This document shows, in pieces, positions 1-64,000 of a stretch of DNA of 64,000 nucleotides; position 1 is the first letter of the stretch, and each line of letters starts with the position of its first letter. The stretch lies in assembly GCA_030526175.1 (NCBI GenBank), contig JAUNDJ010000002.1, forward strand, positions 1-64,000, read 5' to 3'. The translations under genes were made by a program, and so were the position numbers. This stretch comes from Bacillota bacterium. GTDB taxonomy: Bacteria > Bacillota_I > Bacilli_A > Erysipelotrichales > Erysipelotrichaceae. The notes beneath the pieces were generated by a model that saw only the letters and a list, made by a program, of their open reading frames with translations, did not search any database and was not told where the DNA came from.

Positions 1-397
1 CATCAACAACTTGGTATTGAACAGTAGTCATTAAGAATGCCATCATTGATAATAAAGCACCTTGAACTGGGTCTAAGTTTAATCCCATTTCGTCAGCTTT
101 AATTTTTGTTAATTCGTAACCCATTACGATACAGAAATATAGTGCTAAGATTCCCATTGTCATCCAGTTAGCAGCCATATATAAGTTAGAAATTTTGTCG
201 AATGAAGCAGCCCATACAGATGTTAAGAATGGGAATGCTTGTGGAAGAATACCTACGATTAAGAATGCAGATCCAACGATTGTGAAAGGAATTGTTGCCA
301 TACCAGCTGCCATGATAGCACGTACGAATTGGAATGTAGACAATTTACCCATAGGACCCATTAAGTATTTTTCCAATAAACCAAATACTTTTTCCAT
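1..397 (-). CDS. PTS lactose/cellobiose-type permease subunit IIC, N-terminal part (cut by window edge)
   Basis: Only the first 132 codons lie in the window; the gene continues beyond base 1. The product begins MEKVFGLLEKYLMGPMGKL and continues with hydrophobic segments (for example FVRAIMAAGMATIPFTIVG), the usual start of the membrane-embedded IIC subunit of the lactose/N,N'-diacetylchitobiose/cellobiose PTS family. IIC binds and translocates the sugar while IIB phosphorylates it. The ATG at 395-397 follows an AAGGAG-like ribosome site. It is the promoter-distal gene of a group with IIB (1742-2065), IIA (975-1316) and a small membrane protein. The sugar cannot be deduced from this fragment; a beta-glucoside is plausible because a GH1 phospho-glucosidase lies at 54592. 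Confidence 0.88.
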   Translation of the reverse strand, partial: MEKVFGLLEKYLMGPMGKLSTFQFVRAIMAAGMATIPFTIVGSAFLIVGILPQAFPFLTSVWAASFDKISNLYMAANWMTMGILALYFCIVMGYELTKIKADEMGLNLDPVQGALLSMMAFLMTTVQYQVVD

Positions 398-432
398 AAT
401 TCTCTCCTTGATAAATTTGTTTGGTTGTACAA

Positions 433-954
433 CTATAACTTGTTGTACTTAGATAATTGTAAAATTCTTTGATATTGCTTATCTGTTTTTGATTCGATTT
501 GAATAATGCGAATACGACACGCAATAGCCATCAATTCAAAAATAGCTAAGAAACAAAGCATTACAATACGCGAAGTCATATTTCCAGTTAGAAATGGCAT
601 AATAACACTTGGATTGAAAATACAAATCAAGATCATCAACACAGGAATTGCAATTGGTGTAATATTGTAAAATAATTTTACCCATTTAATATTTGGTTCT
701 CTTGTGCTATATGCAGTAAACAATTGTAATGTTGCCATTACAGAAAGTACTACAGCTGCAACGGAGAAAACAATCATCCAATGACTAGATACGAAATTTA
801 AATATGTCCAATAAATAGCCATAAAAAACAAAACCGCTGTAAAATAACGAATCATTAAGAATCGGTTAAAATACATAGCTTGCATACTTTGTTTTTTTCG
901 GAAGATTTCTAATTCCTCTCTTGATAATTCTTTTTTCTTGTTATTAGTCGCCAT
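433..954 (-). CDS. Small four-helix membrane protein inside the PTS operon
   Basis: 173 residues, not recognised as a named family. A charged lysine/glutamate-rich N-terminus (about 1-30) is followed by four hydrophobic segments near 38-58, 60-82, 95-115 and 120-145, then a basic C-terminal tail. The ATG at 954 has a strong Shine-Dalgarno (GGGGAG, seven bases away). It lies between the IIA and IIC genes with short gaps (20 and 35 bases), so it should be cotranscribed and probably acts at the membrane with the permease. Whether it helps transport, anchors IIA or senses sugar cannot be told from sequence. The membrane assignment is visible; the link to sugar uptake is inferred from position only. 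Confidence 0.75.
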   Translation of the reverse strand: MATNNKKKELSREELEIFRKKQSMQAMYFNRFLMIRYFTAVLFFMAIYWTYLNFVSSHWMIVFSVAAVVLSVMATLQLFTAYSTREPNIKWVKLFYNITPIAIPVLMILICIFNPSVIMPFLTGNMTSRIVMLCFLAIFELMAIACRIRIIQIESKTDKQYQRILQLSKYNKL

Positions 955-974
955 TTAGACTCCCCTTCCCTAGA

Positions 975-1316
975 CTAAGCGATTTTTTTGTACACGTCCA
1001 TTAATTCAACTGCAACTTCTTTTAATGTCATTGTAGTCATTAAGTGGTCTTGTGCGTGTACCATGATGATTTGGATTTCAATTTTTGTTCCACCAGCGAA
1101 AGCTTGTAATAATTCAGTTTGAGCTTGGTGCGCTTGACGAAGAGATTCTTCTGCTTCCGCTAATTTAGCTTCTGCAGTAGCCCAATCTGCAACTTTCATT
1201 GCATCCATAGCTTCGTGAACACTGTTACGAGCATCACCTGAGTGTAAAATCAAGTTAAACGCTGTCATTTGAGATTCCATTTCATCCATAACTTTTTGTT
1301 CTGCCACTTTGTCCAC
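975..1316 (-). CDS. PTS lactose/cellobiose-type phosphocarrier subunit IIA
   Basis: 113 residues, normal length for the all-helical IIA of this PTS family, which takes phosphate from HPr and passes it to the IIB cysteine. The motif VHAQDHLMT with the phosphorylatable histidine at about residue 87 is present, followed by the family's helical C-terminus. The start is a GTG at 1316 just after AAAGG; a second in-frame GTG five codons in is a weaker alternative. It is separated from IIB by 425 bases that carry a separate promoter with a cre-like site, which suggests that IIA-membrane protein-IIC can be transcribed apart from IIB. Confidence 0.93.
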   Translation of the reverse strand: MDKVAEQKVMDEMESQMTAFNLILHSGDARNSVHEAMDAMKVADWATAEAKLAEAEESLRQAHQAQTELLQAFAGGTKIEIQIIMVHAQDHLMTTMTLKEVAVELMDVYKKIA

Positions 1317-1741
1317 CTACCTTTCTATTTTGTATCCAATAACACATTTCATGTTTAATTGGTGAAATATAATACTTTTGAAAAACCTTAGGATTTTCAA
1401 GAAATAACTTCATACTGAGATAGCAAAGAAGGTCAATAGTTATAAAAACTATCACTTAGTTAAACACCATTTCAGCGACAAAGAGTTAAATCTCTTTCGA
1501 TGCTTAACCTCACTTTTTTTAAGATCCGAATACAAAATTCATTTCGTAACAAAAATGTAAACGTTATCTTTTAAAAGTGACAAATAACATTCTACACTTT
1601 TCAAACAATAAATCAAGGGTCTGTATATCATTTTTCTGGTGCAGAATGTTATAATTAAGCCTAAATTTTAACAGTTTTTATTTTCTGTTAAGTAGGATTA
1701 TTGCAGCAAGATAACCCCAATCTGTTATAAGTTAAAGTTTC
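1317..1741. other. 425-base gene-free stretch between PTS IIB and IIA genes
   Basis: No credible coding frame. Reading the minus strand it holds a small stem-loop just after IIB (TTAACAG/CTGTTAA, 1668-1674 with 1685-1691), a 14-base inverted repeat (1584-1597 with 1639-1652, one mismatch), a promoter-like pair, a cre-like site and a leader of roughly 265 bases before IIA. The layout suggests partial termination or processing after IIB and fresh initiation for the IIA-IIC part. Confidence 0.6.
1556..1616 (-). promoter_or_regulatory. Promoter with adjoining cre-like site upstream of PTS IIA
   Basis: On the minus strand TTGATT (1611-1616) and TAGAAT (1589-1594) are spaced by 16 bases. About 20 bases downstream lies TGTAAACGTTATCT (1556-1569; written on the plus strand), which differs from an ideal catabolite-response element at one or two places. 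A cre just downstream of a start site is a classical roadblock position for CcpA; CcpA binding here is inferred. Confidence 0.45.
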
Positions 1742-2065
1742 TTATTTAATATTGTCTAATACTAATTTAGCCATATTAGCGATTCCTGATGGAATTGGTA
1801 TATAAGCTTGTGGTGGAATTTGGATGATGTTAGCTCCTGATCGGTCAGCTGTATCTTTTAAATTTTTCCAGTACATTTTTGTTTGTGGAGAAACTAAATA
1901 TAAGTCATAAGTGTTGTCAGCAACTAATTTAGTTCCTTCTTGAGTTCCACGAGCTTCCATGAAGATATCGTGTCCTTGTTCTTGTAATAATGCCATAGCT
2001 TTTGCAGCGATCATAGATGAAGACATACCTGCTGCACAGATAATTAATGCTTTTTTTTGTGCCAT
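1742..2065 (-). CDS. PTS lactose/cellobiose-type subunit IIB
   Basis: 107 residues, full length for this family. The phosphorylated cysteine is at residue 10 in the P-loop-like signature ICAAGMSSSM, which is diagnostic for cytoplasmic IIB of the lactose/cellobiose class. It receives phosphate from IIA (975-1316) and transfers it to the incoming sugar at IIC. The ATG at 2065 is preceded by AAGAGG at a somewhat long distance. It is the first gene after the promoter at about 2300 and is followed by 425 non-coding bases before the remaining PTS genes. Confidence 0.94.
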   Translation of the reverse strand: MAQKKALIICAAGMSSSMIAAKAMALLQEQGHDIFMEARGTQEGTKLVADNTYDLYLVSPQTKMYWKNLKDTADRSGANIIQIPPQAYIPIPSGIANMAKLVLDNIK

Positions 2066-2427
2066 AATGATTTTAAACCTCTTTTTAAATCCTTTCCTCT
2101 TTTAATTTGAATAAATCAATAAAAACGGATTTTGTACAATGTCCTTTTTTTTAGTAGTTAAACAAGCAATAAACATTTGCTGCACTTCGAACTGTATTAC
2201 TTATTCATCCTACGAAATTAAGTTCATTATCTTTTAGGTAGCAAAAACAATAGGGCTACCATAAAAAGAAACTCCCCTTATAAGATTCCGTTTACAGTAG
2301 TATACCATGGAAACGTTTACAAATACAGTAATTTTTTCCTTTTTTATCCCATATTTTCCCATAATCTTTCAAATACACCTATTTTTAAGGCTTTTTTTAA
2401 CAAAAAAAGTAGGAAACAAAAAATTTC
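2066..2427. other. Leader and promoter region of the PTS operon (362 bases, no gene)
   Basis: Contains the terminator of the rsmC-like gene (2400-2431), the PTS promoter and cre-like site (2299-2321) and a leader of about 230 bases before IIB, with a small hairpin GGTAGC/GCTACC (2237-2242 with 2255-2260). The short plus-strand frame starting at 2307 runs over the terminator and into the antisense of the methyltransferase and is not considered real. Confidence 0.6.
2299..2321 (-). promoter_or_regulatory. PTS IIB promoter -10 box with overlapping cre site
   Basis: TATACT on the minus strand occupies 2299-2304. Immediately upstream is TGGAAACGTTTACA (2308-2321, plus-strand reading), an excellent match to the CcpA catabolite-response consensus, placed over the spacer and -35 region where binding would block RNA polymerase. 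The -35 hexamer itself is poor. Carbon-catabolite repression of the PTS is the natural reading. Confidence 0.65.
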
Positions 2428-2431
2428 CTAC
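2400..2431 (-). terminator. Intrinsic terminator of the rsmC-like gene
   Basis: On the minus strand GTAGGAAA and TTTCCTAC (2424-2431 and 2409-2416) form an eight-pair stem with a seven-base loop, followed by a run of T. The stem overlaps the stop codon of the gene. Confidence 0.85.
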
Positions 2432-3018
2432 GACTTTTTTACCACAAAAATCCAATATCCTTTATCTCGATTTACTCGTTTTACTACACAACCTTTTTCC
2501 TCAAAATAATGAATTGCACTTTGTGCACCATGTTGTTTGCGCATAACGATCCATATTTGACCTTGTTCGTTTATATGTTCTACACATTGATCAAATAAAG
2601 AGTAAATTACTTTTTTCCCTGTTCTTATAGGTGGATTCAATAAAATACAATCGAATAAACCTTCTTGAATACCATCTTGACAAAGTACATTAGCGTTAAA
2701 TCCTAACGATTTCATATTCTTTTTTGCCAATTCTGTCGCTCTTTGATTGATATCGATCATCGTTATTTCACTGTCCCAAAAGCTTTTTAATACACAGCCT
2801 ACAACACCAATTCCACAGCCTAGGTCTAAAACAGATTCCGGAATATTTTGGCTAGATTCTAATACAGTTTCTAATAGGATTCTCGTTCCTGTATCTAATT
2901 TGTCTTTACTAAACACTCCAGCATTGGAATGGAGTGTAAATTCCTTCTTATTAAGAAGAAAATGAACCTGCGAAGGTTCATTTTTTATTGTTTCATCATT
3001 CTCAAAATAATGAGACAT
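2428..3018 (-). CDS. RsmC-like class I methyltransferase (probable 16S rRNA guanine-N2)
   Basis: 196 residues. The S-adenosylmethionine site VLDLGCGIGVVG lies near residues 62-73, an acidic strand-2 residue follows (TMIDIN), and the catalytic NPPI motif at about 130 is the N-P-P-[FI] signature of RsmC/YbxB-type base methyltransferases that modify the exocyclic amine of guanine in rRNA. Single-domain length matches YbxB proteins of Bacillota rather than the two-domain E. coli RsmC. Its ATG shares one base with the stop of the transketolase C subunit (TAATG), so translation is probably coupled. It is the last gene of the transketolase operon. Confidence 0.87.
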   Translation of the reverse strand: MSHYFENDETIKNEPSQVHFLLNKKEFTLHSNAGVFSKDKLDTGTRILLETVLESSQNIPESVLDLGCGIGVVGCVLKSFWDSEITMIDINQRATELAKKNMKSLGFNANVLCQDGIQEGLFDCILLNPPIRTGKKVIYSLFDQCVEHINEQGQIWIVMRKQHGAQSAIHYFEEKGCVVKRVNRDKGYWIFVVKKS

Positions 3019-3938
3019 TATTTTAAACTGTTTACTTTTTGAGCAATTTGGTTTGCAGAAATACCATATTTTTCAAATAATTCTCCTGGTTTTCCACTTT
3101 CCCCAAATTTGTCCTGGATACCAATGCGAATAAGTTTACATCCAGTTCCTGCTTCAGCCAATACTTCAGCCACTGCACTACCTAATCCACCGATTACAGA
3201 GTGTTCTTCGGCTGCGATCATATATTCGTGAGTTTTTGCTAATTCAATAATTAAATCTTTGTCAATAGGTTTGATTGTGTGCATATTTACAACAGTTGGA
3301 TTAATATCCATCATTTCTTTAGCTTTCATACTTTCTTGTACCATGCTTCCTGTTGCCACAATAGCCACTTTTTCCCCTTTATTTAAGACGATACCTTTTC
3401 CGAATTCAAAAACGTAATTTTCGTCAAAGAATTCTTCAACTCCACTACGACCTAAACGAACATAGCAAGGTCCATCTTCGTAAGCAATAGCACGAATTGC
3501 TGCTTTTGCTTCGTTATAATCACATGGAACAACAACTTTCATACCAGGAATTCCACGTAATAAACTAATATCTTCGATACATTGGTGAGTTGCTCCGTCT
3601 TCTCCTACACTGATACCAGCGTGAGAAGCACAAATTTTTACATTTGCGTGAGGATATCCTACAGAGTTACGAATTTGTTCAAATGCACGTCCTGTAGCGA
3701 ACATTGCGAAACTTGATACAAACGCAATTTTTCCACTTGCTGCCATACCAGCAGCTGCAGACATCATATTTGCTTCTGCAATACCCATATCAAAGTGACG
3801 ATTTGGGTCAACTTTTTTAGCTTCTCCAGATTTTGTACTTCCTGCTAAATCTGCATCAAAAGCAACAATGTTTGTATCTTCTGCCATTAATTCTTTTAAA
3901 GCATCTCCAAATGCAATACGTGTTGCGATACTTGCCAT
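3018..3938 (-). CDS. Transketolase, C-terminal (pyrimidine-binding plus C-terminal) subunit
   Basis: 306 residues: the pyrimidine-binding and C-terminal domains of transketolase, made as a separate polypeptide. A family-typical start (TRIAFGDAL), the central GEDGATHQCIEDISLLRGIPG stretch, which includes the thiamine-diphosphate glutamate region, and the final GKPGELFEKYGI region are visible. It pairs with the N-terminal subunit encoded two bases upstream (3941-4756) to form the thiamine-diphosphate enzyme of the non-oxidative pentose phosphate pathway, moving two-carbon units between sugar phosphates. Split transketolases are common in Bacillota and archaea; this is not a frameshift, since the second gene has its own start. 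Confidence 0.93.
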   Translation of the reverse strand: MASIATRIAFGDALKELMAEDTNIVAFDADLAGSTKSGEAKKVDPNRHFDMGIAEANMMSAAAGMAASGKIAFVSSFAMFATGRAFEQIRNSVGYPHANVKICASHAGISVGEDGATHQCIEDISLLRGIPGMKVVVPCDYNEAKAAIRAIAYEDGPCYVRLGRSGVEEFFDENYVFEFGKGIVLNKGEKVAIVATGSMVQESMKAKEMMDINPTVVNMHTIKPIDKDLIIELAKTHEYMIAAEEHSVIGGLGSAVAEVLAEAGTGCKLIRIGIQDKFGESGKPGELFEKYGISANQIAQKVNSLK

Positions 3939-3940
3939 AA

Positions 3941-4756
3941 TTATTTAGCCTCCAATTCTGCGATTGCTTTTTTGTATTCTTCTTCATTAGGTGCTACACC
4001 ATGCCAGTTGGCATTGTCTTCCATGAAAGAAACACCTTTTCCTTTAATAGTTTTCGCAATAATTACAGTTGGTTTTCCAACAACTGTTTTTGCTTCTGCA
4101 TAAGCTGCACGAATTTGATCAAAATCGTGTCCATCAATGCAAATTACATGTGCACCAAAGGCTTCAAATTTCTTATCTAATGGTGCTACTCCCATAACAT
4201 CGCTTACGCGACCATCGATTTGAAGATTGTTGTAATCTACACAAATACACATGTTATCTAATTTATAATGAGCCGCTGACATTACAGCTTCCCAAACTTG
4301 TCCTTCTTGACATTCACCATCACCACATAATACATAAATACGGTGATCATTTTTATCTAATTTGTTTGCTAATGCCATCCCAACAGCACAAGAAATCCCT
4401 TGTCCTAATGAACCAGTAGACATATCCACTCCTGGACATAATCCCATAGATGGGTGCCCTTGAAGACGAGAACCTAACGCACGGAAAGTTTTTAATTCTT
4501 CTTCAGGAATAAATCCTTTTGCTGCCAATACACCATATAATGCTGGACTTGCGTGCCCTTTACTTAACACAAAACGGTCACGTTGTGTTGTATTTACGTT
4601 ACTTTCGTTTACATCCATTACTTCAAAATATAGCAATGTAAGAATATCTGTTGCACTCAAAGAACCACCTGGGTGTCCACTCTTGGCCATATAAGTTTCT
4701 AAGATAATGTTCTTACGAACTTGATTTGCGATTAGCGCCAAACTTTTGTTGTCCAT
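3941..4756 (-). CDS. Transketolase, N-terminal (diphosphate-binding) subunit
   Basis: 271 residues from the ATG at 4756, which follows AAAGGAG at seven bases; the frame is open 19 codons further upstream but that part overlaps the promoter and has no ribosome site. Key features are SGHPGGSLS near residue 23, GSLGQGISCAVGMA, and the thiamine-diphosphate/Mg2+ motif GDGECQEGQVWEA followed by DYNNLQIDG. Works with the C-terminal subunit encoded directly downstream. First gene of the operon tktN-tktC-rsmC. Confidence 0.94.
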   Translation of the reverse strand: MDNKSLALIANQVRKNIILETYMAKSGHPGGSLSATDILTLLYFEVMDVNESNVNTTQRDRFVLSKGHASPALYGVLAAKGFIPEEELKTFRALGSRLQGHPSMGLCPGVDMSTGSLGQGISCAVGMALANKLDKNDHRIYVLCGDGECQEGQVWEAVMSAAHYKLDNMCICVDYNNLQIDGRVSDVMGVAPLDKKFEAFGAHVICIDGHDFDQIRAAYAEAKTVVGKPTVIIAKTIKGKGVSFMEDNANWHGVAPNEEEYKKAIAELEAK

Positions 4757-4781
4757 ATCATTTCTCCTTTGAACCGACAAA

Positions 4782-4809
4782 ATCATATCATATTTTATAT
4801 CACTCTCAA
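4782..4809 (-). promoter_or_regulatory. Promoter of the transketolase operon
   Basis: Minus-strand TTGAGA (4804-4809) and TATGAT (4782-4787) with a 16-base spacer, about 25 bases before the chosen ATG and its Shine-Dalgarno. Confidence 0.6.
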
Positions 4810-4841
4810 ACAAGAAAATAAGAGAAATATATCACAAGCGA

Positions 4842-4878
4842 ACAAAATAAAAGCATTCGAACAAAAGTCGAACGCTTT
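4842..4878 (-). terminator. Intrinsic terminator of glgB
   Basis: Minus strand AAAGC-G-TTCGA / TCGAA-T-GCTTT stem with one mismatch and a seven-base loop (4850-4878), followed by TTTATTTTG. Lies 14 bases after the glgB stop. Confidence 0.8.
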
Positions 4879-4891
4879 CATAAACATTTTC

Positions 4892-6715
4892 CTATTTTTC
4901 AACCTCAAAAATTGTAGCACCAAAAGCTGGAACGCTTACTTCAATCATATAAGATTGATTATTTCTTGGTAATCGAACAGCTTGACAAGATTGTGGAATT
5001 GGATCTTTCCAAGTACCATTATATTTATCCCATTGTGAGTTTAATACTTCTTTATAAAGACCTTTGCTGATAACACCAAATTGTTCGTGTTGATAAGTAT
5101 TAGTCGAGAAGTTAATAATGATCACATAGTCTTTGTCTGTTCCTTTACGGATGAAAGAGAATAAGTTTTTCTGACGATTATCCGCATCGATCCATTGGAA
5201 ATTCAAAGGATTGTAATCCCCGTTCCAGAATGCATCGCTACCTGCATAGATTGCTTGTAGATCCGCTAAATACTTTTCAAAAGCATCGTGCATTGGATAA
5301 TCTAATAAGAACCAGTCACAACCTTTTGTTTCATCCCATTCACGCATCATACCAATTTCATTTCCCATGAAATTTAATTTTTTACCAGGGTGAGCATACA
5401 TATATGTATATAAAGCTCTAGCTTGCGCAAATTTATCTTCATAAGTTCCCCACATCTTATTTACGATAGTGGCTTTTCCATGTACAACTTCATCGTGAGA
5501 GAACGGACAAATAAATCTTTCTGAATAGAAGTATGCCATAGAGAAAGTAATATCATTGTGGTGCCATTGACGATAAATTGGATCTCGTTTCAAATAAGAT
5601 AGAGTATCATTCATCCATCCTAAGTCCCATTTATAGTCAAATCCCAATCCACCATCAAATTCAGGTTTTGTTACATTAGGGAAATCACTTGAATCTTCTG
5701 CAATCAACATAATAGAACCATTGTGTTTTTCGTTCAATAAGTGATTCATTCTTCGCATGAAAATGCAAGCCCCTTCGTTTACACCACGATTTTTATTTCC
5801 TTTCCAGAAAATCGCATTACTAATCGCATCCATACGAAGTCCATCAAAGTGATATACTTCCAACCAGAAGTTTGCTGCACTCATTAAGAACGAACGTACT
5901 TCTTCACGCCAAAGGTCAAAGTTGTATGTTCCCCATTCTGAATGTGCATCTTCATCACGAGAATACTCATATAAAGGTGTTCCATCCCAATACGCTAAAG
6001 CATATTCATCTTTTACAAAGTGGACAGGAACAAAGTCCATAATTACACCAATTCCAGCTTTATGTAAATTATTGACAAAACGTTTTAATTCGTCGTTTTT
6101 CCCATAACGAGCTGTACTTGAGAAATATCCTGTACATTGATATCCCCATGAACCGTCAAAAGGATATTCTCCTAATGGCATTAATTCCACGTGTGTATAA
6201 TTATGTTTTTTACAATGTGCAATTAAATCTTTCTCAATTTCGCTATATTTTACGAAATCCACATCCTCATCTTTTTTCCAAGATCCAACATGCATCTCAT
6301 AAATATTAACTGGTTTATCGTAACACTTAGTACGATTTTTCATCCATTCTTCATCGCTCCATTTATTATACTCTAGTGATGAAATAATACTGTTTGTTTT
6401 AGGTCGCAATTCACTGAAGAATGCATATGGATCGGCTTTATCTAAAACTCTACCCGTAGCTTGGGTAACACGATACTTATATGAATCCCCTTTTTTTGCT
6501 TCCTTAACAACGCATGACCAAATCCCCTGGTCATCCTTCTTCATTAAATTCTTTGTTCCATCCCATTCATTGAAATCACCAACAACCGAAATTGCTTGTG
6601 CATTGGGAGCATATACTGTAAATCTAACTCCTTTTTTTAATACGTGAGCACCAAAAATATTATAGGCTTCAATTTCACGTCCTTCAAAGAATGCTTGTGT
6701 CTTCTTTTGGTCCAT
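4892..6715 (-). CDS. glgB: 1,4-alpha-glucan (glycogen) branching enzyme
   Basis: 607 residues, the shorter single-N-domain type. A CBM48 module (about 25-105, with VGDFNEWDG) precedes a GH13 barrel. Catalytic residues are visible: nucleophile D296 in GLRMDAISN, acid/base E340 in LIAEDSS, and the FSHDEVVHGK motif typical of branching enzymes. It cuts alpha-1,4 chains and re-attaches them by alpha-1,6 links during glycogen synthesis. No other glycogen genes are adjacent, so it sits as a single-gene unit with its own terminator. The ATG at 6715 has GGGAGG at eight bases. Confidence 0.95.
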   Translation of the reverse strand: MDQKKTQAFFEGREIEAYNIFGAHVLKKGVRFTVYAPNAQAISVVGDFNEWDGTKNLMKKDDQGIWSCVVKEAKKGDSYKYRVTQATGRVLDKADPYAFFSELRPKTNSIISSLEYNKWSDEEWMKNRTKCYDKPVNIYEMHVGSWKKDEDVDFVKYSEIEKDLIAHCKKHNYTHVELMPLGEYPFDGSWGYQCTGYFSSTARYGKNDELKRFVNNLHKAGIGVIMDFVPVHFVKDEYALAYWDGTPLYEYSRDEDAHSEWGTYNFDLWREEVRSFLMSAANFWLEVYHFDGLRMDAISNAIFWKGNKNRGVNEGACIFMRRMNHLLNEKHNGSIMLIAEDSSDFPNVTKPEFDGGLGFDYKWDLGWMNDTLSYLKRDPIYRQWHHNDITFSMAYFYSERFICPFSHDEVVHGKATIVNKMWGTYEDKFAQARALYTYMYAHPGKKLNFMGNEIGMMREWDETKGCDWFLLDYPMHDAFEKYLADLQAIYAGSDAFWNGDYNPLNFQWIDADNRQKNLFSFIRKGTDKDYVIIINFSTNTYQHEQFGVISKGLYKEVLNSQWDKYNGTWKDPIPQSCQAVRLPRNNQSYMIEVSVPAFGATIFEVEK

Positions 6716-6778
6716 AGAATAGCCTCCCTTACTTCTATAATTCTATCACTTTTTTTTTTCAGTTAAAACAAAATAATA

Positions 6779-6792
6779 GTAAACGTTTATCC
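6779..6792. promoter_or_regulatory. Weak cre-like palindrome upstream of glgB
   Basis: AGTAAACGTTTATC has the perfect core TAAACGTTTA but mismatches at both ends compared with a CcpA site. It lies about 65 bases before the glgB start. Catabolite control of glycogen storage would make sense but is inference. Confidence 0.3.
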
Positions 6793-6795
6793 CAA

Positions 6796-6826
6796 AGAAA
6801 AGACAAGTTTAAGCACTATAAACTTG
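6796..6826 (-). terminator. Intrinsic terminator of the tilS-dusB operon
   Basis: Minus strand CAAGTTTA and TAAACTTG (6819-6826 with 6804-6811) form an eight-pair stem, followed by TCTTTTCTTT. It overlaps the dusB stop codon. Confidence 0.8.
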
Positions 6827-7781
6827 CCTTATATAATTCTAATACGGCTTTCAAATCCACCAATGTATTGATTGAACTCATGGCATTTTTAAACGCATGT
6901 GAATTCGGTAATCCCTTAAAATACCAAGATGCTAAACCTCGCATTTCACGAATTGCCACCTTCTCACCCTTTTGCGCACATAAGTCATTTGCGTGTTGCA
7001 AACAAATATCCATGCGATCTTCGATAGAAAATTCATGATTCTGGCCAGAATATAAATCCGCGCACTCTTGAATTAAAAACGGGTTTCCGATGATCCCTCT
7101 TCCTAACATAACAGCATCACATCCGGTTTCTTCAAGCATTCTTTTAAAATCTTCTACACTACGAACATCCCCATTCCCGATTACTGGAATAGACACGGCC
7201 TCTTTCACCTTTTTAATATACGACCAATCAGCATGACCATTATACATTTGTGATCTTGTTCGTCCATGTAATGTAATGGCTTTTACACCTACACTTTCCA
7301 TAGCCTTTGCCATTTCCACACAATTGATATGATCTTCATCAAAACCCAATCGCATTTTTACCGTCACCGGTTTTTTTACATTTTGAACAATAGCACCAAC
7401 CAATTCTTTCGCATACTCAATATCCTTCATCAAATAACTTCCAGCTTTAGCTTTAATTACTTTATTTACAGGACATCCCATATTGAAATCAATGATGTCA
7501 CAATCCGTTTGTTCATCTAAATATTTCGCCGCAAAAACAACCGTCTCTATATCATGACCAAAAACCTGAAAACTTAAAGGATGTTCCCCCGCATCGCTTA
7601 CACACATCTCTTCTGTTTTTAAAGAATGATAAAATAACGCTTTATCACTTACCATTTCGTTACAAACCATACCCGCTCCAAATTGCTTGGCAATCTTACG
7701 AAAGGCCATATTGCTTACGCCTGCCATAGGAGCAACAATAACCGGGTTCTCTATTACAACATCTCCTATTTTAAGAGGCAT
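6816..7781 (-). CDS. dusB: tRNA-dihydrouridine synthase
   Basis: 321 residues, full length. FMN-binding TIM barrel with VIVAPMAGVSNMAFR near the N-terminus, the DFNMGCPV motif containing the catalytic cysteine, VKMRLGF, GRTRSQMYNG and GNGDV. It reduces uridines in the D-loop of tRNA using NAD(P)H. The ATG overlaps the end of hslO by 11 bases, and the order tilS-hpt-ftsH-hslO-dusB is a classical Bacillota cluster. Last gene before the terminator at 6804-6826. Confidence 0.94.
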   Translation of the reverse strand: MPLKIGDVVIENPVIVAPMAGVSNMAFRKIAKQFGAGMVCNEMVSDKALFYHSLKTEEMCVSDAGEHPLSFQVFGHDIETVVFAAKYLDEQTDCDIIDFNMGCPVNKVIKAKAGSYLMKDIEYAKELVGAIVQNVKKPVTVKMRLGFDEDHINCVEMAKAMESVGVKAITLHGRTRSQMYNGHADWSYIKKVKEAVSIPVIGNGDVRSVEDFKRMLEETGCDAVMLGRGIIGNPFLIQECADLYSGQNHEFSIEDRMDICLQHANDLCAQKGEKVAIREMRGLASWYFKGLPNSHAFKNAMSSINTLVDLKAVLELYKASL

Positions 7782-8658
7782 GCTTCATCTCCAAAATTTC
7801 TTGTAAGTCAAATTCATCAAATGTATAACGTTCATTACAGAAGTTACATGTCACTTCACAACCATGATCTACGTCAATCATATTTTTAATTTCTGCATCC
7901 GAAATAGTAGAAAGGGCACGAGACATTCTTTGTTTTGAACAAGGACATGAATATTTAACTTCCTTCGTTTCTAATACATTCGCATCTTCAAATAAATCGT
8001 GTGCCAATTCTTCTAAGCTTGAATCATCGTATTCTTGAATAATTGTACTCATAGGTTTTAATCCTTCTAATACGTGTTCACAAATCGAAATGTCTGTTTC
8101 TGTCGCATCTGGAAGCATTTGAATAATCAACGCTCCTGCACTCACTACATTTCCATCTTGTCCAATCAAAACACCAACGCTAACCGCAGTAGGCGTTTGT
8201 TCACTCAATGTAAAATAGTAGGCAAAGTCTTCTCCGATTTCTCCAGATTGTAATTCAACTGAACCAGAAAAGTTTTCTCCCATACCTAAATCTTTAGTAA
8301 CAGTTAATGTTCCATTGGTTCCAACAACCGCACCAACATTTAATTTACCTGGTCCATAGAAAACATCTTCCACATGTGGATTTGAGCAAAATCCACGAAC
8401 ATTTCCATCATGATAAGCATCAATGATGATACTTCCGATTGGCCCATGTCCATTAATAGAAATAGTCAACATTTCTTCTTCGCTTTTCAACATAGAACCC
8501 ATTAAAGAAGCGACAGATAAACTACGACCTAAGGCTGCACAAGCGCAAGGATGTAAATCAAAACGATTTCTTGCTTCTTGTACCATGTCCGTTGTTTTTA
8601 CTAAATATAAACGTACTCGATTTTCTAATACTAACGCTTTACATAATTGATCTTTCAT
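7771..8658 (-). CDS. hslO: Redox-regulated chaperone Hsp33
   Basis: 295 residues. N-terminal substrate-binding domain and a C-terminal redox switch with four cysteines in the order SCPC ... CNFC, which hold zinc when reduced and form disulfides under oxidative stress to activate the holdase. Start ATG at 8658 follows TAGGAGG. It lies 27 bases after ftsH and overlaps dusB. Confidence 0.94.
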   Translation of the reverse strand: MKDQLCKALVLENRVRLYLVKTTDMVQEARNRFDLHPCACAALGRSLSVASLMGSMLKSEEEMLTISINGHGPIGSIIIDAYHDGNVRGFCSNPHVEDVFYGPGKLNVGAVVGTNGTLTVTKDLGMGENFSGSVELQSGEIGEDFAYYFTLSEQTPTAVSVGVLIGQDGNVVSAGALIIQMLPDATETDISICEHVLEGLKPMSTIIQEYDDSSLEELAHDLFEDANVLETKEVKYSCPCSKQRMSRALSTISDAEIKNMIDVDHGCEVTCNFCNERYTFDEFDLQEILEMKHAS

Positions 8659-8685
8659 TTTTATCCTCCTAAGGAAAAAGACGCT

Positions 8686-10656
8686 CTATGCGTCTTTCTT
8701 TCCAGTTAACTCTTTTAATGCATCGTCTAAATCTTCTGGTTTTGCACCTTTTGGAAGTTCTGGTGGGACAACAACATTTTCTTGTTCCTTTTGAACTTCA
8801 GCTTCTTGGACAGGTACTTCTGTTTGTGCATTTGGATTTGTAAGTTGTCCAAATTCCATTAGATTCATGATTTCTTCGTTTGTAAGAGTTTCATGTTCAT
8901 ATAATGATTGAGCGATTAAATTTAATAAATCGCGATTTTCATTTAAAATACGACGACAATTTTCGTAACAAGCATCCACAATTGCACGAACTTCTTTGTC
9001 AATTTCAGCAGCCACACCCGCTGAGTAATCCGAACCTTTTGTATAATCTCTTCCTAAGAAAACATTACCTTGAGGATTTGCGTATTGGATAGGTCCTAAG
9101 CTAGACATACCATATACACGCACCATATTCTTAGCGATTTCTGTTAAACGTTCAATATCATTTACAGCACCAGCGCTAATTTCTCCAAATACAATTTCTT
9201 CCGCAACACGACCACCCAATAAGCCAGTGATTTTTGCCAAAAATTCGCTCTTTCTGTGGAAATATTTTTCTTCACGAGGTGTCATCAAGTTATATCCACC
9301 CGCTTCTCCACGAGGAATGATTGTAACCTTTTGCACCATATCCGCATCTTCCACTTTTAAACCAATAACAGCATGACCTGCTTCGTGATAAGCCACAAGC
9401 CATTTGTCTTTTTCAGTGTATTTTTTGCTCTTTTTAGCAGGTCCCATCATTACACGGTCAATCGCTTCATCCAAATCTGCCATTGTGATTTGTTTTTCAT
9501 GATTACGAACCGCTAAAATAGCACCTTCGTTTAATACGTTTGCTAAATCTGCACCAGAGAATCCAGGTGTTCTTTGTGCTAAGTTTTCTAAAGTAACATC
9601 GCTAGCAAGACGTTTATTACGAGCGTGTACCGCTAAGATTTCTTTACGACCATTAATATCTGGTAAATTAACAGTAACTTGACGGTCAAAACGACCACTA
9701 CGAAGAAGAGCTGGGTCCAATACGTCTGGACGGTTTGTTGCCGCAATAATAACAATACCATTGTTGTTAGACATACCATCCATCTCTACTAATAATTGGT
9801 TAAGGGTTTGTTCACGTTCATCGTTTCCTCCACCCATACCAGCACCACGTTGACGACCAACTGCATCAATTTCGTCAATAAAGATAATACAAGGAGCACT
9901 TTTTTGTGCAGTTTTGAACATATCACGTACACGGCTAGCACCTGTACCAACAAACATTTCTACGAAATCAGAACCAGAAATCGAGAAGAAAGGTACATTT
10001 GCTTCTCCAGCCACTGCCTTAGCTAATAAGGTTTTCCCAGTACCTGGAGGTCCTACCATCAAAATACCCTTTGGAATATGAGCACCCATATCCGTGAATT
10101 TTTTTGGTGAACGAAGATAATCAATAATTTCTTTTACCTCTTCTTTTTCTTCATCACATCCAGCTACATCCTTAAAACGGACAGAAACATTTTCTTCAAC
10201 ACGAGCCTTTGATTTCGCAAATTCAAACGCCTTGTTGTTTCCGCCACCACCCATTTTGGACATTAAAATGTAGAAGAAGAACCCGATTACAAAGAATGGT
10301 ACAATATTTATTAATACCGTCAACAATGTTGAATTTGAATCTGGATCCACCACTGTAATTTGCGCAGAATTTTTCTCGAATGATTTTTCCAACCATTTTA
10401 AATTTTCTTCTGTATTCGGAATTAAGACAGAATAATTCACATCTTGATTTGTATGCTTTTCTTTATATGTTCCTCTAACACGAATAATAGTGGAAGAAAT
10501 CTCCATACTACTATCCCCAAGAGCCGTTTCATTGGCAACTTGTTGGAATTTTGTGTAAGTAAGATCCACATTACTTTTATTCGTACTATATAGGAACAAT
10601 GAAATAAGAATACTCAAGATAAAAATGGTAGGTAAATAATTAAGCCATTTTTTCAC
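8686..10656 (-). CDS. ftsH: ATP-dependent zinc metalloprotease FtsH
   Basis: 656 residues. Two membrane segments (about 5-25 and 108-130) bracket an extracytoplasmic domain; the AAA module has GPPGTGKT (about 203) and the second-region [13 protein letters not shown]; the protease part has HEAGH (about 430) as zinc site. It degrades unneeded membrane and regulatory proteins. The start is a GTG at 10656, supported by AGGAGG nine bases away. The C-terminal tail is acidic and low-complexity, as is usual for this protein in Gram-positive bacteria. Confidence 0.96.
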
Positions 10657-10668
10657 TAAACATTCCTC

Positions 10669-11208
10669 CTATGAATATACTTCTTCTTTCAAAATACCAA
10701 TATATGGTAAATTTCTATATTTTTGATTGTAGTCTAAACCAAAACCAACCACAAACGCATTTGGAATATCAAAGCCAACATAATCCGCTTCAATTTCCAC
10801 AACACGCCCCTCTTTTTTGTCCAATAGCGCAACAATTTTTACATCTTTTGCACCACGATCATAAAACAATTGGACAACTTGTTTAAGCGTTCTTCCTGTA
10901 TCAATAATATCTTCCACAATTAAAATAGAACGTCCACGACAAGAAATGTCTGAATCTTTATCAATCTTTACATCTCCAGTTGATGCTGTACCAGAGTACG
11001 AACTTACAGACATAAAATCAATTTCCATTGGAATTGAAAAACGTTTGATTAACTCAGCCATAAAAGGAACACTTCCTTTTAACAATCCAATCACTAATGG
11101 TTCTTCTGCTTTTTCACTATAATAAGCTTCAATTTCTGAAGCCAATTCTCGACATCTTTCATCTATATCATTTTCTGTAACAATGATTTCTTTAACATCC
11201 TTATTCAC
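10669..11208 (-). CDS. hpt: Hypoxanthine(-guanine) phosphoribosyltransferase
   Basis: 179 residues, normal length. The PRPP-binding motif ILIVEDIIDTGRTL is present, as are the N-terminal LKGSVPFMAEL loop and the VGFGLDYNQKYRNLPYIG end region. Salvages hypoxanthine and guanine to nucleotides. The start is a GTG at 11208 with AAGGAG eight bases away. Sits between tilS and ftsH as in Bacillus. Confidence 0.95.
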   Translation of the reverse strand: MNKDVKEIIVTENDIDERCRELASEIEAYYSEKAEEPLVIGLLKGSVPFMAELIKRFSIPMEIDFMSVSSYSGTASTGDVKIDKDSDISCRGRSILIVEDIIDTGRTLKQVVQLFYDRGAKDVKIVALLDKKEGRVVEIEADYVGFDIPNAFVVGFGLDYNQKYRNLPYIGILKEEVYS

Positions 11209-11225
11209 GTTTAGTTCTCCTTATA

Positions 11226-12386
11226 CTACAAATTGCATTGTAACATAAATAAATTCGGTTTTATACCAAAATGTGATACATTACACCCAATTCCTGGTAC
11301 AAAAATAATTTCTTTCTTCGAATTCTCCACAACCAACCAATATTTTCGCTTAGATTTAGGAATTTTCCGGTCCACAAAAAATCGATGCACGTTCTTTTTT
11401 CCAATTCGAAGCTGAATTGTATCCGTATCTTTTACCGTACGAACCACCAAAGGAAAATCTTCTTCCCTCACAAATAAAGATTCAATTGTTTTTCCATTTT
11501 GACAAAAAATATAGGTTCCTTTATTTACATAAGATAACCTTTCATACACATCATAAACAAAGGATCCTTCTTTAGAAACCAATAGCTTGCCATGATAGTT
11601 TTCCACATCGTAACCATCTATGCTCACCAAAATATTTTTTCGAAGCTGTTCCAATAAAGAATTCATATGTTTTTTACTATAGTGTTTTTTCGTAAAAGAA
11701 AATAAGTATGTTTCCAAATCCAACCAATCCGGATTATCTTCCATATTTCCTTGAAAACACATCGCCTTTTTTCTTCTTTCTTGCCAAATCTTGTTTTCTT
11801 CTTCAATTTTAGAAACCATCTCTTGTTTTTCTTTTCTAGACATCGTATCAATGATTGAATGACGAATCTGATTTCTTGTATAATGATTTGTCAAATTGGA
11901 TTCATCAATTCCATAAGGTATTTCATTTTCTATACAATATTGTTCCAATTCCTTTTTCTCATACGAAAGAAGAGGTCGATAAATTTCATATCCAGAACGA
12001 GATGAACGAACTGCCAAGCCAAAAGTGTCACAAACCATATTTCTTCGTTTTTGAAAAATATATGTTTCTAATAAATCGTCCATTTGGTGAGCTACGAATA
12101 AAAACTTAGCCCCTACTTCTTTCGCATATTCTTTAAAAAACTGATATCGAACTTCTCTTGCCCAGCTTTGGAAATTTCCACTATCATATTCTGGATACAA
12201 TACCTTAAAAGGAATGTCATATTTTTGACAATACTCCTTTACTATTTTTTCATCTCGATACGCTGTTTCTCGCTTTTGATAATTCACATGCGCTACAAAA
12301 AGGGAATAGACTCCTTCTTTTCGCAACATATCTAACATCGCCATACTATCTGGTCCACCAGAAACTGCTACAATACCTTTTTTCAT
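11226..12386 (-). CDS. tilS: tRNA(Ile)-lysidine synthase
   Basis: 386 residues. The ATP-pyrophosphatase loop SGGPDSMAML is at residues 9-18 and the tRNA-binding C-terminal region follows, somewhat shorter than in Bacillus. It attaches lysine to C34 of the AUA-reading isoleucine tRNA, an essential step. No Shine-Dalgarno precedes the ATG at 12386; instead a perfect extended -10 box (TGCTATAAT) ends exactly six bases before it, so transcription should start at or next to the start codon. First gene of the tilS-hpt-ftsH-hslO-dusB operon. Confidence 0.94.
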   Translation of the reverse strand: MKKGIVAVSGGPDSMAMLDMLRKEGVYSLFVAHVNYQKRETAYRDEKIVKEYCQKYDIPFKVLYPEYDSGNFQSWAREVRYQFFKEYAKEVGAKFLFVAHQMDDLLETYIFQKRRNMVCDTFGLAVRSSRSGYEIYRPLLSYEKKELEQYCIENEIPYGIDESNLTNHYTRNQIRHSIIDTMSRKEKQEMVSKIEEENKIWQERRKKAMCFQGNMEDNPDWLDLETYLFSFTKKHYSKKHMNSLLEQLRKNILVSIDGYDVENYHGKLLVSKEGSFVYDVYERLSYVNKGTYIFCQNGKTIESLFVREEDFPLVVRTVKDTDTIQLRIGKKNVHRFFVDRKIPKSKRKYWLVVENSKKEIIFVPGIGCNVSHFGIKPNLFMLQCNL

Positions 12387-12392
12387 GAGAGT

Positions 12393-12401
12393 ATTATAGC
12401 A
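12393..12401 (-). promoter_or_regulatory. Extended -10 promoter of tilS, predicting a leaderless mRNA
   Basis: Minus-strand TGCTATAAT: TATAAT at 12393-12398 preceded by TG one base upstream. Six bases separate it from the tilS ATG (12384-12386). The box overlaps the stop codon of the MazF-like gene. No clear -35 hexamer, as expected for an extended -10 promoter. Confidence 0.65.
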
Positions 12402-12927
12402 CTATTAAATCAATAATCGACTGCTGAATTTTTAAGAATAATGCACTCATCGGATCAATATGCGCTTTTACATCAATAATTCGTGCGGTATTGATCCATT
12501 TGGCATCGTTTAAAAACAAAGCACTCTTTTTATTTAATCCCTCCACCTTAGGAAAAGGGAATAAATGATCCTTATAAACAGAAGCACTCACAGTCTTCTC
12601 GTTACTTGTCATAGGAACAACAAAAGCTTTCCGGTTGTTAAGAGAAAGAACAAGGCCAAAATGTAAATAACCAGCCTCATTAATATAAGCATTTCCAAAG
12701 TCGATGTAACAAATATCTCCTTCCTCAATATAAGGGATGGAATCATTAATTTCTTTTTCTTTACGAGAACAATAGTTTAGTTTAGACACCATATAATCGT
12801 AAACCTCCTCCCTTGATAATGTACGCAACATCATACTTTCTTTGCCACGCGCTTCTTTCACCAACGCATTGATCATACCTTTTCTTAAAAAGTATTTTTT
12901 CTTTAACATCCATTCTTTTGGTTCCAT
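12394..12927 (-). CDS. MazF/PemK-like protein with long N-terminal helical extension, no visible antitoxin
   Basis: About 177 residues from the ATG at 12927 (MEPKEWM); the frame stays open to a TTG at 12984, but that lies inside a terminator palindrome. The C-terminal 110 residues fit the MazF/PemK beta-barrel: an N-terminal GDICYIDFG strand, HFGLVLSLNNRKAFVVPMTSN, and SALFLNDAKWINTARIID (the strand that in this family carries the 'R-x-I' surface). The first 65 residues are basic and helical. Classical members cut RNA at short motifs and are neutralised by a small antitoxin; none is encoded next to it (neighbours are tagO and tilS). A minus-strand TATAAT at 12950-12955 would place the start of transcription close to this ATG. 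It could be a housekeeping RNase or an RNA-binding relative rather than a toxin. Confidence 0.65.
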   Translation of the reverse strand: MEPKEWMLKKKYFLRKGMINALVKEARGKESMMLRTLSREEVYDYMVSKLNYCSRKEKEINDSIPYIEEGDICYIDFGNAYINEAGYLHFGLVLSLNNRKAFVVPMTSNEKTVSASVYKDHLFPFPKVEGLNKKSALFLNDAKWINTARIIDVKAHIDPMSALFLKIQQSIIDLIVL

Positions 12928-12949
12928 ACATATATTCAAACAAAAAGAA

Positions 12950-12955
12950 ATTATA
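12950..12955 (-). promoter_or_regulatory. -10 box of the MazF-like gene
   Basis: Minus-strand TATAAT, downstream of the tagO terminator and about 22 bases before the chosen ATG. The -35 region falls in a T run and is weak. Confidence 0.45.
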
Positions 12956-12973
12956 TTTCTCTTATAAAGATAA

Positions 12974-12997
12974 AAAAAACGCAAATTTGCGTTTTTT
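12974..12997. terminator. Bidirectional terminator between tagO and the MazF-like gene
   Basis: A perfect 24-base palindrome, AAAAAACGCAAA joined to its complement, with A/T tracts on both sides. It overlaps the tagO stop codon and separates the cell-wall operon from the downstream gene. Confidence 0.75.
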
Positions 12998-14045
12998 ACT
13001 GAAATAATTTTCTTTTAATACGACGACAAAGGCCGATAATTGGATGATACTTTTCACTGATCATACCAGATTTTTCAATAAACAATTCCACTAAGAACAG
13101 TAAGAAAAGCATAACCAATATACCCATACCTTCATTTAAAATATATCCATAAGCGCTAAAACCAAACAACGCTGTCATTCCACACATAATCACCACTGTA
13201 TTTCGATGCCCAAACTGATTCATTAATAAGTGGTGCAAATGACTTTTATCCGCTTCCATAAATCGTTTCTTCTTAAGCGTTCTTCGCAATATAGCCGAAA
13301 CCGTATCAATAATAGGAAGTCCTAATAAAAGAATAGGAAGCGCTAAAGTCATTGCGGTCGAACTCTTAAATCCCAATAAAGAAATAGAAGAAATCATAAA
13401 TCCTAAAAATAACGAACCACAATCTCCCATAAAAATACTTGCGGGATGTGCATTATACACTAAGAAGCCCAAAACACTTGATGCCAAAATAAAAGTCAGC
13501 ATCATAACATCAAAACGGCGTTCAATAATGGAAATTGAGCCGATAACCACAAGAATCACAACACTAATACCACCGGCTAGTCCATCAAGACCATCAATCA
13601 AGTTTACTGCATTGGTAACACCCGCTACCCAGCAAATGGTAAATAGTACAGAAAACAAAGTAAAATTAATCACAATTCCAAAAGGAAAGTATATGGCTTC
13701 TACACCCACACCAAAGTAAACTAAAATACTAGCAGCGACTAATTCAAAAAACAATTTTACAATCGGACGAATATCAATTAAGTCATCAATAAGTCCTGTC
13801 ATAAACATTATGGAACCACCAATCAAAATTCCTAAAATTGCACGATCGGCTTTCATAAAAAAAGTAATCGAAATCATAAACGCAAGATAGATTGCAACTC
13901 CACCAATGCGAGAAATAATACCATGATGCACAGTACGGTTGTTTTCTTTTGCGTATGCTTGTGCAACAATCGAATATTTTTTTACTAATGGTGTCAAAGC
14001 TAAAGAAATCAAAAAAGGAATTATCCACGCTTTTATATCAAACAT
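12996..14045 (-). CDS. tagO: Undecaprenyl-phosphate N-acetylglucosaminyl/hexosaminyl 1-phosphate transferase (TagO/WecA type)
   Basis: 349 residues, about ten membrane segments. Family motifs are in order: GLIDDLIDI (aspartates for Mg2+ and prenyl phosphate), NAVNLIDGLDGLAGG, FMGDCGS and DKSHLHH. The enzyme puts an N-acetylhexosamine phosphate on undecaprenyl phosphate, the first step of teichoic-acid or other surface-glycan synthesis. The ATG follows directly on the TAG of the MreB-like gene (TAGATG). Last gene of the rnmV-rsmA-ispE-DUF1146-mreB-like-tagO series, closed by the palindrome at 12974-12997. Confidence 0.9.
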   Translation of the reverse strand: MFDIKAWIIPFLISLALTPLVKKYSIVAQAYAKENNRTVHHGIISRIGGVAIYLAFMISITFFMKADRAILGILIGGSIMFMTGLIDDLIDIRPIVKLFFELVAASILVYFGVGVEAIYFPFGIVINFTLFSVLFTICWVAGVTNAVNLIDGLDGLAGGISVVILVVIGSISIIERRFDVMMLTFILASSVLGFLVYNAHPASIFMGDCGSLFLGFMISSISLLGFKSSTAMTLALPILLLGLPIIDTVSAILRRTLKKKRFMEADKSHLHHLLMNQFGHRNTVVIMCGMTALFGFSAYGYILNEGMGILVMLFLLFLVELFIEKSGMISEKYHPIIGLCRRIKRKLFQ

Positions 14046-14972
14046 CTATTTCCACCCCTTCACTCTTTCAACCACATCCCAAGCCGGTTGGTTTACTACC
14101 TTACATACCATATGCAATTCTTTTGCCAAAATAGAACATACCCCATAACATTCAGCCAATCCACCAGAAAGATACATTCCTCCTTGTTGGATCGCAAGTC
14201 TTTTTTTACTATCGATTCGATTTAACTCATCTTTTGTCCACAATGCGATTTGCCCAATCACATGTTCCATCGCTGGCCAAAGCTCAATAGGATCCATATT
14301 CAAGACCACAAATTGCTGATATTTATTATACCCATAACATTGTACGGGTTCTAAATTTCCACCCATAAGAGAGCGGCTAGCTTTTTCTTTTAAGCTACAT
14401 GCATCTTCTTCGCTAATCAAGCACTGTGTTTTCTTCAACACAATAGATTGAATTTCTTCATCCATCTGTTTTCCCGCAAAATAAAGTGTTTTCTGAAAAA
14501 CTAAATTACCTTTAAAAAAGAATCCTATTTCCGAATACGAATGTCCCATATGAATGACTATACCTGATTCTTGTAGCTTAGAAGCTTCCATCACAGAACG
14601 AAAAACAACCTTTTGCACACCCGCCTGATGCATCTCATTTTGCCAGATGTCTTTTTGTGCATCCTCAAATTCACTAGGTGTCAAAAGAATCACACCAGGT
14701 TTGAAAATATTCTTATTCGATTCTAATAAAGTAAAACCTTTGGTAAGGATCGGGTGCATTGGATTCAACATTTGGTTATGATTCAATACATTCTTAATCC
14801 GAATTCTCTTATTTGGCTCATAAATATATTGAAACGCATCCTTTGAAATCGCAACAACTTCCTTTCCCTGATAAGCAATACTCGAACGCAATGCCATTCT
14901 TTTTTTGCCACGAACATCTAGGAATTTAATACTATAAGCCCCGGGATCTATCACATACCAATGTTCAAACAT
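14046..14972 (-). CDS. Divergent MreB-like actin-family protein
   Basis: 308 residues from the ATG at 14972, which has GGAGG eight bases away; the frame is open seven codons further but without a ribosome site. The N-terminal VIDPGAYSIKFLDVRGKK resembles the phosphate-1 loop of MreB/Hsp70-type ATPases, IVIHMGHSYSEIGFF the phosphate-2 loop, and QQGGMYLSGGLAECYG the adenosine-binding GG motif near the C-terminus. Similarity to MreB is clear in layout but weak in detail, so filament formation is not certain. Its place between ispE and tagO suggests a role in organising wall or teichoic-acid synthesis. Confidence 0.7.
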   Translation of the reverse strand: MFEHWYVIDPGAYSIKFLDVRGKKRMALRSSIAYQGKEVVAISKDAFQYIYEPNKRIRIKNVLNHNQMLNPMHPILTKGFTLLESNKNIFKPGVILLTPSEFEDAQKDIWQNEMHQAGVQKVVFRSVMEASKLQESGIVIHMGHSYSEIGFFFKGNLVFQKTLYFAGKQMDEEIQSIVLKKTQCLISEEDACSLKEKASRSLMGGNLEPVQCYGYNKYQQFVVLNMDPIELWPAMEHVIGQIALWTKDELNRIDSKKRLAIQQGGMYLSGGLAECYGVCSILAKELHMVCKVVNQPAWDVVERVKGWK

Positions 14973-14976
14973 AATA

Positions 14977-15186
14977 TTATCCTCCAAAACCACTTAATAT
15001 TGTTAAATTAAGTATCGCTTGTGTACACAAATGAGCCATCACAAAAGAAAGTAAAAACATCAGAGTGATTACTTTAGCCGGTCTTCTAACGTTACAAAAC
15101 TTTTCAAATTGAATGGCTGAGAGAGCATAAAAACTAACCCCAAAACATCCCACAAAAACTAAAAACTGAATAACTGAAAAAACCAT
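14977..15186 (-). CDS. DUF1146-type small membrane protein (YwzB-like)
   Basis: 69 residues from the ATG at 15186, two bases after the ispE stop; an upstream TTG in frame would overlap ispE. Two hydrophobic segments (about 2-25 and 40-62) flank a basic loop containing FEKFCNVRRPAK, the pattern of the DUF1146/YwzB family of Bacillota. Function unknown. Four bases before the MreB-like gene, so cotranscribed. Confidence 0.7.
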   Translation of the reverse strand: MVFSVIQFLVFVGCFGVSFYALSAIQFEKFCNVRRPAKVITLMFLLSFVMAHLCTQAILNLTILSGFGG

Positions 15187-15187
15187 A

Positions 15188-16018
15188 CTAACCCACTCTA
15201 ACAATTTCTACAAAAGAATACTTCTTTTTTAGAATTTCTCGTGCACTTTCTAAAACGCTCTTATCTTTGACAAACCCCATCATCGTACTTCCAGAACCAG
15301 ACATCATTACACGATTCATTCCGGCTTCTTCCATATCTTTTGCCACTTGAATCAAATCCGGTTCTATTTGTTTAGCGATAGGTTCTAGAGCGTTATCCAT
15401 ACACTGGCACAATGAATCAAAATCTCCATTTTCCAATGCTTCTTGAACCATTTGGACATTGACATGATCGCTAGGATTTTCATCCCAAATCCCAAAAGAT
15501 TTTGGAGTTGAAATACCATAATCTGGTTTTACTAATAAAATATCTAATGTTTCATTACAAGAAATAGGACGAATAATCTCTCCTATCCCTTGTACTCTCG
15601 CCCATCTACTATAGAAACAAAATGGAACGTCTGCTCCCACAGTTTTGGAAAGCTGGAAAGCTTGTTCATCTTCCATCTCTATTCCTTCCATTTCACATAC
15701 CGCTCGCATAACAGCAGCTGCATCCGCACTTCCTCCCGCAAGCCCAGCTTGTTCTGGAATATTCTTGTGGATGGTAATGGCATACTTATTTTTTATCGCA
15801 AAATTATCACGCAACATCTTCAATGTCTTCGTGACAGTATTTACTTCTGGAAGTTCCATACCAACACAAGTTACACAATCTTCTTTCGCAATCTCTACTT
15901 CCACTTCATCATATAAAGAAATAGGTGCCATAATCATATCCAATATATGATATCCCTTTTGATCTCTTTCTACGACATCTAACGCTAAATTCACCTTAGC
16001 TTTCGCAAACACTTTCAT
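15188..16018 (-). CDS. ispE: 4-diphosphocytidyl-2-C-methyl-D-erythritol kinase
   Basis: 276 residues, a GHMP kinase: AKVNLALDV at the N-terminus, the ATP loop PEQAGLAGGSADAAAVM at about 88-104, and the MSGSGSTMMG motif near 246. It phosphorylates CDP-methylerythritol in the MEP pathway to isoprenoids. The ATG at 16018 has GAGGTAA close upstream and overlaps rsmA by 23 bases. Order rnmV-rsmA-ispE is conserved in Bacillota. Confidence 0.95.
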   Translation of the reverse strand: MKVFAKAKVNLALDVVERDQKGYHILDMIMAPISLYDEVEVEIAKEDCVTCVGMELPEVNTVTKTLKMLRDNFAIKNKYAITIHKNIPEQAGLAGGSADAAAVMRAVCEMEGIEMEDEQAFQLSKTVGADVPFCFYSRWARVQGIGEIIRPISCNETLDILLVKPDYGISTPKSFGIWDENPSDHVNVQMVQEALENGDFDSLCQCMDNALEPIAKQIEPDLIQVAKDMEEAGMNRVMMSGSGSTMMGFVKDKSVLESAREILKKKYSFVEIVRVG

Positions 16019-16862
16019 AACTTACCTCATATAAGCGAATAAAATCTTCCAACGTACATTGTTGAGCACGTGTATTCACTGGAATATTTGCTTTTTCTAA
16101 TAATTCTTGAGCCAATCCTTTATCTTTTGTCCAACTTTGAAAATTGTTATAAATCGTTTTTCTACGTTGCGTGAAACAAGCTTTTACCATATCAAAGAAT
16201 TTTTCCTCATCTTTTACACGATATTCATGATGGAATACAAACTGTACCACCATACTATCAACGTTTGGTTTTGGATTAAAAATGTGTCGAGAAACATCCA
16301 TTACTTTTTTGACATGACAACGATATTGCGTAATCACACTCAACGCATTGTATTCTTTATCATTTTCTTTAGCCAAGAAGCGATCTCCTACTTCTTTTTG
16401 CATCATTACCGTAATTCTTTCAATAGGTTCTTGTGCTTCAAATAACTTAAACAAAATCGGAGTCGTAATGTAATATGGTAAATTTGAAGCAAAGACAACT
16501 TTTTGCCCCTCTTTACGATACTTACGAATGATTTCATCTACATCCACTTGTAAGAAGTCTTCCAATATTACTTGTAGATGATCAAATCCAATCTCTTGTT
16601 CCAACACCGAAGGAAGTCTTTCGTCAATTTCAAACGCAATAACTTGATTGGCGTATTCACATAACCATTGTGTCAAAGCGCCAATCCCAGGACCAATCTC
16701 AAAAACGAGTTCGTTTGAATCTTGAATGGCTGCCGTTGCGATTTTTTCTACGACTCTTGGTTGAATAATAAAATTTTGTCCAAAGCTTTTCTTTGTCGCA
16801 ATACCATATTTTTCTTGAATTTCTCTTGTCTTACTTATTGTTGCGATTGCTTGATTAATCAT
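15996..16862 (-). CDS. rsmA: 16S rRNA dimethyladenosine transferase
   Basis: 288 residues. KSFGQNF at about 25 and the AdoMet site FEIGPGIGALT, followed by NLPYYITTPILFK (the NLPY catalytic motif), identify RsmA/KsgA, which dimethylates two adenines near the 3' end of 16S rRNA during small-subunit maturation. Start overlaps the end of rnmV by eight bases. Confidence 0.96.
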   Translation of the reverse strand: MINQAIATISKTREIQEKYGIATKKSFGQNFIIQPRVVEKIATAAIQDSNELVFEIGPGIGALTQWLCEYANQVIAFEIDERLPSVLEQEIGFDHLQVILEDFLQVDVDEIIRKYRKEGQKVVFASNLPYYITTPILFKLFEAQEPIERITVMMQKEVGDRFLAKENDKEYNALSVITQYRCHVKKVMDVSRHIFNPKPNVDSMVVQFVFHHEYRVKDEEKFFDMVKACFTQRRKTIYNNFQSWTKDKGLAQELLEKANIPVNTRAQQCTLEDFIRLYEVSYESVCES

Positions 16863-17388
16863 ATAGCACTTCCTCTACTTGTTCTTTTGTCACACCCATT
16901 TGGTTTAAACGCTTAAAACACGTTTTAGCACTACATGGGCTTATATAAAATGCATCACATACTCTTTTTCTTAATGTTGCACTATCATTTCTTCCTGTTA
17001 AACCAAAATCGATAAAGTCTTGCCAATCCAATGATGTTTTTTGTTCATCAAATGTAACAAGGTGACTTAACGATTCCCATAAATCCTCTTTACTCGCATG
17101 TTCCACGCCAACCTTCTTTGTCGTACGAGCTTTTGTCTTATCAATAAAAGCATGTTTACAACCAGGTACGGCTTGGGAAACTAAACGACGAATATGTTCT
17201 CCCGGTGTATCAGGATCGGTAAAAATAATAATATCTCTATGTTTTCGAAGCTCTCGAATGGTTTCCAAAGTTTTTTCTGTTACTTGATCCCCACCAGTTT
17301 CAAATGTATCGCAATCAAAATAAGATTGTAGTACATTTGTATCATTTTTTCCTTCGACCACAATTAATTCTTGAATTCTCTTTTTCAT
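16855..17388 (-). CDS. rnmV: Ribonuclease M5 (5S rRNA maturation)
   Basis: 177 residues. Toprim domain with the catalytic glutamate in VVEGKNDTN (about residue 12) and the acidic pair in FTDPDTPGEHIR; the C-terminal half (DFGLTGRNDSATLRKRV) is the RNase M5 C-terminal domain. It trims both ends of 5S rRNA precursors with ribosomal protein L18. ATG at 17388 with AGGATAG upstream. Confidence 0.94.
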   Translation of the reverse strand: MKKRIQELIVVEGKNDTNVLQSYFDCDTFETGGDQVTEKTLETIRELRKHRDIIIFTDPDTPGEHIRRLVSQAVPGCKHAFIDKTKARTTKKVGVEHASKEDLWESLSHLVTFDEQKTSLDWQDFIDFGLTGRNDSATLRKRVCDAFYISPCSAKTCFKRLNQMGVTKEQVEEVLYD

Positions 17389-17441
17389 GCTTCTATCCTA
17401 TCATACTTTCTTACAAATCCACTAGAAAAGTAAATCCCTAT

Positions 17442-17540
17442 CCGTGAATTACTCCCTCTTACACTTCGTTAAGAACAGGGAGCTTCTGGAAGACATTTCT
17501 GTCTTCGTTTGCGAAGTTTGATATTTAAGTTTCCTCCTAA
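17442..17540. repeat. Interspersed repeat, copy 1 (IS200/IS605-type right end)
   Basis: About 100 bases that recur at 57154-57252 in the same orientation. Shared blocks include GCACTTCGTT (ACACTTCGTT here), AGCTTCT-GAA, TCGTTTGCGAAGT, and TGATATTTAAGTTTCCTCCTAA. Copy 1 keeps a perfect CTCCCT/AGGGAG stem; copy 2 has lost it. Confidence 0.75.
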
Positions 17541-17641
17541 TTTCTTAGGAAATCCTTATTCGTATTGCGTGTCCACTTCGCCTCTATGGTATAGTCCTTC
17601 TAAGGACACAACTTTCTTAGGATAATTCGTATTCCCTTCTC
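17442..17641 (-). ncRNA. Candidate structured RNA containing an IS200/IS605-type end
   Basis: Reading the minus strand from the predicted start near 17641: an internal hairpin GTGTCC/GGACAC (17604-17609 with 17569-17574), CCTAA/TTAGG (17545-17549 with 17536-17540), a CTTCG-tttg-CGAAG hairpin (17503-17516), and finally a stem AGGGAG?CTCCCT (17477-17482 with 17452-17457) followed by AATTCAC. The final part resembles the right-end hairpin of IS200/IS605 elements (GTGAA-TACTCCC ... GGGAGCTTC on the other strand), where the TnpB guide RNA is normally made. No tnpB or tnpA frame is left beside it. It may be a relic or a retained RNA; expression is inferred from the promoter only. Confidence 0.4.
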
Positions 17642-17647
17642 GCACGT

Positions 17648-17675
17648 ATTGTAAGGATTTATACTATATTGTCAA
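17648..17675 (-). promoter_or_regulatory. Strong minus-strand promoter facing the repeat
   Basis: Minus-strand TTGACA (17670-17675) and TACAAT (17648-17653) with a 16-base spacer. There is no gene downstream until rnmV's 3' neighbourhood is passed; the likely product is the structured RNA at 17442-17641, possibly reading on toward the rnmV start. Confidence 0.6.
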
Positions 17676-17705
17676 GAATAATATTTCTGACATCTATAGT
17701 GTCAC

Positions 17706-17734
17706 TTAAAAACATATATTAATTCGTGTATAAT
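17706..17734 (+). promoter_or_regulatory. Promoter of addB-addA
   Basis: TATAAT at 17729-17734 with a weak TTAAAA 17 bases upstream (17706-17711); the addB ATG lies 25 bases downstream of the -10 box with AGGTGAT between. Confidence 0.55.
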
Positions 17735-17758
17735 GAAACAAGGAATTAGGTGATACAT

Positions 17759-20296
17759 ATGATAAAACTACCAAATAGAGGGATCGTAATTGCGCCTAGC
17801 AACATGCACTTACGAATTTATGATACATACAAAGAATGTCTTGGAATTGAAGTATATGCTCTACATTCTTTTTTACAACGTTTTCTTCCTCAAGGAAAGG
17901 AAGATTTAGAGATTCTATATGAATATAAAAAGGCTCTAAAAGAGATTCCAGAAACGAATGCCTTTCAAAAAAGCTGTACAGATTCTGACTTCTTACAAGC
18001 ATGTCTTTCTTTTCTAAAGGATGCCAAAAAATTTAATATTCATACTTTTCCTGAAAATTCACAAAAAGAAAAAGATTTAAAAGAAATCTTAAATATTTTA
18101 GACAAAATTCCTTTAGCTCAAGATTCCATTCCATCCCTTAGCTTACCCGATTGTTCTTCGGTATATATCCTTCGAAAAAATTGGTCGCTTTCCGACTATT
18201 TTTGGATAGAAAAAATGTTGGAAAAAGGAGCGCATTGGATAGAAACCATTTCCGAACAAGAGAAGAATTATATTTCTTGTTCCAACGCAAGAAAAGAAAT
18301 GGAATATATTGCGCAAGAAATATTAGAACGAGGCTATAAAGCCAGCGATTGTTTTATAGCCATCCAAAACAACGCTGAAAAACAAGTTCTAGCGCAAATA
18401 TTAGAAGCACATAAAATTCCATATACCTTCTTAAAAAACGAATCTTTATCGAAAGTTAGTTCTTATTGGACTTCCTTTTTGGAATGGCTTATAAAAAAGG
18501 ATTTAGATTCTTTTAAAAACTTGATTGAACAAGTATATCCAAACGATGATTATGTCATCGATTACTTCTCTTCTTTTCCAGAACAATTTGATAATCCTAC
18601 TTATCCTTGTCAAAACATTGAATATGAAAAGAATAATTTAATTTCTGAAGTAGAATGGAAAACGTACTTACTCAAAGAAACACAAACGAAAAAATGGATG
18701 ACAGAACACGCTTATTTATTCACATGGAATGCGCGCTCTTTAGCGCAAGTTGGGCAAGAAGTCCAAAATGTGATTGGTACGCCATCAATAGAAGATATCT
18801 CTCTTTTTGCGTCCATTGAAGAACTTTGTCAACAAGCCTATCCATATATTCAAGACGAAGAAGACTTACTTCTTCTACTCCATTCCATCTCATCTTCTCA
18901 CACAAGCCCTTCTTCTCGTAAAGGTGTTTGTATCGGAGAAAAAGACGATATCAATGGTTTATACAAAGTTGTTTTCTATACTGGTGTTACTTCGAAACAA
19001 TTCCCAGGATTGAATCAATATAGTGGAATTTTCAACGAAGCCTATGTACAAAATATTACCCCTTGGCCAAGCCTACAGCTTCGTCTACAAAATCAAAAAG
19101 ATCTATTATTTAGTACATTAGCTCAACCTGAAATTTTCTATTGTCTATATCCGCAAAGTGATTATGCAGGAAAAAGCCTGCAACAAAGTGTGGAAATGAA
19201 AGCCTGGATGCAAAAAAATCCAACTTTCGTGGCATGTGAAGAATACTCTTTCTTTACTACACCCGAATTCTCACTTTCTACTCGGTGCGCTAAAGAACTT
19301 TTTACGACAAACAATCAATTTACTGGTTCCATTTCTCGTTTAGAAAAAATGGTAAAATGTCCTCTTTCTCATTTTCTAAACTATGGTTTGTACCTAAACG
19401 AAGCCAGAGAATGGAAAGATGTCTCCATTCGCGGAACGATACTTCACTCCATTTTGGAAAAACTCGCAAAAAAATATCCAAAAACGTATGCGACATTAAC
19501 CTACGAGGAGTTGCTCAATACTGTGCAAGAAGAGTTTATCTTTGCGCAAAAAGTATTTCCTATGCGAGCAAAATGGTTTGAAATGCAAATATTAGAAATT
19601 ACTGAAAAACTATCTCTAATTTTTGAACAATTAGCCATTTTTGAAGAAGAATGGGCTATGAAAACAGAAGAACAAGAATATGCCATTCATAAGAAACTTA
19701 CTTACAAGGATATGGATGTGGATTTCAAAGGATTTGTCGATCGTATCGATACTTCAAATACCGGATTTACAATTTTTGACTATAAATCTAGCGAAAAAGA
19801 ATTAAAACCAAACGATTTTTATTCCGGATTGTCTTTGCAGCTTCCAACGTATGCGATTGCTTACGAAGAAGATTCGCAAAAAATACCTTATGGACACTTT
19901 TATATCGCATTAAAAACCAGCCCTGAAAGCTACGATGCTTACAAATTAGGAAATCGTAAAGTTCGTACCTTCGATGCCATCGATCCAAAAACAATCTTGG
20001 ACTCATTCTTAACCAAACCTCTTAGTGGATGGTCTTATCAAGATATGGGAATTTATGATGAAAATCCAAAACGATTTAAAATACCAAAAGAAGTTCCTGA
20101 CTTTGCCAAAATGAAAGAAGATTGGGAAACAATTGTATATTCTATTTTAGATCAGATTTTTACAGGAGATATCCAACCTAATTACATTGATGGAGCTTGC
20201 TCATACTGTAAATACCGACAAATCTGTAGAAACGGAAAAACAGAAGTATTCCCATGGAACCGAACAGAAAAAGGAGAAGAAGAAGATGAACTATAG
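17759..20296 (+). CDS. addB: AddB-type subunit of the double-strand break repair helicase-nuclease
   Basis: 845 residues from the ATG at 17759 (AGGTGAT seven bases upstream; a GTG three codons earlier is possible). The C-terminal RecB-family nuclease is clear: GFVDRID near residue 658 and FDYKS near 674 supply the catalytic D and D-x-K. Four cysteines for an iron-sulfur cluster are split as in AddB: one in VKCPLSHF (about 534) and three in GACSYCKYRQICR (about 813-825). The protein is well short of Bacillus AddB (roughly 1150 residues) and lacks a Walker A loop at its N-terminus, matching the RexB-like short form. It forms the AddAB enzyme with the product of the overlapping next gene and loads RecA at breaks. 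Confidence 0.88.
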   Translation: MIKLPNRGIVIAPSNMHLRIYDTYKECLGIEVYALHSFLQRFLPQGKEDLEILYEYKKALKEIPETNAFQKSCTDSDFLQACLSFLKDAKKFNIHTFPENSQKEKDLKEILNILDKIPLAQDSIPSLSLPDCSSVYILRKNWSLSDYFWIEKMLEKGAHWIETISEQEKNYISCSNARKEMEYIAQEILERGYKASDCFIAIQNNAEKQVLAQILEAHKIPYTFLKNESLSKVSSYWTSFLEWLIKKDLDSFKNLIEQVYPNDDYVIDYFSSFPEQFDNPTYPCQNIEYEKNNLISEVEWKTYLLKETQTKKWMTEHAYLFTWNARSLAQVGQEVQNVIGTPSIEDISLFASIEELCQQAYPYIQDEEDLLLLLHSISSSHTSPSSRKGVCIGEKDDINGLYKVVFYTGVTSKQFPGLNQYSGIFNEAYVQNITPWPSLQLRLQNQKDLLFSTLAQPEIFYCLYPQSDYAGKSLQQSVEMKAWMQKNPTFVACEEYSFFTTPEFSLSTRCAKELFTTNNQFTGSISRLEKMVKCPLSHFLNYGLYLNEAREWKDVSIRGTILHSILEKLAKKYPKTYATLTYEELLNTVQEEFIFAQKVFPMRAKWFEMQILEITEKLSLIFEQLAIFEEEWAMKTEEQEYAIHKKLTYKDMDVDFKGFVDRIDTSNTGFTIFDYKSSEKELKPNDFYSGLSLQLPTYAIAYEEDSQKIPYGHFYIALKTSPESYDAYKLGNRKVRTFDAIDPKTILDSFLTKPLSGWSYQDMGIYDENPKRFKIPKEVPDFAKMKEDWETIVYSILDQIFTGDIQPNYIDGACSYCKYRQICRNGKTEVFPWNRTEKGEEEDEL

Positions 20297-23200
20297 TCCT
20301 GCTCAACAACAAGCTATTGATATTCGAAATAAAAACGTCATCGTTTCTGCCAGTGCCGGAAGTGGAAAGACCAGCGTTTTAGTCCAACGATTATGCGATT
20401 TAGTCATCAAAGATAAAATCTCCATTGATCATATTCTTTCAATGACATTCACAAACGATGCCGCTGCCGAAATGAAAGGCAGATTGATGTCTAGCTTACA
20501 AACAATGGAACAAACAAGCTATATTCAAGAACAATTGGCTTTATTAGAAACAGCCAGCATATGTACCATAGATAGTTTTTGTTTATCCATTGTTCAAAAC
20601 TACTATTACCAAATTCCTATCTCCTATACCATGTCCAAACAAGTAGCTAGTGAATCCCAGGGAAAACTTGCGTTAGCCAACGCATATCAGAAAGCTTGTG
20701 ATGCTCTACCCGTAAAGGAATTAAACGAATTGATTCGATTCTATCAATGCTTTGGGAAAACAGAAGAAAACTTGCAAAATGATATTCAAAGTGCAATGAA
20801 CACGGCATGGGCTAAACCAAATCCGGAAGAATGGCTTGACCAATGTAAACAACCAGCATCTCTACAATGGTTCTATCAATATTTTATTGAAAGAATTGAA
20901 GCGCTCATTGAAATATATAATGAAATGATTGGAATCGACGATTCATTTGAACAAAAGATCTTTAGCTTACAACCTTGCCTGGATGCTTTGCACAAACAAG
21001 ATTATCCCGCTTTCTTACAAGCCTTTCGCGTTTATTATGTAAGCACACCCGCTTTTAAGCCAAAATACAACAAAGAAGATTATTCGTCTTTACAAGAAGA
21101 TTCAAAAACTCTAGAAAAAAATATTGCCAAGTTTCTTTTTGATCAATCGATGTTTGAAGCCGATGAAAAAGTAACCATGCCTCGTCTTCATACTTTTATC
21201 GAACTCACTTTATTGACAAAACAATATTTTGACCAAGAAAAACGTAATATGGAAATCATGGACTTTAACGACATTGAACATTTTGCGTATCACTTACTTC
21301 AACAACCTATGATTCAAGAAGAAATCCGCAACAAATATGAAGTCATTCTTGTCGATGAATTCCAAGATACAAACGACTTACAAGAAAGCATTATTCATTG
21401 TTTTGAACGAGGAAATAATGTTTTCCGCGTTGGTGATGTTAAACAATCCATTTATGGATTCCGATATGCTAAGCCAGACATTATGAAAGGGCATATGAAA
21501 AAGAACGATGCGCTTAATCAACCTTTGTTCCTAGATGAAAACTATCGTTCTAACCAATCTATCGTGGATTTTAATAACGACTTTTATGAAAAAATTATGA
21601 ACAATCCTCTAACTGGCAAACAATTTGACGACGAGGATTTTGCCAAAGTAGGATCGGATCGTCAAAGAAATGGAAAACAGTATCCAATCCGTTTTATATA
21701 TACAGAGTATGAGCCTTGGGCAAAAGATAGAAAAGACGATGGAATGAATGTCACAAAAGCTAAACCTCTTCATAACGCGAATAAAAATGACATCATCGCT
21801 AATGATATTTTGAAACAGCACAACAAAGGTAAAGCATTTAAAGAAATGTGTATCCTAACTCGTTCGCACGCGCCACAAGAAGCATTAAAAAAGACATTGG
21901 AAGCATATGGCATTCCTGTGCTTGCGGAAATTGACCATGGTTTTTATACAAATCATGCCGTGCAAATTGTCCTTTCTACTTTGAATGCGATATTAAATCC
22001 ATACGATGATATTGCTCTTACCGCATGTTTATTGTCACCTATTTTTCAAATTCAAACCGAACAATTGGCACAAGCTTGTGTGAATAAAAACAGATACGAT
22101 TCCCTTTATTCGCATATAAAAGATGTTTCTTTTATGTCGGATTTTAATGAGTTCCGTTGTTGCCGATTCTTGTCATTACCAGAAATCATTCGTACGCTTT
22201 TTGCGAAAAATGATTTTTATTACTTATGTACGACTTCACAAGACAAGACAAATCTTGATGCATTGTTAGAAATGGCAAGTATGTATGAGCATCCTGAAGA
22301 TCTTCGTGGTTTTGTTCAAAAGATTAAAGAGGATGCCGATTTGGACAAAGTTGGCGAAGCGTATCCGTTTGGAAAAGAAGCGGATGTGGTTCAAATAAAA
22401 ACTATGCACCACTCTAAAGGTCTACAATATCCAATTGTATATATTTATTCCAACCATGAGAAAAAGGATATGGATGCTTCTTCGCCTGTATTAATTGATG
22501 GTGAATTAGGTATTTCTTTTGCCTCCTTAACAATGGATAAAAAAATAAAAAGACAATCTCGTTCCCATATCGCTTTTCGTACCAAAAAATTTCATGACGA
22601 TATTAGTGAAGAAATGCGTGTTTTATACGTAGCGACCACTCGTGCTGAACAAGAACTTATTTTGGTGGATACAATTTCTAAAAGAGAAGACTATAGTGGT
22701 TCTTTGAATCGAAATTCTCTATTAAAGCGTCGAAGCTACACTTCTTGGTTTTTACATACATATCCAACAAGTACGGAATGGATTCATTATGAAAAAATAC
22801 AAGATCTGTATCAAACACCGAAACCGATTTTACCAGCGACAAAAGCTTGTTCATTAAAAATGTATACACAAGAGGAAAAAGAAATCCTTTCGCAAACGGC
22901 TTCGGCTTCAAAAGTACATTTGGCTTGGCGCCCACTTTCTTTACAAAAAAATATGGCGACAAAACGAGGAACTTTATTCCATGAAATGGCAGCCCAATTG
23001 TCCTTCCCTTATCAAAAGGAAGAATGTATTCGTTTTGCTTCGAATCGTGGATACACAATGACAACGACAGATTGTGAACAATTCCTATCGTTAAATACTT
23101 CTTTGGAATATCAAAAATGGATGTCTTTAGAACATCAATTTGAGCTTAGCTATATCGTTCAAGAAGAAAACGCTCTAAACCATGGATTCATTGATTTTAT

Positions 23201-23390
23201 TTGTTGGGATGGAGATAAAATTTGGATTGGGGACTTTAAAACTGATGGTCTTGAAAAAGAACAAGAGTATGTGGATACGTATTTTTCTCAATTGGAAATG
23301 TATAAAAACTCAATTCAAAAAATGTATCCAGAAGCTTCTATTCAAACCGCCATCTATTCATTTCATCTAAAAAAATGGATTTATTTGTAG
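20286..23390 (+). CDS. addA: ATP-dependent helicase/nuclease subunit A
   Basis: 1034 residues from the ATG at 20286; AAAGGAG nine bases upstream fixes the start, although the frame is open 33 codons earlier inside addB. UvrD-type helicase: Walker A SASAGSGKTSVL (about 20-31), Walker B DEFQDTN (about 357), GDVKQSIYGFRYA, QIKTMHHSKGLQYPIV and VATTRAEQEL. A C-terminal RecB-like nuclease has IGDFKTDG near 981. It unwinds and trims broken DNA ends together with AddB. The start overlaps addB by 11 bases, implying coupled translation in equal amounts. Confidence 0.95.
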   Translation: MNYSPAQQQAIDIRNKNVIVSASAGSGKTSVLVQRLCDLVIKDKISIDHILSMTFTNDAAAEMKGRLMSSLQTMEQTSYIQEQLALLETASICTIDSFCLSIVQNYYYQIPISYTMSKQVASESQGKLALANAYQKACDALPVKELNELIRFYQCFGKTEENLQNDIQSAMNTAWAKPNPEEWLDQCKQPASLQWFYQYFIERIEALIEIYNEMIGIDDSFEQKIFSLQPCLDALHKQDYPAFLQAFRVYYVSTPAFKPKYNKEDYSSLQEDSKTLEKNIAKFLFDQSMFEADEKVTMPRLHTFIELTLLTKQYFDQEKRNMEIMDFNDIEHFAYHLLQQPMIQEEIRNKYEVILVDEFQDTNDLQESIIHCFERGNNVFRVGDVKQSIYGFRYAKPDIMKGHMKKNDALNQPLFLDENYRSNQSIVDFNNDFYEKIMNNPLTGKQFDDEDFAKVGSDRQRNGKQYPIRFIYTEYEPWAKDRKDDGMNVTKAKPLHNANKNDIIANDILKQHNKGKAFKEMCILTRSHAPQEALKKTLEAYGIPVLAEIDHGFYTNHAVQIVLSTLNAILNPYDDIALTACLLSPIFQIQTEQLAQACVNKNRYDSLYSHIKDVSFMSDFNEFRCCRFLSLPEIIRTLFAKNDFYYLCTTSQDKTNLDALLEMASMYEHPEDLRGFVQKIKEDADLDKVGEAYPFGKEADVVQIKTMHHSKGLQYPIVYIYSNHEKKDMDASSPVLIDGELGISFASLTMDKKIKRQSRSHIAFRTKKFHDDISEEMRVLYVATTRAEQELILVDTISKREDYSGSLNRNSLLKRRSYTSWFLHTYPTSTEWIHYEKIQDLYQTPKPILPATKACSLKMYTQEEKEILSQTASASKVHLAWRPLSLQKNMATKRGTLFHEMAAQLSFPYQKEECIRFASNRGYTMTTTDCEQFLSLNTSLEYQKWMSLEHQFELSYIVQEENALNHGFIDFICWDGDKIWIGDFKTDGLEKEQEYVDTYFSQLEMYKNSIQKMYPEASIQTAIYSFHLKKWIYL

Positions 23391-23441
23391 TTTCTTTTCA
23401 AAGTGATTTCATATAGAATATGTATAGAGGGTTTATGACAT

Positions 23442-24137
23442 ATGACAGATCAACATACTATAATTACGATTTCCAGACAATATGGGTCGAATGGGCAAGA
23501 AATCGGACGTACTCTTGCTGAATACTTAGATATTGGTTACTACAATAAAAAGATAATGAGTGTAATTGCCAATATGATGAATATTAGTCCTGAATTCTTC
23601 GATGACAAGAACGTTAACGATCTTGGGCTTTATAATATTGAAAGCAGGGGGCTTTTTGGGTTTGGAAAAATGGCAGAATTGTCTATTAATACCGATGTTT
23701 TTGAAAAAGCTTCAGAATTGATTCGAGAAATTTCAAAACGTGAAGATGCCGTTATCGTCGGACGCTGTGCTGACTACATTTTAAAAGACAATCCGAACTT
23801 AATATCCGTTTTCGTATACAGCGATTTTGAAGATCGTGTACGTTGGTCGATTGAAGCTTATAATGCGCCAGAAAAAAAGGCAAAAAAAATCTTAATTGAT
23901 CATGATGAAAAACGAGCAAAATTTTATCAATTCTATACAAATCGGGATTGGGGAAATGCCTCAAACTACAATATCATGATCAATACTTCTCGAGTTTCTG
24001 TAAGAGAAGCCGTTGAACTATTAGCGCTTCTATACGATGAAAAGAAAGGTCATAAGAGTCTTAAGGGTGGATTTGTGGATCAATATATCCAGCATGCTGA
24101 ACTTGCTACACCAAATCCTCAAGATGAAGGAATTTAA
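23442..24137 (+). CDS. Cytidylate-kinase-like family protein
   Basis: 231 residues. It begins ITISRQYGSNGQEIGRTLAEYL, the modified P-loop of the 'cytidylate kinase-like' family, and later has VIVGRCADYIL and the adenine-site-like region with DHDEKRAKFYQFYTNRDWG. This family of P-loop NMP-kinase relatives is common in Clostridia and Erysipelotrichia; the true substrate is not established, and canonical Cmk is a different family. The ATG at 23442 is preceded by GAGGG. It lies 51 bases after addA and is closed by the hairpin at 24136-24157. Confidence 0.8.
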   Translation: MTDQHTIITISRQYGSNGQEIGRTLAEYLDIGYYNKKIMSVIANMMNISPEFFDDKNVNDLGLYNIESRGLFGFGKMAELSINTDVFEKASELIREISKREDAVIVGRCADYILKDNPNLISVFVYSDFEDRVRWSIEAYNAPEKKAKKILIDHDEKRAKFYQFYTNRDWGNASNYNIMINTSRVSVREAVELLALLYDEKKGHKSLKGGFVDQYIQHAELATPNPQDEGI

Positions 24138-24166
24138 ACCATGAGAATTCATGGTTTTTTCTTTTT
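24136..24166 (+). terminator. Terminator after the cytidylate-kinase-like gene
   Basis: AAACCATGA and TCATGGTTT (24136-24144, 24149-24157) with a four-base loop, followed by TTTCTTTTT. Confidence 0.88.
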
Positions 24167-24169
24167 AGA

Positions 24170-24197
24170 AAAAAGAAAAAGATCTCCGAAGAGATCT
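24170..24197 (-). terminator. Terminator of the purine permease gene
   Basis: Minus-strand AGATCTC-ttcg-GAGATCT (24180-24197) with a stable tetraloop, followed by TTTTCTTTTTT. Confidence 0.88.
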
Positions 24198-24210
24198 CTT
24201 TCAAAGAATC

Positions 24211-25539
24211 TTACATAAAGAATGGTGAGATAAAGTAAATAACGAAAATTACATTTAATCCCCAAATAATCGGTGATAATTGTTTTGCACGTCCATCCGC
24301 TAACATACCAATTGTGTAAACAATGAATCCACATGCGATACCATTTGAAATAGAATACATAAGAATCATAGTAATTACAACTGTGAAAGCACTTGAAGCA
24401 ACAACCATATCTTTCCAATCAATGTTCGCTAATTGTTGAGCCATCATAATTCCTACTACGATAAGAGCAGGTGCTGTTACTGCATTTGTAACTGTACTTA
24501 AAATTAATGGAGAAACAAAGATGGATAATAAGAAACATACTCCTGTTGTTACAGCTGTTAATCCTGTACGACCACCAACACCTACACCAGAAGTCGATTC
24601 AACGAAGCTAGTAACTGTAGAAGTTCCTAAAGCAGCTCCTAATACTGTACCAACCGCATCAGCAATTAAAGCGCGTTCTCCGTTAACTAATTCACCTTTT
24701 TCATTAACTAAACCAATACTATTTCCAATCGAAATTAAAGTACCTGCTGTATCAAAAAAGTCTACGAATAATAAAGAGAAAATTACAACGATAGCACTAA
24801 ATGGGTTAGCGAATAATTCACCCATTCCTACCGCAAAAGCTCCAAATCCTTCCATTTGGAAATTTGTAGTTAGTGGATTGGCCGGTAATGCAGGCATTCC
24901 TTCAAATCCCATAAATCCTAATACAATACCGATAACGGAAGTGATAACCATTCCTACGAAAACTGCCGCTGGTACTTTTTTTACAACTAATGCAATTGTT
25001 ATGAATAATCCAAATACAGCTAATAATACAGTTGGTTCCGAAAGGTTTCCTAAACTTACGGCTGTAGAAGAACTAGAAACAATAATTCCAGCATTTTTGA
25101 ATCCAACAAACGCAATAAAGAATCCAATACCAGCTCCAATCGCACTTTTTAATTGCAAAGGAATCGCATTGATAATCGCTTGACGAACTCCTGTAACACT
25201 AATCACTAAGAAGAAAACTCCCGAAATAAATACTGCAGCTAATGCAGCCATCCATGAGAATCCCATTTGTAGAACAATTGTATACGCGAATAATGCGTTA
25301 ACTCCCATACCTGCCGCTAACGCAACTGGATAATTCGCAATAACTCCCATTAAAATTGTTGAAACACCTGCTGAAATAGCAGTAGCTAAGAATACAGAAC
25401 CTGTATCCATACCAGCGTCCCCAAGAATTGCAGGGTTAACACCTAAAATATATGCCATTGCCAAGAATGTTGTAATACCGGCAATAATTTCAGTTTTAAC
25501 CGTAGTCTTGTTTTCGCTTAAACGAAATAATTTTTCCAT
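24211..25539 (-). CDS. NCS2/AzgA-type purine (hypoxanthine/guanine) permease
   Basis: 442 residues from the ATG at 25539, which follows AAAGGA; the upstream in-frame extension lacks a ribosome site. The N-terminus TEIIAGITTFLAMAYILGVNPAIL and ALAAGMGVNALFAYT, plus IPLQLKSAIGAGIGFFIAFVG, are typical of AzgA-like proton-coupled purine importers (PbuG/PbuO in Bacillus). About 12 to 14 membrane segments. It stands alone between convergent and divergent terminators; no purine-riboswitch core is visible in the 64-base upstream gap. Confidence 0.9.
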   Translation of the reverse strand: MEKLFRLSENKTTVKTEIIAGITTFLAMAYILGVNPAILGDAGMDTGSVFLATAISAGVSTILMGVIANYPVALAAGMGVNALFAYTIVLQMGFSWMAALAAVFISGVFFLVISVTGVRQAIINAIPLQLKSAIGAGIGFFIAFVGFKNAGIIVSSSSTAVSLGNLSEPTVLLAVFGLFITIALVVKKVPAAVFVGMVITSVIGIVLGFMGFEGMPALPANPLTTNFQMEGFGAFAVGMGELFANPFSAIVVIFSLLFVDFFDTAGTLISIGNSIGLVNEKGELVNGERALIADAVGTVLGAALGTSTVTSFVESTSGVGVGGRTGLTAVTTGVCFLLSIFVSPLILSTVTNAVTAPALIVVGIMMAQQLANIDWKDMVVASSAFTVVITMILMYSISNGIACGFIVYTIGMLADGRAKQLSPIIWGLNVIFVIYFISPFFM

Positions 25540-25591
25540 AAAACTATCCTTTCTATAAACAAGAGTCATTATAAACGAGCCCATAATAAAA

Positions 25592-25620
25592 GAAAAGAAC
25601 TATTTATCCAAATAGTTCTT
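25592..25620 (-). terminator. Terminator of ruvAB
   Basis: Minus-strand AAGAACTATTT and its complement around a four-base loop (25596-25620), followed by TTTCTTTT. Includes the ruvB stop codon. Confidence 0.85.
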
Positions 25621-26611
25621 GTTGATATTCAATATGTAAATGTTCATACGCTTTTGGGGTCGCAATACGTCCTCTTGGAGTACGGTTGATAAAACCGATT
25701 TGAAGAAGATATGGCTCGTATACATCTTCAATTGTCATACTTTCTTCACCAATGGAAGATGCCAACGCTTCCAATCCAACTGGTCCTCCTTTAAAACGTT
25801 CGATAATCCCTCGTAAATATTTATGGTCGACACTATCCAATCCGAGATGGTCAACACGGAGACGATCTAATGCATCTTGAGCGACTTCTAAAGAAATAAT
25901 TCCTTCGTTATATACTTGCGCAAAATCGCGAACGCGACGGAACAAACGATTGGCAATACGAGGTGTGCCACGAGAACGAAGCGCTACTTCTTTTACGGCT
26001 TCTGGTTCAATTTCTGTATGCATAACTCGAGCCGTTCGAGCTACTATGTTGGATAAATCTTCCAAATCATAATATTCCAATTGACTAGTAATTCCAAAAC
26101 GGTCTCGTAATGGTGCGCTTAAATCACCAGCACGAGTGGTTGCTCCTACGAGTGTAAAAGGCGGAAGAGCTAAACGAATATTGTGAATCGAAGCACTGTC
26201 TTTTCCCACAACAATATCTAAACAATAGTCTTCCATAGCCGAATATAAGATCTCTTCGACAGGTTTTGGCAAACGGTGAATTTCATCAATAAAAAGAACA
26301 TCTCCTGCTTCCAATTGTGAAAGAATAGCAGCCAAGTCTCCACTTTTTTCAATAGCCGGTCCACTTGCGGTTTTCAGAGTTCCACCCATTTCATTGGCTA
26401 AAATATAAGCCAATGTTGTTTTTCCTAAGCCTGGAGGCCCATAAAACAACACATGATCCAAAGCCTCATTTCTTTGTCGTGCAGCTTGAATAAATACTTC
26501 TAAATTTCTTTTTAAATTTTTTTGACCAATATATTCTTTTAACGAAGACGGACGTAGCGTTTGTTCTATTGAATCGCCTTCCATCTCTCTTGCGTCTACT
26601 TCTCTATTCAA
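25604..26611 (-). CDS. ruvB: Holliday junction branch-migration helicase RuvB
   Basis: 335 residues. AAA+ ATPase with [13 protein letters not shown] (about 58-70), DEIHRL, and the C-terminal winged helix ending in [13 protein letters not shown]. The start is a TTG at 26611, adjacent to the ruvA stop. It is preferred because the Shine-Dalgarno AAGGAGGG, made of the last ruvA codons, is optimally spaced. Drives branch migration with RuvA. Confidence 0.96.
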
Positions 26612-27199
26612 CTAAAACCCTCCTTTTCGTTTTGCGATCATTCCTAGAGCCATTCGTAACATAGAATCTACATTTAAGTCTTCTCTAGGCGATAATTCTT
26701 TTTTAATATCCGTTAACTGGTTGGCACGATATCCAAGAGCTACAAGTGCTTCTTGCACTTCGTCCCAAACTGGATTTTTTGTCTTTACATCACTAGTTGT
26801 TTCTACAGAAACAAATTTGCCTTTTAAGTCCAATACGATTTGACTTGCGGTTTTTGCCCCAATTCCAGGTAAAGACTTTAATCGTTTTACATCATCATTT
26901 TCAATCGCTTCTATCATTTCGGCTCCTGAACATGCCGAGAACAAATTAAGAGCAGTTTTAGGTCCTATCCCTTTTACATTAATAAGGCGAATAAACACTT
27001 CGTAATCGGCTTCTTTCAAAAATCCAAATAGAAGACTCGCATCTTCCCGGACTTGATGATACGTGTATAAGAACACATTGTCTTCGATTTTAAATCCATA
27101 AGGATTCGCAACAAACACTTCGTATCCGACACCATGGACATCGATGACTACACTTTCTTTTCGTATGATACGTATATTTCCTTGTACAAAACCAATCAT
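26612..27199 (-). CDS. ruvA: Holliday junction DNA-binding protein RuvA
   Basis: 195 residues. N-terminal OB fold (GFVQGNIRII, ending in the YTYHQVREDASLLFGF region), two helix-hairpin-helix motifs (LINVKGIGPKTAL and LKSLPGIGAKTASQIVLDLKGK) and a C-terminal RuvB-contacting domain. It forms a tetramer on four-way junctions. A minus-strand TATAAT at 27222-27227 serves as its promoter; AAGGAG precedes the ATG. Confidence 0.96.
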   Translation of the reverse strand: MIGFVQGNIRIIRKESVVIDVHGVGYEVFVANPYGFKIEDNVFLYTYHQVREDASLLFGFLKEADYEVFIRLINVKGIGPKTALNLFSACSGAEMIEAIENDDVKRLKSLPGIGAKTASQIVLDLKGKFVSVETTSDVKTKNPVWDEVQEALVALGYRANQLTDIKKELSPREDLNVDSMLRMALGMIAKRKGGF

Positions 27200-27221
27200 A
27201 AATTCTCCTTAAGCTATTTCT

Positions 27222-27227
27222 ATTATA
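27222..27227 (-). promoter_or_regulatory. -10 box of ruvAB
   Basis: Minus-strand TATAAT about 22 bases before the ruvA ATG, with a weak TGGAAA 16 bases further upstream. Confidence 0.5.
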
Positions 27228-27261
27228 GGGGAAAGAAAGATTATTTCCATCTTTTCTTTTT

Positions 27262-28008
27262 TTATCCAATATCCAATTCTACTGGACAATGATCACTTCC
27301 AAAAATATCCGTTAAAATCTTTGAATCTTGTACACGATCCATGAGTTCTGGAGAAGCTAACCAATAATCAATTCTCCATCCAGCGTTTTTCTCTCTAGCT
27401 TTAAAACGATAGCTCCACCAGGAATATTCCACTTTTTCTGGATAAAGCGTACGATAAGTATCTTTTAGGAAAGACAATAAATTCTTTTTAAAGCTTTCTC
27501 TTTCTTCATCGGTAAATCCGGCATTGCGACGATTTGTCTTTGGATTTTTAATATCAATTTCTTCGTTGGCAACATTTAAATCTCCACAAACCAAGACAGG
27601 TTTTGATAAAGATTTAATATATTTCGCAAACGCTTGATCCCATTCCATACGATAATCTAAGCGTTTCAAGCCATCACCAGAATTTGGTGTATATACAGTA
27701 ACCAAATAATAGTCTTTCAATTCTATTGTGATTACTCTTCCTTCTGTATCGTGTTCCTCTATCCCAATTCCATACGAAACAGAAAGAGGTTCTTCTTTAC
27801 AAAAAATCATTGTTCCAGAATACCCTTTTCTTTGCGCACTATATTTATATTGATATGGATAATATTCACAATCCACTTCTATTTGATCTGGTTGTGCTTT
27901 CGTTTCTTGTATACAAAATACATCTGCATTTAGGGCATATAGAATTTCTACAAAATCTTTTTTCATAACAGCACGAATGCCATTCACATTCCAAGATATA
28001 TATTTCAT
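27262..28008 (-). CDS. exoA: Exodeoxyribonuclease III / AP endonuclease
   Basis: 248 residues. ISWNVNGIRA at the N-terminus, CIQETKAQ (catalytic Glu), GDLNVANEEID, and the terminal SDHCPVELDI with catalytic Asp-His place it in the ExoIII/ExoA family. It cleaves at abasic sites in base-excision repair. The ATG at 28008 is preceded by AAAGGA 11 bases away and a minus-strand TATACT at 28039-28044. Confidence 0.94.
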   Translation of the reverse strand: MKYISWNVNGIRAVMKKDFVEILYALNADVFCIQETKAQPDQIEVDCEYYPYQYKYSAQRKGYSGTMIFCKEEPLSVSYGIGIEEHDTEGRVITIELKDYYLVTVYTPNSGDGLKRLDYRMEWDQAFAKYIKSLSKPVLVCGDLNVANEEIDIKNPKTNRRNAGFTDEERESFKKNLLSFLKDTYRTLYPEKVEYSWWSYRFKAREKNAGWRIDYWLASPELMDRVQDSKILTDIFGSDHCPVELDIG

Positions 28009-28084
28009 TGTATAATGTTCCTTTTCTAATTCTTAAAAAGTATACAACAATTTTATTTTGAGTTCCAATATTGTGATTATGTAT

Positions 28085-28090
28085 TATAAT
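28085..28090 (+). promoter_or_regulatory. -10 box of the DUF1836 gene, predicting a leaderless mRNA
   Basis: TATAAT ends six bases before the ATG at 28097 and no Shine-Dalgarno is present. A TTGAGT lies further upstream at 28058-28063 (18 bases before an alternative TATTAT). Confidence 0.5.
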
Positions 28091-28096
28091 AGCTAT

Positions 28097-28606
28097 ATGA
28101 CAAAAGAACAAATCAAAAGTAATTTAATTAAATATCATATTCCAAGATGGGAAGATTTACCTAGTTTTGATATTTATATGGATCAAGTTATATATTTTAT
28201 CAATAATGGATTGGCTCCACTATACTTTAGCGATGATAAAATCATCACCAACAGTATGGTGAATAACTACGTAAAAAGCAGCATCGTCACTCCACCAATA
28301 AAAAAGCATTATAAACAATATCATTTAGCGTACTTGATTGTTGTTTGTTTAATGAAACGATGTTATTCCTTAACAGAGATTTCCAATTTATTAAAAATAT
28401 ATCGAAATCGTTCGGATGCGAGTGTTGCCCAAGCATATAACGAATTTGTGGAGGTTTTCGAATCTTATTTACATGAAATCATGGAAAAAGGGCAAATCAC
28501 ACAACATACGGAACATGTCGAAAATTACTATCAATTAATGGACAATGTAATTAAATCTATCGTTTATAAAATTTATGCAGAAATAGAAATTTCTTATTTA
28601 ACGTAA
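28097..28606 (+). CDS. DUF1836 family protein, probable helix-turn-helix regulator
   Basis: 169 residues from the ATG at 28097; an ATG six codons upstream is possible but no start has a ribosome site. The family pattern is IPRWEDLPSFDIYMDQVIYFIN ... ITNSMVNNYVK ... PPIKKHYKQYHLAYLIVVCLMKRCYSLTEI. The first half resembles a MerR-like winged helix, and the family is usually considered DNA-binding, though without a known target. It is divergent from exoA and closed by a bidirectional terminator. Confidence 0.8.
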   Translation: MTKEQIKSNLIKYHIPRWEDLPSFDIYMDQVIYFINNGLAPLYFSDDKIITNSMVNNYVKSSIVTPPIKKHYKQYHLAYLIVVCLMKRCYSLTEISNLLKIYRNRSDASVAQAYNEFVEVFESYLHEIMEKGQITQHTEHVENYYQLMDNVIKSIVYKIYAEIEISYLT

Positions 28607-28637
28607 AAAAGGATGGTCATCATCATCCTTTTTTTTG
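28605..28637. terminator. Bidirectional terminator between the DUF1836 gene and the lipoprotein gene
   Basis: AAAAAAGGATG and CATCCTTTTTT (28605-28615, 28624-28634) around an eight-base loop; A and T tracts serve both strands. Confidence 0.88.
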
Positions 28638-29135
28638 ATACGTCTCTATGAATTCCCAAAAATCTTGCATATCTGCCTGATTAAAATCAATGACAGTTTC
28701 AACATTCCAAATCGATACCGCAGCATTTAATTCACTAAATCCAACAGCTGCCGATAACACTTTTCCTTCTTTAAAAGCATAAAACGTTGGTGTGTAATAA
28801 AATCCTGGATACGCTTTTAAAAACTCTTGTCCTATTTCACTGTCTGCTAACAACATGTCGCCTTCTTCATTTGTTTTTAATTCCCAATCTGTACAATCCA
28901 AACGATATAGAACTACATTAGGATGTTCTTGTTTCGTTTCTTCAACATAATTTGTCACTTTCTCACAAAATGGACAATTCTCTCTATAAACCTCAACCAC
29001 AAATGTTTCCTTGTTATTTATTTTTTCTACCAATTCTTCATACGAAATCTCTATTTCTTCATAGTCTTTTTTTTGTACACATCCTGTAAGCATTAATAGA
29101 GTACACAACAAAAGACAGAACCATTTCTTTAACAC
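28623..29135 (-). CDS. Thioredoxin-fold lipoprotein
   Basis: 170 residues starting at a GTG (29135) nine bases after AGGAGG. A lipoprotein signal peptide ends in the lipobox LMLTGC (cysteine at about 19), so the protein is lipid-anchored outside the membrane. VEVYRENCPFCEKV (about 46-59) holds a CPFC redox site, and YYTPTFYAFKEGKVLSAAVG carries the cis-proline loop of the thioredoxin fold. Likely a thiol-disulfide oxidoreductase acting on exported proteins; substrate unknown. Confidence 0.85.
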   Translation of the reverse strand: MLKKWFCLLLCTLLMLTGCVQKKDYEEIEISYEELVEKINNKETFVVEVYRENCPFCEKVTNYVEETKQEHPNVVLYRLDCTDWELKTNEEGDMLLADSEIGQEFLKAYPGFYYTPTFYAFKEGKVLSAAVGFSELNAAVSIWNVETVIDFNQADMQDFWEFIETYQKKG

Positions 29136-29183
29136 TATGTTCTTCCTCCTAGGTATACTATCTCATTCTAGCACAAAAGTATC

Positions 29184-29212
29184 TTGAGATACCATTCTAA
29201 CTAAAGTATAAT
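29184..29212 (+). promoter_or_regulatory. Promoter of coaBC-coaX
   Basis: TTGAGA (29184-29189), 17-base spacer, TATAAT (29207-29212); the coaBC ATG with GAGGATG follows about 30 bases later. Confidence 0.75.
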
Positions 29213-29241
29213 ATTTACTGATAAAAAATCGAGGATGTATT

Positions 29242-30447
29242 ATGAAAAAGAAGAATATTTTGATTGGTGTTACTGGCGGTATTGCTGCTTATAAAGCTTG
29301 TGATCTAGTTAGTACATTATCTAAAAATAAGAATTTTGATATCAAAGTCATGATGACAAAAAATGCAACACAGTTTGTTTCTCCCATGACCTTTGAAGCT
29401 CTTTCTCATCATAAAGTCGAAACGAGTCTTTTTGATGAAGAAAATGAAGACCCAATTGCACATATTTCGCTCGCAACTTGGGCTGACATTTGCGTATTAG
29501 TACCTGCAACCGCAAATATTATCGCAAAAGTCGTACATGGCATTGCGGATGATATGGTTTCCACAACATTTTTAGCTTGTCATACAAAAAAGATGATTTG
29601 TCCAGCTATGAATACACATATGTATGAAAATGAAGTCACGCAACAAAATTTGAAGAAAGCCAAAGAACTAGGCTATGTGATTGTGGATCCAGCCTATGGA
29701 CATTTAGCTTGCAATGTGGATGGAAAAGGAAAACTTGCTACCGTCAAAGATATTGTCTTTGCGATTGAAAAAGAATTAAGCGAACCATTTTTAAAAGGAA
29801 AAAATATTTTGATTTCCGCTGGTCCAACACAAGAAGCCTTAGATCCTGTTCGTTTCATTTCGAATCATTCTTCGGGTAAACAAGGATATTCAATCGCTCG
29901 TCAAGCTATTATGGCAGGAGCCAATGTTACCATTGTTTCTGGACCAGTAAACCAAGAGCCAATCGAAGGAGCAACAATTGTTCCTGTAACAAGTGCACAA
30001 GATATGTTTGAAGCTATCACTTCTCGTTTGGAAGAAACCGATTATATCATTATGGCTGCAGCTGTCGCTGATTATCGTCCAGAAATCGTCGCAGATCATA
30101 AAATTAAAAAAGCCGATTCTACTTTAGATGTCCATTTTGTAAAAAATCCAGATATATTAGCTTATATTGGAGAAAGAAAGCGTCCAAATCAAATTGTTTG
30201 TGGTTTTGCGATGGAAACACAAGATTTGGATAAAAACGGAAGAGAAAAGCTTATTAAAAAGAATTGTGACATGTTGATTGCCAACAATTTATTTACAGAA
30301 GGAGCCGGTTTTAAAACAGATACAAACGTTGTTACGCTAATTCGTAAAGACTCCATGGAACATCTTCCAAAATTGACAAAAGTTGAATTGGGTCTAAAAA
30401 TATTAAAAACGATGAAAGAAATAGAAGAAGAGGTTGTATCATGTTAG
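29242..30447 (+). CDS. coaBC: Bifunctional phosphopantothenoylcysteine decarboxylase / phosphopantothenate-cysteine ligase
   Basis: 401 residues. The flavin-dependent CoaC half (about 1-180) has GVTGGIAAYK, the catalytic histidine in HISLATWAD and PAMNTHMYEN; the CoaB half (about 185-400) has ISAGPTQEALDPVRFISNHSSGKQG and IMAAAVADYRP. Makes 4'-phosphopantetheine from phosphopantothenate. It overlaps coaX by seven bases, uniting two coenzyme A steps. Confidence 0.96.
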   Translation: MKKKNILIGVTGGIAAYKACDLVSTLSKNKNFDIKVMMTKNATQFVSPMTFEALSHHKVETSLFDEENEDPIAHISLATWADICVLVPATANIIAKVVHGIADDMVSTTFLACHTKKMICPAMNTHMYENEVTQQNLKKAKELGYVIVDPAYGHLACNVDGKGKLATVKDIVFAIEKELSEPFLKGKNILISAGPTQEALDPVRFISNHSSGKQGYSIARQAIMAGANVTIVSGPVNQEPIEGATIVPVTSAQDMFEAITSRLEETDYIIMAAAVADYRPEIVADHKIKKADSTLDVHFVKNPDILAYIGERKRPNQIVCGFAMETQDLDKNGREKLIKKNCDMLIANNLFTEGAGFKTDTNVVTLIRKDSMEHLPKLTKVELGLKILKTMKEIEEEVVSC

Positions 30448-31205
30448 TGGCTATTGATATTGGAAATACAAACATTACCATTGGGTTATTTGATGATAAA
30501 TTGATTAAACAGAATTATCGAATTACGACAAAAGTTAGAAGAACAAGCGACGAATATGGATTGATGCTTCAACAATTTTTAACTTTTGCGAATGTAACTC
30601 GTGAAGATATCGATGACATCATCATTTCTAGCGTTGTTCCAAAAGTTATGCACTCTTTTAAAAATGGTGTTATTAAAGTATTTGGAATCGAACCAATGAT
30701 CTTATCTCCCGATTCCAAAACAGGCATCAATGTTACTTTAGAAAATCCTAGAAGTGTTGGATTAGATCGTATTGCCGATTGTGCAGGAGCTTATAGTCAA
30801 TATGGAGGAAACATCTTAGTTATTGATTTTGGAACAGCTACAACATATAACTATGTGGATAAAGATGGTAATTTCAGTTCTGGACTCATTTCTGTTGGTA
30901 TTGAAACAGCTGCATCGGCGCTTTCTTCAAACACTTCACAATTACCAGAAATAGCGATTAAAAAACCTGAAAAAATCATGGCTACCAATACGCACGAAGA
31001 AATGGAAGCAGGAATCTTCTATCTTTATGTAGGTGGTGTAGACTATATCATTTCGGAATATAAAAAAGTCGCTGGTGATGACATGCGTGTAATCACAACA
31101 GGTGGTTTAGGACGCGTAATTTACCAACATGTCAAACAAATTGACGTATACGATCCAGGACTTATTTTTAAAGGACTAAAAGTAATTTACGACATGAACA
31201 AATAG
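30441..31205 (+). CDS. coaX: Type III pantothenate kinase
   Basis: 254 residues. DIGNTNITIGLF at the N-terminus, PRSVGLDRIADCAGA and VIDFGTATTYNYVD give the ASKHA-fold ATP and pantothenate sites of CoaX. First committed step of coenzyme A synthesis. Translationally coupled to coaBC. Confidence 0.95.
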   Translation: MLVAIDIGNTNITIGLFDDKLIKQNYRITTKVRRTSDEYGLMLQQFLTFANVTREDIDDIIISSVVPKVMHSFKNGVIKVFGIEPMILSPDSKTGINVTLENPRSVGLDRIADCAGAYSQYGGNILVIDFGTATTYNYVDKDGNFSSGLISVGIETAASALSSNTSQLPEIAIKKPEKIMATNTHEEMEAGIFYLYVGGVDYIISEYKKVAGDDMRVITTGGLGRVIYQHVKQIDVYDPGLIFKGLKVIYDMNK

Positions 31206-31226
31206 AACCTTCGGGTTCTTTTTTTC
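31204..31226 (+). terminator. Terminator of coaBC-coaX
   Basis: AGAACC-ttcg-GGTTCT (31204-31219) followed by T6 or more. Confidence 0.9.
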
Positions 31227-31235
31227 ATATCAAAG

Positions 31236-31260
31236 AAAAAAAAGGTCAATTCTGACCTTT
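31236..31260 (-). terminator. Terminator of the FHA-protein gene
   Basis: Minus-strand AAAGGTCA-loop-TGACCTTT (31241-31260) with a T tract beyond; two bases after the stop codon. Confidence 0.85.
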
Positions 31261-31261
31261 C

Positions 31262-32734
31262 CTATTCGATAGTAAACAAGAATTCTTCATCCCCAAGTTT
31301 GATAGAATCCCCACTCAACAATTCCACTTCTGTTTCCGGTTCTACAAATACATCATTCACATATGTTCCATTCACAGAATCTAAATCGCGAATAAAATAT
31401 TGCTCGTTATCTAAACGAATCATCGCATGTTTACGGCTTACACCAGGATTCCCTTTGATAACCATACCATTCACAAAATTAGATTTTCCAAGAACGTAAT
31501 CGTTTGTATCAATGATTGCTTTTTCATTCGTAGAAAGTCTTGTAAGAGTGGCCGTTTTTGGTTCTGTATTTTCTTCTTTAGGAAGAACAATTTCATCCAC
31601 AATAGATTGAGAGAAGTGCATTTCTTGTGTCGATTCTTCATCTTCCACTTCTTCTTTAGATAGTTCTTCAAAAACTTCTTCAGCCGAATCCAAAGATTCA
31701 CTTTGTTCTGAAACTGGTTCTTCTTCCACCGTTTCTTGAACCATAGAGTTAATCAATTCTTCTTGCTCAGGTTTAAACTCTTCTTCTAAGACCAAAGCTC
31801 TATCTTCGTCTAAATCTATATCATAAAAGCTATCTTCTTGCGAATCGTCTTCAAATGAATCTTCATTGAATAAATCTAAGAAACTCAATCTTGGTTGAAC
31901 TGGTTCGGCAGCTTCTTCAACCTCTTCTGTATTTTCTTCTTCATATCCTTCTTCGGGTTGATCGATCACGATTTCTTCAACATCACATACTGTTTCTGGC
32001 GTTTTTAAGAAATCTAGAGCATCTTCCATATTAAATTTCGTATCTGGAATCGCATCCGTTTCTAGTTGAATTTCTTCCGATTCTTCTTCTAGTACCACTT
32101 CTCTTGGTGTGAAATTAGGAATATCCAATTCCTTTTCTTCCTTCATCGGTGGTTGTTTTTTTTCTGGTTTTGTATATGTAATTTCACTATTTAATTGTAG
32201 TAAACGCGTTACTTTTGAATCTTCTTCTTTAATGAATTCAATGATATCTTCGGATGTGAAAGATCCCAATCTTTTTAGGTAATACACAAATTCGGAAAGA
32301 AACGTATCTTCTGGATTTGTCTGCATAGCCGAATAAATGATTCTTTCTAACATAAACGTAATAGAATTGGATTCTATGTCATTGTTTGGAAGATAAATAA
32401 ATTTTACTTCACGAGTTGTGGGTGACATATATACATAATCTGGATTCCAGATTATATCTGTGCTCTTCCATTCCATATGTTTTGCGATTCTGTGCATTTG
32501 TGCAATTTGTGCAATAATCATATGGAAGTCAAAACGACTAATTGGAGATTCTAATCGGTTAGATAGACTAATAAAATTAAGACAAGAATATACCACATTA
32601 TCATCCAATTGAATTGTCATTAGCTCATCCATTTCCATTTGGGAAATTTCTTCGATCGCCTTTATGTCAATTCGATTTTCTTTCAAACATGTAATTTGAA
32701 CTCGTTTTCCTTCAATTTGTTCTAATAGCTTCAT
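31262..32734 (-). CDS. FHA-domain protein with EssB/DUF6382-like N-terminal domain and acidic linker
   Basis: 490 residues in three parts. Residues 1-175 resemble the DUF6382 domain found in front of FHA domains in Bacillota, which is distantly like the pseudokinase fold of EssB/YukC. About 190-405 is a low-complexity, strongly acidic linker rich in glutamate. About 410-485 is an FHA domain (GKSNFVNGMVIKGNPGVSRKHAMI, then VNGTYVND) able to bind phosphothreonine. No transmembrane segment was found. Family members are often near Ser/Thr kinases or type VII secretion genes, but none is here; it sits 28 bases downstream of nth at the end of the murF-nth run. Confidence 0.75.
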   Translation of the reverse strand: MKLLEQIEGKRVQITCLKENRIDIKAIEEISQMEMDELMTIQLDDNVVYSCLNFISLSNRLESPISRFDFHMIIAQIAQMHRIAKHMEWKSTDIIWNPDYVYMSPTTREVKFIYLPNNDIESNSITFMLERIIYSAMQTNPEDTFLSEFVYYLKRLGSFTSEDIIEFIKEEDSKVTRLLQLNSEITYTKPEKKQPPMKEEKELDIPNFTPREVVLEEESEEIQLETDAIPDTKFNMEDALDFLKTPETVCDVEEIVIDQPEEGYEEENTEEVEEAAEPVQPRLSFLDLFNEDSFEDDSQEDSFYDIDLDEDRALVLEEEFKPEQEELINSMVQETVEEEPVSEQSESLDSAEEVFEELSKEEVEDEESTQEMHFSQSIVDEIVLPKEENTEPKTATLTRLSTNEKAIIDTNDYVLGKSNFVNGMVIKGNPGVSRKHAMIRLDNEQYFIRDLDSVNGTYVNDVFVEPETEVELLSGDSIKLGDEEFLFTIE

Positions 32735-32762
32735 AGTTGGTCTCCTTTATGGTATTTTCTTT

Positions 32763-33401
32763 TCATCCTTTTGAAATCTTACCAATTTTATCTTTTCTAC
32801 AGAATGTGATAAACGGACATCTCTCACATTCAGGATTTCGAGAATGACACAAATATCGTCCAAAAAAGATAAACAAATGATGTCCTTTATTCCAACGATC
32901 TCGGTCAATTTTTCTTTTCAATTTTTCTTCTACTTTTTCTACACTATCTTGAGGCTTTGCCAATCCCAAGCGTTTAGAAACACGATTTACATGCGTATCA
33001 ACAGCGAAAGAAGGAATGTCAAAAGCGACACTTCGAACCACGTTTGCGGTTTTCCTTCCAACACCAGGCAAAGACATTAAATCTTTGTAAGAGCTGGGTA
33101 CTTCCCCATGAAATTTTTCTTCCAATACATAGCTGAGTTCTTTAATTGAACGGGCTTTATTGCGATATAGACCAATTCGTCGAATATAATTTTCAATATC
33201 CGCAATTGGTGCATTCGCTAATTCTTTAGATGTTGGATACGCCGAAAATAAAGCTGGTGTACACTTATTCACGGATTCGTCGGTTGTTTGTGCACTCAAG
33301 ACTACCGCTACCAACAATTGAAACGAAGAACTGTGATGAAGCTCACATTGAGCATGTGGAAAAATCTTTTCCATTTCATCCAAAATCTCATTTGCCTTCA
33401 T
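32763..33401 (-). CDS. nth: Endonuclease III (DNA glycosylase/AP lyase)
   Basis: 212 residues. Helix-hairpin-helix LPGVGRKTANVV with the catalytic lysine, the catalytic aspartate in AVDTHVNR, and four cysteines C-x6-C-x2-C-x5-C near the C-terminus for the [4Fe-4S] cluster. Removes oxidised pyrimidines. Overlaps dnaD by four bases, a pairing also seen in Bacillus. Confidence 0.96.
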   Translation of the reverse strand: MKANEILDEMEKIFPHAQCELHHSSSFQLLVAVVLSAQTTDESVNKCTPALFSAYPTSKELANAPIADIENYIRRIGLYRNKARSIKELSYVLEEKFHGEVPSSYKDLMSLPGVGRKTANVVRSVAFDIPSFAVDTHVNRVSKRLGLAKPQDSVEKVEEKLKRKIDRDRWNKGHHLFIFFGRYLCHSRNPECERCPFITFCRKDKIGKISKG

Positions 33402-33937
33402 CGTTTTCCCTCGTCTAAGTCTTCATCGCTTAAATTTTTATTTTTCCAAGCTGTCAATATAGTTTCCACATAGTTTATATTGCGGATATCACGAACACTG
33501 GCTTCATCTAAAGCTATTAACACACGTTTTTCACCATATATATCGCCTAGCTCCATAATTCTAGACATTTCATTTGGGCTTAATGTTCTCTTAAATTCCA
33601 TTTCAAATTCTTCAATCAAAGAGCGACTTAACTTTTCCCCTTTGGCATCGGCTTCCATAACACCAGCAATGTTGAAATAGATATCTCCATTTTTGAATTC
33701 AATGGTTAAAAAGCCCTTATCCGATAAAGATTCAAATATTTCTTCTACATCGTCTTCGGAAATTCTTAATTTTTCCGCCATCATCTCATCACCAAAAATA
33801 ATACCTTGCGAATTATAAAACTCAATCAGTAATAGTGTTAATAGCTCATTGGGTTCTAAATTCAATTCAGCCATGTGATCTAAAATATATGCAGTGTGAT
33901 TCATATAAGGACTATCCCATGATAGTTTATTTGCCAT
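33398..33937 (-). CDS. dnaD: DNA replication initiation protein DnaD
   Basis: 179 residues from the ATG at 33937 (AAAGGG nine bases upstream); earlier in-frame starts lie inside tseB. N-terminal winged helix (LLTLLLIEFYNSQGIIFGDEMMAEKL) and a DnaD/DnaB C-terminal module ending in YVETILTAWKNKNL. Remodels DNA and helps load the helicase at replication start and restart. Linked to nth and the tseB gene as in Bacillus. Confidence 0.9.
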   Translation of the reverse strand: MANKLSWDSPYMNHTAYILDHMAELNLEPNELLTLLLIEFYNSQGIIFGDEMMAEKLRISEDDVEEIFESLSDKGFLTIEFKNGDIYFNIAGVMEADAKGEKLSRSLIEEFEMEFKRTLSPNEMSRIMELGDIYGEKRVLIALDEASVRDIRNINYVETILTAWKNKNLSDEDLDEGKR

Positions 33938-34415
33938 GTTGATCATCCCTTTCGTAAATTCTTTCAAATGTATCAAAATCTAATAGTAAGTATTTACCCG
34001 AACCTTCGATTTCATACACCGGGTTATTGTACCCATAGGCTAATGATATTGTATCACAAATTACACCGTATGTTTCTTCGGCAACTCGTTTTGCGGTATC
34101 ATAGTCCAATTTACTAATATCTTTTGTCACGATTACATCGCAATTTGCATCAAACCAATATAATTTAGAATCCGTATATCCTTGATAAGTAATATAGCGA
34201 AAACTGTTTTGTTCTACGCCTTCGATTGCTTCAACTTTCTCTTTAATCATTGTTTGTGCTTGACGAAGTTTTTCTTCTTCTACACGGTTTGGACCACTAA
34301 TAAACAAAGCCCATAACACCAAAACCGAAACAATTAAAACAACTGCTAGAACAATGGTTAAATTTAATGAGCGAATCGCATGCTGAATTTTTTGAAAAAA
34401 CGATTTTTTTGCCAT
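33927..34415 (-). CDS. TseB/YpmB-like membrane-anchored protein (DUF5590)
   Basis: 162 residues. One membrane segment (about 17-43) after a basic start, then an extracellular region of two PepSY-like repeats (VEEEKLRQAQTMIKEKV... and DTAKRVAEETYGV...). Size, topology and position directly upstream of dnaD match Bacillus YpmB/TseB, which modulates the elongasome penicillin-binding protein. GGAGG precedes the ATG at 34415. Confidence 0.8.
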   Translation of the reverse strand: MAKKSFFQKIQHAIRSLNLTIVLAVVLIVSVLVLWALFISGPNRVEEEKLRQAQTMIKEKVEAIEGVEQNSFRYITYQGYTDSKLYWFDANCDVIVTKDISKLDYDTAKRVAEETYGVICDTISLAYGYNNPVYEIEGSGKYLLLDFDTFERIYERDDQHGK

Positions 34416-34430
34416 GCGTTCCTCCGTATT

Positions 34431-35105
34431 CTATCCCTTAATAAATTCTGTAATAATTCTTGCGGATTGTTCACTTGCTTTTGAAGCATATTCACTAAAT
34501 TCCATCGAATTTTCATGATGATGTACATTATCCGATAATCCTCGTACAATCACGAAAGGAACGTTAAAGTTTGTACAAACATGTCCAACAGCTCCTGCTT
34601 CCATTTCAGAACAAGCACTTTTTGGGAAACGGGACATTAGCTTTTTAAAATCTTCTTCTCTTTCCATAAAAATATCTTGGCTGGCAACTGTTCCTACATG
34701 ATAACGAGCTCCTGCTTTTTTTGCAGCTTCAATACAACGAGAAACCATTTCTTGATTAACAGACCATTGTAGACCAATTCCTTCTTCTCCATCCAATGGA
34801 CTTGTATCAAAATCAGCTTCCACAACGTGATCACTAATGACCACATCCAACACTTGTTCTTCAACTAACAATCCACCAGCAGTTCCTACGTTAATTACCA
34901 TATCGATTTTATTTTTCGCACAAAGAATGGTTGTACAAATAGCTGCACCCACTTTTCCTACTCCTGATTTACATAAAACAATATCTTTTCCAAACATAGT
35001 ACCATAGTGATATACACACCCTCCAATTTCTTCGCTATGAGAAATTTGTGCATATTTTTTTACAGCCTCGACCTCAATATCCATCGCAGCAATAATTCCA
35101 ATCAT
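34431..35105 (-). CDS. mtnN: 5'-methylthioadenosine/S-adenosylhomocysteine nucleosidase
   Basis: 224 residues. GIIAAMDIEVEAV at the N-terminus, the VNVGTAGGL motif, and CSEMEAGAVGHVC with the substrate-binding glutamate. Splits adenine from methylthioadenosine and SAH for methionine recycling and autoinducer-2 precursor supply. GAGGTAAAT precedes the ATG. Confidence 0.95.
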   Translation of the reverse strand: MIGIIAAMDIEVEAVKKYAQISHSEEIGGCVYHYGTMFGKDIVLCKSGVGKVGAAICTTILCAKNKIDMVINVGTAGGLLVEEQVLDVVISDHVVEADFDTSPLDGEEGIGLQWSVNQEMVSRCIEAAKKAGARYHVGTVASQDIFMEREEDFKKLMSRFPKSACSEMEAGAVGHVCTNFNVPFVIVRGLSDNVHHHENSMEFSEYASKASEQSARIITEFIKG

Positions 35106-35107
35106 AT

Positions 35108-35812
35108 TTACCTCTTTCTAAGTACGTAAAAATACTTTTCTCCTTCTTGAATTCCTTCTTCCACAAAATCTGTATTTACAGAAAGAATCTCAAAATATGT
35201 ATTTAATTCTTCTTCTAACCAAGATGGTTCATAAATCTTTTGAAGATGATGCTCTTGAATCATTTCTCCATTTGGTAAATAAAACGCAAAATCTTGGTAC
35301 AACCAGTCATTTTCACTTGAAATTGACCATTGATATCCACATCCGTCTTCAAAAACACCAGTTTCATTCCATTCTTCTTCAAATTCATCCATACGATCTA
35401 ATGAATGTGTATCAAATAAGAAGTATCCATTATCATTTAAATGATCGCTGACTTCTTTAAAAAAGTGAGAAACTTCTTCTTTTGACAAAATATAGTTAAA
35501 ACTGTCGCATAAACAAAGAATGGCGTCAAATTTAGAAAAATTAGATAAATCTTTCATATCTTGGACGAAAAAAGAAATATTTCCTTCAACATCCTTTGTT
35601 TTGGCTTGTTCAACCATTTGGGCACTTAAATCCAAAGCACTCATTTGATATCCAGCTTTTGATAATTGTTCTGTAATTTCGCCACTACCACACGCTAGTT
35701 CTAAAACAGAGCATGGTTTTACAAATCTTTCTATCCAATTTACCCAATCTTGTGTTGCCTCGTCGTCTTTGACCAAAGTATCGTAATATCCAGCTAATGT
35801 ATTATAGATCAT
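35108..35812 (-). CDS. YqeM-like class I SAM-dependent methyltransferase
   Basis: 234 residues from the ATG at 35812, overlapping rsfS by 11 bases (an upstream ATG at 35830 is less likely). MIYNTLAGYYDTL matches the start of YqeM; the AdoMet motif is VLELACGSGEITEQL with SALDLS as the acidic strand-2 end and ILCLCDSFNYI as motif IV. Substrate unknown, possibly tRNA-related. It follows rsfS as in Bacillus. Confidence 0.82.
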   Translation of the reverse strand: MIYNTLAGYYDTLVKDDEATQDWVNWIERFVKPCSVLELACGSGEITEQLSKAGYQMSALDLSAQMVEQAKTKDVEGNISFFVQDMKDLSNFSKFDAILCLCDSFNYILSKEEVSHFFKEVSDHLNDNGYFLFDTHSLDRMDEFEEEWNETGVFEDGCGYQWSISSENDWLYQDFAFYLPNGEMIQEHHLQKIYEPSWLEEELNTYFEILSVNTDFVEEGIQEGEKYFYVLRKR

Positions 35813-36155
35813 AGACTTGCACCGGTACATCTTGATACAAACGATCTAAAGAATATACATCTCTTTCTTCTTTGACAAATAAATGAACGACAATTTCTTC
35901 CAAATCGATTAGTATCCATTTGGATTCTGCGCTTCCTTCCGTACGAATGCTTACTGGATATTCGCTTTCTTTAACACGATCTTTGATATTTTGGGCAATC
36001 GCATTGTTTTGTCGTAAGTTTGTCGTACTAGCGACAATCATATAATCTAAGAAAGGTGTTAAACTCGTACAATCGTATGCACGAACGTCTTCCCCTTTTC
36101 GTTCTAAAATGGCTTGGACAACAATATCTTTTAATTCTTGTTTCATTTCACTCAT
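35802..36155 (-). CDS. rsfS: Ribosome silencing factor
   Basis: 117 residues, usual length. VRAYDCTSLTPFLDYMIVASTTNLRQNNAIA and the WILIDLEEIVVHLFVKEERDVYSLDRLY end are characteristic. It binds uL14 on the large subunit to block subunit joining under starvation. Part of yqeH-yhbY-nadD-rsfS. Confidence 0.95.
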   Translation of the reverse strand: MSEMKQELKDIVVQAILERKGEDVRAYDCTSLTPFLDYMIVASTTNLRQNNAIAQNIKDRVKESEYPVSIRTEGSAESKWILIDLEEIVVHLFVKEERDVYSLDRLYQDVPVQVYDL

Positions 36156-36160
36156 TCTAT

Positions 36161-37177
36161 CTATCCTTTATTTAAATATTTTTCATTTTCTTCTTTAACC
36201 CAATCGAATCCAGAAGAAATATTTTCATTACATGCATCAATCATAGGTTGGGAATCATAATCTCGTAAAGGATCGCACTTATCGGCGCAAAATACGATCA
36301 TCGCATATGGATTTCTACTTGTTCCTAATACGTGATGATAAATTGCTTCGATAATATCTGGATCCTTAATACAGAATACATTTTGGATTGTTTGAGAACC
36401 AACAAATCCGTGCCAAACAGGAATCGGATAGTGTAAGTGTTCCGGAAACTTCGCTTCCATCCACTGTTTTTGTGCACGAATATCCATATGTTTGGCAATA
36501 TCGTGGAACAATCCAACATAGTATGCTTTTTGGACATCTAAATTATTATTTCTCGCAAATTCTTCACAAAGATGCGCAACCGAAACACTATGTTCAAAAC
36601 GTTTTGTCTTCATACGAGTTCTTACCCAGTCTTCCACATATAAACGTTTTTCATAAATGTACGCTAACACATCCTCTGGAAGATAATTTAATTTATTCCC
36701 TAATCGAATATCGCTACTAGAAACGGGCATTGGAGACATATGAATTTTTTGAATATCATAAACAGATTCTCCAAATTCACCATCCCGATCCATACAAACG
36801 AAGTGTGCTAATGTAACAAGTTGGTCAGCCCCTCTCCATTTGTCAAACTGTTTTAATTGATCCGCTCCAATGATCCAGTAAAACTCATCTTCTGGATATT
36901 TTTCTTTTAATTCTTTTAACGTATCAATTGTATAACTTTTACCTTCTCGTTCTAATTCAATCGTACAAACGGAAAATCTTTCTTCTTGAGAAATTGCACG
37001 TTTCACCATTTCTAAACGATCTTCTTTGCTTGTTAATTGACGATCTTTTAAAGGTGTATTTCCAGCTGGCATAAACCATACTTGGTCTACATTTAAGCTT
37101 TCTAACGCCTGATATCCCATTTGGAGATGTACCTTATGAATAGGGTCAAAACTTCCTCCTACGATTGCGATTTTCAT
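36161..37177 (-). CDS. nadD: Fused nicotinate-nucleotide adenylyltransferase and YqeK-type HD phosphohydrolase
   Basis: 338 residues. The first 190 are NadD (GGSFDPIHKVHL nucleotide-binding motif, and SSSDIRLG as the ISST-like motif SSSDIR). The rest, from about 195, is a full YqeK domain: FEHSVSVAHLCEEFA, HDIAKHMD (metal-binding HD), and WHGFVGSQ. YqeK proteins hydrolyse diadenosine tetraphosphate symmetrically. In Bacillus the two are separate neighbouring genes; here they are one frame without a gap, so one polypeptide links NAD synthesis with Ap4A removal. Its ATG overlaps the yhbY stop (ATGA). Confidence 0.93.
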   Translation of the reverse strand: MKIAIVGGSFDPIHKVHLQMGYQALESLNVDQVWFMPAGNTPLKDRQLTSKEDRLEMVKRAISQEERFSVCTIELEREGKSYTIDTLKELKEKYPEDEFYWIIGADQLKQFDKWRGADQLVTLAHFVCMDRDGEFGESVYDIQKIHMSPMPVSSSDIRLGNKLNYLPEDVLAYIYEKRLYVEDWVRTRMKTKRFEHSVSVAHLCEEFARNNNLDVQKAYYVGLFHDIAKHMDIRAQKQWMEAKFPEHLHYPIPVWHGFVGSQTIQNVFCIKDPDIIEAIYHHVLGTSRNPYAMIVFCADKCDPLRDYDSQPMIDACNENISSGFDWVKEENEKYLNKG

Positions 37178-37464
37178 TTTTTAATCCCCAATTTATTTTC
37201 TTTCGAACGACGATATAAGACAAATGTGTGCCCTACAATATGAACCACTTCACTTCCAGTTTGTGAAGCACATTCGATAGCGGCTTCACGCGTATCAATT
37301 GGAGATGTTTTTAATAAGTTACATTTTACTAATTCGTGCGCTTCTAAAGCATCATTTAAAGATTCCAATAAATTGTAGCTAAGTCCATCTTTTCCAATTT
37401 GAAAAAGAGAACGATAATTCATACTTAGTTTTCTTAAATACTTTTTATTTTCATTGCTTAACAT
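37174..37464 (-). CDS. yhbY: YhbY-type RNA-binding (CRM-domain) protein
   Basis: 96 residues. A single CRM domain: LRKLSMNYRSLFQIGKDGL at the N-terminus and EAAIECASQTGSEVVHIVGHTFVLYR with the family's GxxxVLYR end. Associates with pre-50S ribosomes. One base after the yqeH stop. Confidence 0.93.
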   Translation of the reverse strand: MLSNENKKYLRKLSMNYRSLFQIGKDGLSYNLLESLNDALEAHELVKCNLLKTSPIDTREAAIECASQTGSEVVHIVGHTFVLYRRSKENKLGIKK

Positions 37465-37465
37465 A

Positions 37466-38551
37466 TTAAATCATTGCCTTTCTAAAACTTACTGTTATTC
37501 CATCGTGAACTTTCACGCTAATTTCATCAATTTTTCCATTCACACAAAACCAACCAACACCATGAATCACAATATCCATTTTCTCATCTTTTTTAATTCT
37601 TGGTGCTTTCCAGACACGCATTGTATCCACTGTTTTATCAACACTTGGTTTCAACATTTTATTAATATGCATATTCCATAAACGATCGGCATCGTCCAAT
37701 TTCCCGCGATGGATATCTAAATCTCTAGAAAAATATCCTACAACGCTCGCATTTCCTTTTACTTTAAAATCCACACGAGCTAGTCCTCCAACCGCAAACG
37801 ATTGATTTTCGTAAATTTGCGATACAAACGGACGAATCGGTTTTGTCGGAATGACTTGTTTCAATTCTTCTGGTGGAAGGATTGACAACATAGAATTTGG
37901 ATTTTCAATACCAGGTGTATCATAAATTGTAAATCCTTCTTCTTGATATAAAGGAATCAAATCCAAAGTTGTTCCTGGATTTCGAGAAGTCGTGATTCCA
38001 CTATCTTCTACCAATTGATTTAATAGAGTCGATTTTCCAACGTTAGCCATTCCCATGAATACTACATCTTTGTTTTCTCGATAGTTGGCAATCGCCCAAG
38101 ATATTTCATCAACGCATTCCATAGAGATTTCGCTCTTTTTCAACATATGTCCACAAATCAACATATCTTTCACTGAAATTTTTTCTTTTTGAAGACGTTC
38201 ATCTACAAACTCATAAATTTTTTCATCACTCAATGTTTTTGGAAGAACATCGCGTTTTGTCAAAATTAAAATAATATCTTTTCCTGGTAATTTCTCATTT
38301 AGAGAAGGAATCAAACTAGCTTCAAAAGAGAAAAGATCCACTACCCAGAAAATCACCGCATTCAAAGCGTTGATTTTTGAAAAAGTAGTTTCCGAAGCAA
38401 TTCCTTGTTGCATATTAATTGTTAGTGTTCCATAGTGTGTTAGCTTAAAACACCGTTGGCAATAATCCGCATCTAAATTAGGTACATACCCTAATGCTTT
38501 TTTATCGGTATTTTGAAGTTTTATACCGCATCCTTTACAAAATTCAGCCAT
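37466..38551 (-). CDS. yqeH: Ribosome biogenesis GTPase YqeH
   Basis: 361 residues. N-terminal zinc finger (CKGCGIKLQNTD ... YCQRCF), then a circularly permuted GTPase in the order G4 (TKRDVLPK), G1 (GMANVGKSTLLNQL) and G3 (DTPG). Supports 30S assembly. First of the conserved ribosome/NAD group and 28 bases downstream of the FAD-protein gene. Confidence 0.95.
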   Translation of the reverse strand: MAEFCKGCGIKLQNTDKKALGYVPNLDADYCQRCFKLTHYGTLTINMQQGIASETTFSKINALNAVIFWVVDLFSFEASLIPSLNEKLPGKDIILILTKRDVLPKTLSDEKIYEFVDERLQKEKISVKDMLICGHMLKKSEISMECVDEISWAIANYRENKDVVFMGMANVGKSTLLNQLVEDSGITTSRNPGTTLDLIPLYQEEGFTIYDTPGIENPNSMLSILPPEELKQVIPTKPIRPFVSQIYENQSFAVGGLARVDFKVKGNASVVGYFSRDLDIHRGKLDDADRLWNMHINKMLKPSVDKTVDTMRVWKAPRIKKDEKMDIVIHGVGWFCVNGKIDEISVKVHDGITVSFRKAMI

Positions 38552-38579
38552 ATTTGCTCCTTTCTCACTTTAATTTATT

Positions 38580-40160
38580 TTACTTTTTGATTGTATTCTT
38601 GTCAAAAATTGAGATTAGGCTTTCTGCACAACGAAGACCATCGATTGCACTAGTCATAATACCACCAGCGTATCCTGATCCTTCTCCACAAGGGAATAAT
38701 CCTAATATGTTTGATTGTAAGCTCTCGTCTCGACAAACTTTTAAACTCGAAGAACTACGTGATTCAACGGCACTTAAAATAGCTCCTCTTTCGACAAAAC
38801 CAGGCACTTTTTCTTCATAGGCCAATAAGGCTTCGTGCAATGATTGATTGATGGCTGGAGAAAACAATTCATTTAAATCCACAAAATTACCACCCATCAA
38901 ACAAGAAGGTTTTACTTCTTCATAATCCGTAGATACTTTTCCTGCCAGATAATCTTTGGCTAATTGTACACAAGGTGCATAGCTTCCAGATAATTCATAA
39001 GCTTTTTTCTCTAAGTTTTCTTGATATTCCAACCCAGCAAACAAATCGTTTCCATAATCGGAATCATTGACTTGCACTAATAGTGCACTATTGGCATTTA
39101 TACCATCTCGAGCAGCATAGCTCATTCCATTAATCACAAGTTGTCCTTTTTTGCTCGAAGAATTAACCACATATCCTCCTGGACACATACAGAAAGTATA
39201 CACACCCTTTTTATTCGATGTCATATGGGTTAATTGATAACGAGCAGGCGTTAATCGTGGATCTTGGCTTGCTTCTTTTAACATAGCTTCATTTATATAA
39301 TCTTGTGTATGTTCAATACGAACACCTACCGCAAAAGGCTTATTTGTCAACTGTAGTCCTTTTTTATGAAAGGCAAGAATCGTATCGCTTGCTGAATGAC
39401 CACACGCAAAAATCAAAGCCTGACAAGCAAAATCTCCACTAGTAGTAGAAATACCTACCAACTGATCATTTTCTACTTTGATATCGGTTACTTGTGTATC
39501 AAAATAGAAAGTACCACCTAATCGCTCAATCTCTTGGCGGCAAGCTTTAATAATTTTTAAAAATGCGTCAGTTCCAATATGTGGATGCGCATCAATTAAT
39601 ATTTCTTCTTTAGCACCAAAAGAAACTAAATCTTCTAATACTTTTCTTGCTCTAGAGTCTTTGGAACGAGTCGTTAGCTTCCCATCACTAAAGGCTCCCG
39701 CTCCACCTTCTCCAAATTGAACATTACATTCTTCGTCCAATTCTGAACCATTCCAGAAACCTTCTACTTTTTCTTTTCGAATATCTACCTGACTCCCTCG
39801 TTCAAAAACAATTGGACAATAACCGCTTTGTGCAAGTAATAATGCGGCAAACATACCAGCTGGTCCAAAACCAACGACAACAGGATGGTCTGGAAGACTC
39901 TTTTCACCGCTTTCCACATATTTATAACGTTCATCTGGACGCTTCATAACATCCTTATGTTTTAAATATTGTTTTTCTCGACGGACTTTACAGTCTAAGA
40001 CATACGAAAACAAGACCTTTTGATGGCGGGCATCTACACTTTTACGATGAATTTCCCACGATAAAAGATCTTCTGGTTTCATATTCAGTTTTCTTAATAA
40101 ATGCGATTCGATGACATTTCTGTCATCGCTATCGCATTTTACTTGATGTACTCGAATCAT
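38580..40160 (-). CDS. Uncharacterised FAD-dependent dehydrogenase (COG2509-like)
   Basis: 526 residues. An N-terminal ~90-residue RNA/ACT-like domain precedes the dinucleotide fold VVVGFGPAGMFAALLLA (about 94-110). Later motifs are EGGAGAFSDGKLTTR and LFPCGEGSGYAGGIMTSAIDGL near the C-terminus, where FAD contacts are made. The family is widespread in anaerobes and Bacillota; its reaction is unknown. It is tightly packed with the acyltransferase gene (four bases). Confidence 0.85.
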   Translation of the reverse strand: MIRVHQVKCDSDDRNVIESHLLRKLNMKPEDLLSWEIHRKSVDARHQKVLFSYVLDCKVRREKQYLKHKDVMKRPDERYKYVESGEKSLPDHPVVVGFGPAGMFAALLLAQSGYCPIVFERGSQVDIRKEKVEGFWNGSELDEECNVQFGEGGAGAFSDGKLTTRSKDSRARKVLEDLVSFGAKEEILIDAHPHIGTDAFLKIIKACRQEIERLGGTFYFDTQVTDIKVENDQLVGISTTSGDFACQALIFACGHSASDTILAFHKKGLQLTNKPFAVGVRIEHTQDYINEAMLKEASQDPRLTPARYQLTHMTSNKKGVYTFCMCPGGYVVNSSSKKGQLVINGMSYAARDGINANSALLVQVNDSDYGNDLFAGLEYQENLEKKAYELSGSYAPCVQLAKDYLAGKVSTDYEEVKPSCLMGGNFVDLNELFSPAINQSLHEALLAYEEKVPGFVERGAILSAVESRSSSSLKVCRDESLQSNILGLFPCGEGSGYAGGIMTSAIDGLRCAESLISIFDKNTIKK

Positions 40161-40164
40161 AATC

Positions 40165-41178
40165 TTACATTAAATGTTTTAAAATTGGGAATTGATCTTT
40201 ATATCGAACCACTAATACCGCAAACAATTGTGCTAAACATAAAGTTAAAAAATATACGACAAAGTGTGCGTTAGGTAAGATACGCAATAAAATTTTCGCA
40301 AACAAAATATGAGAAGTATAGATCAGTGAAGATTCTAAACGCAAATGTACATATTTTTCCGGTTCTTTTACTTTCACTTTTAATAAGTAGTTTACTAAGA
40401 AGAATGTACAAGGAATCAAACTCAAGAACATGCTTGATAAATCTTGTAGTACACCAAAAGCGTTATACAACAATACTTCTAATATTAATAGAACAAAGCT
40501 GACTCCAAATGCCATTAAACTTGTTCTTTCTGGTAAACGTTTTGTACGAGCCAATAAATATCCTAGCATCATATATACCGGCCCAAAGAAGAATCCGTTT
40601 CTAGCTGTACCAAAAATCTTAATAAAGAATCCATAGAAAAAGGAAATTCCTGGAACAGCTTGCCAGATTGGCGCATATACGTTCATAAAATATCCAAAAA
40701 TATACAATCCAAGCGTAATTTTAATCGCTTTATTCATTGTAAATTTTTCATTACAATACCAAACGATAATCGAAGATACCACTAAAGCCGGTAAGAACCA
40801 TAAGTGATAATACGATCCGTTTAAGAATAAATCTCGAACATAGGAAAGAATGCCTGAAAAACTAATTCCTACAGCTAAATGATCCCAAAGCGTGTATGGT
40901 AAGTAGATGATTGTCCAAATACCATATAATTTTAATACGCGCATACAGTAATCAAATAACACTTCTTTATTATGTAACGATTCTCCATCTTTAAATTTCT
41001 TAAACAAGAAATAAGCAGAAGTCACAAAAAAGAAAGGAACGGCTAATCGACATACAATCGCAATCCACAATAAGTTAAACGTTTCTGACATTTCAAAAAA
41101 TGGATAAGTATGAATACATACAACTAATAAAGCCGAAATCCATTTTGCGATGTCAATTGCGGCAAATTGTTTTTTCAT
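40165..41178 (-). CDS. Membrane acyltransferase (acyltransferase family 3)
   Basis: 337 residues, about ten membrane segments. It begins AAIDIAKWISALLVVCIHTYPF; the D-x-x-K-x-x-x-x-x-L-V-V-x-x-H pattern near residues 8-23 includes the catalytic histidine of the OatA/NodX-type acyltransferase-3 family. No extracellular SGNH domain is attached. Likely O-acetylates a wall glycan or lipid. Located upstream of the FAD-protein and downstream of alr in the murF-ddl-alr operon, which supports a wall role. Confidence 0.85.
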   Translation of the reverse strand: MKKQFAAIDIAKWISALLVVCIHTYPFFEMSETFNLLWIAIVCRLAVPFFFVTSAYFLFKKFKDGESLHNKEVLFDYCMRVLKLYGIWTIIYLPYTLWDHLAVGISFSGILSYVRDLFLNGSYYHLWFLPALVVSSIIVWYCNEKFTMNKAIKITLGLYIFGYFMNVYAPIWQAVPGISFFYGFFIKIFGTARNGFFFGPVYMMLGYLLARTKRLPERTSLMAFGVSFVLLILEVLLYNAFGVLQDLSSMFLSLIPCTFFLVNYLLKVKVKEPEKYVHLRLESSLIYTSHILFAKILLRILPNAHFVVYFLTLCLAQLFAVLVVRYKDQFPILKHLM

Positions 41179-41188
41179 AAATCTATAT

Positions 41189-42340
41189 TTATCCTCTCTT
41201 ATCTAAACGAGGCACTCTAGCCGCAATAGCGGATAAAGTTTCATTATTTATTGTATGAGCATCTCGACTAATGGAATCAATCGTTACCACTTCATCCCCT
41301 TGACGTCCCACTAAACAACAAATGTCGCCTTCTTTTACATCTTCTATTTCGGTTACATCCACCATACATTGGTCCATACAAATATTTCCAACTAATGGAC
41401 AACGTTTTCCGTGAATTAATACCTCATGGTTTTTATTTGACAACAATCTAGGTAGTCCATCCGCATATCCAATTGAAATTGTCGCAATCTTTGTTGGCTT
41501 TGTAGCCATAAAATGGCGTCCATAACCAACCGTTTGTCCTGCCTTAATTGTTTTTACAACGCTAACATTGGCATATAAAGACATGACCGGGATAAAGTTT
41601 GGTTGCGATAAAATTGGAATGGAATCATCCGATGTCACTCCCATATACAATAATCCAGGACGACAATAATCCATGCCCAAATCCCCATAATTCAAAATTC
41701 CATAACTGTTTTGAACATGTAAAATTCCTGGTTGGATACCAATTTCTTTTAAAGAAGCAACAACTTCGTTAAACAACTCAATTTGATGTTTTGTGAAAGC
41801 AGCCGATTCCTCACCTAAATCATCGCTTACAGGAAAATGCGTAAACATTCCGTCCACAGAAATCTTTGTCAAAGAAAAGACTTCAATAATCGAATCCATT
41901 TCTTTCTTCTGATCTTGATCTTGAATTCCTGTACGATTCATTCCTGTATCCACTTTACAATGCGCATGAATTATCACGTCGTGTTCTTTCGCATACGCAT
42001 TTAAACGCTTCGCGTAATCCAAAGAAATAAGAGATTGCGTGATCTTTTTCTCGTGTAAATAGTGAAAATGTTCTGGTGGCGTATATCCTAAAATTAAGAT
42101 GGAAGATTCAATCCCCGCATTTCTTAATTCCAAAGCTTCATCTACGCTAGATACACCAAAGAAATCTACACCATTTTCTTCCAAAGCTTTTGCACATTTA
42201 ACAGAACCATGACCATAAGCATTCGCCTTTACGATTCCCATGATCTTAGTTTCTCCCACTAATTTCTTTATTTCCTTAACATTATGTCCAATCGCATCAT
42301 AGTCAATTTCAGCCCAACAACGACTGTAACTTTCTAACAT
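41189..42340 (-). CDS. alr: Alanine racemase
   Basis: 383 residues. PLP lysine in GIVKANAYGHGSVKCA (about 35-50), RIGYADGL-like segment TISIGYADGLPRLL, and CMDQCMVDVTE near the catalytic tyrosine domain. Makes D-alanine for peptidoglycan. Overlaps ddl by seven bases; together with ddl and murF it forms a D-Ala-D-Ala supply operon. Confidence 0.96.
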   Translation of the reverse strand: MLESYSRCWAEIDYDAIGHNVKEIKKLVGETKIMGIVKANAYGHGSVKCAKALEENGVDFFGVSSVDEALELRNAGIESSILILGYTPPEHFHYLHEKKITQSLISLDYAKRLNAYAKEHDVIIHAHCKVDTGMNRTGIQDQDQKKEMDSIIEVFSLTKISVDGMFTHFPVSDDLGEESAAFTKHQIELFNEVVASLKEIGIQPGILHVQNSYGILNYGDLGMDYCRPGLLYMGVTSDDSIPILSQPNFIPVMSLYANVSVVKTIKAGQTVGYGRHFMATKPTKIATISIGYADGLPRLLSNKNHEVLIHGKRCPLVGNICMDQCMVDVTEIEDVKEGDICCLVGRQGDEVVTIDSISRDAHTINNETLSAIAARVPRLDKRG

Positions 42341-43389
42341 ACGCCAACCTTTCTTTCCATAGCTAACGCAATTAATTCGTCAATTAAATTTGGGAATTCC
42401 AAACCTACTTCTTTCATCATAGAAGGATAACGGCTTGTTGCGGTTAAGCCAGGAATTGTATTTAATTCGTTTAATACAACACTCTTATCTTCTTGCACAA
42501 ACATATCAACACGAGCAAGTCCAGTACAGTTCATCGCTTTATATACACGACGAGCAAGATCTTGTGCTTGATCAAAAGTAGCTTGATCAATACGTGCTGG
42601 ACAATAGATTGCCGCATTTTTCATTTCATATTTTCCTTCAAAATCAAAGAATCCACCTGTAATTTCGATTTCATCACAGCTTCCTGTTTTGATTTCTTTA
42701 TTTCCCATTACAGCACAACCGATTTCAAATCCTTTGATTACTTTTTCAACTAAGATTTTTCCACGACCATCCCAATAGAATGCATCTTTAATAGCTTCGT
42801 TATATTCTTCTTCATTTTCAACAAAGTGAACTCCATAACTACTTCCGGCATTACATGGTTTAATAATCCATGGAAGTGGAATTGTTTTTTGAATTTCTTC
42901 AAACGAAGGATTTTCTTCATTTTCTCGTAAACAAATGTAATCCGCACAAGGAATGTTTGCTTGGTCACAAAGGATGTGCATAATTTCTTTGTCCATAGAA
43001 ATAGAACTACTCATAACATCGCATCCAACATAGTGAATGTTCATTAATTCTAATAACCCTTGCATACATCCATCTTCACCATTTTTTCCATGTAATACAG
43101 GGAAAGCACAATCAAAAGTATATGTACGAGGATTTTCTTCTACAGTGATGATTCCGTGGTGGATCCATGCACAAGGTGTGCAGAATTCTTCCTTTTTCCA
43201 GTGATCGTGTTCTAAATCATCAATAGAACCTTCGTATAAATAGAAGTTCCCTTCTTGGTCAATTCCAATTTTTGTTAGTTCATATTTATCTTCATGAATC
43301 GCTCTTAAGAAAGAGGCTGTAGAATGTAACGATACAGAATATTCGCTACTTTGCCCTCCAAAGATGACAGCTAATTTTAACTTTTCCAT
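42334..43389 (-). CDS. ddl: D-alanine-D-alanine ligase
   Basis: 351 residues. ATP-grasp fold with VIFGGQSSEYSVSLHS at the start, WIIKPCNAGSSYGVHFV, and VVLNELNTIPGLT near the end (metal-binding E-x-N). The start shares one base with the murF stop (TAATG). Confidence 0.96.
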   Translation of the reverse strand: MEKLKLAVIFGGQSSEYSVSLHSTASFLRAIHEDKYELTKIGIDQEGNFYLYEGSIDDLEHDHWKKEEFCTPCAWIHHGIITVEENPRTYTFDCAFPVLHGKNGEDGCMQGLLELMNIHYVGCDVMSSSISMDKEIMHILCDQANIPCADYICLRENEENPSFEEIQKTIPLPWIIKPCNAGSSYGVHFVENEEEYNEAIKDAFYWDGRGKILVEKVIKGFEIGCAVMGNKEIKTGSCDEIEITGGFFDFEGKYEMKNAAIYCPARIDQATFDQAQDLARRVYKAMNCTGLARVDMFVQEDKSVVLNELNTIPGLTATSRYPSMMKEVGLEFPNLIDELIALAMERKVGVC

Positions 43390-44753
43390 TACTCATTTCC
43401 TTTCATAAATTCTTTGACAATTGTATCCATTGTCATTGCTCTTGAGCCTTTTACTAATAGCACATTCTCTTCGTTTAAACAAGGAGAAACAGCTTCAATT
43501 AAGGCTTCTTTATTCTCAAACCAAGTCGCTCCTTGGCCAAATCCTTCCACTGTATATTTTGAAAGCGGTCCAACACAATATAATAGATCTACACCTTTTT
43601 CTTTGGCATAAACACCCACTTCTTTATGAAGTGCATTTTCTTCAGGACCTAAATCCAACATATCGGATAATAAGGCGATGTGTTTTTTGCCTTCAATACA
43701 GATTAGGGTATCGATTGCCCCTTTAGCACTTTCTGGATTTGATTTATACGAATCATCTAAAATTTTAGCGTTTTTACATCTTAATAATTGCGTACGCATT
43801 TTTGTCATTTCTAAATTCTTTAATCCATTCAAAATAGATTCGTTCGATAATCCAAATTCTTTGGCAACATAAATCACAGGTAAACAGTTCATCGCTTGGA
43901 ATTGTCCAAAAGAACGAAGATGAATTGGTTCCTCAAAAATATTTGTTGAGAAACAAATTCCATTTTCTTCATAAACAATATCCGAAGTGATTTGAATATT
44001 TCCTTCTCGTCCAAAAGAAACTACCTTGTGCGATGATACATCCTTATCTTTTAATACAATATCAATTTCTGGACAGTCCTTATTGTATAAGAACAATCCA
44101 CCTTCTTTTAGGTTATCGAAAATCTCACATTTCGCTTGCGCAATTTGTACTTTTCCACCCAAATTTTCCATATGTGCCGATCCAATCGTTGTGATAATCG
44201 AAACATCTGGTTTCGCAATCTTACATAAGAAATCTATTTCGTTGAAATTTTCCATTCCCATTTCCAACACCGCAATCTCAATATCTTCTTCGAAATCCAA
44301 GATTGTTAGTGGTAAGCCAATTTCGTTATTACGATTTCCTTGTGTTTTTTGACATTTCTTTTCTTGCGAAAAAACGCTATGAAGCATATCTTTACAGCTT
44401 GTTTTTCCATTCGATCCCGTTACTGCAATTACTTTACAATCTAAGCTTGCCAAATACGCCTTAGCTAAATCTTGTAAAGCTTTTTGCGTATCGTCTACTA
44501 GAATCAATGAAATACCTTCTGGATATGGCAAGTGATCTTTTTGCCATAACGAAGCAGTTGCACCATTTTCTTTTACGGATTCAATAAAACTATGTCCATC
44601 CACTCTAGCACCAATCATAGGAACGTATAATGTCCCTTCTTGTACTTGTCTTGAGTCGATTGACACACCATGAATTGATCTATTTCCATTTTCTTTTGGG
44701 AAAATCTCTGTTCCCAAGTATTCTGCAATTTCCATAATGGTTTTGTGAATCAT
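43389..44753 (-). CDS. murF: UDP-MurNAc-tripeptide:D-Ala-D-Ala ligase
   Basis: 454 residues. Mur ligase P-loop VTGSNGKTSCKDM (about 113-125), RNNEIGLPLT and VLEMGMENFNEI follow; the C-terminal domain has DDSYKSNPES. Adds D-Ala-D-Ala to the peptidoglycan precursor, in line with the downstream ddl and alr genes. First gene of a long minus-strand run. A GGGGG-type ribosome site precedes the ATG. Confidence 0.96.
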   Translation of the reverse strand: MIHKTIMEIAEYLGTEIFPKENGNRSIHGVSIDSRQVQEGTLYVPMIGARVDGHSFIESVKENGATASLWQKDHLPYPEGISLILVDDTQKALQDLAKAYLASLDCKVIAVTGSNGKTSCKDMLHSVFSQEKKCQKTQGNRNNEIGLPLTILDFEEDIEIAVLEMGMENFNEIDFLCKIAKPDVSIITTIGSAHMENLGGKVQIAQAKCEIFDNLKEGGLFLYNKDCPEIDIVLKDKDVSSHKVVSFGREGNIQITSDIVYEENGICFSTNIFEEPIHLRSFGQFQAMNCLPVIYVAKEFGLSNESILNGLKNLEMTKMRTQLLRCKNAKILDDSYKSNPESAKGAIDTLICIEGKKHIALLSDMLDLGPEENALHKEVGVYAKEKGVDLLYCVGPLSKYTVEGFGQGATWFENKEALIEAVSPCLNEENVLLVKGSRAMTMDTIVKEFMKGNE

Positions 44754-44776
44754 ATTTGCACCCCCATTTGGAGTAT

Positions 44777-44785
44777 ATTATATCA
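44777..44785 (-). promoter_or_regulatory. Extended -10 promoter of murF-ddl-alr
   Basis: Minus-strand TGATATAAT with TATAAT at 44777-44782, about 24 bases before the murF ATG. Confidence 0.55.
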
Positions 44786-44944
44786 TATATATGCTTTTCG
44801 AAACAGAAAAGTCAATTTTTTAACAAGTGTTCCCAAAAATGGGACGAACCCATCTTTTTTTCCCATTTTTCTTATAAAATCCCCCAAAAATCATCAGTTT
44901 TTTTACTTTTCACACAATTTTCACATATTTACAATTTTAATGTG

Positions 44945-44953
44945 TGATATAAT
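44945..44953 (+). promoter_or_regulatory. Extended -10 promoter of the candidate small RNA
   Basis: TGATATAAT: TATAAT at 44948-44953 preceded by TG one base away. Predicts a start near 44960. Confidence 0.6.
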
Positions 44954-44959
44954 CGGTTA

Positions 44960-45070
44960 TAAGCAAGGAGTAGAAGACCTTGCCTGTATGAACAACTAAA
45001 TAGTATTCATACAATTTTCTATCCCCTTAATTGAAAAGCCAGGAATCCCCTTAACCTGGCTTTTCGCTTT
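44960..45070 (+). ncRNA. Candidate ~110-nt small RNA with two identical C-rich motifs
   Basis: Three consecutive stem-loops: GCAAGG/CCTTGC (44963-44968, 44978-44983), TGTATGAA/TTCATACA (44985-44992, 45006-45013), and a perfect ten-pair terminator AAAAGCCAGG/CCTGGCTTTT (45034-45043, 45055-45064). The nine-base motif TCCCCTTAA occurs twice: in the single-stranded linker (45022-45030) and in the terminator loop (45046-45054). Exposed C-rich motifs like this are how RsaE/RoxS and similar Gram-positive sRNAs bind Shine-Dalgarno sequences. No coding frame fits. The alternative is a terminated leader of the HIT gene 36 bases downstream. Confidence 0.6.
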
Positions 45071-45105
45071 TCTTGGGTGTATATTATTCCTAGGAGGAAT
45101 TTATT

Positions 45106-45495
45106 ATGTGTATTTTTTGTTCAATTGTAAAAGGAGATATCCCTAATTATACTGTATATGAAGATGATAAAGTCTTAGCATTCTTAGATGTCAATCCAAC
45201 AAGTGTAGGTCATACATTAGTCATTCCTAAGACACACTATTCATCATTATTAACTTGTGATCCAGAAGACTTAGCCTACTTAATGAAAGTTGCTCAACAA
45301 CTAGGAAATCAATTAAAAGAAAAACTTGGTGCTGAAGGAATGAATATTCTTTCGAATGCAGGTGCTGTCGCTGGGCAAAGTGTGGAACACTTCCATGTTC
45401 ACTTAATTCCACGATATAAAGACGATCAAGTAAAAATCGAATTTGCACAAATCGAAAAGCCTAACTTTACAGAACTATTAGAAAAAATTAAATAA
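45106..45495 (+). CDS. HIT family protein (Hint-like nucleotide hydrolase/transferase)
   Basis: 129 residues. CIFCSIVKGDIPNYTVYEDD at the N-terminus with paired cysteines (possible zinc site) and the histidine triad HFHVHLIPR. Hint-type proteins hydrolyse adenosine phosphoramidates and acyl-adenylates. AGGAGG lies eight bases before the ATG. Confidence 0.94.
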   Translation: MCIFCSIVKGDIPNYTVYEDDKVLAFLDVNPTSVGHTLVIPKTHYSSLLTCDPEDLAYLMKVAQQLGNQLKEKLGAEGMNILSNAGAVAGQSVEHFHVHLIPRYKDDQVKIEFAQIEKPNFTELLEKIK

Positions 45496-45506
45496 TAAAA
45501 AAATTG

Positions 45507-45540
45507 GGAGAGTAAACAAACATTTACTCTCCGTTTTTTT
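45507..45540. terminator. Bidirectional terminator between the HIT gene and ktrA
   Basis: GGAGAGTAAA/TTTACTCTCC (45507-45516, 45523-45532) with T tract on the right and A tract on the left. Confidence 0.88.
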
Positions 45541-46186
45541 ATTCTTGTACTTTTTGTAAGTCTTCGTTCTTTCCAACGATAAACAATTTCATATCTTTTC
45601 TTAATGGTAGATTTGGATCAAAATTCGTGTACATCTCGTTTCCTTGGCGAACACAAATTACATTCAATCCATATCGTTTTCTTAAGTCCAAATTAATCAA
45701 AGAGTTTCCTACCCAAGAAGATAATACTGGTACTTCGACCATAGAGAAATCAGGAGAAATATTAATCCAATCGGAAAAATTCTTTCCTGTTAAGTAATTT
45801 CCAATTCGTTTTCCCATTTCAATTTCGGAAACCACGATTTTTGGCACCCCAATTTTCTTAAGGATTTTTTCATGCATTTCATTTTTCGCTTGTGCAATCA
45901 CATTTTGAATACCTAAATCCAGACAGTGCATACAGACAATAATGCTTGTTTCCATTTCTCTTACAATAGAAACTACCACACCATCCACATCTTTGATACC
46001 AATGGAATGTAAGGTATTCAAATCTGTTGCATCGGCACAATATGCCATTGTAACATCATCGGCGATATCTTGGATTTTTTCTTGATCCCTATCTACGACA
46101 ATTACTTCACATCCACTATTTTCCAATGTTCGGGCTACGCTACACCCGAATTGATCGGCTCCGATCACAATATATTGTAAAGCCAT
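45539..46186 (-). CDS. ktrA: Potassium channel regulatory subunit (KtrA/TrkA, RCK domain)
   Basis: 215 residues from the ATG at 46186, eight bases after GAAGGAAA; the longer upstream frame overlaps the SGNH gene. Rossmann nucleotide-binding start IVIGADQFGCSVARTLENSG with the acidic strand-2 end VVDRDQEK, then a C-terminal RCK_C ligand domain. Binds the KtrB channel on its cytoplasmic face. The matching ktrB lies at 50059-51429, five genes upstream in the same orientation. Confidence 0.9.
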   Translation of the reverse strand: MALQYIVIGADQFGCSVARTLENSGCEVIVVDRDQEKIQDIADDVTMAYCADATDLNTLHSIGIKDVDGVVVSIVREMETSIIVCMHCLDLGIQNVIAQAKNEMHEKILKKIGVPKIVVSEIEMGKRIGNYLTGKNFSDWINISPDFSMVEVPVLSSWVGNSLINLDLRKRYGLNVICVRQGNEMYTNFDPNLPLRKDMKLFIVGKNEDLQKVQE

Positions 46187-46200
46187 ATGTTTCCTTCTTT

Positions 46201-46992
46201 CTATTCTTCTACTTGTTTGGTAGGCATTTGTGAATGTTCTAAGATATATTTTGCCCATATTGGATAAAACTCTTTCACAAAATGGAATCCATCGTCAGTA
46301 AAAATATCTGCCATTCCATCTTCTCCCAAAACTTCATCATCAATATATGTACAATTATCCATTTCCTCGCATACTTCCTGATAAATAAGATTCAAACTCT
46401 TGTACATTTTAAATTGTGTCAATTGTGATTGTCCTAAGGCATTAGGAGGAATCATTCCTAATACATAAAGCTGTGCTTCCGGACAAATTTCTTGAATATG
46501 TTCAATCGCATTCATAACGACTTCTTTATACGCTTTCGCATTATTTCCTGTATAAATGTTTCGGTTAATATCATTGCTTCCATACGCTAAATAAATAACG
46601 CTTGGTTTAATCGAACGTAAACGATAATCCCAATCTTTTACATCTTGAAACGCATATCCATTTTCTGCAAATAATCTTGTGGTTGGTAAAAATCCATAGC
46701 TGGCAAAATGAAGAACACGAGAATCCCCATAGAATGCATAATCTTGGAATTGATTAAAAATGGTTTCTGGATTTTCTAAATCCATCGCACCAAATTCCCC
46801 AGATTTTCTTTCATTAATCGCATCTTCTATTTCTTCTACACTCAATTTTTCTTGGGCTTTTATGTATTGTCTTCCTTTTGTCAAATCCACAGATTTTGAA
46901 AATGGAATATTTTTTACAATAAACACACTCATAAAAACCAACACAACAGCCAACAAGACAATTAAGGGTTTTCTTAAATCTATTTTTTTCAT
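46201..46992 (-). CDS. Membrane-anchored SGNH/GDSL hydrolase
   Basis: 263 residues from the ATG at 46992, four bases after the stop of the DHHW gene. An N-terminal membrane anchor (about 7-27) is followed by a secreted SGNH domain: block I FYGDSRVLHF with the serine nucleophile, block III YGSNDINRN, and block V DGFHFV. Probably transfers or removes acyl groups from a surface glycan together with the MBOAT and DHHW proteins encoded just upstream. Confidence 0.82.
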   Translation of the reverse strand: MKKIDLRKPLIVLLAVVLVFMSVFIVKNIPFSKSVDLTKGRQYIKAQEKLSVEEIEDAINERKSGEFGAMDLENPETIFNQFQDYAFYGDSRVLHFASYGFLPTTRLFAENGYAFQDVKDWDYRLRSIKPSVIYLAYGSNDINRNIYTGNNAKAYKEVVMNAIEHIQEICPEAQLYVLGMIPPNALGQSQLTQFKMYKSLNLIYQEVCEEMDNCTYIDDEVLGEDGMADIFTDDGFHFVKEFYPIWAKYILEHSQMPTKQVEE

Positions 46993-46996
46993 AAAT

Positions 46997-48118
46997 CTAC
47001 TCCAATACATCCGCTAGCGATGTGTCTTGCACAAATGTATTTGTATTGTATAGATACAAAACATCTGTAATTTGGTTACGTTCTAACAAACTTTCCGCTT
47101 TTTCATTGTAGTAACGCGCATCGACAATTGTGATTGTTCGATAATATGGTAATAAGAATTGAATCGCCGCATTGGCATACGAATCCTTAAACAACAATAG
47201 ATGTTCATCCGATTCGTTATCCATTTCTAAGTGTACAATACCCTTATTTCCTCCCATAAATACTGTGTATTGATCGTTTGTATCCAACGCTTTGGAAGAA
47301 TAAATAGAACGACTTTTTTCCTCCGTATCCACATCCATCACATAGTAATCGCATAAATTTTTATCCACATAAATATCAATTTGATCTTTCATCCCAAAGC
47401 TTCCTGTCTTATTTGAAAGAGTTCCTTGGAAAGAATCCGATACTGGATAAATCGTATAATCTTTTTTATTAATATCAACCCCTTGTTGTTGCAACAAGTA
47501 TTGACAACCATAGAACGCACCTAAACTTGTCCAGTGGTGGTCTGTTTTATAGTAAATATACTCTTCTTTATGTTTGGCAAAAATATCACGTGTATCAATG
47601 GTTTCAATACGTTCTTCAAAATAATTAAAAATATCATTCATAATTCCATCTTGCCCATCACTTGTTGTGAAATATGGAAGTGAATCGTATTGCACATTAA
47701 TCGCATTAGGTACCAACATAAATGTCGTTGGTAAATCGGGTGCGAAAGCTTCAATCGCATCTAAATTACGAATAATGTTGTCCACATCTGGTTTTGCGCT
47801 TTCTTCAATCAATTTATCTGTACATAAATATACTGAATCAATTTTATCATAACCAATGGCTTTTAAAACGGCATAACGAACATGGATCAAAAAATTTCTT
47901 CCAACAAATTGATCGGAAAACCAATCGCTAAGTTCATTACCAAACGTTCCGTCTAAAACAGATTCCATACTTATTGTTGGAAAAGTTTGTAGCGAACGAT
48001 TTTCTACTTCAGATTTTTCCACATCTGGCATTACTAAATTTACAACCATGACCACGACTAGAAGGATTGCACAAAACACACCAAGAAATCGATTTAATTT
48101 TATTTTTTTTCTTTTCAT
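46997..48118 (-). CDS. DHHW family exported protein
   Basis: 373 residues with an N-terminal membrane anchor (about 9-28). The signature KTDHHWTSLGAFYG (about 195-208) gives the family its name; these AlgJ/AlgX-like SGNH-fold proteins are nearly always encoded beside a membrane-bound O-acyltransferase and act in surface polysaccharide O-acetylation. Here the MBOAT gene is 18 bases upstream. Confidence 0.88.
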   Translation of the reverse strand: MKRKKIKLNRFLGVFCAILLVVVMVVNLVMPDVEKSEVENRSLQTFPTISMESVLDGTFGNELSDWFSDQFVGRNFLIHVRYAVLKAIGYDKIDSVYLCTDKLIEESAKPDVDNIIRNLDAIEAFAPDLPTTFMLVPNAINVQYDSLPYFTTSDGQDGIMNDIFNYFEERIETIDTRDIFAKHKEEYIYYKTDHHWTSLGAFYGCQYLLQQQGVDINKKDYTIYPVSDSFQGTLSNKTGSFGMKDQIDIYVDKNLCDYYVMDVDTEEKSRSIYSSKALDTNDQYTVFMGGNKGIVHLEMDNESDEHLLLFKDSYANAAIQFLLPYYRTITIVDARYYNEKAESLLERNQITDVLYLYNTNTFVQDTSLADVLE

Positions 48119-48136
48119 TGTTTCATAATCTCCTTT

Positions 48137-49501
48137 CTAGAACGCAAAATATAAGAACGATTGGAACGTACTTGATACCACAAAGGCAATCGCGATCACA
48201 AAGAATAGCACATAAACAATCAAGTTCATGGATACAGCAAGCTTCTTAGAAATAAACGTTTCGATTTTTTCTTGTATTGGCATACAGAAAAGACAACCAA
48301 AAACTAAGAAGAACAAAAACTGTTTTAAACTAAAGAAAGTTTCAAAATTAGCCAATCCTGTTGCATAAATACCAAGCATTCGACTTAAGATATTTAGAGC
48401 TTCTGGTAATGAATTGCTCATAAAGAATACCCATCCAATTAGAACTAAGATTAAAGTATACAGATGACGCACAAACGTTGGCATTTTTTTCAAAATATCA
48501 TTTAGTACAAATTTTTCTAACAACAACAAGATTCCATAATAGATACCCCAAACAATAAATGTCCAATTGGCTCCGTGCCAAAGTCCTGTACATAACCATA
48601 CAATCATAATGTTTCGGATATATAAAACGTTACTAACGCGATTTCCTCCTAGAGGAATATAGATATAATCTCTAAACCATCTAGAAAGAGAAATGTGCCA
48701 TCTTCGCCAGAAATCTTGTACACTTGTGGCAATATATGGGTGGTCAAAGTTTTCGGCAAACTCAAAACCAAACATTGAAGACAATCCAATAGCCATATCG
48801 CTATATCCACTAAAATCAAAATAAATTTGAAGCATATACGCAATCGCAAATAACCATGTTCCTAAGACTGTCTCATTTCCGTTTAGTGCCGCAAACAACA
48901 TAGAAAACTGATCGGCTAAAATAGCTTTTTTCACAAGCCCCTTAATAAATTTTTTCATACCAGCCCCGAAAGTCACAACATTTAATCGCATAAAAGATTG
49001 TAGCTGTTCTTCCATATCGTGGTATTGCACAATAGGTCCCATGCTGACTTTTCCAAAAAAGGAAATATATAAAGCGACCATCAATAAGCTCTTTTGTGGA
49101 TTCACCTTATTCATGTACACATCGGCAATGTAAGATATTGCACTAAAAGTAAAGAAAGACAAACCGACTGGTAAGCTTAAATCAAAATGTAAACCTGTAA
49201 ATCCTAAGAAAAAATTGGCATATTTATAAATCCCTAAAATTAAAATATTAAACAAAATACCAATGATAAAGACAATTTTTCTTTTTGTTCCTTCGTATAG
49301 TTGAATTTCCAAGCCAGTAAAGTAATTCCATAAAATGGAAATCAGCAATAACACTAAGCTAATCGGATTTGCCCAACAATAGAACAATAAAGACATCAAT
49401 AATAACACGAATTTTTTTATTTTTATTCCTGGTACGATTTGATATAAAAGCACGGATATCGGCAAGAATAAAAAGATAAATATTAAACTATTAAATACCA
49501 T
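48137..49501 (-). CDS. Membrane-bound O-acyltransferase (AlgI/DltB type)
   Basis: 454 residues, about eleven membrane segments. FDFSGYSDMAIGLSSMFGF, then FWRRWHISLSRWFRDYIYIPLGG and the catalytic histidine in GLWHGANWTFI are hallmark MBOAT motifs. It should carry acyl groups across the membrane for the DHHW and SGNH proteins. The acceptor, a glycan or teichoic acid, is not identified. Confidence 0.92.
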   Translation of the reverse strand: MVFNSLIFIFLFLPISVLLYQIVPGIKIKKFVLLLMSLLFYCWANPISLVLLLISILWNYFTGLEIQLYEGTKRKIVFIIGILFNILILGIYKYANFFLGFTGLHFDLSLPVGLSFFTFSAISYIADVYMNKVNPQKSLLMVALYISFFGKVSMGPIVQYHDMEEQLQSFMRLNVVTFGAGMKKFIKGLVKKAILADQFSMLFAALNGNETVLGTWLFAIAYMLQIYFDFSGYSDMAIGLSSMFGFEFAENFDHPYIATSVQDFWRRWHISLSRWFRDYIYIPLGGNRVSNVLYIRNIMIVWLCTGLWHGANWTFIVWGIYYGILLLLEKFVLNDILKKMPTFVRHLYTLILVLIGWVFFMSNSLPEALNILSRMLGIYATGLANFETFFSLKQFLFFLVFGCLFCMPIQEKIETFISKKLAVSMNLIVYVLFFVIAIAFVVSSTFQSFLYFAF

Positions 49502-49510
49502 ATTCCCCTC

Positions 49511-49987
49511 CTACAATGCCGCTTTAAACACTTTTAAAACATCACCGCTGTTTTCACTCGTTACATAAATCGCATAATTAACTTGTGAATAAATCTTAGA
49601 TTTTTTCAATAACTTCACTTGTTCCGGACCATATCCTTCAAATGCGTTTGTTTGTTCTAAAACACGTTTTTGCGCTGATTTTTCTATCGTACTTGCGAAA
49701 GCTTCCTTGTCAAATTGAACAATTAACACTTCTCGAACATCCATTGGATCTTCGGCTTTATAATATGCAATATTTGTACAAGAAGATGGGTCTAAAGAAA
49801 ACGTACTCTTAATTTTTAAGTTATCTTGTTTTTCTAAACCATATTCTTCTAGTTCTTGCATAACAATCGTTTCTACTTCTTCAAAATTAGCGTTGCTCTT
49901 TTTAGGCTTTTGTAGTTGTACAAGCATAAATAGACCAAACACAACAATCAATACTATTTTGCTGATCGCAATCCCTATCTTTTTCAT
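49511..49987 (-). CDS. DUF4358-like membrane-anchored protein
   Basis: 158 residues from the ATG at 49987 (AAGGGG five bases away). One membrane anchor (about 6-24) and an extracellular domain with YKAEDPMDVREVLIVQFD and VNYAIYVTSENSGDVLKVFK, matching DUF4358 proteins that accompany MBOAT cassettes. Nine bases before the MBOAT gene, so part of the O-acylation unit; function unknown. Confidence 0.78.
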   Translation of the reverse strand: MKKIGIAISKIVLIVVFGLFMLVQLQKPKKSNANFEEVETIVMQELEEYGLEKQDNLKIKSTFSLDPSSCTNIAYYKAEDPMDVREVLIVQFDKEAFASTIEKSAQKRVLEQTNAFEGYGPEQVKLLKKSKIYSQVNYAIYVTSENSGDVLKVFKAAL

Positions 49988-50058
49988 ACACACCCCTTAT
50001 AATTTCTCGACTATTATTATACACAAGAAAAACGAATAAGATACCCTTATTCGTTCAC

Positions 50059-51429
50059 TTATCCGACTAAAATATGTTCATCCGGCAATTCTTGATCGCC
50101 TTTGATTCGACTCTTTGATAAAAAGAATACAGGAAGAGAAACGGGACCAATACGCCCCATATACATCAAGCCAATTACGATCCATTTTCCTGCCGTTGTC
50201 AACTGGGAAGTCAAGCCGGCACTTAATCCAACAGTTGCCGTAGCCGAAAAGACTTCATACATAGCTTGGTTTAGCGTCGCATTTGGCGCAAACACAAGAA
50301 GTAAAATAACACCTGTTAATGACAAAGTAAAGCTTGCCATAAAAACCGATATTGCGACACGAATATACGATAAAGAAATACTTCTTCTAAAACAAGTAAC
50401 ATGATAATCGCCTCGTAATATGGACATACATGTTAAGAAAATAATTCCTATTGTCACAGTTTTGACTCCACCAGCGGTTCCAAGTGGAGAACCTCCGATA
50501 AACATCAAGATGCAACAAATAAACTGTGTCACTGGTTTTAATAACGATTGATCAATTGTAAAGAAACCAGCGGTTCTTGTCGTTATCGATTGGAACAAGC
50601 AGAACATCACTTGTTGTCTAAAATTAAAATTCTGAATCGTAGCAGGATTGTTGTGTTCACAAACATAAATAAGGATAGCTCCACCAAAAATCAATATGGA
50701 AGTAATGGATATCACAAGCTTAGTTTGCAGCTTACACTTCCTCAAGCTTAGTTTTAGCCCTATTCTTTTTATAAATAGATTTTTAAAAAAGGCTGTAATA
50801 TCTTGATAAATCAAGAACCCAATCCCACCCAAAACAATCAATGCCATAGTCACAAAGTTCATATATGGATTGTTCACATATTGGGCAAGACTATCACTTC
50901 CTAACAAGTCAATTCCCGCGTTACAATACGCACTAATAGAATGGAAAATCGAATAACCTATTCCTCTCAGTGGTCCAAATTGCGGAATAAATTGAAAACT
51001 ATAAAGAATAGCTCCGATGCCTTCCACCACTAAGGTTGCCTTAATGATATATATGACAAAACGGACGATACCACCAACTCCTGACAAGCCAAACAAATCT
51101 TGGAGAACAACACGAGTAGACATAGAAATTCGTTTTCCAAGCAATACCATTAAATAGGCTGCACAAACAATAACGCCCCATCCACCGATTTGGATCAACA
51201 ATAAAATAATTACCTTTCCTAATATGTTAAATTGCGTAGAAGCCGTTACTGTCATCAACCCTGTTACACACGCGCTAGTCGTACTAGTAAACATCGCATC
51301 GACAAAAGGAAGCCAATCTCCATTTTTGTTGCAGATAGGCGTTTGCAGCAACAATGCCCCTAATACAATTAATAAAATAAATCCGACTATCATCAAATAT
51401 CCTGATGACCATTTTATTTTCTTTTTCAT
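50059..51429 (-). CDS. ktrB: Potassium uptake channel subunit KtrB (TrkH family)
   Basis: 456 residues from the ATG at 51429. Four M-P-M repeats of the TrkH/KtrB superfamily are present: the first selectivity-filter segment TSTTSACVTGL is clear, the second is SAYCNAG, the third TRTAGF, and the fourth ATVGLSAG. A minus-strand TATACT ends six bases before the ATG and no Shine-Dalgarno exists, predicting a leaderless transcript. First gene of the ktrB-DUF4358-MBOAT-DHHW-SGNH-ktrA run. Confidence 0.93.
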   Translation of the reverse strand: MKKKIKWSSGYLMIVGFILLIVLGALLLQTPICNKNGDWLPFVDAMFTSTTSACVTGLMTVTASTQFNILGKVIILLLIQIGGWGVIVCAAYLMVLLGKRISMSTRVVLQDLFGLSGVGGIVRFVIYIIKATLVVEGIGAILYSFQFIPQFGPLRGIGYSIFHSISAYCNAGIDLLGSDSLAQYVNNPYMNFVTMALIVLGGIGFLIYQDITAFFKNLFIKRIGLKLSLRKCKLQTKLVISITSILIFGGAILIYVCEHNNPATIQNFNFRQQVMFCLFQSITTRTAGFFTIDQSLLKPVTQFICCILMFIGGSPLGTAGGVKTVTIGIIFLTCMSILRGDYHVTCFRRSISLSYIRVAISVFMASFTLSLTGVILLLVFAPNATLNQAMYEVFSATATVGLSAGLTSQLTTAGKWIVIGLMYMGRIGPVSLPVFFLSKSRIKGDQELPDEHILVG

Positions 51430-51435
51430 GCAAGT

Positions 51436-51444
51436 AGTATAACA
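51436..51444 (-). promoter_or_regulatory. Extended -10 promoter of ktrB, predicting a leaderless mRNA
   Basis: Minus-strand TGTTATACT with TATACT at 51436-51441; six bases to the ATG. Confidence 0.55.
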
Positions 51445-51502
51445 CAAATTTACCTTTTGAAAAATTCAGGAATAATTTAGAATAAGGATGGAGGAATAAA
51501 TC

Positions 51503-52132
51503 ATGAATGAAAACAGAATTAAAAGAAATAATTTATTAGCTCAAAAAGTAATTGAAGGATTACAATCTCGAAATATGAGCGGATATTATGTACAAACTAA
51601 AGAAGAAGCACTACAAAAAGCTTTAGAATTAATCCCTGAAGGAAGCTCTGTCACTAAAGGTGGTTCCATGTCGGTTCTAGAAATTGGATTAGCCGATGCA
51701 CTAATCCATGGCAACTACAATTATTGTGACCGCGATGCAGCCAGTGATAAAAAAGCAGCCGAGCTATTTGCGTATACAGCCGATGTCTTCTTAGGAAGTG
51801 TCAATGCGATGAGCGAAGATGGAGTTCTTGTGAATATTGATGGAAATTCCAATCGTGTTTCTGCTTTTGCGTATGGTCCAAAAAAACTCGTATTGATTGT
51901 TGGTATGAATAAAATTTCTAGAGACGTCGATAGCGCAATGAAACGTGCTCGTAACGAAGCCGCTACTATCAATGCACAACGTTTTAATCTAAATACGCCT
52001 TGTACGAAAACAGGAAAATGTATGGATTGTAAATGCGCAGATACAATTTGTTGCCAATTCTTAATCACAAGATATTCTAAGCATAAAGATCGTATCCATG
52101 TTATTTTGGTCAACGATAACTTGGGATTCTAA
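51503..52132 (+). CDS. LUD-domain (LutC/YkgG-like) protein
   Basis: 209 residues. A LUD fold (SSVTKGGSMSVLEIGL, SEDGVLVNIDGNSNRVSAFAYGPKKLVLIVGMNKI) like the lactate-utilisation subunits LutC/LutB. A cysteine-rich stretch CTKTGKCMDCKCADTICC near 172-189 could bind metal or an iron-sulfur cluster. It stands alone without LutA/LutB partners. GGAGG precedes the ATG. Confidence 0.88.
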   Translation: MNENRIKRNNLLAQKVIEGLQSRNMSGYYVQTKEEALQKALELIPEGSSVTKGGSMSVLEIGLADALIHGNYNYCDRDAASDKKAAELFAYTADVFLGSVNAMSEDGVLVNIDGNSNRVSAFAYGPKKLVLIVGMNKISRDVDSAMKRARNEAATINAQRFNLNTPCTKTGKCMDCKCADTICCQFLITRYSKHKDRIHVILVNDNLGF

Positions 52133-52164
52133 AAAAGCGGAGTTTGTGAACTCCGTTTTATTTT
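52131..52164. terminator. Bidirectional terminator after the LUD gene
   Basis: CGGAGTT-tgtg-AACTCCG (52138-52155) with A6 upstream and TTTTATTTT downstream. Confidence 0.85.
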
Positions 52165-52721
52165 GTCATTTCGCTGAATTTTTTTAATATTTCTTCTTTT
52201 GAGTACATAAAGGTTTCGTCATAGCTAATGCAGAAATAATGTGCTTGACTATTTTGAATGAATTCTTTTAATTGTTCTACAACACACAGATCGTAGGCTT
52301 GTTTTCCAAACTTTCCAATACCTGGCTTGTATAGAGCATCTTGTAAGAAAAGGATATCATCCACTTGTACCACTAAAATATCCTTATCGTTACAGCTAAC
52401 AATTGGATAAATCGTGATTCCTGGTTCAATTTCTATAGTTGAAGTAACCGCTTCTCCTTTATACAACTGTGTTTGTGTTGTATGCGAAACATATAACTTA
52501 TCATAGATTACACACGATTCGTTAAACGCATGATCAGGATGCCAAGAAGTCAAGATGAGCGTTCTTGGGGTTTTAAATAAATCTATATATTCCAATGATT
52601 TAGGCGTTGTTCCACAATCAATAAGAATACTATGATCTTCTTTTTCGATTCCGATAATTTCAGCACTCAAAGGTGCCACTTCGTATTCTAAAACCTTAAT
52701 ATTTTCTCTAATTTCTCTCAT
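52158..52721 (-). CDS. Metallo-beta-lactamase-fold protein with an altered metal motif
   Basis: 187 residues from the ATG at 52721 (an in-frame TTG two codons earlier is closer to the GGAG site). The fold is suggested by ILIDCGTTPKSLEYI, then LTSWHPDHAFN where the usual T-H-x-H-x-D-H reads T-S-W-H-P-D-H, so the first metal-binding histidine is replaced by serine. A later aspartate FLQDALY may match the metal-bridging aspartate. Shorter than typical. Overlaps the alpha/beta hydrolase by 14 bases. Activity uncertain. Confidence 0.65.
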   Translation of the reverse strand: MREIRENIKVLEYEVAPLSAEIIGIEKEDHSILIDCGTTPKSLEYIDLFKTPRTLILTSWHPDHAFNESCVIYDKLYVSHTTQTQLYKGEAVTSTIEIEPGITIYPIVSCNDKDILVVQVDDILFLQDALYKPGIGKFGKQAYDLCVVEQLKEFIQNSQAHYFCISYDETFMYSKEEILKKFSEMTK

Positions 52722-53634
52722 TTTCAATAAACTCCAATATATCCTTGTAGATAGATTCTCTGATGTCTTCGTTCAAGATTTCATGTCGATATCCAATATA
52801 TAAATGATTTGAAACGTCAGAATATCCTACTTTCTTCATAAAATCTTGGGCTTCTATCCATTTGTTCTTATTCACAATACAAGGGTCTTCACTTCCTGCA
52901 ATATAGAATATTGGTAGTGTAGGATGATTCATTTTCCATCCCTCAGAATTATACGTCTCTTGCATCAGTAAGAATAAGTTTTTAAACCCATTTAATGTAA
53001 ACACATATCCATCGTATTCACAAGCGATATATTTTTGCACATTCTCTTTGTTCACCGATAACCAGCTAAATTCATTCTTATCCGAGTCGTGAATATTTTT
53101 AGTATACGAAGAAAAAGCTAAAGAATTTATGAAGTTTGAACGATGATGATTTCCTTTTATCTTTGATAAGACATTGACTAAAAGTAATGCCAGTCCGGCT
53201 GCTGGATTTTGGCTTGGAGAGCCACATACAATTAACTTATCAATGGAATCATCGTATTTTTTGGTAAACACACGTACCACTAAAGATCCCATGGAATGTC
53301 CAAAAAGAATCAATGGAACATTTGGATATTTACTTTTTAACGTCTCATTGATTAACTTCACATCTTCAATAATATAAGTACCTGTTTCATCATAAAAATA
53401 CCCAAGTTCTTCCTTATTCTTTACACTTTTCCCATGCCCTCGATGATCGTGAATGCACGCAACATATCCATTTTCAGATAGATATTTCATAAAATCTTCA
53501 TATCTTTCTTTGTGCTCTGCCATTCCATGACTGATTTGTACAATACCTTTTATTTTTCCATCTGGTATATATTCTAATACGTCTAATAAGAGTCCATCAC
53601 ACTTGGATGCACATTTATACGAATTCTTTTTCAT
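52708..53634 (-). CDS. Alpha/beta hydrolase (monoacylglycerol-lipase-like)
   Basis: 308 residues from the ATG at 53634, after AGAGG; the open frame extends further but into the promoter. ISHGMAEHKERYEDFMKYL and HDHRGHGKS are typical of serine-aminopeptidase/monoacylglycerol-lipase-like hydrolases; the nucleophile is in FGHSMGSL, the acid in IAGSEDPC, and the histidine in GYRHEILNE. Substrate probably a small ester. Confidence 0.88.
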   Translation of the reverse strand: MKKNSYKCASKCDGLLLDVLEYIPDGKIKGIVQISHGMAEHKERYEDFMKYLSENGYVACIHDHRGHGKSVKNKEELGYFYDETGTYIIEDVKLINETLKSKYPNVPLILFGHSMGSLVVRVFTKKYDDSIDKLIVCGSPSQNPAAGLALLLVNVLSKIKGNHHRSNFINSLAFSSYTKNIHDSDKNEFSWLSVNKENVQKYIACEYDGYVFTLNGFKNLFLLMQETYNSEGWKMNHPTLPIFYIAGSEDPCIVNKNKWIEAQDFMKKVGYSDVSNHLYIGYRHEILNEDIRESIYKDILEFIENERN

Positions 53635-53653
53635 TTTTAAGGCCTCTTTTCTT

Positions 53654-53670
53654 TCTTCTATTATAGAAGA
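53654..53670. promoter_or_regulatory. Palindrome over the -10 box of the alpha/beta hydrolase gene
   Basis: TCTTCTAT-T-ATAGAAGA, a perfect 8+1+8 inverted repeat, contains the minus-strand TATAAT (53660-53665), just after the ROK terminator and about 26 bases before the ATG. Could be an operator, or chance in an AT-rich promoter. Confidence 0.4.
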
Positions 53671-53690
53671 AAAGAACACCGAAGTGTTCT
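53668..53690 (-). terminator. Terminator of the ROK gene
   Basis: Minus-strand AGAACAC-ttcg-GTGTTCT (53673-53690) followed by TTTCTTC. Confidence 0.85.
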
Positions 53691-53699
53691 AATTCTTTA

Positions 53700-54590
53700 T
53701 TATTGTTGATCTAAGAAGTTTTTCATCGCTCCTATTAAATTCGCATCGTTTCCATATTGGCATTTCACCAATTTTGGCTCATGGATTGGTAAGAAGCTTA
53801 ATGAAGTAAACAATGTATCCATTTCTTCTTGAAGAACCGTAAACAACAATGGCGCTTCACTAATTCCGCCTCCTACGGCTACCGCTTCAATATCGATCAC
53901 ACCTTGAATATCAAAGATATACTTGGCAATGTATGAACAGAATTCGTGTAGAGCCGCTAAAGCCGCTTCATTTCCTGCGTTGGCTAACTCAAAAAATTTT
54001 ACCCCATCAATATCTTCTTCGTTTCCAGAATGTTTCTTGTACATTTTTAATAAACCTGGTGTTGCACATTTAGAAGCAATCATACCACTTTCTTTATACG
54101 AAACGTTTTTATCCACAAACGCAAAACTTAATTCTCCTGCTGAGAAATTTACACCACGATATACTTTATTTCCAAGGATGATTCCGCCACCAATTCCAGT
54201 TCCAATAACGAAAACCATTCCATTTTCCACATCTTTTAGAGCACCTACCCAGTTTTCTGCATTGGCTGCACATTTTCCATCGTTATCCACAGCCACTGGC
54301 AAATGATAGTGTTCTTCTAATATTTTTTTAACAGGCATGTCCTTAATAAATCTATAAGCGCCTCCTGTATGTGCAATACCTTGGATGGCATCGATTTTTC
54401 CTGGCATAGAAATCGCAATACCTTCGATTTCATCTTTGTGTTCATCAATGAGCGTATACAAAGAATCAATCATTTCTTCCATACTGTTTGTTGGGGCTGG
54501 TACTTTCCATTTTGTCAAGATTTCTGATTTCTCATTCATTAAAGAAGCTTTAATAAAAGTTCCTCCAATATCAATAACACATACTTTCAT
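53700..54590 (-). CDS. ROK-family sugar kinase
   Basis: 296 residues. DIGGTFIKASL (ATP phosphate loop), ISMPGKID, VDNDGKCAA with the catalytic aspartate, and GTGIGGGIILG. The classical ROK zinc cysteine motif (C-x-C-G-x-x-G-C) is absent, as in the beta-glucoside kinase-like subgroup. One base after the GH1 gene, so it probably phosphorylates glucose or a glucoside released there. No helix-turn-helix, so an enzyme rather than a repressor. Confidence 0.9.
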   Translation of the reverse strand: MKVCVIDIGGTFIKASLMNEKSEILTKWKVPAPTNSMEEMIDSLYTLIDEHKDEIEGIAISMPGKIDAIQGIAHTGGAYRFIKDMPVKKILEEHYHLPVAVDNDGKCAANAENWVGALKDVENGMVFVIGTGIGGGIILGNKVYRGVNFSAGELSFAFVDKNVSYKESGMIASKCATPGLLKMYKKHSGNEEDIDGVKFFELANAGNEAALAALHEFCSYIAKYIFDIQGVIDIEAVAVGGGISEAPLLFTVLQEEMDTLFTSLSFLPIHEPKLVKCQYGNDANLIGAMKNFLDQQ

Positions 54591-54591
54591 A

Positions 54592-56968
<2,377 letters not shown>

Positions 56969-57001
56969 ATTATGTAATCCTTTCATACTTCCTTATACAC
57001 T

Positions 57002-57034
57002 AGTATAACAGAAAAGTTCAGTATTAATTACTGA
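57002..57034 (-). promoter_or_regulatory. Promoter of the glucoside operon with palindrome over the -35 region
   Basis: Minus-strand TGTTATACT (-10 at 57002-57007, extended). The inverted repeat TCAGTA-N5-TACTGA (57018-57034) covers the -35 position, a typical repressor site. The regulator is not identified. Confidence 0.55.
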
Positions 57035-57153
57035 GCCCTATGAATTTATTTTATTTAGAAAGAAATCCACAACACCATCTAATAGAATTCCATTTTCCAA
57101 TCGCATTTCTTTTATTGGACGATTCACTAAAACTACTTTTTTATCGAATCCTT

Positions 57154-57252
57154 TAACGAACTCCTACCTCTTGCACTTCGTTTATAATAGAGAGCTTCTA
57201 GAAAACACTCTTGTCCTCGTTTGCGAAGTCTGATATTTAAGTTTCCTCCTAA
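57154..57252. repeat. Interspersed repeat, copy 2 (degenerate IS200/IS605-type end)
   Basis: Matches 17442-17540 in the same orientation, with the CTTCG-type hairpin region TCGTTTGCGAAGT and TGATATTTAAGTTTCCTCCTAAT almost unchanged. The terminal hairpin is degraded and no own promoter is obvious. Confidence 0.7.
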
Positions 57253-57269
57253 TCGAAAATTTTGACGAT

Positions 57270-57296
57270 TAGAAAAGCCCAGATGGTTTCTGGGCT
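57270..57296 (-). terminator. Terminator of the surface-protein operon
   Basis: Minus-strand AGCCCAGA-loop-TCTGGGCT (57277-57296) followed by TTTTCT; 11 bases after the last gene. Confidence 0.87.
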
Positions 57297-57307
57297 AACA
57301 TAAAGTA

Positions 57308-57922
57308 TCATCCTAAATAAGTATCATAAGAAATTGCCATGGAGAAATTTCCAAAAGAAAGAGCATCCCATCCTTGTTCGGTGAATACCAATCGTACTTG
57401 TGCGTACTTACTTCCTTCTTTTGATACACTACCAATAATAGTATCTTCTCCAGGAACAATTTGACGATTGTCTACATAGATTGTGACTGGCATAGTTTCC
57501 TTAGTTCCAGCAAATGTACAATCACATGTCAAAGTTATGTAGATTGTTTGGTCTTCTAAATTTTCAACATTCACTACTTTTGCAGTTTCTACTACAAAAT
57601 CATTCGCTCTATATGGAATTACCAATTGAGCTGGCAAATCTAACAACCAAGTCACTGCCTTTTCTTCTTGTTCGATCAAATCTTCCTCTTCAGCAATTAC
57701 TGAAAAGTCTTCTTCCGAAGGAATCTCTTCTTTAAATACATCGATTTCTTTTGCATCATCTTCTAAAAGAAACTGTTCTTCTATGACTTCTTCTGTTTGT
57801 TCATTTTCTTCCAAAATAATCGGTTCTTCTATTATTTCCCCGTCTTGTGCAAAAGAAGGAGCAGCAATAGTTCTTAGGGCAAAAAGCTGAACTAGAACGA
57901 GGGCAAATACTTTTCTTTTCAT
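57308..57922 (-). CDS. Secreted protein with acidic linker and C-terminal beta domain
   Basis: 204 residues, not in a family I recognise. A signal peptide (about 1-26, ending PSFAQ) is followed by a very acidic, low-complexity segment (about 27-90) and a C-terminal beta-rich domain of about 110 residues (VTWLLDLPAQLVIPYRAND through FSMAISYDTY). That domain resembles in layout the mature part of the protein encoded at 59616-60116. No membrane anchor or sorting signal. Last gene of the surface operon, three bases after the repeat-protein gene. Confidence 0.7.
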   Translation of the reverse strand: MKRKVFALVLVQLFALRTIAAPSFAQDGEIIEEPIILEENEQTEEVIEEQFLLEDDAKEIDVFKEEIPSEEDFSVIAEEEDLIEQEEKAVTWLLDLPAQLVIPYRANDFVVETAKVVNVENLEDQTIYITLTCDCTFAGTKETMPVTIYVDNRQIVPGEDTIIGSVSKEGSKYAQVRLVFTEQGWDALSFGNFSMAISYDTYLG

Positions 57923-57925
57923 GAA

Positions 57926-59074
57926 CTATTTCTCCTTTCTTTTTCTATGACAAATGATTGTTCCAATACCACAACTTATCCCCATTAGAACAATCCATTG
58001 TAATAAGTTTGTTTTGATTCCCGTATGCGTTAGACTATTCGTACTATTTCCTTTGACAGGAATAATCGCTTTTTCTTTGTACGAACAAATAGTACAAGTT
58101 CTTTCTTTATTTCCTTCTTTTGTAGAAGTTGGATTTACAATTGTTTTCCAACCACTAAATATGTGCACGCCTTTTTCTGCAATAGCACCATCGTTTGAAG
58201 TACATTCTTTCCAATGATCTTTTTCATCGTATTTCCAATCTCCAAACATATGTTCGTGTGGAGGCGCATCTTTTTCATACGTAACAATGACTATTTTACT
58301 TTCATTCATTGTTACAACAAGACGATTGTCTGTTACGGATACTTCTTCACCATTTACAGTAACTGTTTGGATTTTATATCCTTCATCTGGCGTGAATGAA
58401 ATTGTCTTTTCTTGGCCCTCTACAATGTCTTTTTCTCCTTCAGAAATCGTACCGTGTCCACCATTCACTTTTGTTGTTAAATCATAGGTGTTTTTTGTCC
58501 ATTTTGCGTACAATGTCATATCTTGTTTTATTGGTGCATCAAAATCAAAGACATTTATACATCCTTTTTCCAAGAACCAACCACCAAATATCCATCCACT
58601 CTCTTGAGGATCTACAGGTTTGATTGCTTTTTTTCCCTCTAATACATTTTGTGTTTCTATGGAAGTTCCATGTCCATTTAAATCAAAACTTATGGTATAT
58701 GTTTCATCTTCTCCAATGCCTAGAAAGCGAAAACTAACTGAAAGATTCGAATTATTATTCAAAGCGGGAGCTGTAAATTTATTATCCGACGATAGATTTA
58801 TGATTTCTTCCCCATTGTAAATGATTTTGTCTAGATCATACAAAGCATCTGGAATAAAAGTATATGTCACAACAGTTCCTTTTTCTTTTAAAAGACTTTT
58901 ATTTCCTCTATAGTCTGTATCTTCTATTTTCACTTTCCCATGCTCACCAATTTGAAGAGTTATCGAATAAGGAATATCTGTTGTTATTGTTGTTGTCCCA
59001 TCACTAGCCAATATATCCATACCCATTCCTATTACCATAATCAACGCTACTATCAGAGACAATATTTTTTTCAT
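57926..59074 (-). CDS. Surface protein with InlB-type repeat and C-terminal LTHTG-type anchor region
   Basis: 382 residues from the ATG at 59074 (GAGGAAG eight bases away; an ATG five codons upstream overlaps the previous stop). Signal peptide (about 1-24). The mature part opens DGTTTITTDIP, then contains a Listeria-Bacteroides/InlB B repeat (FDLNGHGTSIETQNVLEGKK, then GWFLEKG with LYAKWTK, about 129-195), a second 'Bacterial repeat' (VNGGHGTISEGEKDIVEGQE, about 200-265), and a HEH-x-F-G-W-type segment with C-x-x-C. The end has LTHTG, a hydrophobic stretch and HRKRKEK: the layout of a sortase substrate, with threonine in place of the usual proline. Likely wall-linked or membrane-anchored. Confidence 0.8.
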   Translation of the reverse strand: MKKILSLIVALIMVIGMGMDILASDGTTTITTDIPYSITLQIGEHGKVKIEDTDYRGNKSLLKEKGTVVTYTFIPDALYDLDKIIYNGEEIINLSSDNKFTAPALNNNSNLSVSFRFLGIGEDETYTISFDLNGHGTSIETQNVLEGKKAIKPVDPQESGWIFGGWFLEKGCINVFDFDAPIKQDMTLYAKWTKNTYDLTTKVNGGHGTISEGEKDIVEGQEKTISFTPDEGYKIQTVTVNGEEVSVTDNRLVVTMNESKIVIVTYEKDAPPHEHMFGDWKYDEKDHWKECTSNDGAIAEKGVHIFSGWKTIVNPTSTKEGNKERTCTICSYKEKAIIPVKGNSTNSLTHTGIKTNLLQWIVLMGISCGIGTIICHRKRKEK

Positions 59075-59085
59075 AGTAGGCTTCC

Positions 59086-59598
59086 TCATTTTGTTTTTCG
59101 AATCGCATTTGCATATTTAATAAGACCTGGTGGATAATCCTCTGGGTCTTCATCTTTTAAGATTAATCCAACAGTATTTCCTATCGTACCGGTTGTTCTC
59201 ACATATGGCCATAATTTTTTCGGTATTTTTGATAAATAGATTGGATCGGATACTTTTCCATATGCATCCATATACTTAGCACGAACTGTTTTTTGTACTA
59301 GATTTAGAAAGTCTTCGGGAAATTCTCCGAATTCATACCCTGGGAATTCAATTCCAGCTTTTTTTATTACACATAATGCAGCTAAAGGATAATCTTCGGG
59401 TTTTGCACCAATAGGAATTTTTAAATCTTTCGTAAGTTTTCCAACTTTATAAAGTCTTCGAATCTTTGGCCAGACTCCAGGAGGGAATTTGTCTTCATAT
59501 TCTGGTCCAATAATCTTTCCATATTTTTCTAAAAACTTGATTCGAAATTGAAAAACACTAATTCGTTCTCTTGTCTTTTTATATGGTGTATTACTCAT
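59086..59598 (-). CDS. Uncharacterised basic protein made of two tandem ~65-residue repeats
   Basis: 170 residues, family not recognised. No signal peptide or membrane segment. The two halves align: KYGKIIGPEYEDKFPPGVWP then ...KPEDYPLAAL (about 27-80), and AYGKVSDPIYLSKIPKKLWP then ...DPEDYPPGLI (about 105-160). Common pattern: YGK-x3-P-x-Y-x3-(F/I)P-x2-(V/L)WP ... (P/D)EDYP. Lysine-rich and aromatic. Lies between two secreted-protein genes in one operon, its stop overlapping the next frame, which suggests a cytoplasmic partner such as an export or assembly helper or a regulator. GGAT-type ribosome site. Confidence 0.7.
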   Translation of the reverse strand: MSNTPYKKTRERISVFQFRIKFLEKYGKIIGPEYEDKFPPGVWPKIRRLYKVGKLTKDLKIPIGAKPEDYPLAALCVIKKAGIEFPGYEFGEFPEDFLNLVQKTVRAKYMDAYGKVSDPIYLSKIPKKLWPYVRTTGTIGNTVGLILKDEDPEDYPPGLIKYANAIRKTK

Positions 59599-59615
59599 AT
59601 AGAATCATCCTTTCT

Positions 59616-60116
59616 TTATTTATCACTTGTATGCATTGTTTCCACTACATATGTAATTGTTGCTTGATATGTAGCTCCCGGCTTAGCACTAGACCAGTCA
59701 TCAACTTTTGCACTTAGTTGCTTTGTTGAATATTTCGGTTCCCTATTAGCATAATATGGATTTAAAGTACCATTAAGCTGATTATATCCATTCTTTTTAT
59801 ATTCAAAAGGACCATCAAATAATCTTAAATGAATAGTATCATCCGAATTGTCCTTATTGATTAAATTAGTATATTTAGGATATACCCAAATTGAGAAAAT
59901 AGACGAACGGACATCCGTAACATATAAATCACCGATAATTTGTAAATCTGTATTATCATATTCCAAAGTCATATTTGCCGGAATATGAAGTTGATAATCT
60001 GATACATTTTCTGGAACATTGACAGTTAGAATAGTTGTTCCATCCGCTGCCATTACGTTAGCACACATACACGATGCCATAGCTAACGATGATAAAATAG
60101 CTGTTAAATTTTTCAT
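59616..60116 (-). CDS. Secreted protein with N-terminal DGTT strand and beta-sandwich-like domain
   Basis: 166 residues from the ATG at 60116 (AAAGGAG eight bases away). Signal peptide (about 1-24, cleavage after NVMA). The mature protein opens DGTTILTVNVP, then has HIPANMTLEYDNTDLQIIGDLYVTDV and ends with PGATYQATITYVVET. The alternating-strand layout and the 'A-x-W ... PG-x-Y-x-A-x-I-T-Y' end recall WxL-like and other small Gram-positive surface subunits, but no family is certain. The opening matches that of the 57926-59074 product. First exported subunit of the operon and possibly the most abundant. Confidence 0.7.
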   Translation of the reverse strand: MKNLTAILSSLAMASCMCANVMAADGTTILTVNVPENVSDYQLHIPANMTLEYDNTDLQIIGDLYVTDVRSSIFSIWVYPKYTNLINKDNSDDTIHLRLFDGPFEYKKNGYNQLNGTLNPYYANREPKYSTKQLSAKVDDWSSAKPGATYQATITYVVETMHTSDK

Positions 60117-60129
60117 GTTCTTTTCTCCT

Positions 60130-60621
60130 TTATTCGACAATAATTGTTAGTCTCGTTTCAACTCCATTCAAAGCTTCTTGTCCTTCTTGGTCTTTGAAAC
60201 ATTCATACTTAAGCAATGCATTTTCATACGTTCCCTGCTTCAAAGGTTCAGATAAAACAATGCATCCTGAATTTTCTCCTGGAGCAAATAAATTCGATGT
60301 CCACAACACCCTTCCATCTTCTAAGTTTAAAGATACTTTGAACCAACAGAAATTCTGTTTCGGATTTGAAATCATAATATTCTGTTTAACTTGCCCAGCC
60401 TCAAATTTCAGATTTGTATATCCAGGGATATCAATACTGTCATTGAGTTTTTCTATTGGCTCTTCGACTTGTTCTTCCAAAACATCCTTATATGAAGCTA
60501 TTGTATTTCTTGTTTGGATCGTCCAAAAAGCAAAACCCAAAGAAAGAATTGCAACTAACCCTAAAATTACTAATAGGATATCTTTTCCCTTTTGGTTGGA
60601 ACGATGCTCTTCCTTTTCCAT
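60130..60621 (-). CDS. Membrane-anchored protein with extracellular beta domain
   Basis: 163 residues from the ATG at 60621 (AGAGG 11 bases upstream); the frame is open much further but through the promoter. One membrane helix (about 15-35), a short linker, and an extracellular domain beginning DIPGYTNLKFEAGQVKQNI with an inner YxCxFK-like segment (FCWFKVSLNLEDGRVLW, then GSGCIVLSEPL-type GENSGCIVLSEPL). Two or three extracytoplasmic cysteines. No family name; similar small anchored proteins accompany exported subunits in Bacillota. First gene of the surface operon, so perhaps the assembly base. Confidence 0.65.
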   Translation of the reverse strand: MEKEEHRSNQKGKDILLVILGLVAILSLGFAFWTIQTRNTIASYKDVLEEQVEEPIEKLNDSIDIPGYTNLKFEAGQVKQNIMISNPKQNFCWFKVSLNLEDGRVLWTSNLFAPGENSGCIVLSEPLKQGTYENALLKYECFKDQEGQEALNGVETRLTIIVE

Positions 60622-60697
60622 AGAATGATTAACCTCTTTTCCATTTATCATAATTTGCGCGCACTTTAGAAAAAGGGGACACCTTTTTCTTTTCTTG

Positions 60698-60748
60698 TAT
60701 ATAAATACTAAAGAAAAAACGTTCGTTCTCACAGTGCCGAATGGCACT
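60698..60748 (-). promoter_or_regulatory. Promoter of the surface operon with upstream inverted repeat (operator copy 1)
   Basis: Minus-strand -10-like TATATA at 60698-60703. The inverted repeat GTGCC-gaat-GGCAC (60735-60748) lies about 50 bases before the predicted start, an activator-type position, inside the block AAAATAGTGCCAT-N2-GGCAC also found at 61484-61504. Confidence 0.55.
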
Positions 60749-60761
60749 ATTTTAACAATAC

Positions 60762-60793
60762 AAAAGCGAATGCTATTTTCTGCATTCGCTTTT
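60762..60793 (-). terminator. Terminator of the response-regulator gene
   Basis: Perfect 12-pair stem AAAAGCGAATGC / GCATTCGCTTTT (60762-60773, 60782-60793) with an eight-base loop; the T tract beyond is short, so some read-through into the surface operon is possible. Confidence 0.8.
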
Positions 60794-60800
60794 ATTATGA

Positions 60801-61433
60801 TTATATTATCTTATTTTTTACCACAACGCCCAAACGACAAGCTTCAGAAACAAGTTCAGTACGTGTTTTAAACCCTGTTTTCTCTAACATATGTTGCACA
60901 TAGTTTTTTACCGTTCCCGTAGCCAAATGAAGTTTTTTTCCAATCTCAGCATTACTATCTCCAGTACTCAATTCACGAAGAATCTCCAACTCCTTTTTTG
61001 AAAATTCATGGTTATTCGAATTTCCTAAAGGAATAAGAGGTGTTTCCAGTGGATAGATATTCTCGCCTCTCATCGTACTTTCCATAACGTTGAGTATTGT
61101 TTCTTTTTGTCCATCTTTGTACCAAAATGAATCAACCCCAATTTTTTTGGCTCTTTCAATCCAAGAATATTCAGGCATGGAAGTAACCACAATGATCTTT
61201 ATACATGGAAATAGCTTCTTTATTTCTTTAGCTGCATCCAAACCACTTTGATTATGTTCAGTCATGACATCCATTAAAATCAGATCCACTTTTTGATTTT
61301 GACAAATTGCCAAAGCACCTGAAGCATTGGGTATAGAAGCAATATGATGAAAATGTTCATTTTGATTAATATAGATTTCAAAAAGCTGTCTTGGCATATC
61401 CTGGTCTTCTACAATAAGTACGTTATAAATCAT
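60801..61433 (-). CDS. LuxR/NarL-family response regulator
   Basis: 210 residues. Receiver domain (about 3-120) with the acidic pair in IVEDQD and the phosphorylated aspartate in LILMDVMT (about 55), followed by SMPEYSW and the KDGQ position lysine. C-terminal LuxR-type helix-turn-helix (about 145-205): FSKKELEILRELSTGDSNAEIGKKL then GTVKNYVQHMLEKTG. AAGGAG precedes the ATG. Together with the sensor kinases just upstream it forms a two-component system; shared inverted repeats suggest that it controls itself and the surface operon. Confidence 0.93.
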   Translation of the reverse strand: MIYNVLIVEDQDMPRQLFEIYINQNEHFHHIASIPNASGALAICQNQKVDLILMDVMTEHNQSGLDAAKEIKKLFPCIKIIVVTSMPEYSWIERAKKIGVDSFWYKDGQKETILNVMESTMRGENIYPLETPLIPLGNSNNHEFSKKELEILRELSTGDSNAEIGKKLHLATGTVKNYVQHMLEKTGFKTRTELVSEACRLGVVVKNKII

Positions 61434-61454
61434 ATAGAATGACTCCTTTTAAAA

Positions 61455-61504
61455 ATTATAGAACATAATTCTTTTTTTATAAGGTGCCAGATGGCACTAT
61501 TTTC
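61455..61504 (-). promoter_or_regulatory. Promoter of the response-regulator gene with operator copy 2
   Basis: Minus-strand TATAAT at 61455-61460; GTGCC-agat-GGCAC (61484-61497) directly upstream of the -35 position, in the same AAAATAGTGCCAT context as copy 1. The repeat lies in the last codons of the upstream kinase gene. Confidence 0.6.
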
Positions 61505-62730
61505 GGAAAAGTAAGCTTTAATAGAAACGAATCTTGACTTTCTACTTGAAGCGTAGCGCCTTGTTCGTTCGCTAAAATGGAAAGGTTATACAATCCTCCA
61601 GTAAAACTAATTTTTCCTAGCGGCACATTTCCATCATTTTCAAATACGCAACATATCTCTTCTTCTTTTTCTTCAATAGCAATTGTCATCGTCTTAGCTT
61701 TTGCATGTTTTACTGCATTAATAACTGCTTCCCATAAAGCGGAATAAAACAATTCCTTTTGAGCTTTAGAAAGGTATTCAGGTATCTTATTTTTCCAAAC
61801 AAGACGAACATTCATTTGTTTGGAAAACAATTCAATCTCGTCTTTAAACAACTTTTCCTTTTCAGATTCCCTACAAAGAACCAAAGCGTTTTTCTTCCAT
61901 AAAGAAAAAACAGGACGCGTTGATTCAAAATCCTTGCACTCCATCAAAACAGTCAACAACATAAGACGATTCATTTCATCATGTATATTGATCTTAGCTT
62001 GTAAAATTTCTTGTTTACGAACAGATTCTTCAATTTCCAAGTGGTATTCTTGTAATTTTTTATTTAAAATATATAATTTTTCAGTTTCCTTTTCTAACTC
62101 TTTTGTTTTCAAGTACTCCTCTGTAATATCCGAAGCAATCAATTCGTACAAACTCTCATTTTGCAAAGATAATTCTCGATATGAAAACTTCCATACTCTA
62201 TCTTCTAACAAAAAGATATCTTTAATAATCGCTTCAAAAAAAATATTTCCGTTTAAAAGGGGCTGGTTTGTCAGAGAAACACATAACCTCTCCATTGTTG
62301 AATTTGAAAGCACGATTTGTCCACTATTTCTCCAATAACAGATTCCATCTGGTAAATGGTCCATAAAGTATTTAATGGTTGCTGGTGTAATATAAGTTTT
62401 ATCATATAATACATTTTGGTAAAAAAACATGCCTGATACAAACGTCATAAGAATACATGTAATCAACCACCATATCCAAGGAAGATTCATAAAATGAGCC
62501 GATATTCTTGGTATTTCTAAAATAATTCTTTCTCTTTCTAAAGCGTGATCAAGTAGAACTTTCCTAAAAAAGATAGAAACAAAAACAAGAAAAAATCCTA
62601 AAATTGTTGTTTTGTATCGTTTTAGAAAAAGTGCATAGATTGTATCTAAAATTCCAAATAAAGTTAAAACCAATACCCAACAAGAAAATAATGCTCGAAT
62701 AGAGCTTGAAAGGGTATAAAACGAAACCAT
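61477..62730 (-). CDS. Sensor histidine kinase (NarX/LiaS-like HATPase type)
   Basis: 417 residues. Three hydrophobic segments in the first 110 residues, a PAS-like middle (DGICYWRNSGQIVLSNSTMERL, about 129-150), a coiled coil (about 205-245), the phospho-acceptor KINIHDEMNRLML (histidine near 253) and a HATPase with the N box LWEAVINAVKHAKA and an FENDGN G1-like box. Partner of the downstream response regulator. Its final codons (VPSGTL) double as the operator sequence. Confidence 0.85.
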   Translation of the reverse strand: MVSFYTLSSSIRALFSCWVLVLTLFGILDTIYALFLKRYKTTILGFFLVFVSIFFRKVLLDHALERERIILEIPRISAHFMNLPWIWWLITCILMTFVSGMFFYQNVLYDKTYITPATIKYFMDHLPDGICYWRNSGQIVLSNSTMERLCVSLTNQPLLNGNIFFEAIIKDIFLLEDRVWKFSYRELSLQNESLYELIASDITEEYLKTKELEKETEKLYILNKKLQEYHLEIEESVRKQEILQAKINIHDEMNRLMLLTVLMECKDFESTRPVFSLWKKNALVLCRESEKEKLFKDEIELFSKQMNVRLVWKNKIPEYLSKAQKELFYSALWEAVINAVKHAKAKTMTIAIEEKEEEICCVFENDGNVPLGKISFTGGLYNLSILANEQGATLQVESQDSFLLKLTFPKIVPSGTL

Positions 62731-62732
62731 TT

Positions 62733-64000
62733 CTAGTCACCTACTTTCTCAAGAATAAAAGTGATATATGTGATTTGGTCTTCTTGTACAATCTTTGTTT
62801 GAATTCCTTTATATGCTACTTTTTCCAATTTTTCTAATCCCACTCTTAAATCTTCTAATGTCAAACGACACAATATATGTTTCTCATCATTTCGCAAATA
62901 TGCACTAACGCCTTGAAGAAATTCTAAATTCATTTCCAATAATTCTTCGATTGTTTCAAATACAATAAGTATTAATTCGGTTATGACCTTTCCTTTAGCA
63001 CAATTAACCATTTCAACAGAAATTCCATATAGTTTTATAGATCGTAACACTTCTGAAATGGACATAGCAAATTCTCCAATCTCTATGAAATTCTCATCTG
63101 CAGAAATTAACATTAAATTGGCATATCGCTTAATATAAGCTCCTAAGATTACGATTTTTATACGATTCTTTTCTATGCATTCTATACTCGAACACTGCAA
63201 CGCTTCATCAGCTAAAAGTGCTATTTTTTTTGATTGAATTTGAGTCCTTATGGCAATCGTATCATAAACATGTGAACGCTGATCAATCATTATCTGTCTT
63301 TCTTTTAGCTCATTTCGAAGACGATTGATTTCTGCCTCTTTGGAAAGACGCTCTTTCACTTTTTCCAAATTCTCGTTCATTGAATCAAGATAAGCCACAT
63401 CATCTTGCCATAATCCATAGCCACCATGTAATTTCATTTTATGCAAGATTGTATGATTTTCTATACGAGTTCCGTCAGAAAGAAAAAGCTGTGATTCCGA
63501 TAGATCCACTGCGTTCATCGATTTATAAACACTATTTCCTTTTTCATCAATAATTTGAGCTCCGATCATGGATTTTTGAAATAACATTCCATAATAGTTG
63601 TTAGTAGGAATCAACCCTAATTGCATACAACATTCCATAACTCCTGTTACCATAAACAATATTATATCTGGAAATTCAAACAATTCGTCACCATTAAACA
63701 TTGGCATATTTCCTGTTGCCAAAAGAAGTAACATAGCAATTCCAAGAGTAAAAGGAATCAGAATAACCCATGATTGTTTTCGAGAACGCATGACACGACA
63801 TTTTTTTATCATAAAAAAGGCAGATAAAATATATAATACATATTGCCAAAGAGTGAGTGCATAATACATAGTTTCATACGAATATTGATCATTCCAATTC
63901 ACAAAATTCGGTTGAAAATGAAATACAAGCTGATGGAAATCATTGGTTAATACTAGAAAAATAAATATAGTCGTAATCCATGCACACCATCCCCACTTTT
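62733..64000 (-). CDS. 7TM-type sensor kinase relative with degenerate ATPase domain, cut by right window edge
   Basis: 422 codons visible; the frame stays open past the GTG at 63902 to the window end, and the upstream residues (WCAWITTIFIFLVLTNDFH) read as a membrane helix followed by the N-D-x-H motif seen in 7TM histidine-kinase sensor domains, so the start lies outside the window. After the membrane part comes a short PAS-like region, a coiled coil, and QRSHVYDTIA with a possible phospho-acceptor histidine. The C-terminal ATPase region lacks recognisable D-x-G-x-G and G2 boxes. It overlaps nothing; two bases from the second kinase. Probably a signal-receiving partner rather than an active kinase. 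Confidence 0.75.
   Translation of the reverse strand, partial: KWGWCAWITTIFIFLVLTNDFHQLVFHFQPNFVNWNDQYSYETMYYALTLWQYVLYILSAFFMIKKCRVMRSRKQSWVILIPFTLGIAMLLLLATGNMPMFNGDELFEFPDIILFMVTGVMECCMQLGLIPTNNYYGMLFQKSMIGAQIIDEKGNSVYKSMNAVDLSESQLFLSDGTRIENHTILHKMKLHGGYGLWQDDVAYLDSMNENLEKVKERLSKEAEINRLRNELKERQIMIDQRSHVYDTIAIRTQIQSKKIALLADEALQCSSIECIEKNRIKIVILGAYIKRYANLMLISADENFIEIGEFAMSISEVLRSIKLYGISVEMVNCAKGKVITELILIVFETIEELLEMNLEFLQGVSAYLRNDEKHILCRLTLEDLRVGLEKLEKVAYKGIQTKIVQEDQITYITFILEKVGD

Follow-up and report, generated by a model that had tools for sequence, protein, structure and literature searches.

A Five-Gene Surface Operon of a Gut Bacterium Related to Traorella and Its Possible Assembly by Donated Beta-Strands

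Introduction

In a Traorella-related gut bacterium, nearly the same short strand opens the mature part of two proteins encoded in an uncharacterized cluster of five genes. What kind of structure might these five genes specify, and how might its parts be held together on the cell surface? The locus was analyzed within a stretch of 64,000 nucleotides (hereafter, the window) of an assembly that is about 90% complete.

Results

Organization of the Operon

The five ORFs are all located on the minus strand, between positions 57308 and 60621, and are separated by intergenic gaps of just 13, 17, 11, and 3 bp. The five back-to-back genes described in the initial annotation are real. An intrinsic terminator, recognized as a terminator-like hairpin (57276–57296, minus strand, z −3.1), marks the end of the operon. 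It had also been proposed that the operon is under two-component control. The two-component genes do adjoin it upstream; however, a strong hairpin, probably a terminator (60762–60793, z −6.3), separates the response-regulator gene from ORF1, and because of it such control is suggested by adjacency only. No Rfam match was found in the operon region, and Pfam, NCBIfam, and PHROGs did not assign any family to ORF1, ORF2, ORF3, or ORF5. ORF3 (59086–59598) encodes an orphan protein of 170 aa, without signal peptide, composed of two diverged tandem repeats (self-alignment score of 90 versus a maximum of 47 in 1,000 shuffles); no convincing relative was disclosed in 273 family genomes.

The Membrane-Tethered Ig Protein and the Pilin-Like Subunit

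ORF1 (60130–60621) encodes a protein of 163 aa with an N-terminal transmembrane helix and one extracellular Ig-like domain, as indicated by its AlphaFold2 model (pLDDT of about 90–97 in the Ig region), its homologues, and Foldseek. Among the Foldseek matches there are the pilus chaperones DraB, FimC, and PapD, interspersed with antibodies and many further Ig folds; no match reaches an E-value of 1e-3, and the PDB sequence profile returned chance matches only. Single-sequence searches of genome contigs did not retrieve any relative of ORF1, alignments being required; homologues are present at 44 distinct loci of Erysipelotrichaceae and Clostridia, and 36 of these have a pilin-like gene no more than 3 kb away in the same orientation. 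On the basis of this association and of the modeled fold, ORF1 can be considered a candidate membrane-tethered assembly factor or chaperone, and the earlier statement that the locus lacks a chaperone may be wrong.

ORF2 (59616–60116; 166 aa) encodes a secreted pilin-like subunit in which a putative donor strand precedes a groove domain. It belongs to a family of unannotated secreted pilin-like beta-sandwiches defined by iterative and leave-out HMMs; the family HMM built without ORF2 recovers it nearly at full length (E 1.2e-8). Also in this case, single-sequence searches in the family genomes found no relatives, and alignments were required; a scan of viral contigs for pilins yielded nothing new. 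ORF2 itself does not match the Pfam SCPU model (PF05229), whose cut-off of 22.4 is passed by relatives at two other loci, L080 (28.5 bits, 2.3e-6) and L128 (22.8, 1.3e-4), while L129 (19.6) and a second pilin of L080 (19.5), a locus harboring four tandem pilins, fall just under it. The L080 and L128 alignments run to the very end of the SCPU profile, and the protein stops at that last strand. Likewise, the modeled sandwich of ORF2 extends from DYQLHIPAN to the C-terminus (59619–59996), with nothing encoded after its last strand. The AlphaFold model is weak (mean pLDDT of 67, from six sequences); it matches DraE, AfaE-3, and EcpA with a Foldseek probability up to 1.00, as well as Bacillus Ena fibres, although no match reaches an E-value of 1e-3. 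The PDB sequence profile gave weak matches, one confined to the N-terminal part, with a biofilm-associated protein, and one, nearly full length, with a chaperone-usher capsule subunit (E 0.07). Taken with moderate confidence, these data suggest that the ORF2 fold is a pilin-type sandwich whose last strand is missing.

The Shared Strand and the Strand-Only Anchor

The mature N-termini read DGTTILTVNVP in ORF2 and DGTTTITTDIP in ORF4. The two strands occupy residues 24–35 of the respective proteins (ADGTTILTVNVP in ORF2, 60012–60047; SDGTTTITTDIP in ORF4, 58970–59005). Their local alignment score of 43 exceeds the maximum of 32 obtained with 6,179 22-residue segments from the other ORFs of the window, so that the near-identity observed after both signal peptides is genuine and well beyond what chance would give. 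The alternating residues of the segment (L30, V32, and V34 in ORF2; I30, T32, and I34 in ORF4) are donor-strand-like. The possibility that the DGTT strand is buried in its own fold finds no support in the low-confidence ORF2 model, where mature residues 1–16 take part in no strand and ADGTTILTVNVP lies outside any strand of the sandwich.

ORF4 (57926–59074; 382 aa) consists of a signal peptide, the strand, InlB-type repeats (Flg_new, 6e-16; Flg_new_2, 6e-13), and a C-terminal membrane helix; its start was set at 59074, where a signal peptide and a good Shine-Dalgarno sequence are found, an in-frame ATG being present also at 59089. Only the signal peptide and the strand align to the pilin HMM, with no match to the pilin domain. 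Hence, ORF4, which had been regarded as a polymerising subunit, carries the strand but not the pilin domain, and from its sequence it reads as a strand-only anchor. Anchors of this type can be tiny, such as those of L126 (107 aa) and L027 (78 aa). The C-terminal region of ORF4 (57929–58036), with SLTHTG, a hydrophobic segment, and KRKEK, resembles a sortase tail; nonetheless, no sortase (PF04203) scored above threshold in this genome, about 90% of which is assembled, in agreement with the initial annotation, nor in the incomplete assemblies of two further anchor-bearing genomes (G189 and G187).

Groove-Only Proteins

ORF5 (57308–57922; 204 aa) combines an acidic N-terminal stretch with a pilin-like domain that aligns to the pilin HMM only from position 50 and that aligns with the L123 pilin with a score of 73 (z 9.0). 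The N-terminal strand is missing. Three classes of parts are thus present in the operon, i.e., strand plus groove (ORF2), groove only (ORF5), and strand only (ORF4), and ORF5 is a candidate acceptor-only (tip) subunit. In 13 large groove-only proteins, 12 of which belong to one genus, the signal peptide is directly followed by the motif Y-I/V-I-x-I/V-P. The absence of the strand cannot be generalized to all the large proteins: where the pilin domain is C-terminal (L130 and L076), a strand-like segment is kept ahead of it, and only ORF5 and the proteins with an N-terminal domain lack it. The segment of L130 and L076 fits an intramolecular strand better, which counts against strand exchange.

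Matching of Anchor and Pilin Strands across Operons

A rule based only on the signal peptide, the C-terminal helix, and operon membership recovers all the seven anchors; three more proteins satisfied it and were set aside, namely two that were multi-pass or located upstream and a large LPxTG protein encoded upstream. When each anchor is paired with the pilin of its own operon, the summed strand score is 258, versus a mean of 156 (sd 20), and this is the best of the 5,040 permutations, in a sample of seven operons, three of which share one strand style, and with mature starts placed by eye. The same permutation applied to control regions gave p-values of 0.26 for the signal peptides, 0.54 for residues 31–60, and 0.13 for residues 31 to the end. 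In six of the seven operons the strand is the top-scoring 22-mer of its locus, while the match is absent in L027 (score 17). A shared acceptor groove would be expected to leave just such operon-specific matching.

The conservation of the gene order, which the initial annotation had put forward for verification, is partial. The ORF1-ORF2 core and, in some operons, the anchor are kept in distant relatives, whereas ORF3 and the two-component genes are not; no clear homologue of ORF1 or ORF2 was found in the same-genus genomes G163–G166. Other gut Firmicutes also possess a core of these parts.

Discussion

A Possible Assembly and Its Alternatives

With a probability of about 0.6, the operon specifies a surface assembly held by donated beta-strands. 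Of the strand-exchange assembly initially proposed, which is still the best reading, there remain an operon-specific strand, the absence of any sortase or usher seen, and a core order that is kept, while the TasA type and the role of ORF4 as a subunit do not. According to this reading, the free N-terminal strand of ORF2 would fill the open groove of a neighboring subunit, strand donation being suggested by the operon-specific matching. At the cell side, ORF4 would offer an equivalent strand, with no groove, and would be held in the membrane by its C-terminal helix; ORF5, since it has a groove but no strand, might only accept, like a terminal or tip subunit. ORF1 would most likely receive the secreted subunits and close their groove, giving way to the strand of the following subunit, in a role resembling that of a pilus chaperone or of TapA. 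The gene layout, the family relationships, the three classes of parts, and the operon-specific strand matching are established by the analysis, whereas strand donation itself, the length of the polymer, the chaperone role of ORF1, and the order of assembly are what we infer. More tentatively, at somewhat less than even odds, gut Firmicutes might harbor an usher-less counterpart of chaperone-usher pili, with a one-domain chaperone tethered to the membrane (ORF1), strand-exchanging pilins having the chaperone-usher fold, acceptor-only tips, and a strand-only anchor capping the base of the fibre. No description of these parts as one system was found.

The same parts could also form a fixed, capped surface platform like that of WxL clusters, in which one or two joints rely on strand complementation and no fibre is formed. 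The organization of the operon is indeed nearly that of WxL/Csc clusters (PMC10599100, PMC9772566), and most Clostridia loci carry only ORF1 and one pilin; nevertheless, no WxL match exists in ORF2, its relatives, or the genome, in such a platform there would be no need for free pilins bearing both strand and groove, and L080 has four tandem pilins, which makes it rather unlikely. It is still less probable that the shared segment is a handling tag, read by ORF1, a signal peptidase, or a modifying enzyme, and that the matching within operons reflects partner specificity: even though the segment directly follows the cleavage site in both proteins, and ORF1 is encoded nearby in all the seven anchor operons, where the matching is operon-specific, its residues alternate as in a donor strand, the pilin domain stops where a donor strand is needed, and the acceptor-only proteins of the same operons lack the segment. 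Gut Firmicutes commonly encode InlB-repeat proteins and secreted beta-sandwich proteins, and one might regard the products as ordinary secreted adhesins whose N-termini owe their likeness to common ancestry or to local gene conversion. This would be very surprising, since the within-operon similarity is absent in the adjacent signal peptides (p 0.26) and in the downstream regions, and the pattern recurs across operons of different families and classes.

If the donated-strand assembly were confirmed, it would show how a bacterium with only one membrane can construct fibres of the chaperone-usher fold, without usher or sortase, and would provide a function for unannotated gene pairs of Erysipelotrichaceae and Clostridia. 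Through the strand-only anchors, short peptides offer a direct way to test it.

Comparison with Known Systems

The TasA type suggested by the initial annotation does not hold, as the operon proteins match no TasA/camelysin or TapA profile of Pfam or NCBIfam, the TapA model scoring 14.1 on ORF1 (cut-off 80) in the membrane-helix region only, and the folds match chaperone-usher pilins and Bacillus Ena fibres. The operon shares with TasA/TapA fibres of Bacillus subtilis the Gram-positive background and strand donation, here only proposed, from a mature N-terminus, but a signal peptidase gene is lacking in the operon of the window; TapA, with its complete Ig fold, acts as a strand donor and is restricted to the fibre start (PMC10151520).

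In WxL clusters, which often include an LPxTG protein, the strand of a membrane-anchored Ig partner is predicted to complete the WxL sandwich (PMC10599100, PMC9772566). Small and large domain proteins, a membrane-anchored Ig partner, an LPxTG-type small protein, and a predicted strand completion are common to both; in contrast, ORF1 has an N-terminal helix and one Ig domain. Membership was rejected, given that WxL (PF13731), DUF916, and DUF3324 profiles are absent from the parts and their relatives, and WxL also from the genome. Ena/F-ENA endospore appendages are fibres of Gram-positive bacteria that have N-terminal connectors and a distinct anchor (PMC11952670), features recalling those of the operon, and Ena is among the Foldseek matches of ORF2; here, however, the anchor offers a strand rather than a head domain, no spore genes were seen around, and the operon proteins match neither DUF3992 nor DUF4183. 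Sortase-assembled pili were discarded, since no sortase scored above threshold in the incomplete assembly of this genome.

Pili of the chaperone-usher fold that assemble by strand exchange are known in Gram-negative bacteria. No usher-like ORF was seen in the operon or in the neighborhoods read, and a monoderm lineage would not use an outer-membrane usher. The operon differs from chaperone-usher pili (SCPU/Csu, Dra/Afa, Fim/Pap) in that no outer membrane or usher was seen, in its strand-only membrane anchor, and in ORF1, whose single Ig domain and membrane helix set it apart from the two-domain periplasmic PapD-like chaperone. What it shares with them is a modeled pilin-like sandwich ending in its last strand, an alternating N-terminal strand, large acceptor-only proteins, an Ig-fold partner, and two family members over the SCPU cut-off.

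Operon structure and upstream region

The genome harboring the window (G000) is a 2.85 Mb assembly of 186 contigs, about 90% complete. The five genes that the initial annotation placed back to back at 57308-60621 are all present and read along the minus strand from 60621 down to 57308, with intergenic gaps of 13, 17, 11, and 3 bp, each preceded by a plausible Shine-Dalgarno sequence, and the run is closed by a terminator at the operon 3' end (57296-57276, minus). Upstream of ORF1 lie a response regulator with Response_reg and GerE domains (61433-60801) and two sensor-kinase-like proteins, the second of which (571 aa; L022:736-2448, i.e., window 62733-64000 and beyond) has membrane helices without a recognizable ATPase domain and is encoded directly upstream of the kinase gene. 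A strong hairpin (z -6.3) separates the response regulator from ORF1, and a perfect 9-bp inverted repeat, AGAAAAAGG-N5-CCTTTTTCT (60668-60690), single-copy in the window and located about 46 bp upstream of ORF1, could be an operator bound by a regulator.

ORF3 (59086-59598, minus), an orphan that lacks a signal peptide and has no match in either protein-family searches or a search for relatives in 273 genomes of its family, is composed of two diverged tandem repeats (self-alignment 90, at most 47 in shuffles) sharing a PEDYP motif.

Relatives and gene neighborhoods

As a single query, ORF2 (60116-59616) retrieved no relative among 273 genomes of its family; ORF1 (60621-60130) retrieved relatives in the same family, and a profile search gave about 30 good matches there, 5 positive genomes out of 392 in a phylum sample (all of the same order), and 13 out of 341 in the class to which the Lachnospiraceae locus L062 belongs. 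In the neighborhoods inspected, the gene right after ORF1 usually encodes a pilin-like, secreted product that shows the pattern (strand)-Y-x-V-x-IP ... G-x-Y-x-x-x-x-x-F. These proteins were joined into one family by iterative HMM, and an HMM built without the window protein still recovers ORF2 over nearly its whole length (1.2e-8).

In 36 of 44 loci, a co-oriented pilin-like gene lies no more than 3 kb from ORF1; the other eight include L030, truncated by a contig end, and L122, where a near-copy of L119 is probably masked by an antisense ORF. The order alr - ORF1 - pilin - pilin - large protein, found in many genomes of genus g20, was counted as one inherited arrangement, and the remaining, differing contexts as independent. 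In L080 (G113:C54:3500-11480), genes for signal peptidase I, an ORF1-like protein, and a 612 aa protein precede a tandem array of four pilin paralogues, of which one exceeds the SCPU cut-off. In L025 (9066-10598, minus), two ORF1 homologues that have an additional, probably cytoplasmic, N-terminal domain of about 100 residues stand in tandem; no pilin is encoded nearby, and thioredoxin-like and lipoprotein genes come next.

Predicted folds and classes of components

Two ORF2 relatives score above Pfam's curated cut-off for SCPU, a family containing pilins of chaperone-usher systems, CsuA/B among them. Built from six sequences, the model of ORF2 (mean pLDDT 67, pTM 0.59) matches DraE, AfaE-3, DaaE, EcpA (TM-score 0.57), and also Bacillus Ena fibers in Foldseek, with probabilities up to 1.00, yet a best E-value of only 3e-3; viral capsid sandwiches with low TM-scores are among the very top matches. 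Since the modeled first 16 residues contain no strand and the protein terminates with its last strand, the predicted layout is suggestive, not proof, of a pilin awaiting a donated strand.

Three classes of components can be recognized. ORF2 and the free pilins have both strand and groove (the domain that would accept a donated strand). ORF5 (57922-57308), whose HMM alignment begins at position 50 and whose similarity to the L123 pilin has a z of 9.0, has the groove without the strand, as do 13 large proteins (12 from g20) showing Y-I/V-I-x-I/V-P directly after the signal peptide. ORF4 (59074-57926) and six other proteins, some of only 78 and 107 residues, have the strand without the groove; these anchors were recovered by requiring a signal peptide, a C-terminal membrane helix, and location in ORF1's operon. 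In a same-order relative, an ORF1-pilin-anchor operon includes a gene for a secreted protein (L095:4864-5586, plus) that combines a signal peptide with two domains, one ubiquitin-like (MQIFVKTLYGKHITLEV...) and one pilin-like.

The ORF1 model consists of an N-terminal helix and a single Ig domain modeled with confidence (pLDDT about 90 or above), whose last strand has alternating hydrophobics (V-x-T-x-L-x-I-x-V) preceded by a conserved LNG. About ten of its best 50 PDB matches are chaperone chains of chaperone-usher systems (DraB, FimC, PapD); because antibodies and other Ig folds are mixed in, this predicted likeness is to be read as a hint.

No sortase was found in the whole of G000 (about 90% complete), in agreement with the absence initially noted, nor in the anchor-bearing genomes G189 and G187; G238, G236, G393, and G891 possess sortases. 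Therefore, the ORF4 tail can act as a plain membrane anchor in G000.

Operon-specific matching of strands

The mature N-termini of ORF2 (ADGTTILTVNVP) and ORF4 (SDGTTTITTDIP) match with a score of 43, against a maximum of 32 among 6,179 other 22-residue segments of the window, which bears out the near-identity previously pointed out. All pilin strands were then scored against all anchor strands of the seven operons with a strand-only anchor, each mature start being placed by eye at the cleavage site, the softest step of the procedure (in L095, at the strand following an N-terminal domain). The true pairing ranks first of 5,040 permutations (258 vs 156, sd 20), and the own operon's pilin is the best fit for six of the seven anchors. 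Across the same operons, the same test disclosed no operon-specific match for signal peptides (p 0.26) or downstream regions (residues 31-60, p 0.54; 31-end, p 0.13). The strand match is the highest-scoring segment within its own locus in all operons except L027, and the five strongly different operons give p 0.008, the minimum attainable with five being 1/120. The simplest reading of this specificity is that anchor and pilin strands must both fit the same groove.

Comparison with known systems

Overall, an assembly at the cell surface that relies on strand donation is favored, with a probability of roughly 0.6; that it forms real fibers, and not a capped WxL-like complex, is a tentative reading at somewhat short of even odds. 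For WxL clusters, the prediction is that an Ig protein anchored in the membrane places one of its strands in the WxL sandwich (PMC10599100), and TasA receives the N-terminus of TapA, which is itself unable to accept one (PMC10151520); by analogy, ORF1 and ORF4 could each be comparable with one of these roles, i.e., that of the WxL-cluster Ig partner or that of TapA. A literature search, with subscription journals and preprints mostly outside its scope, retrieved no description of this gene set. The working mode would resemble that of chaperone-usher pili, TasA/TapA, and WxL clusters; however, a defining test of each gave a negative outcome for the window operon, which was thus assigned to none of the three.
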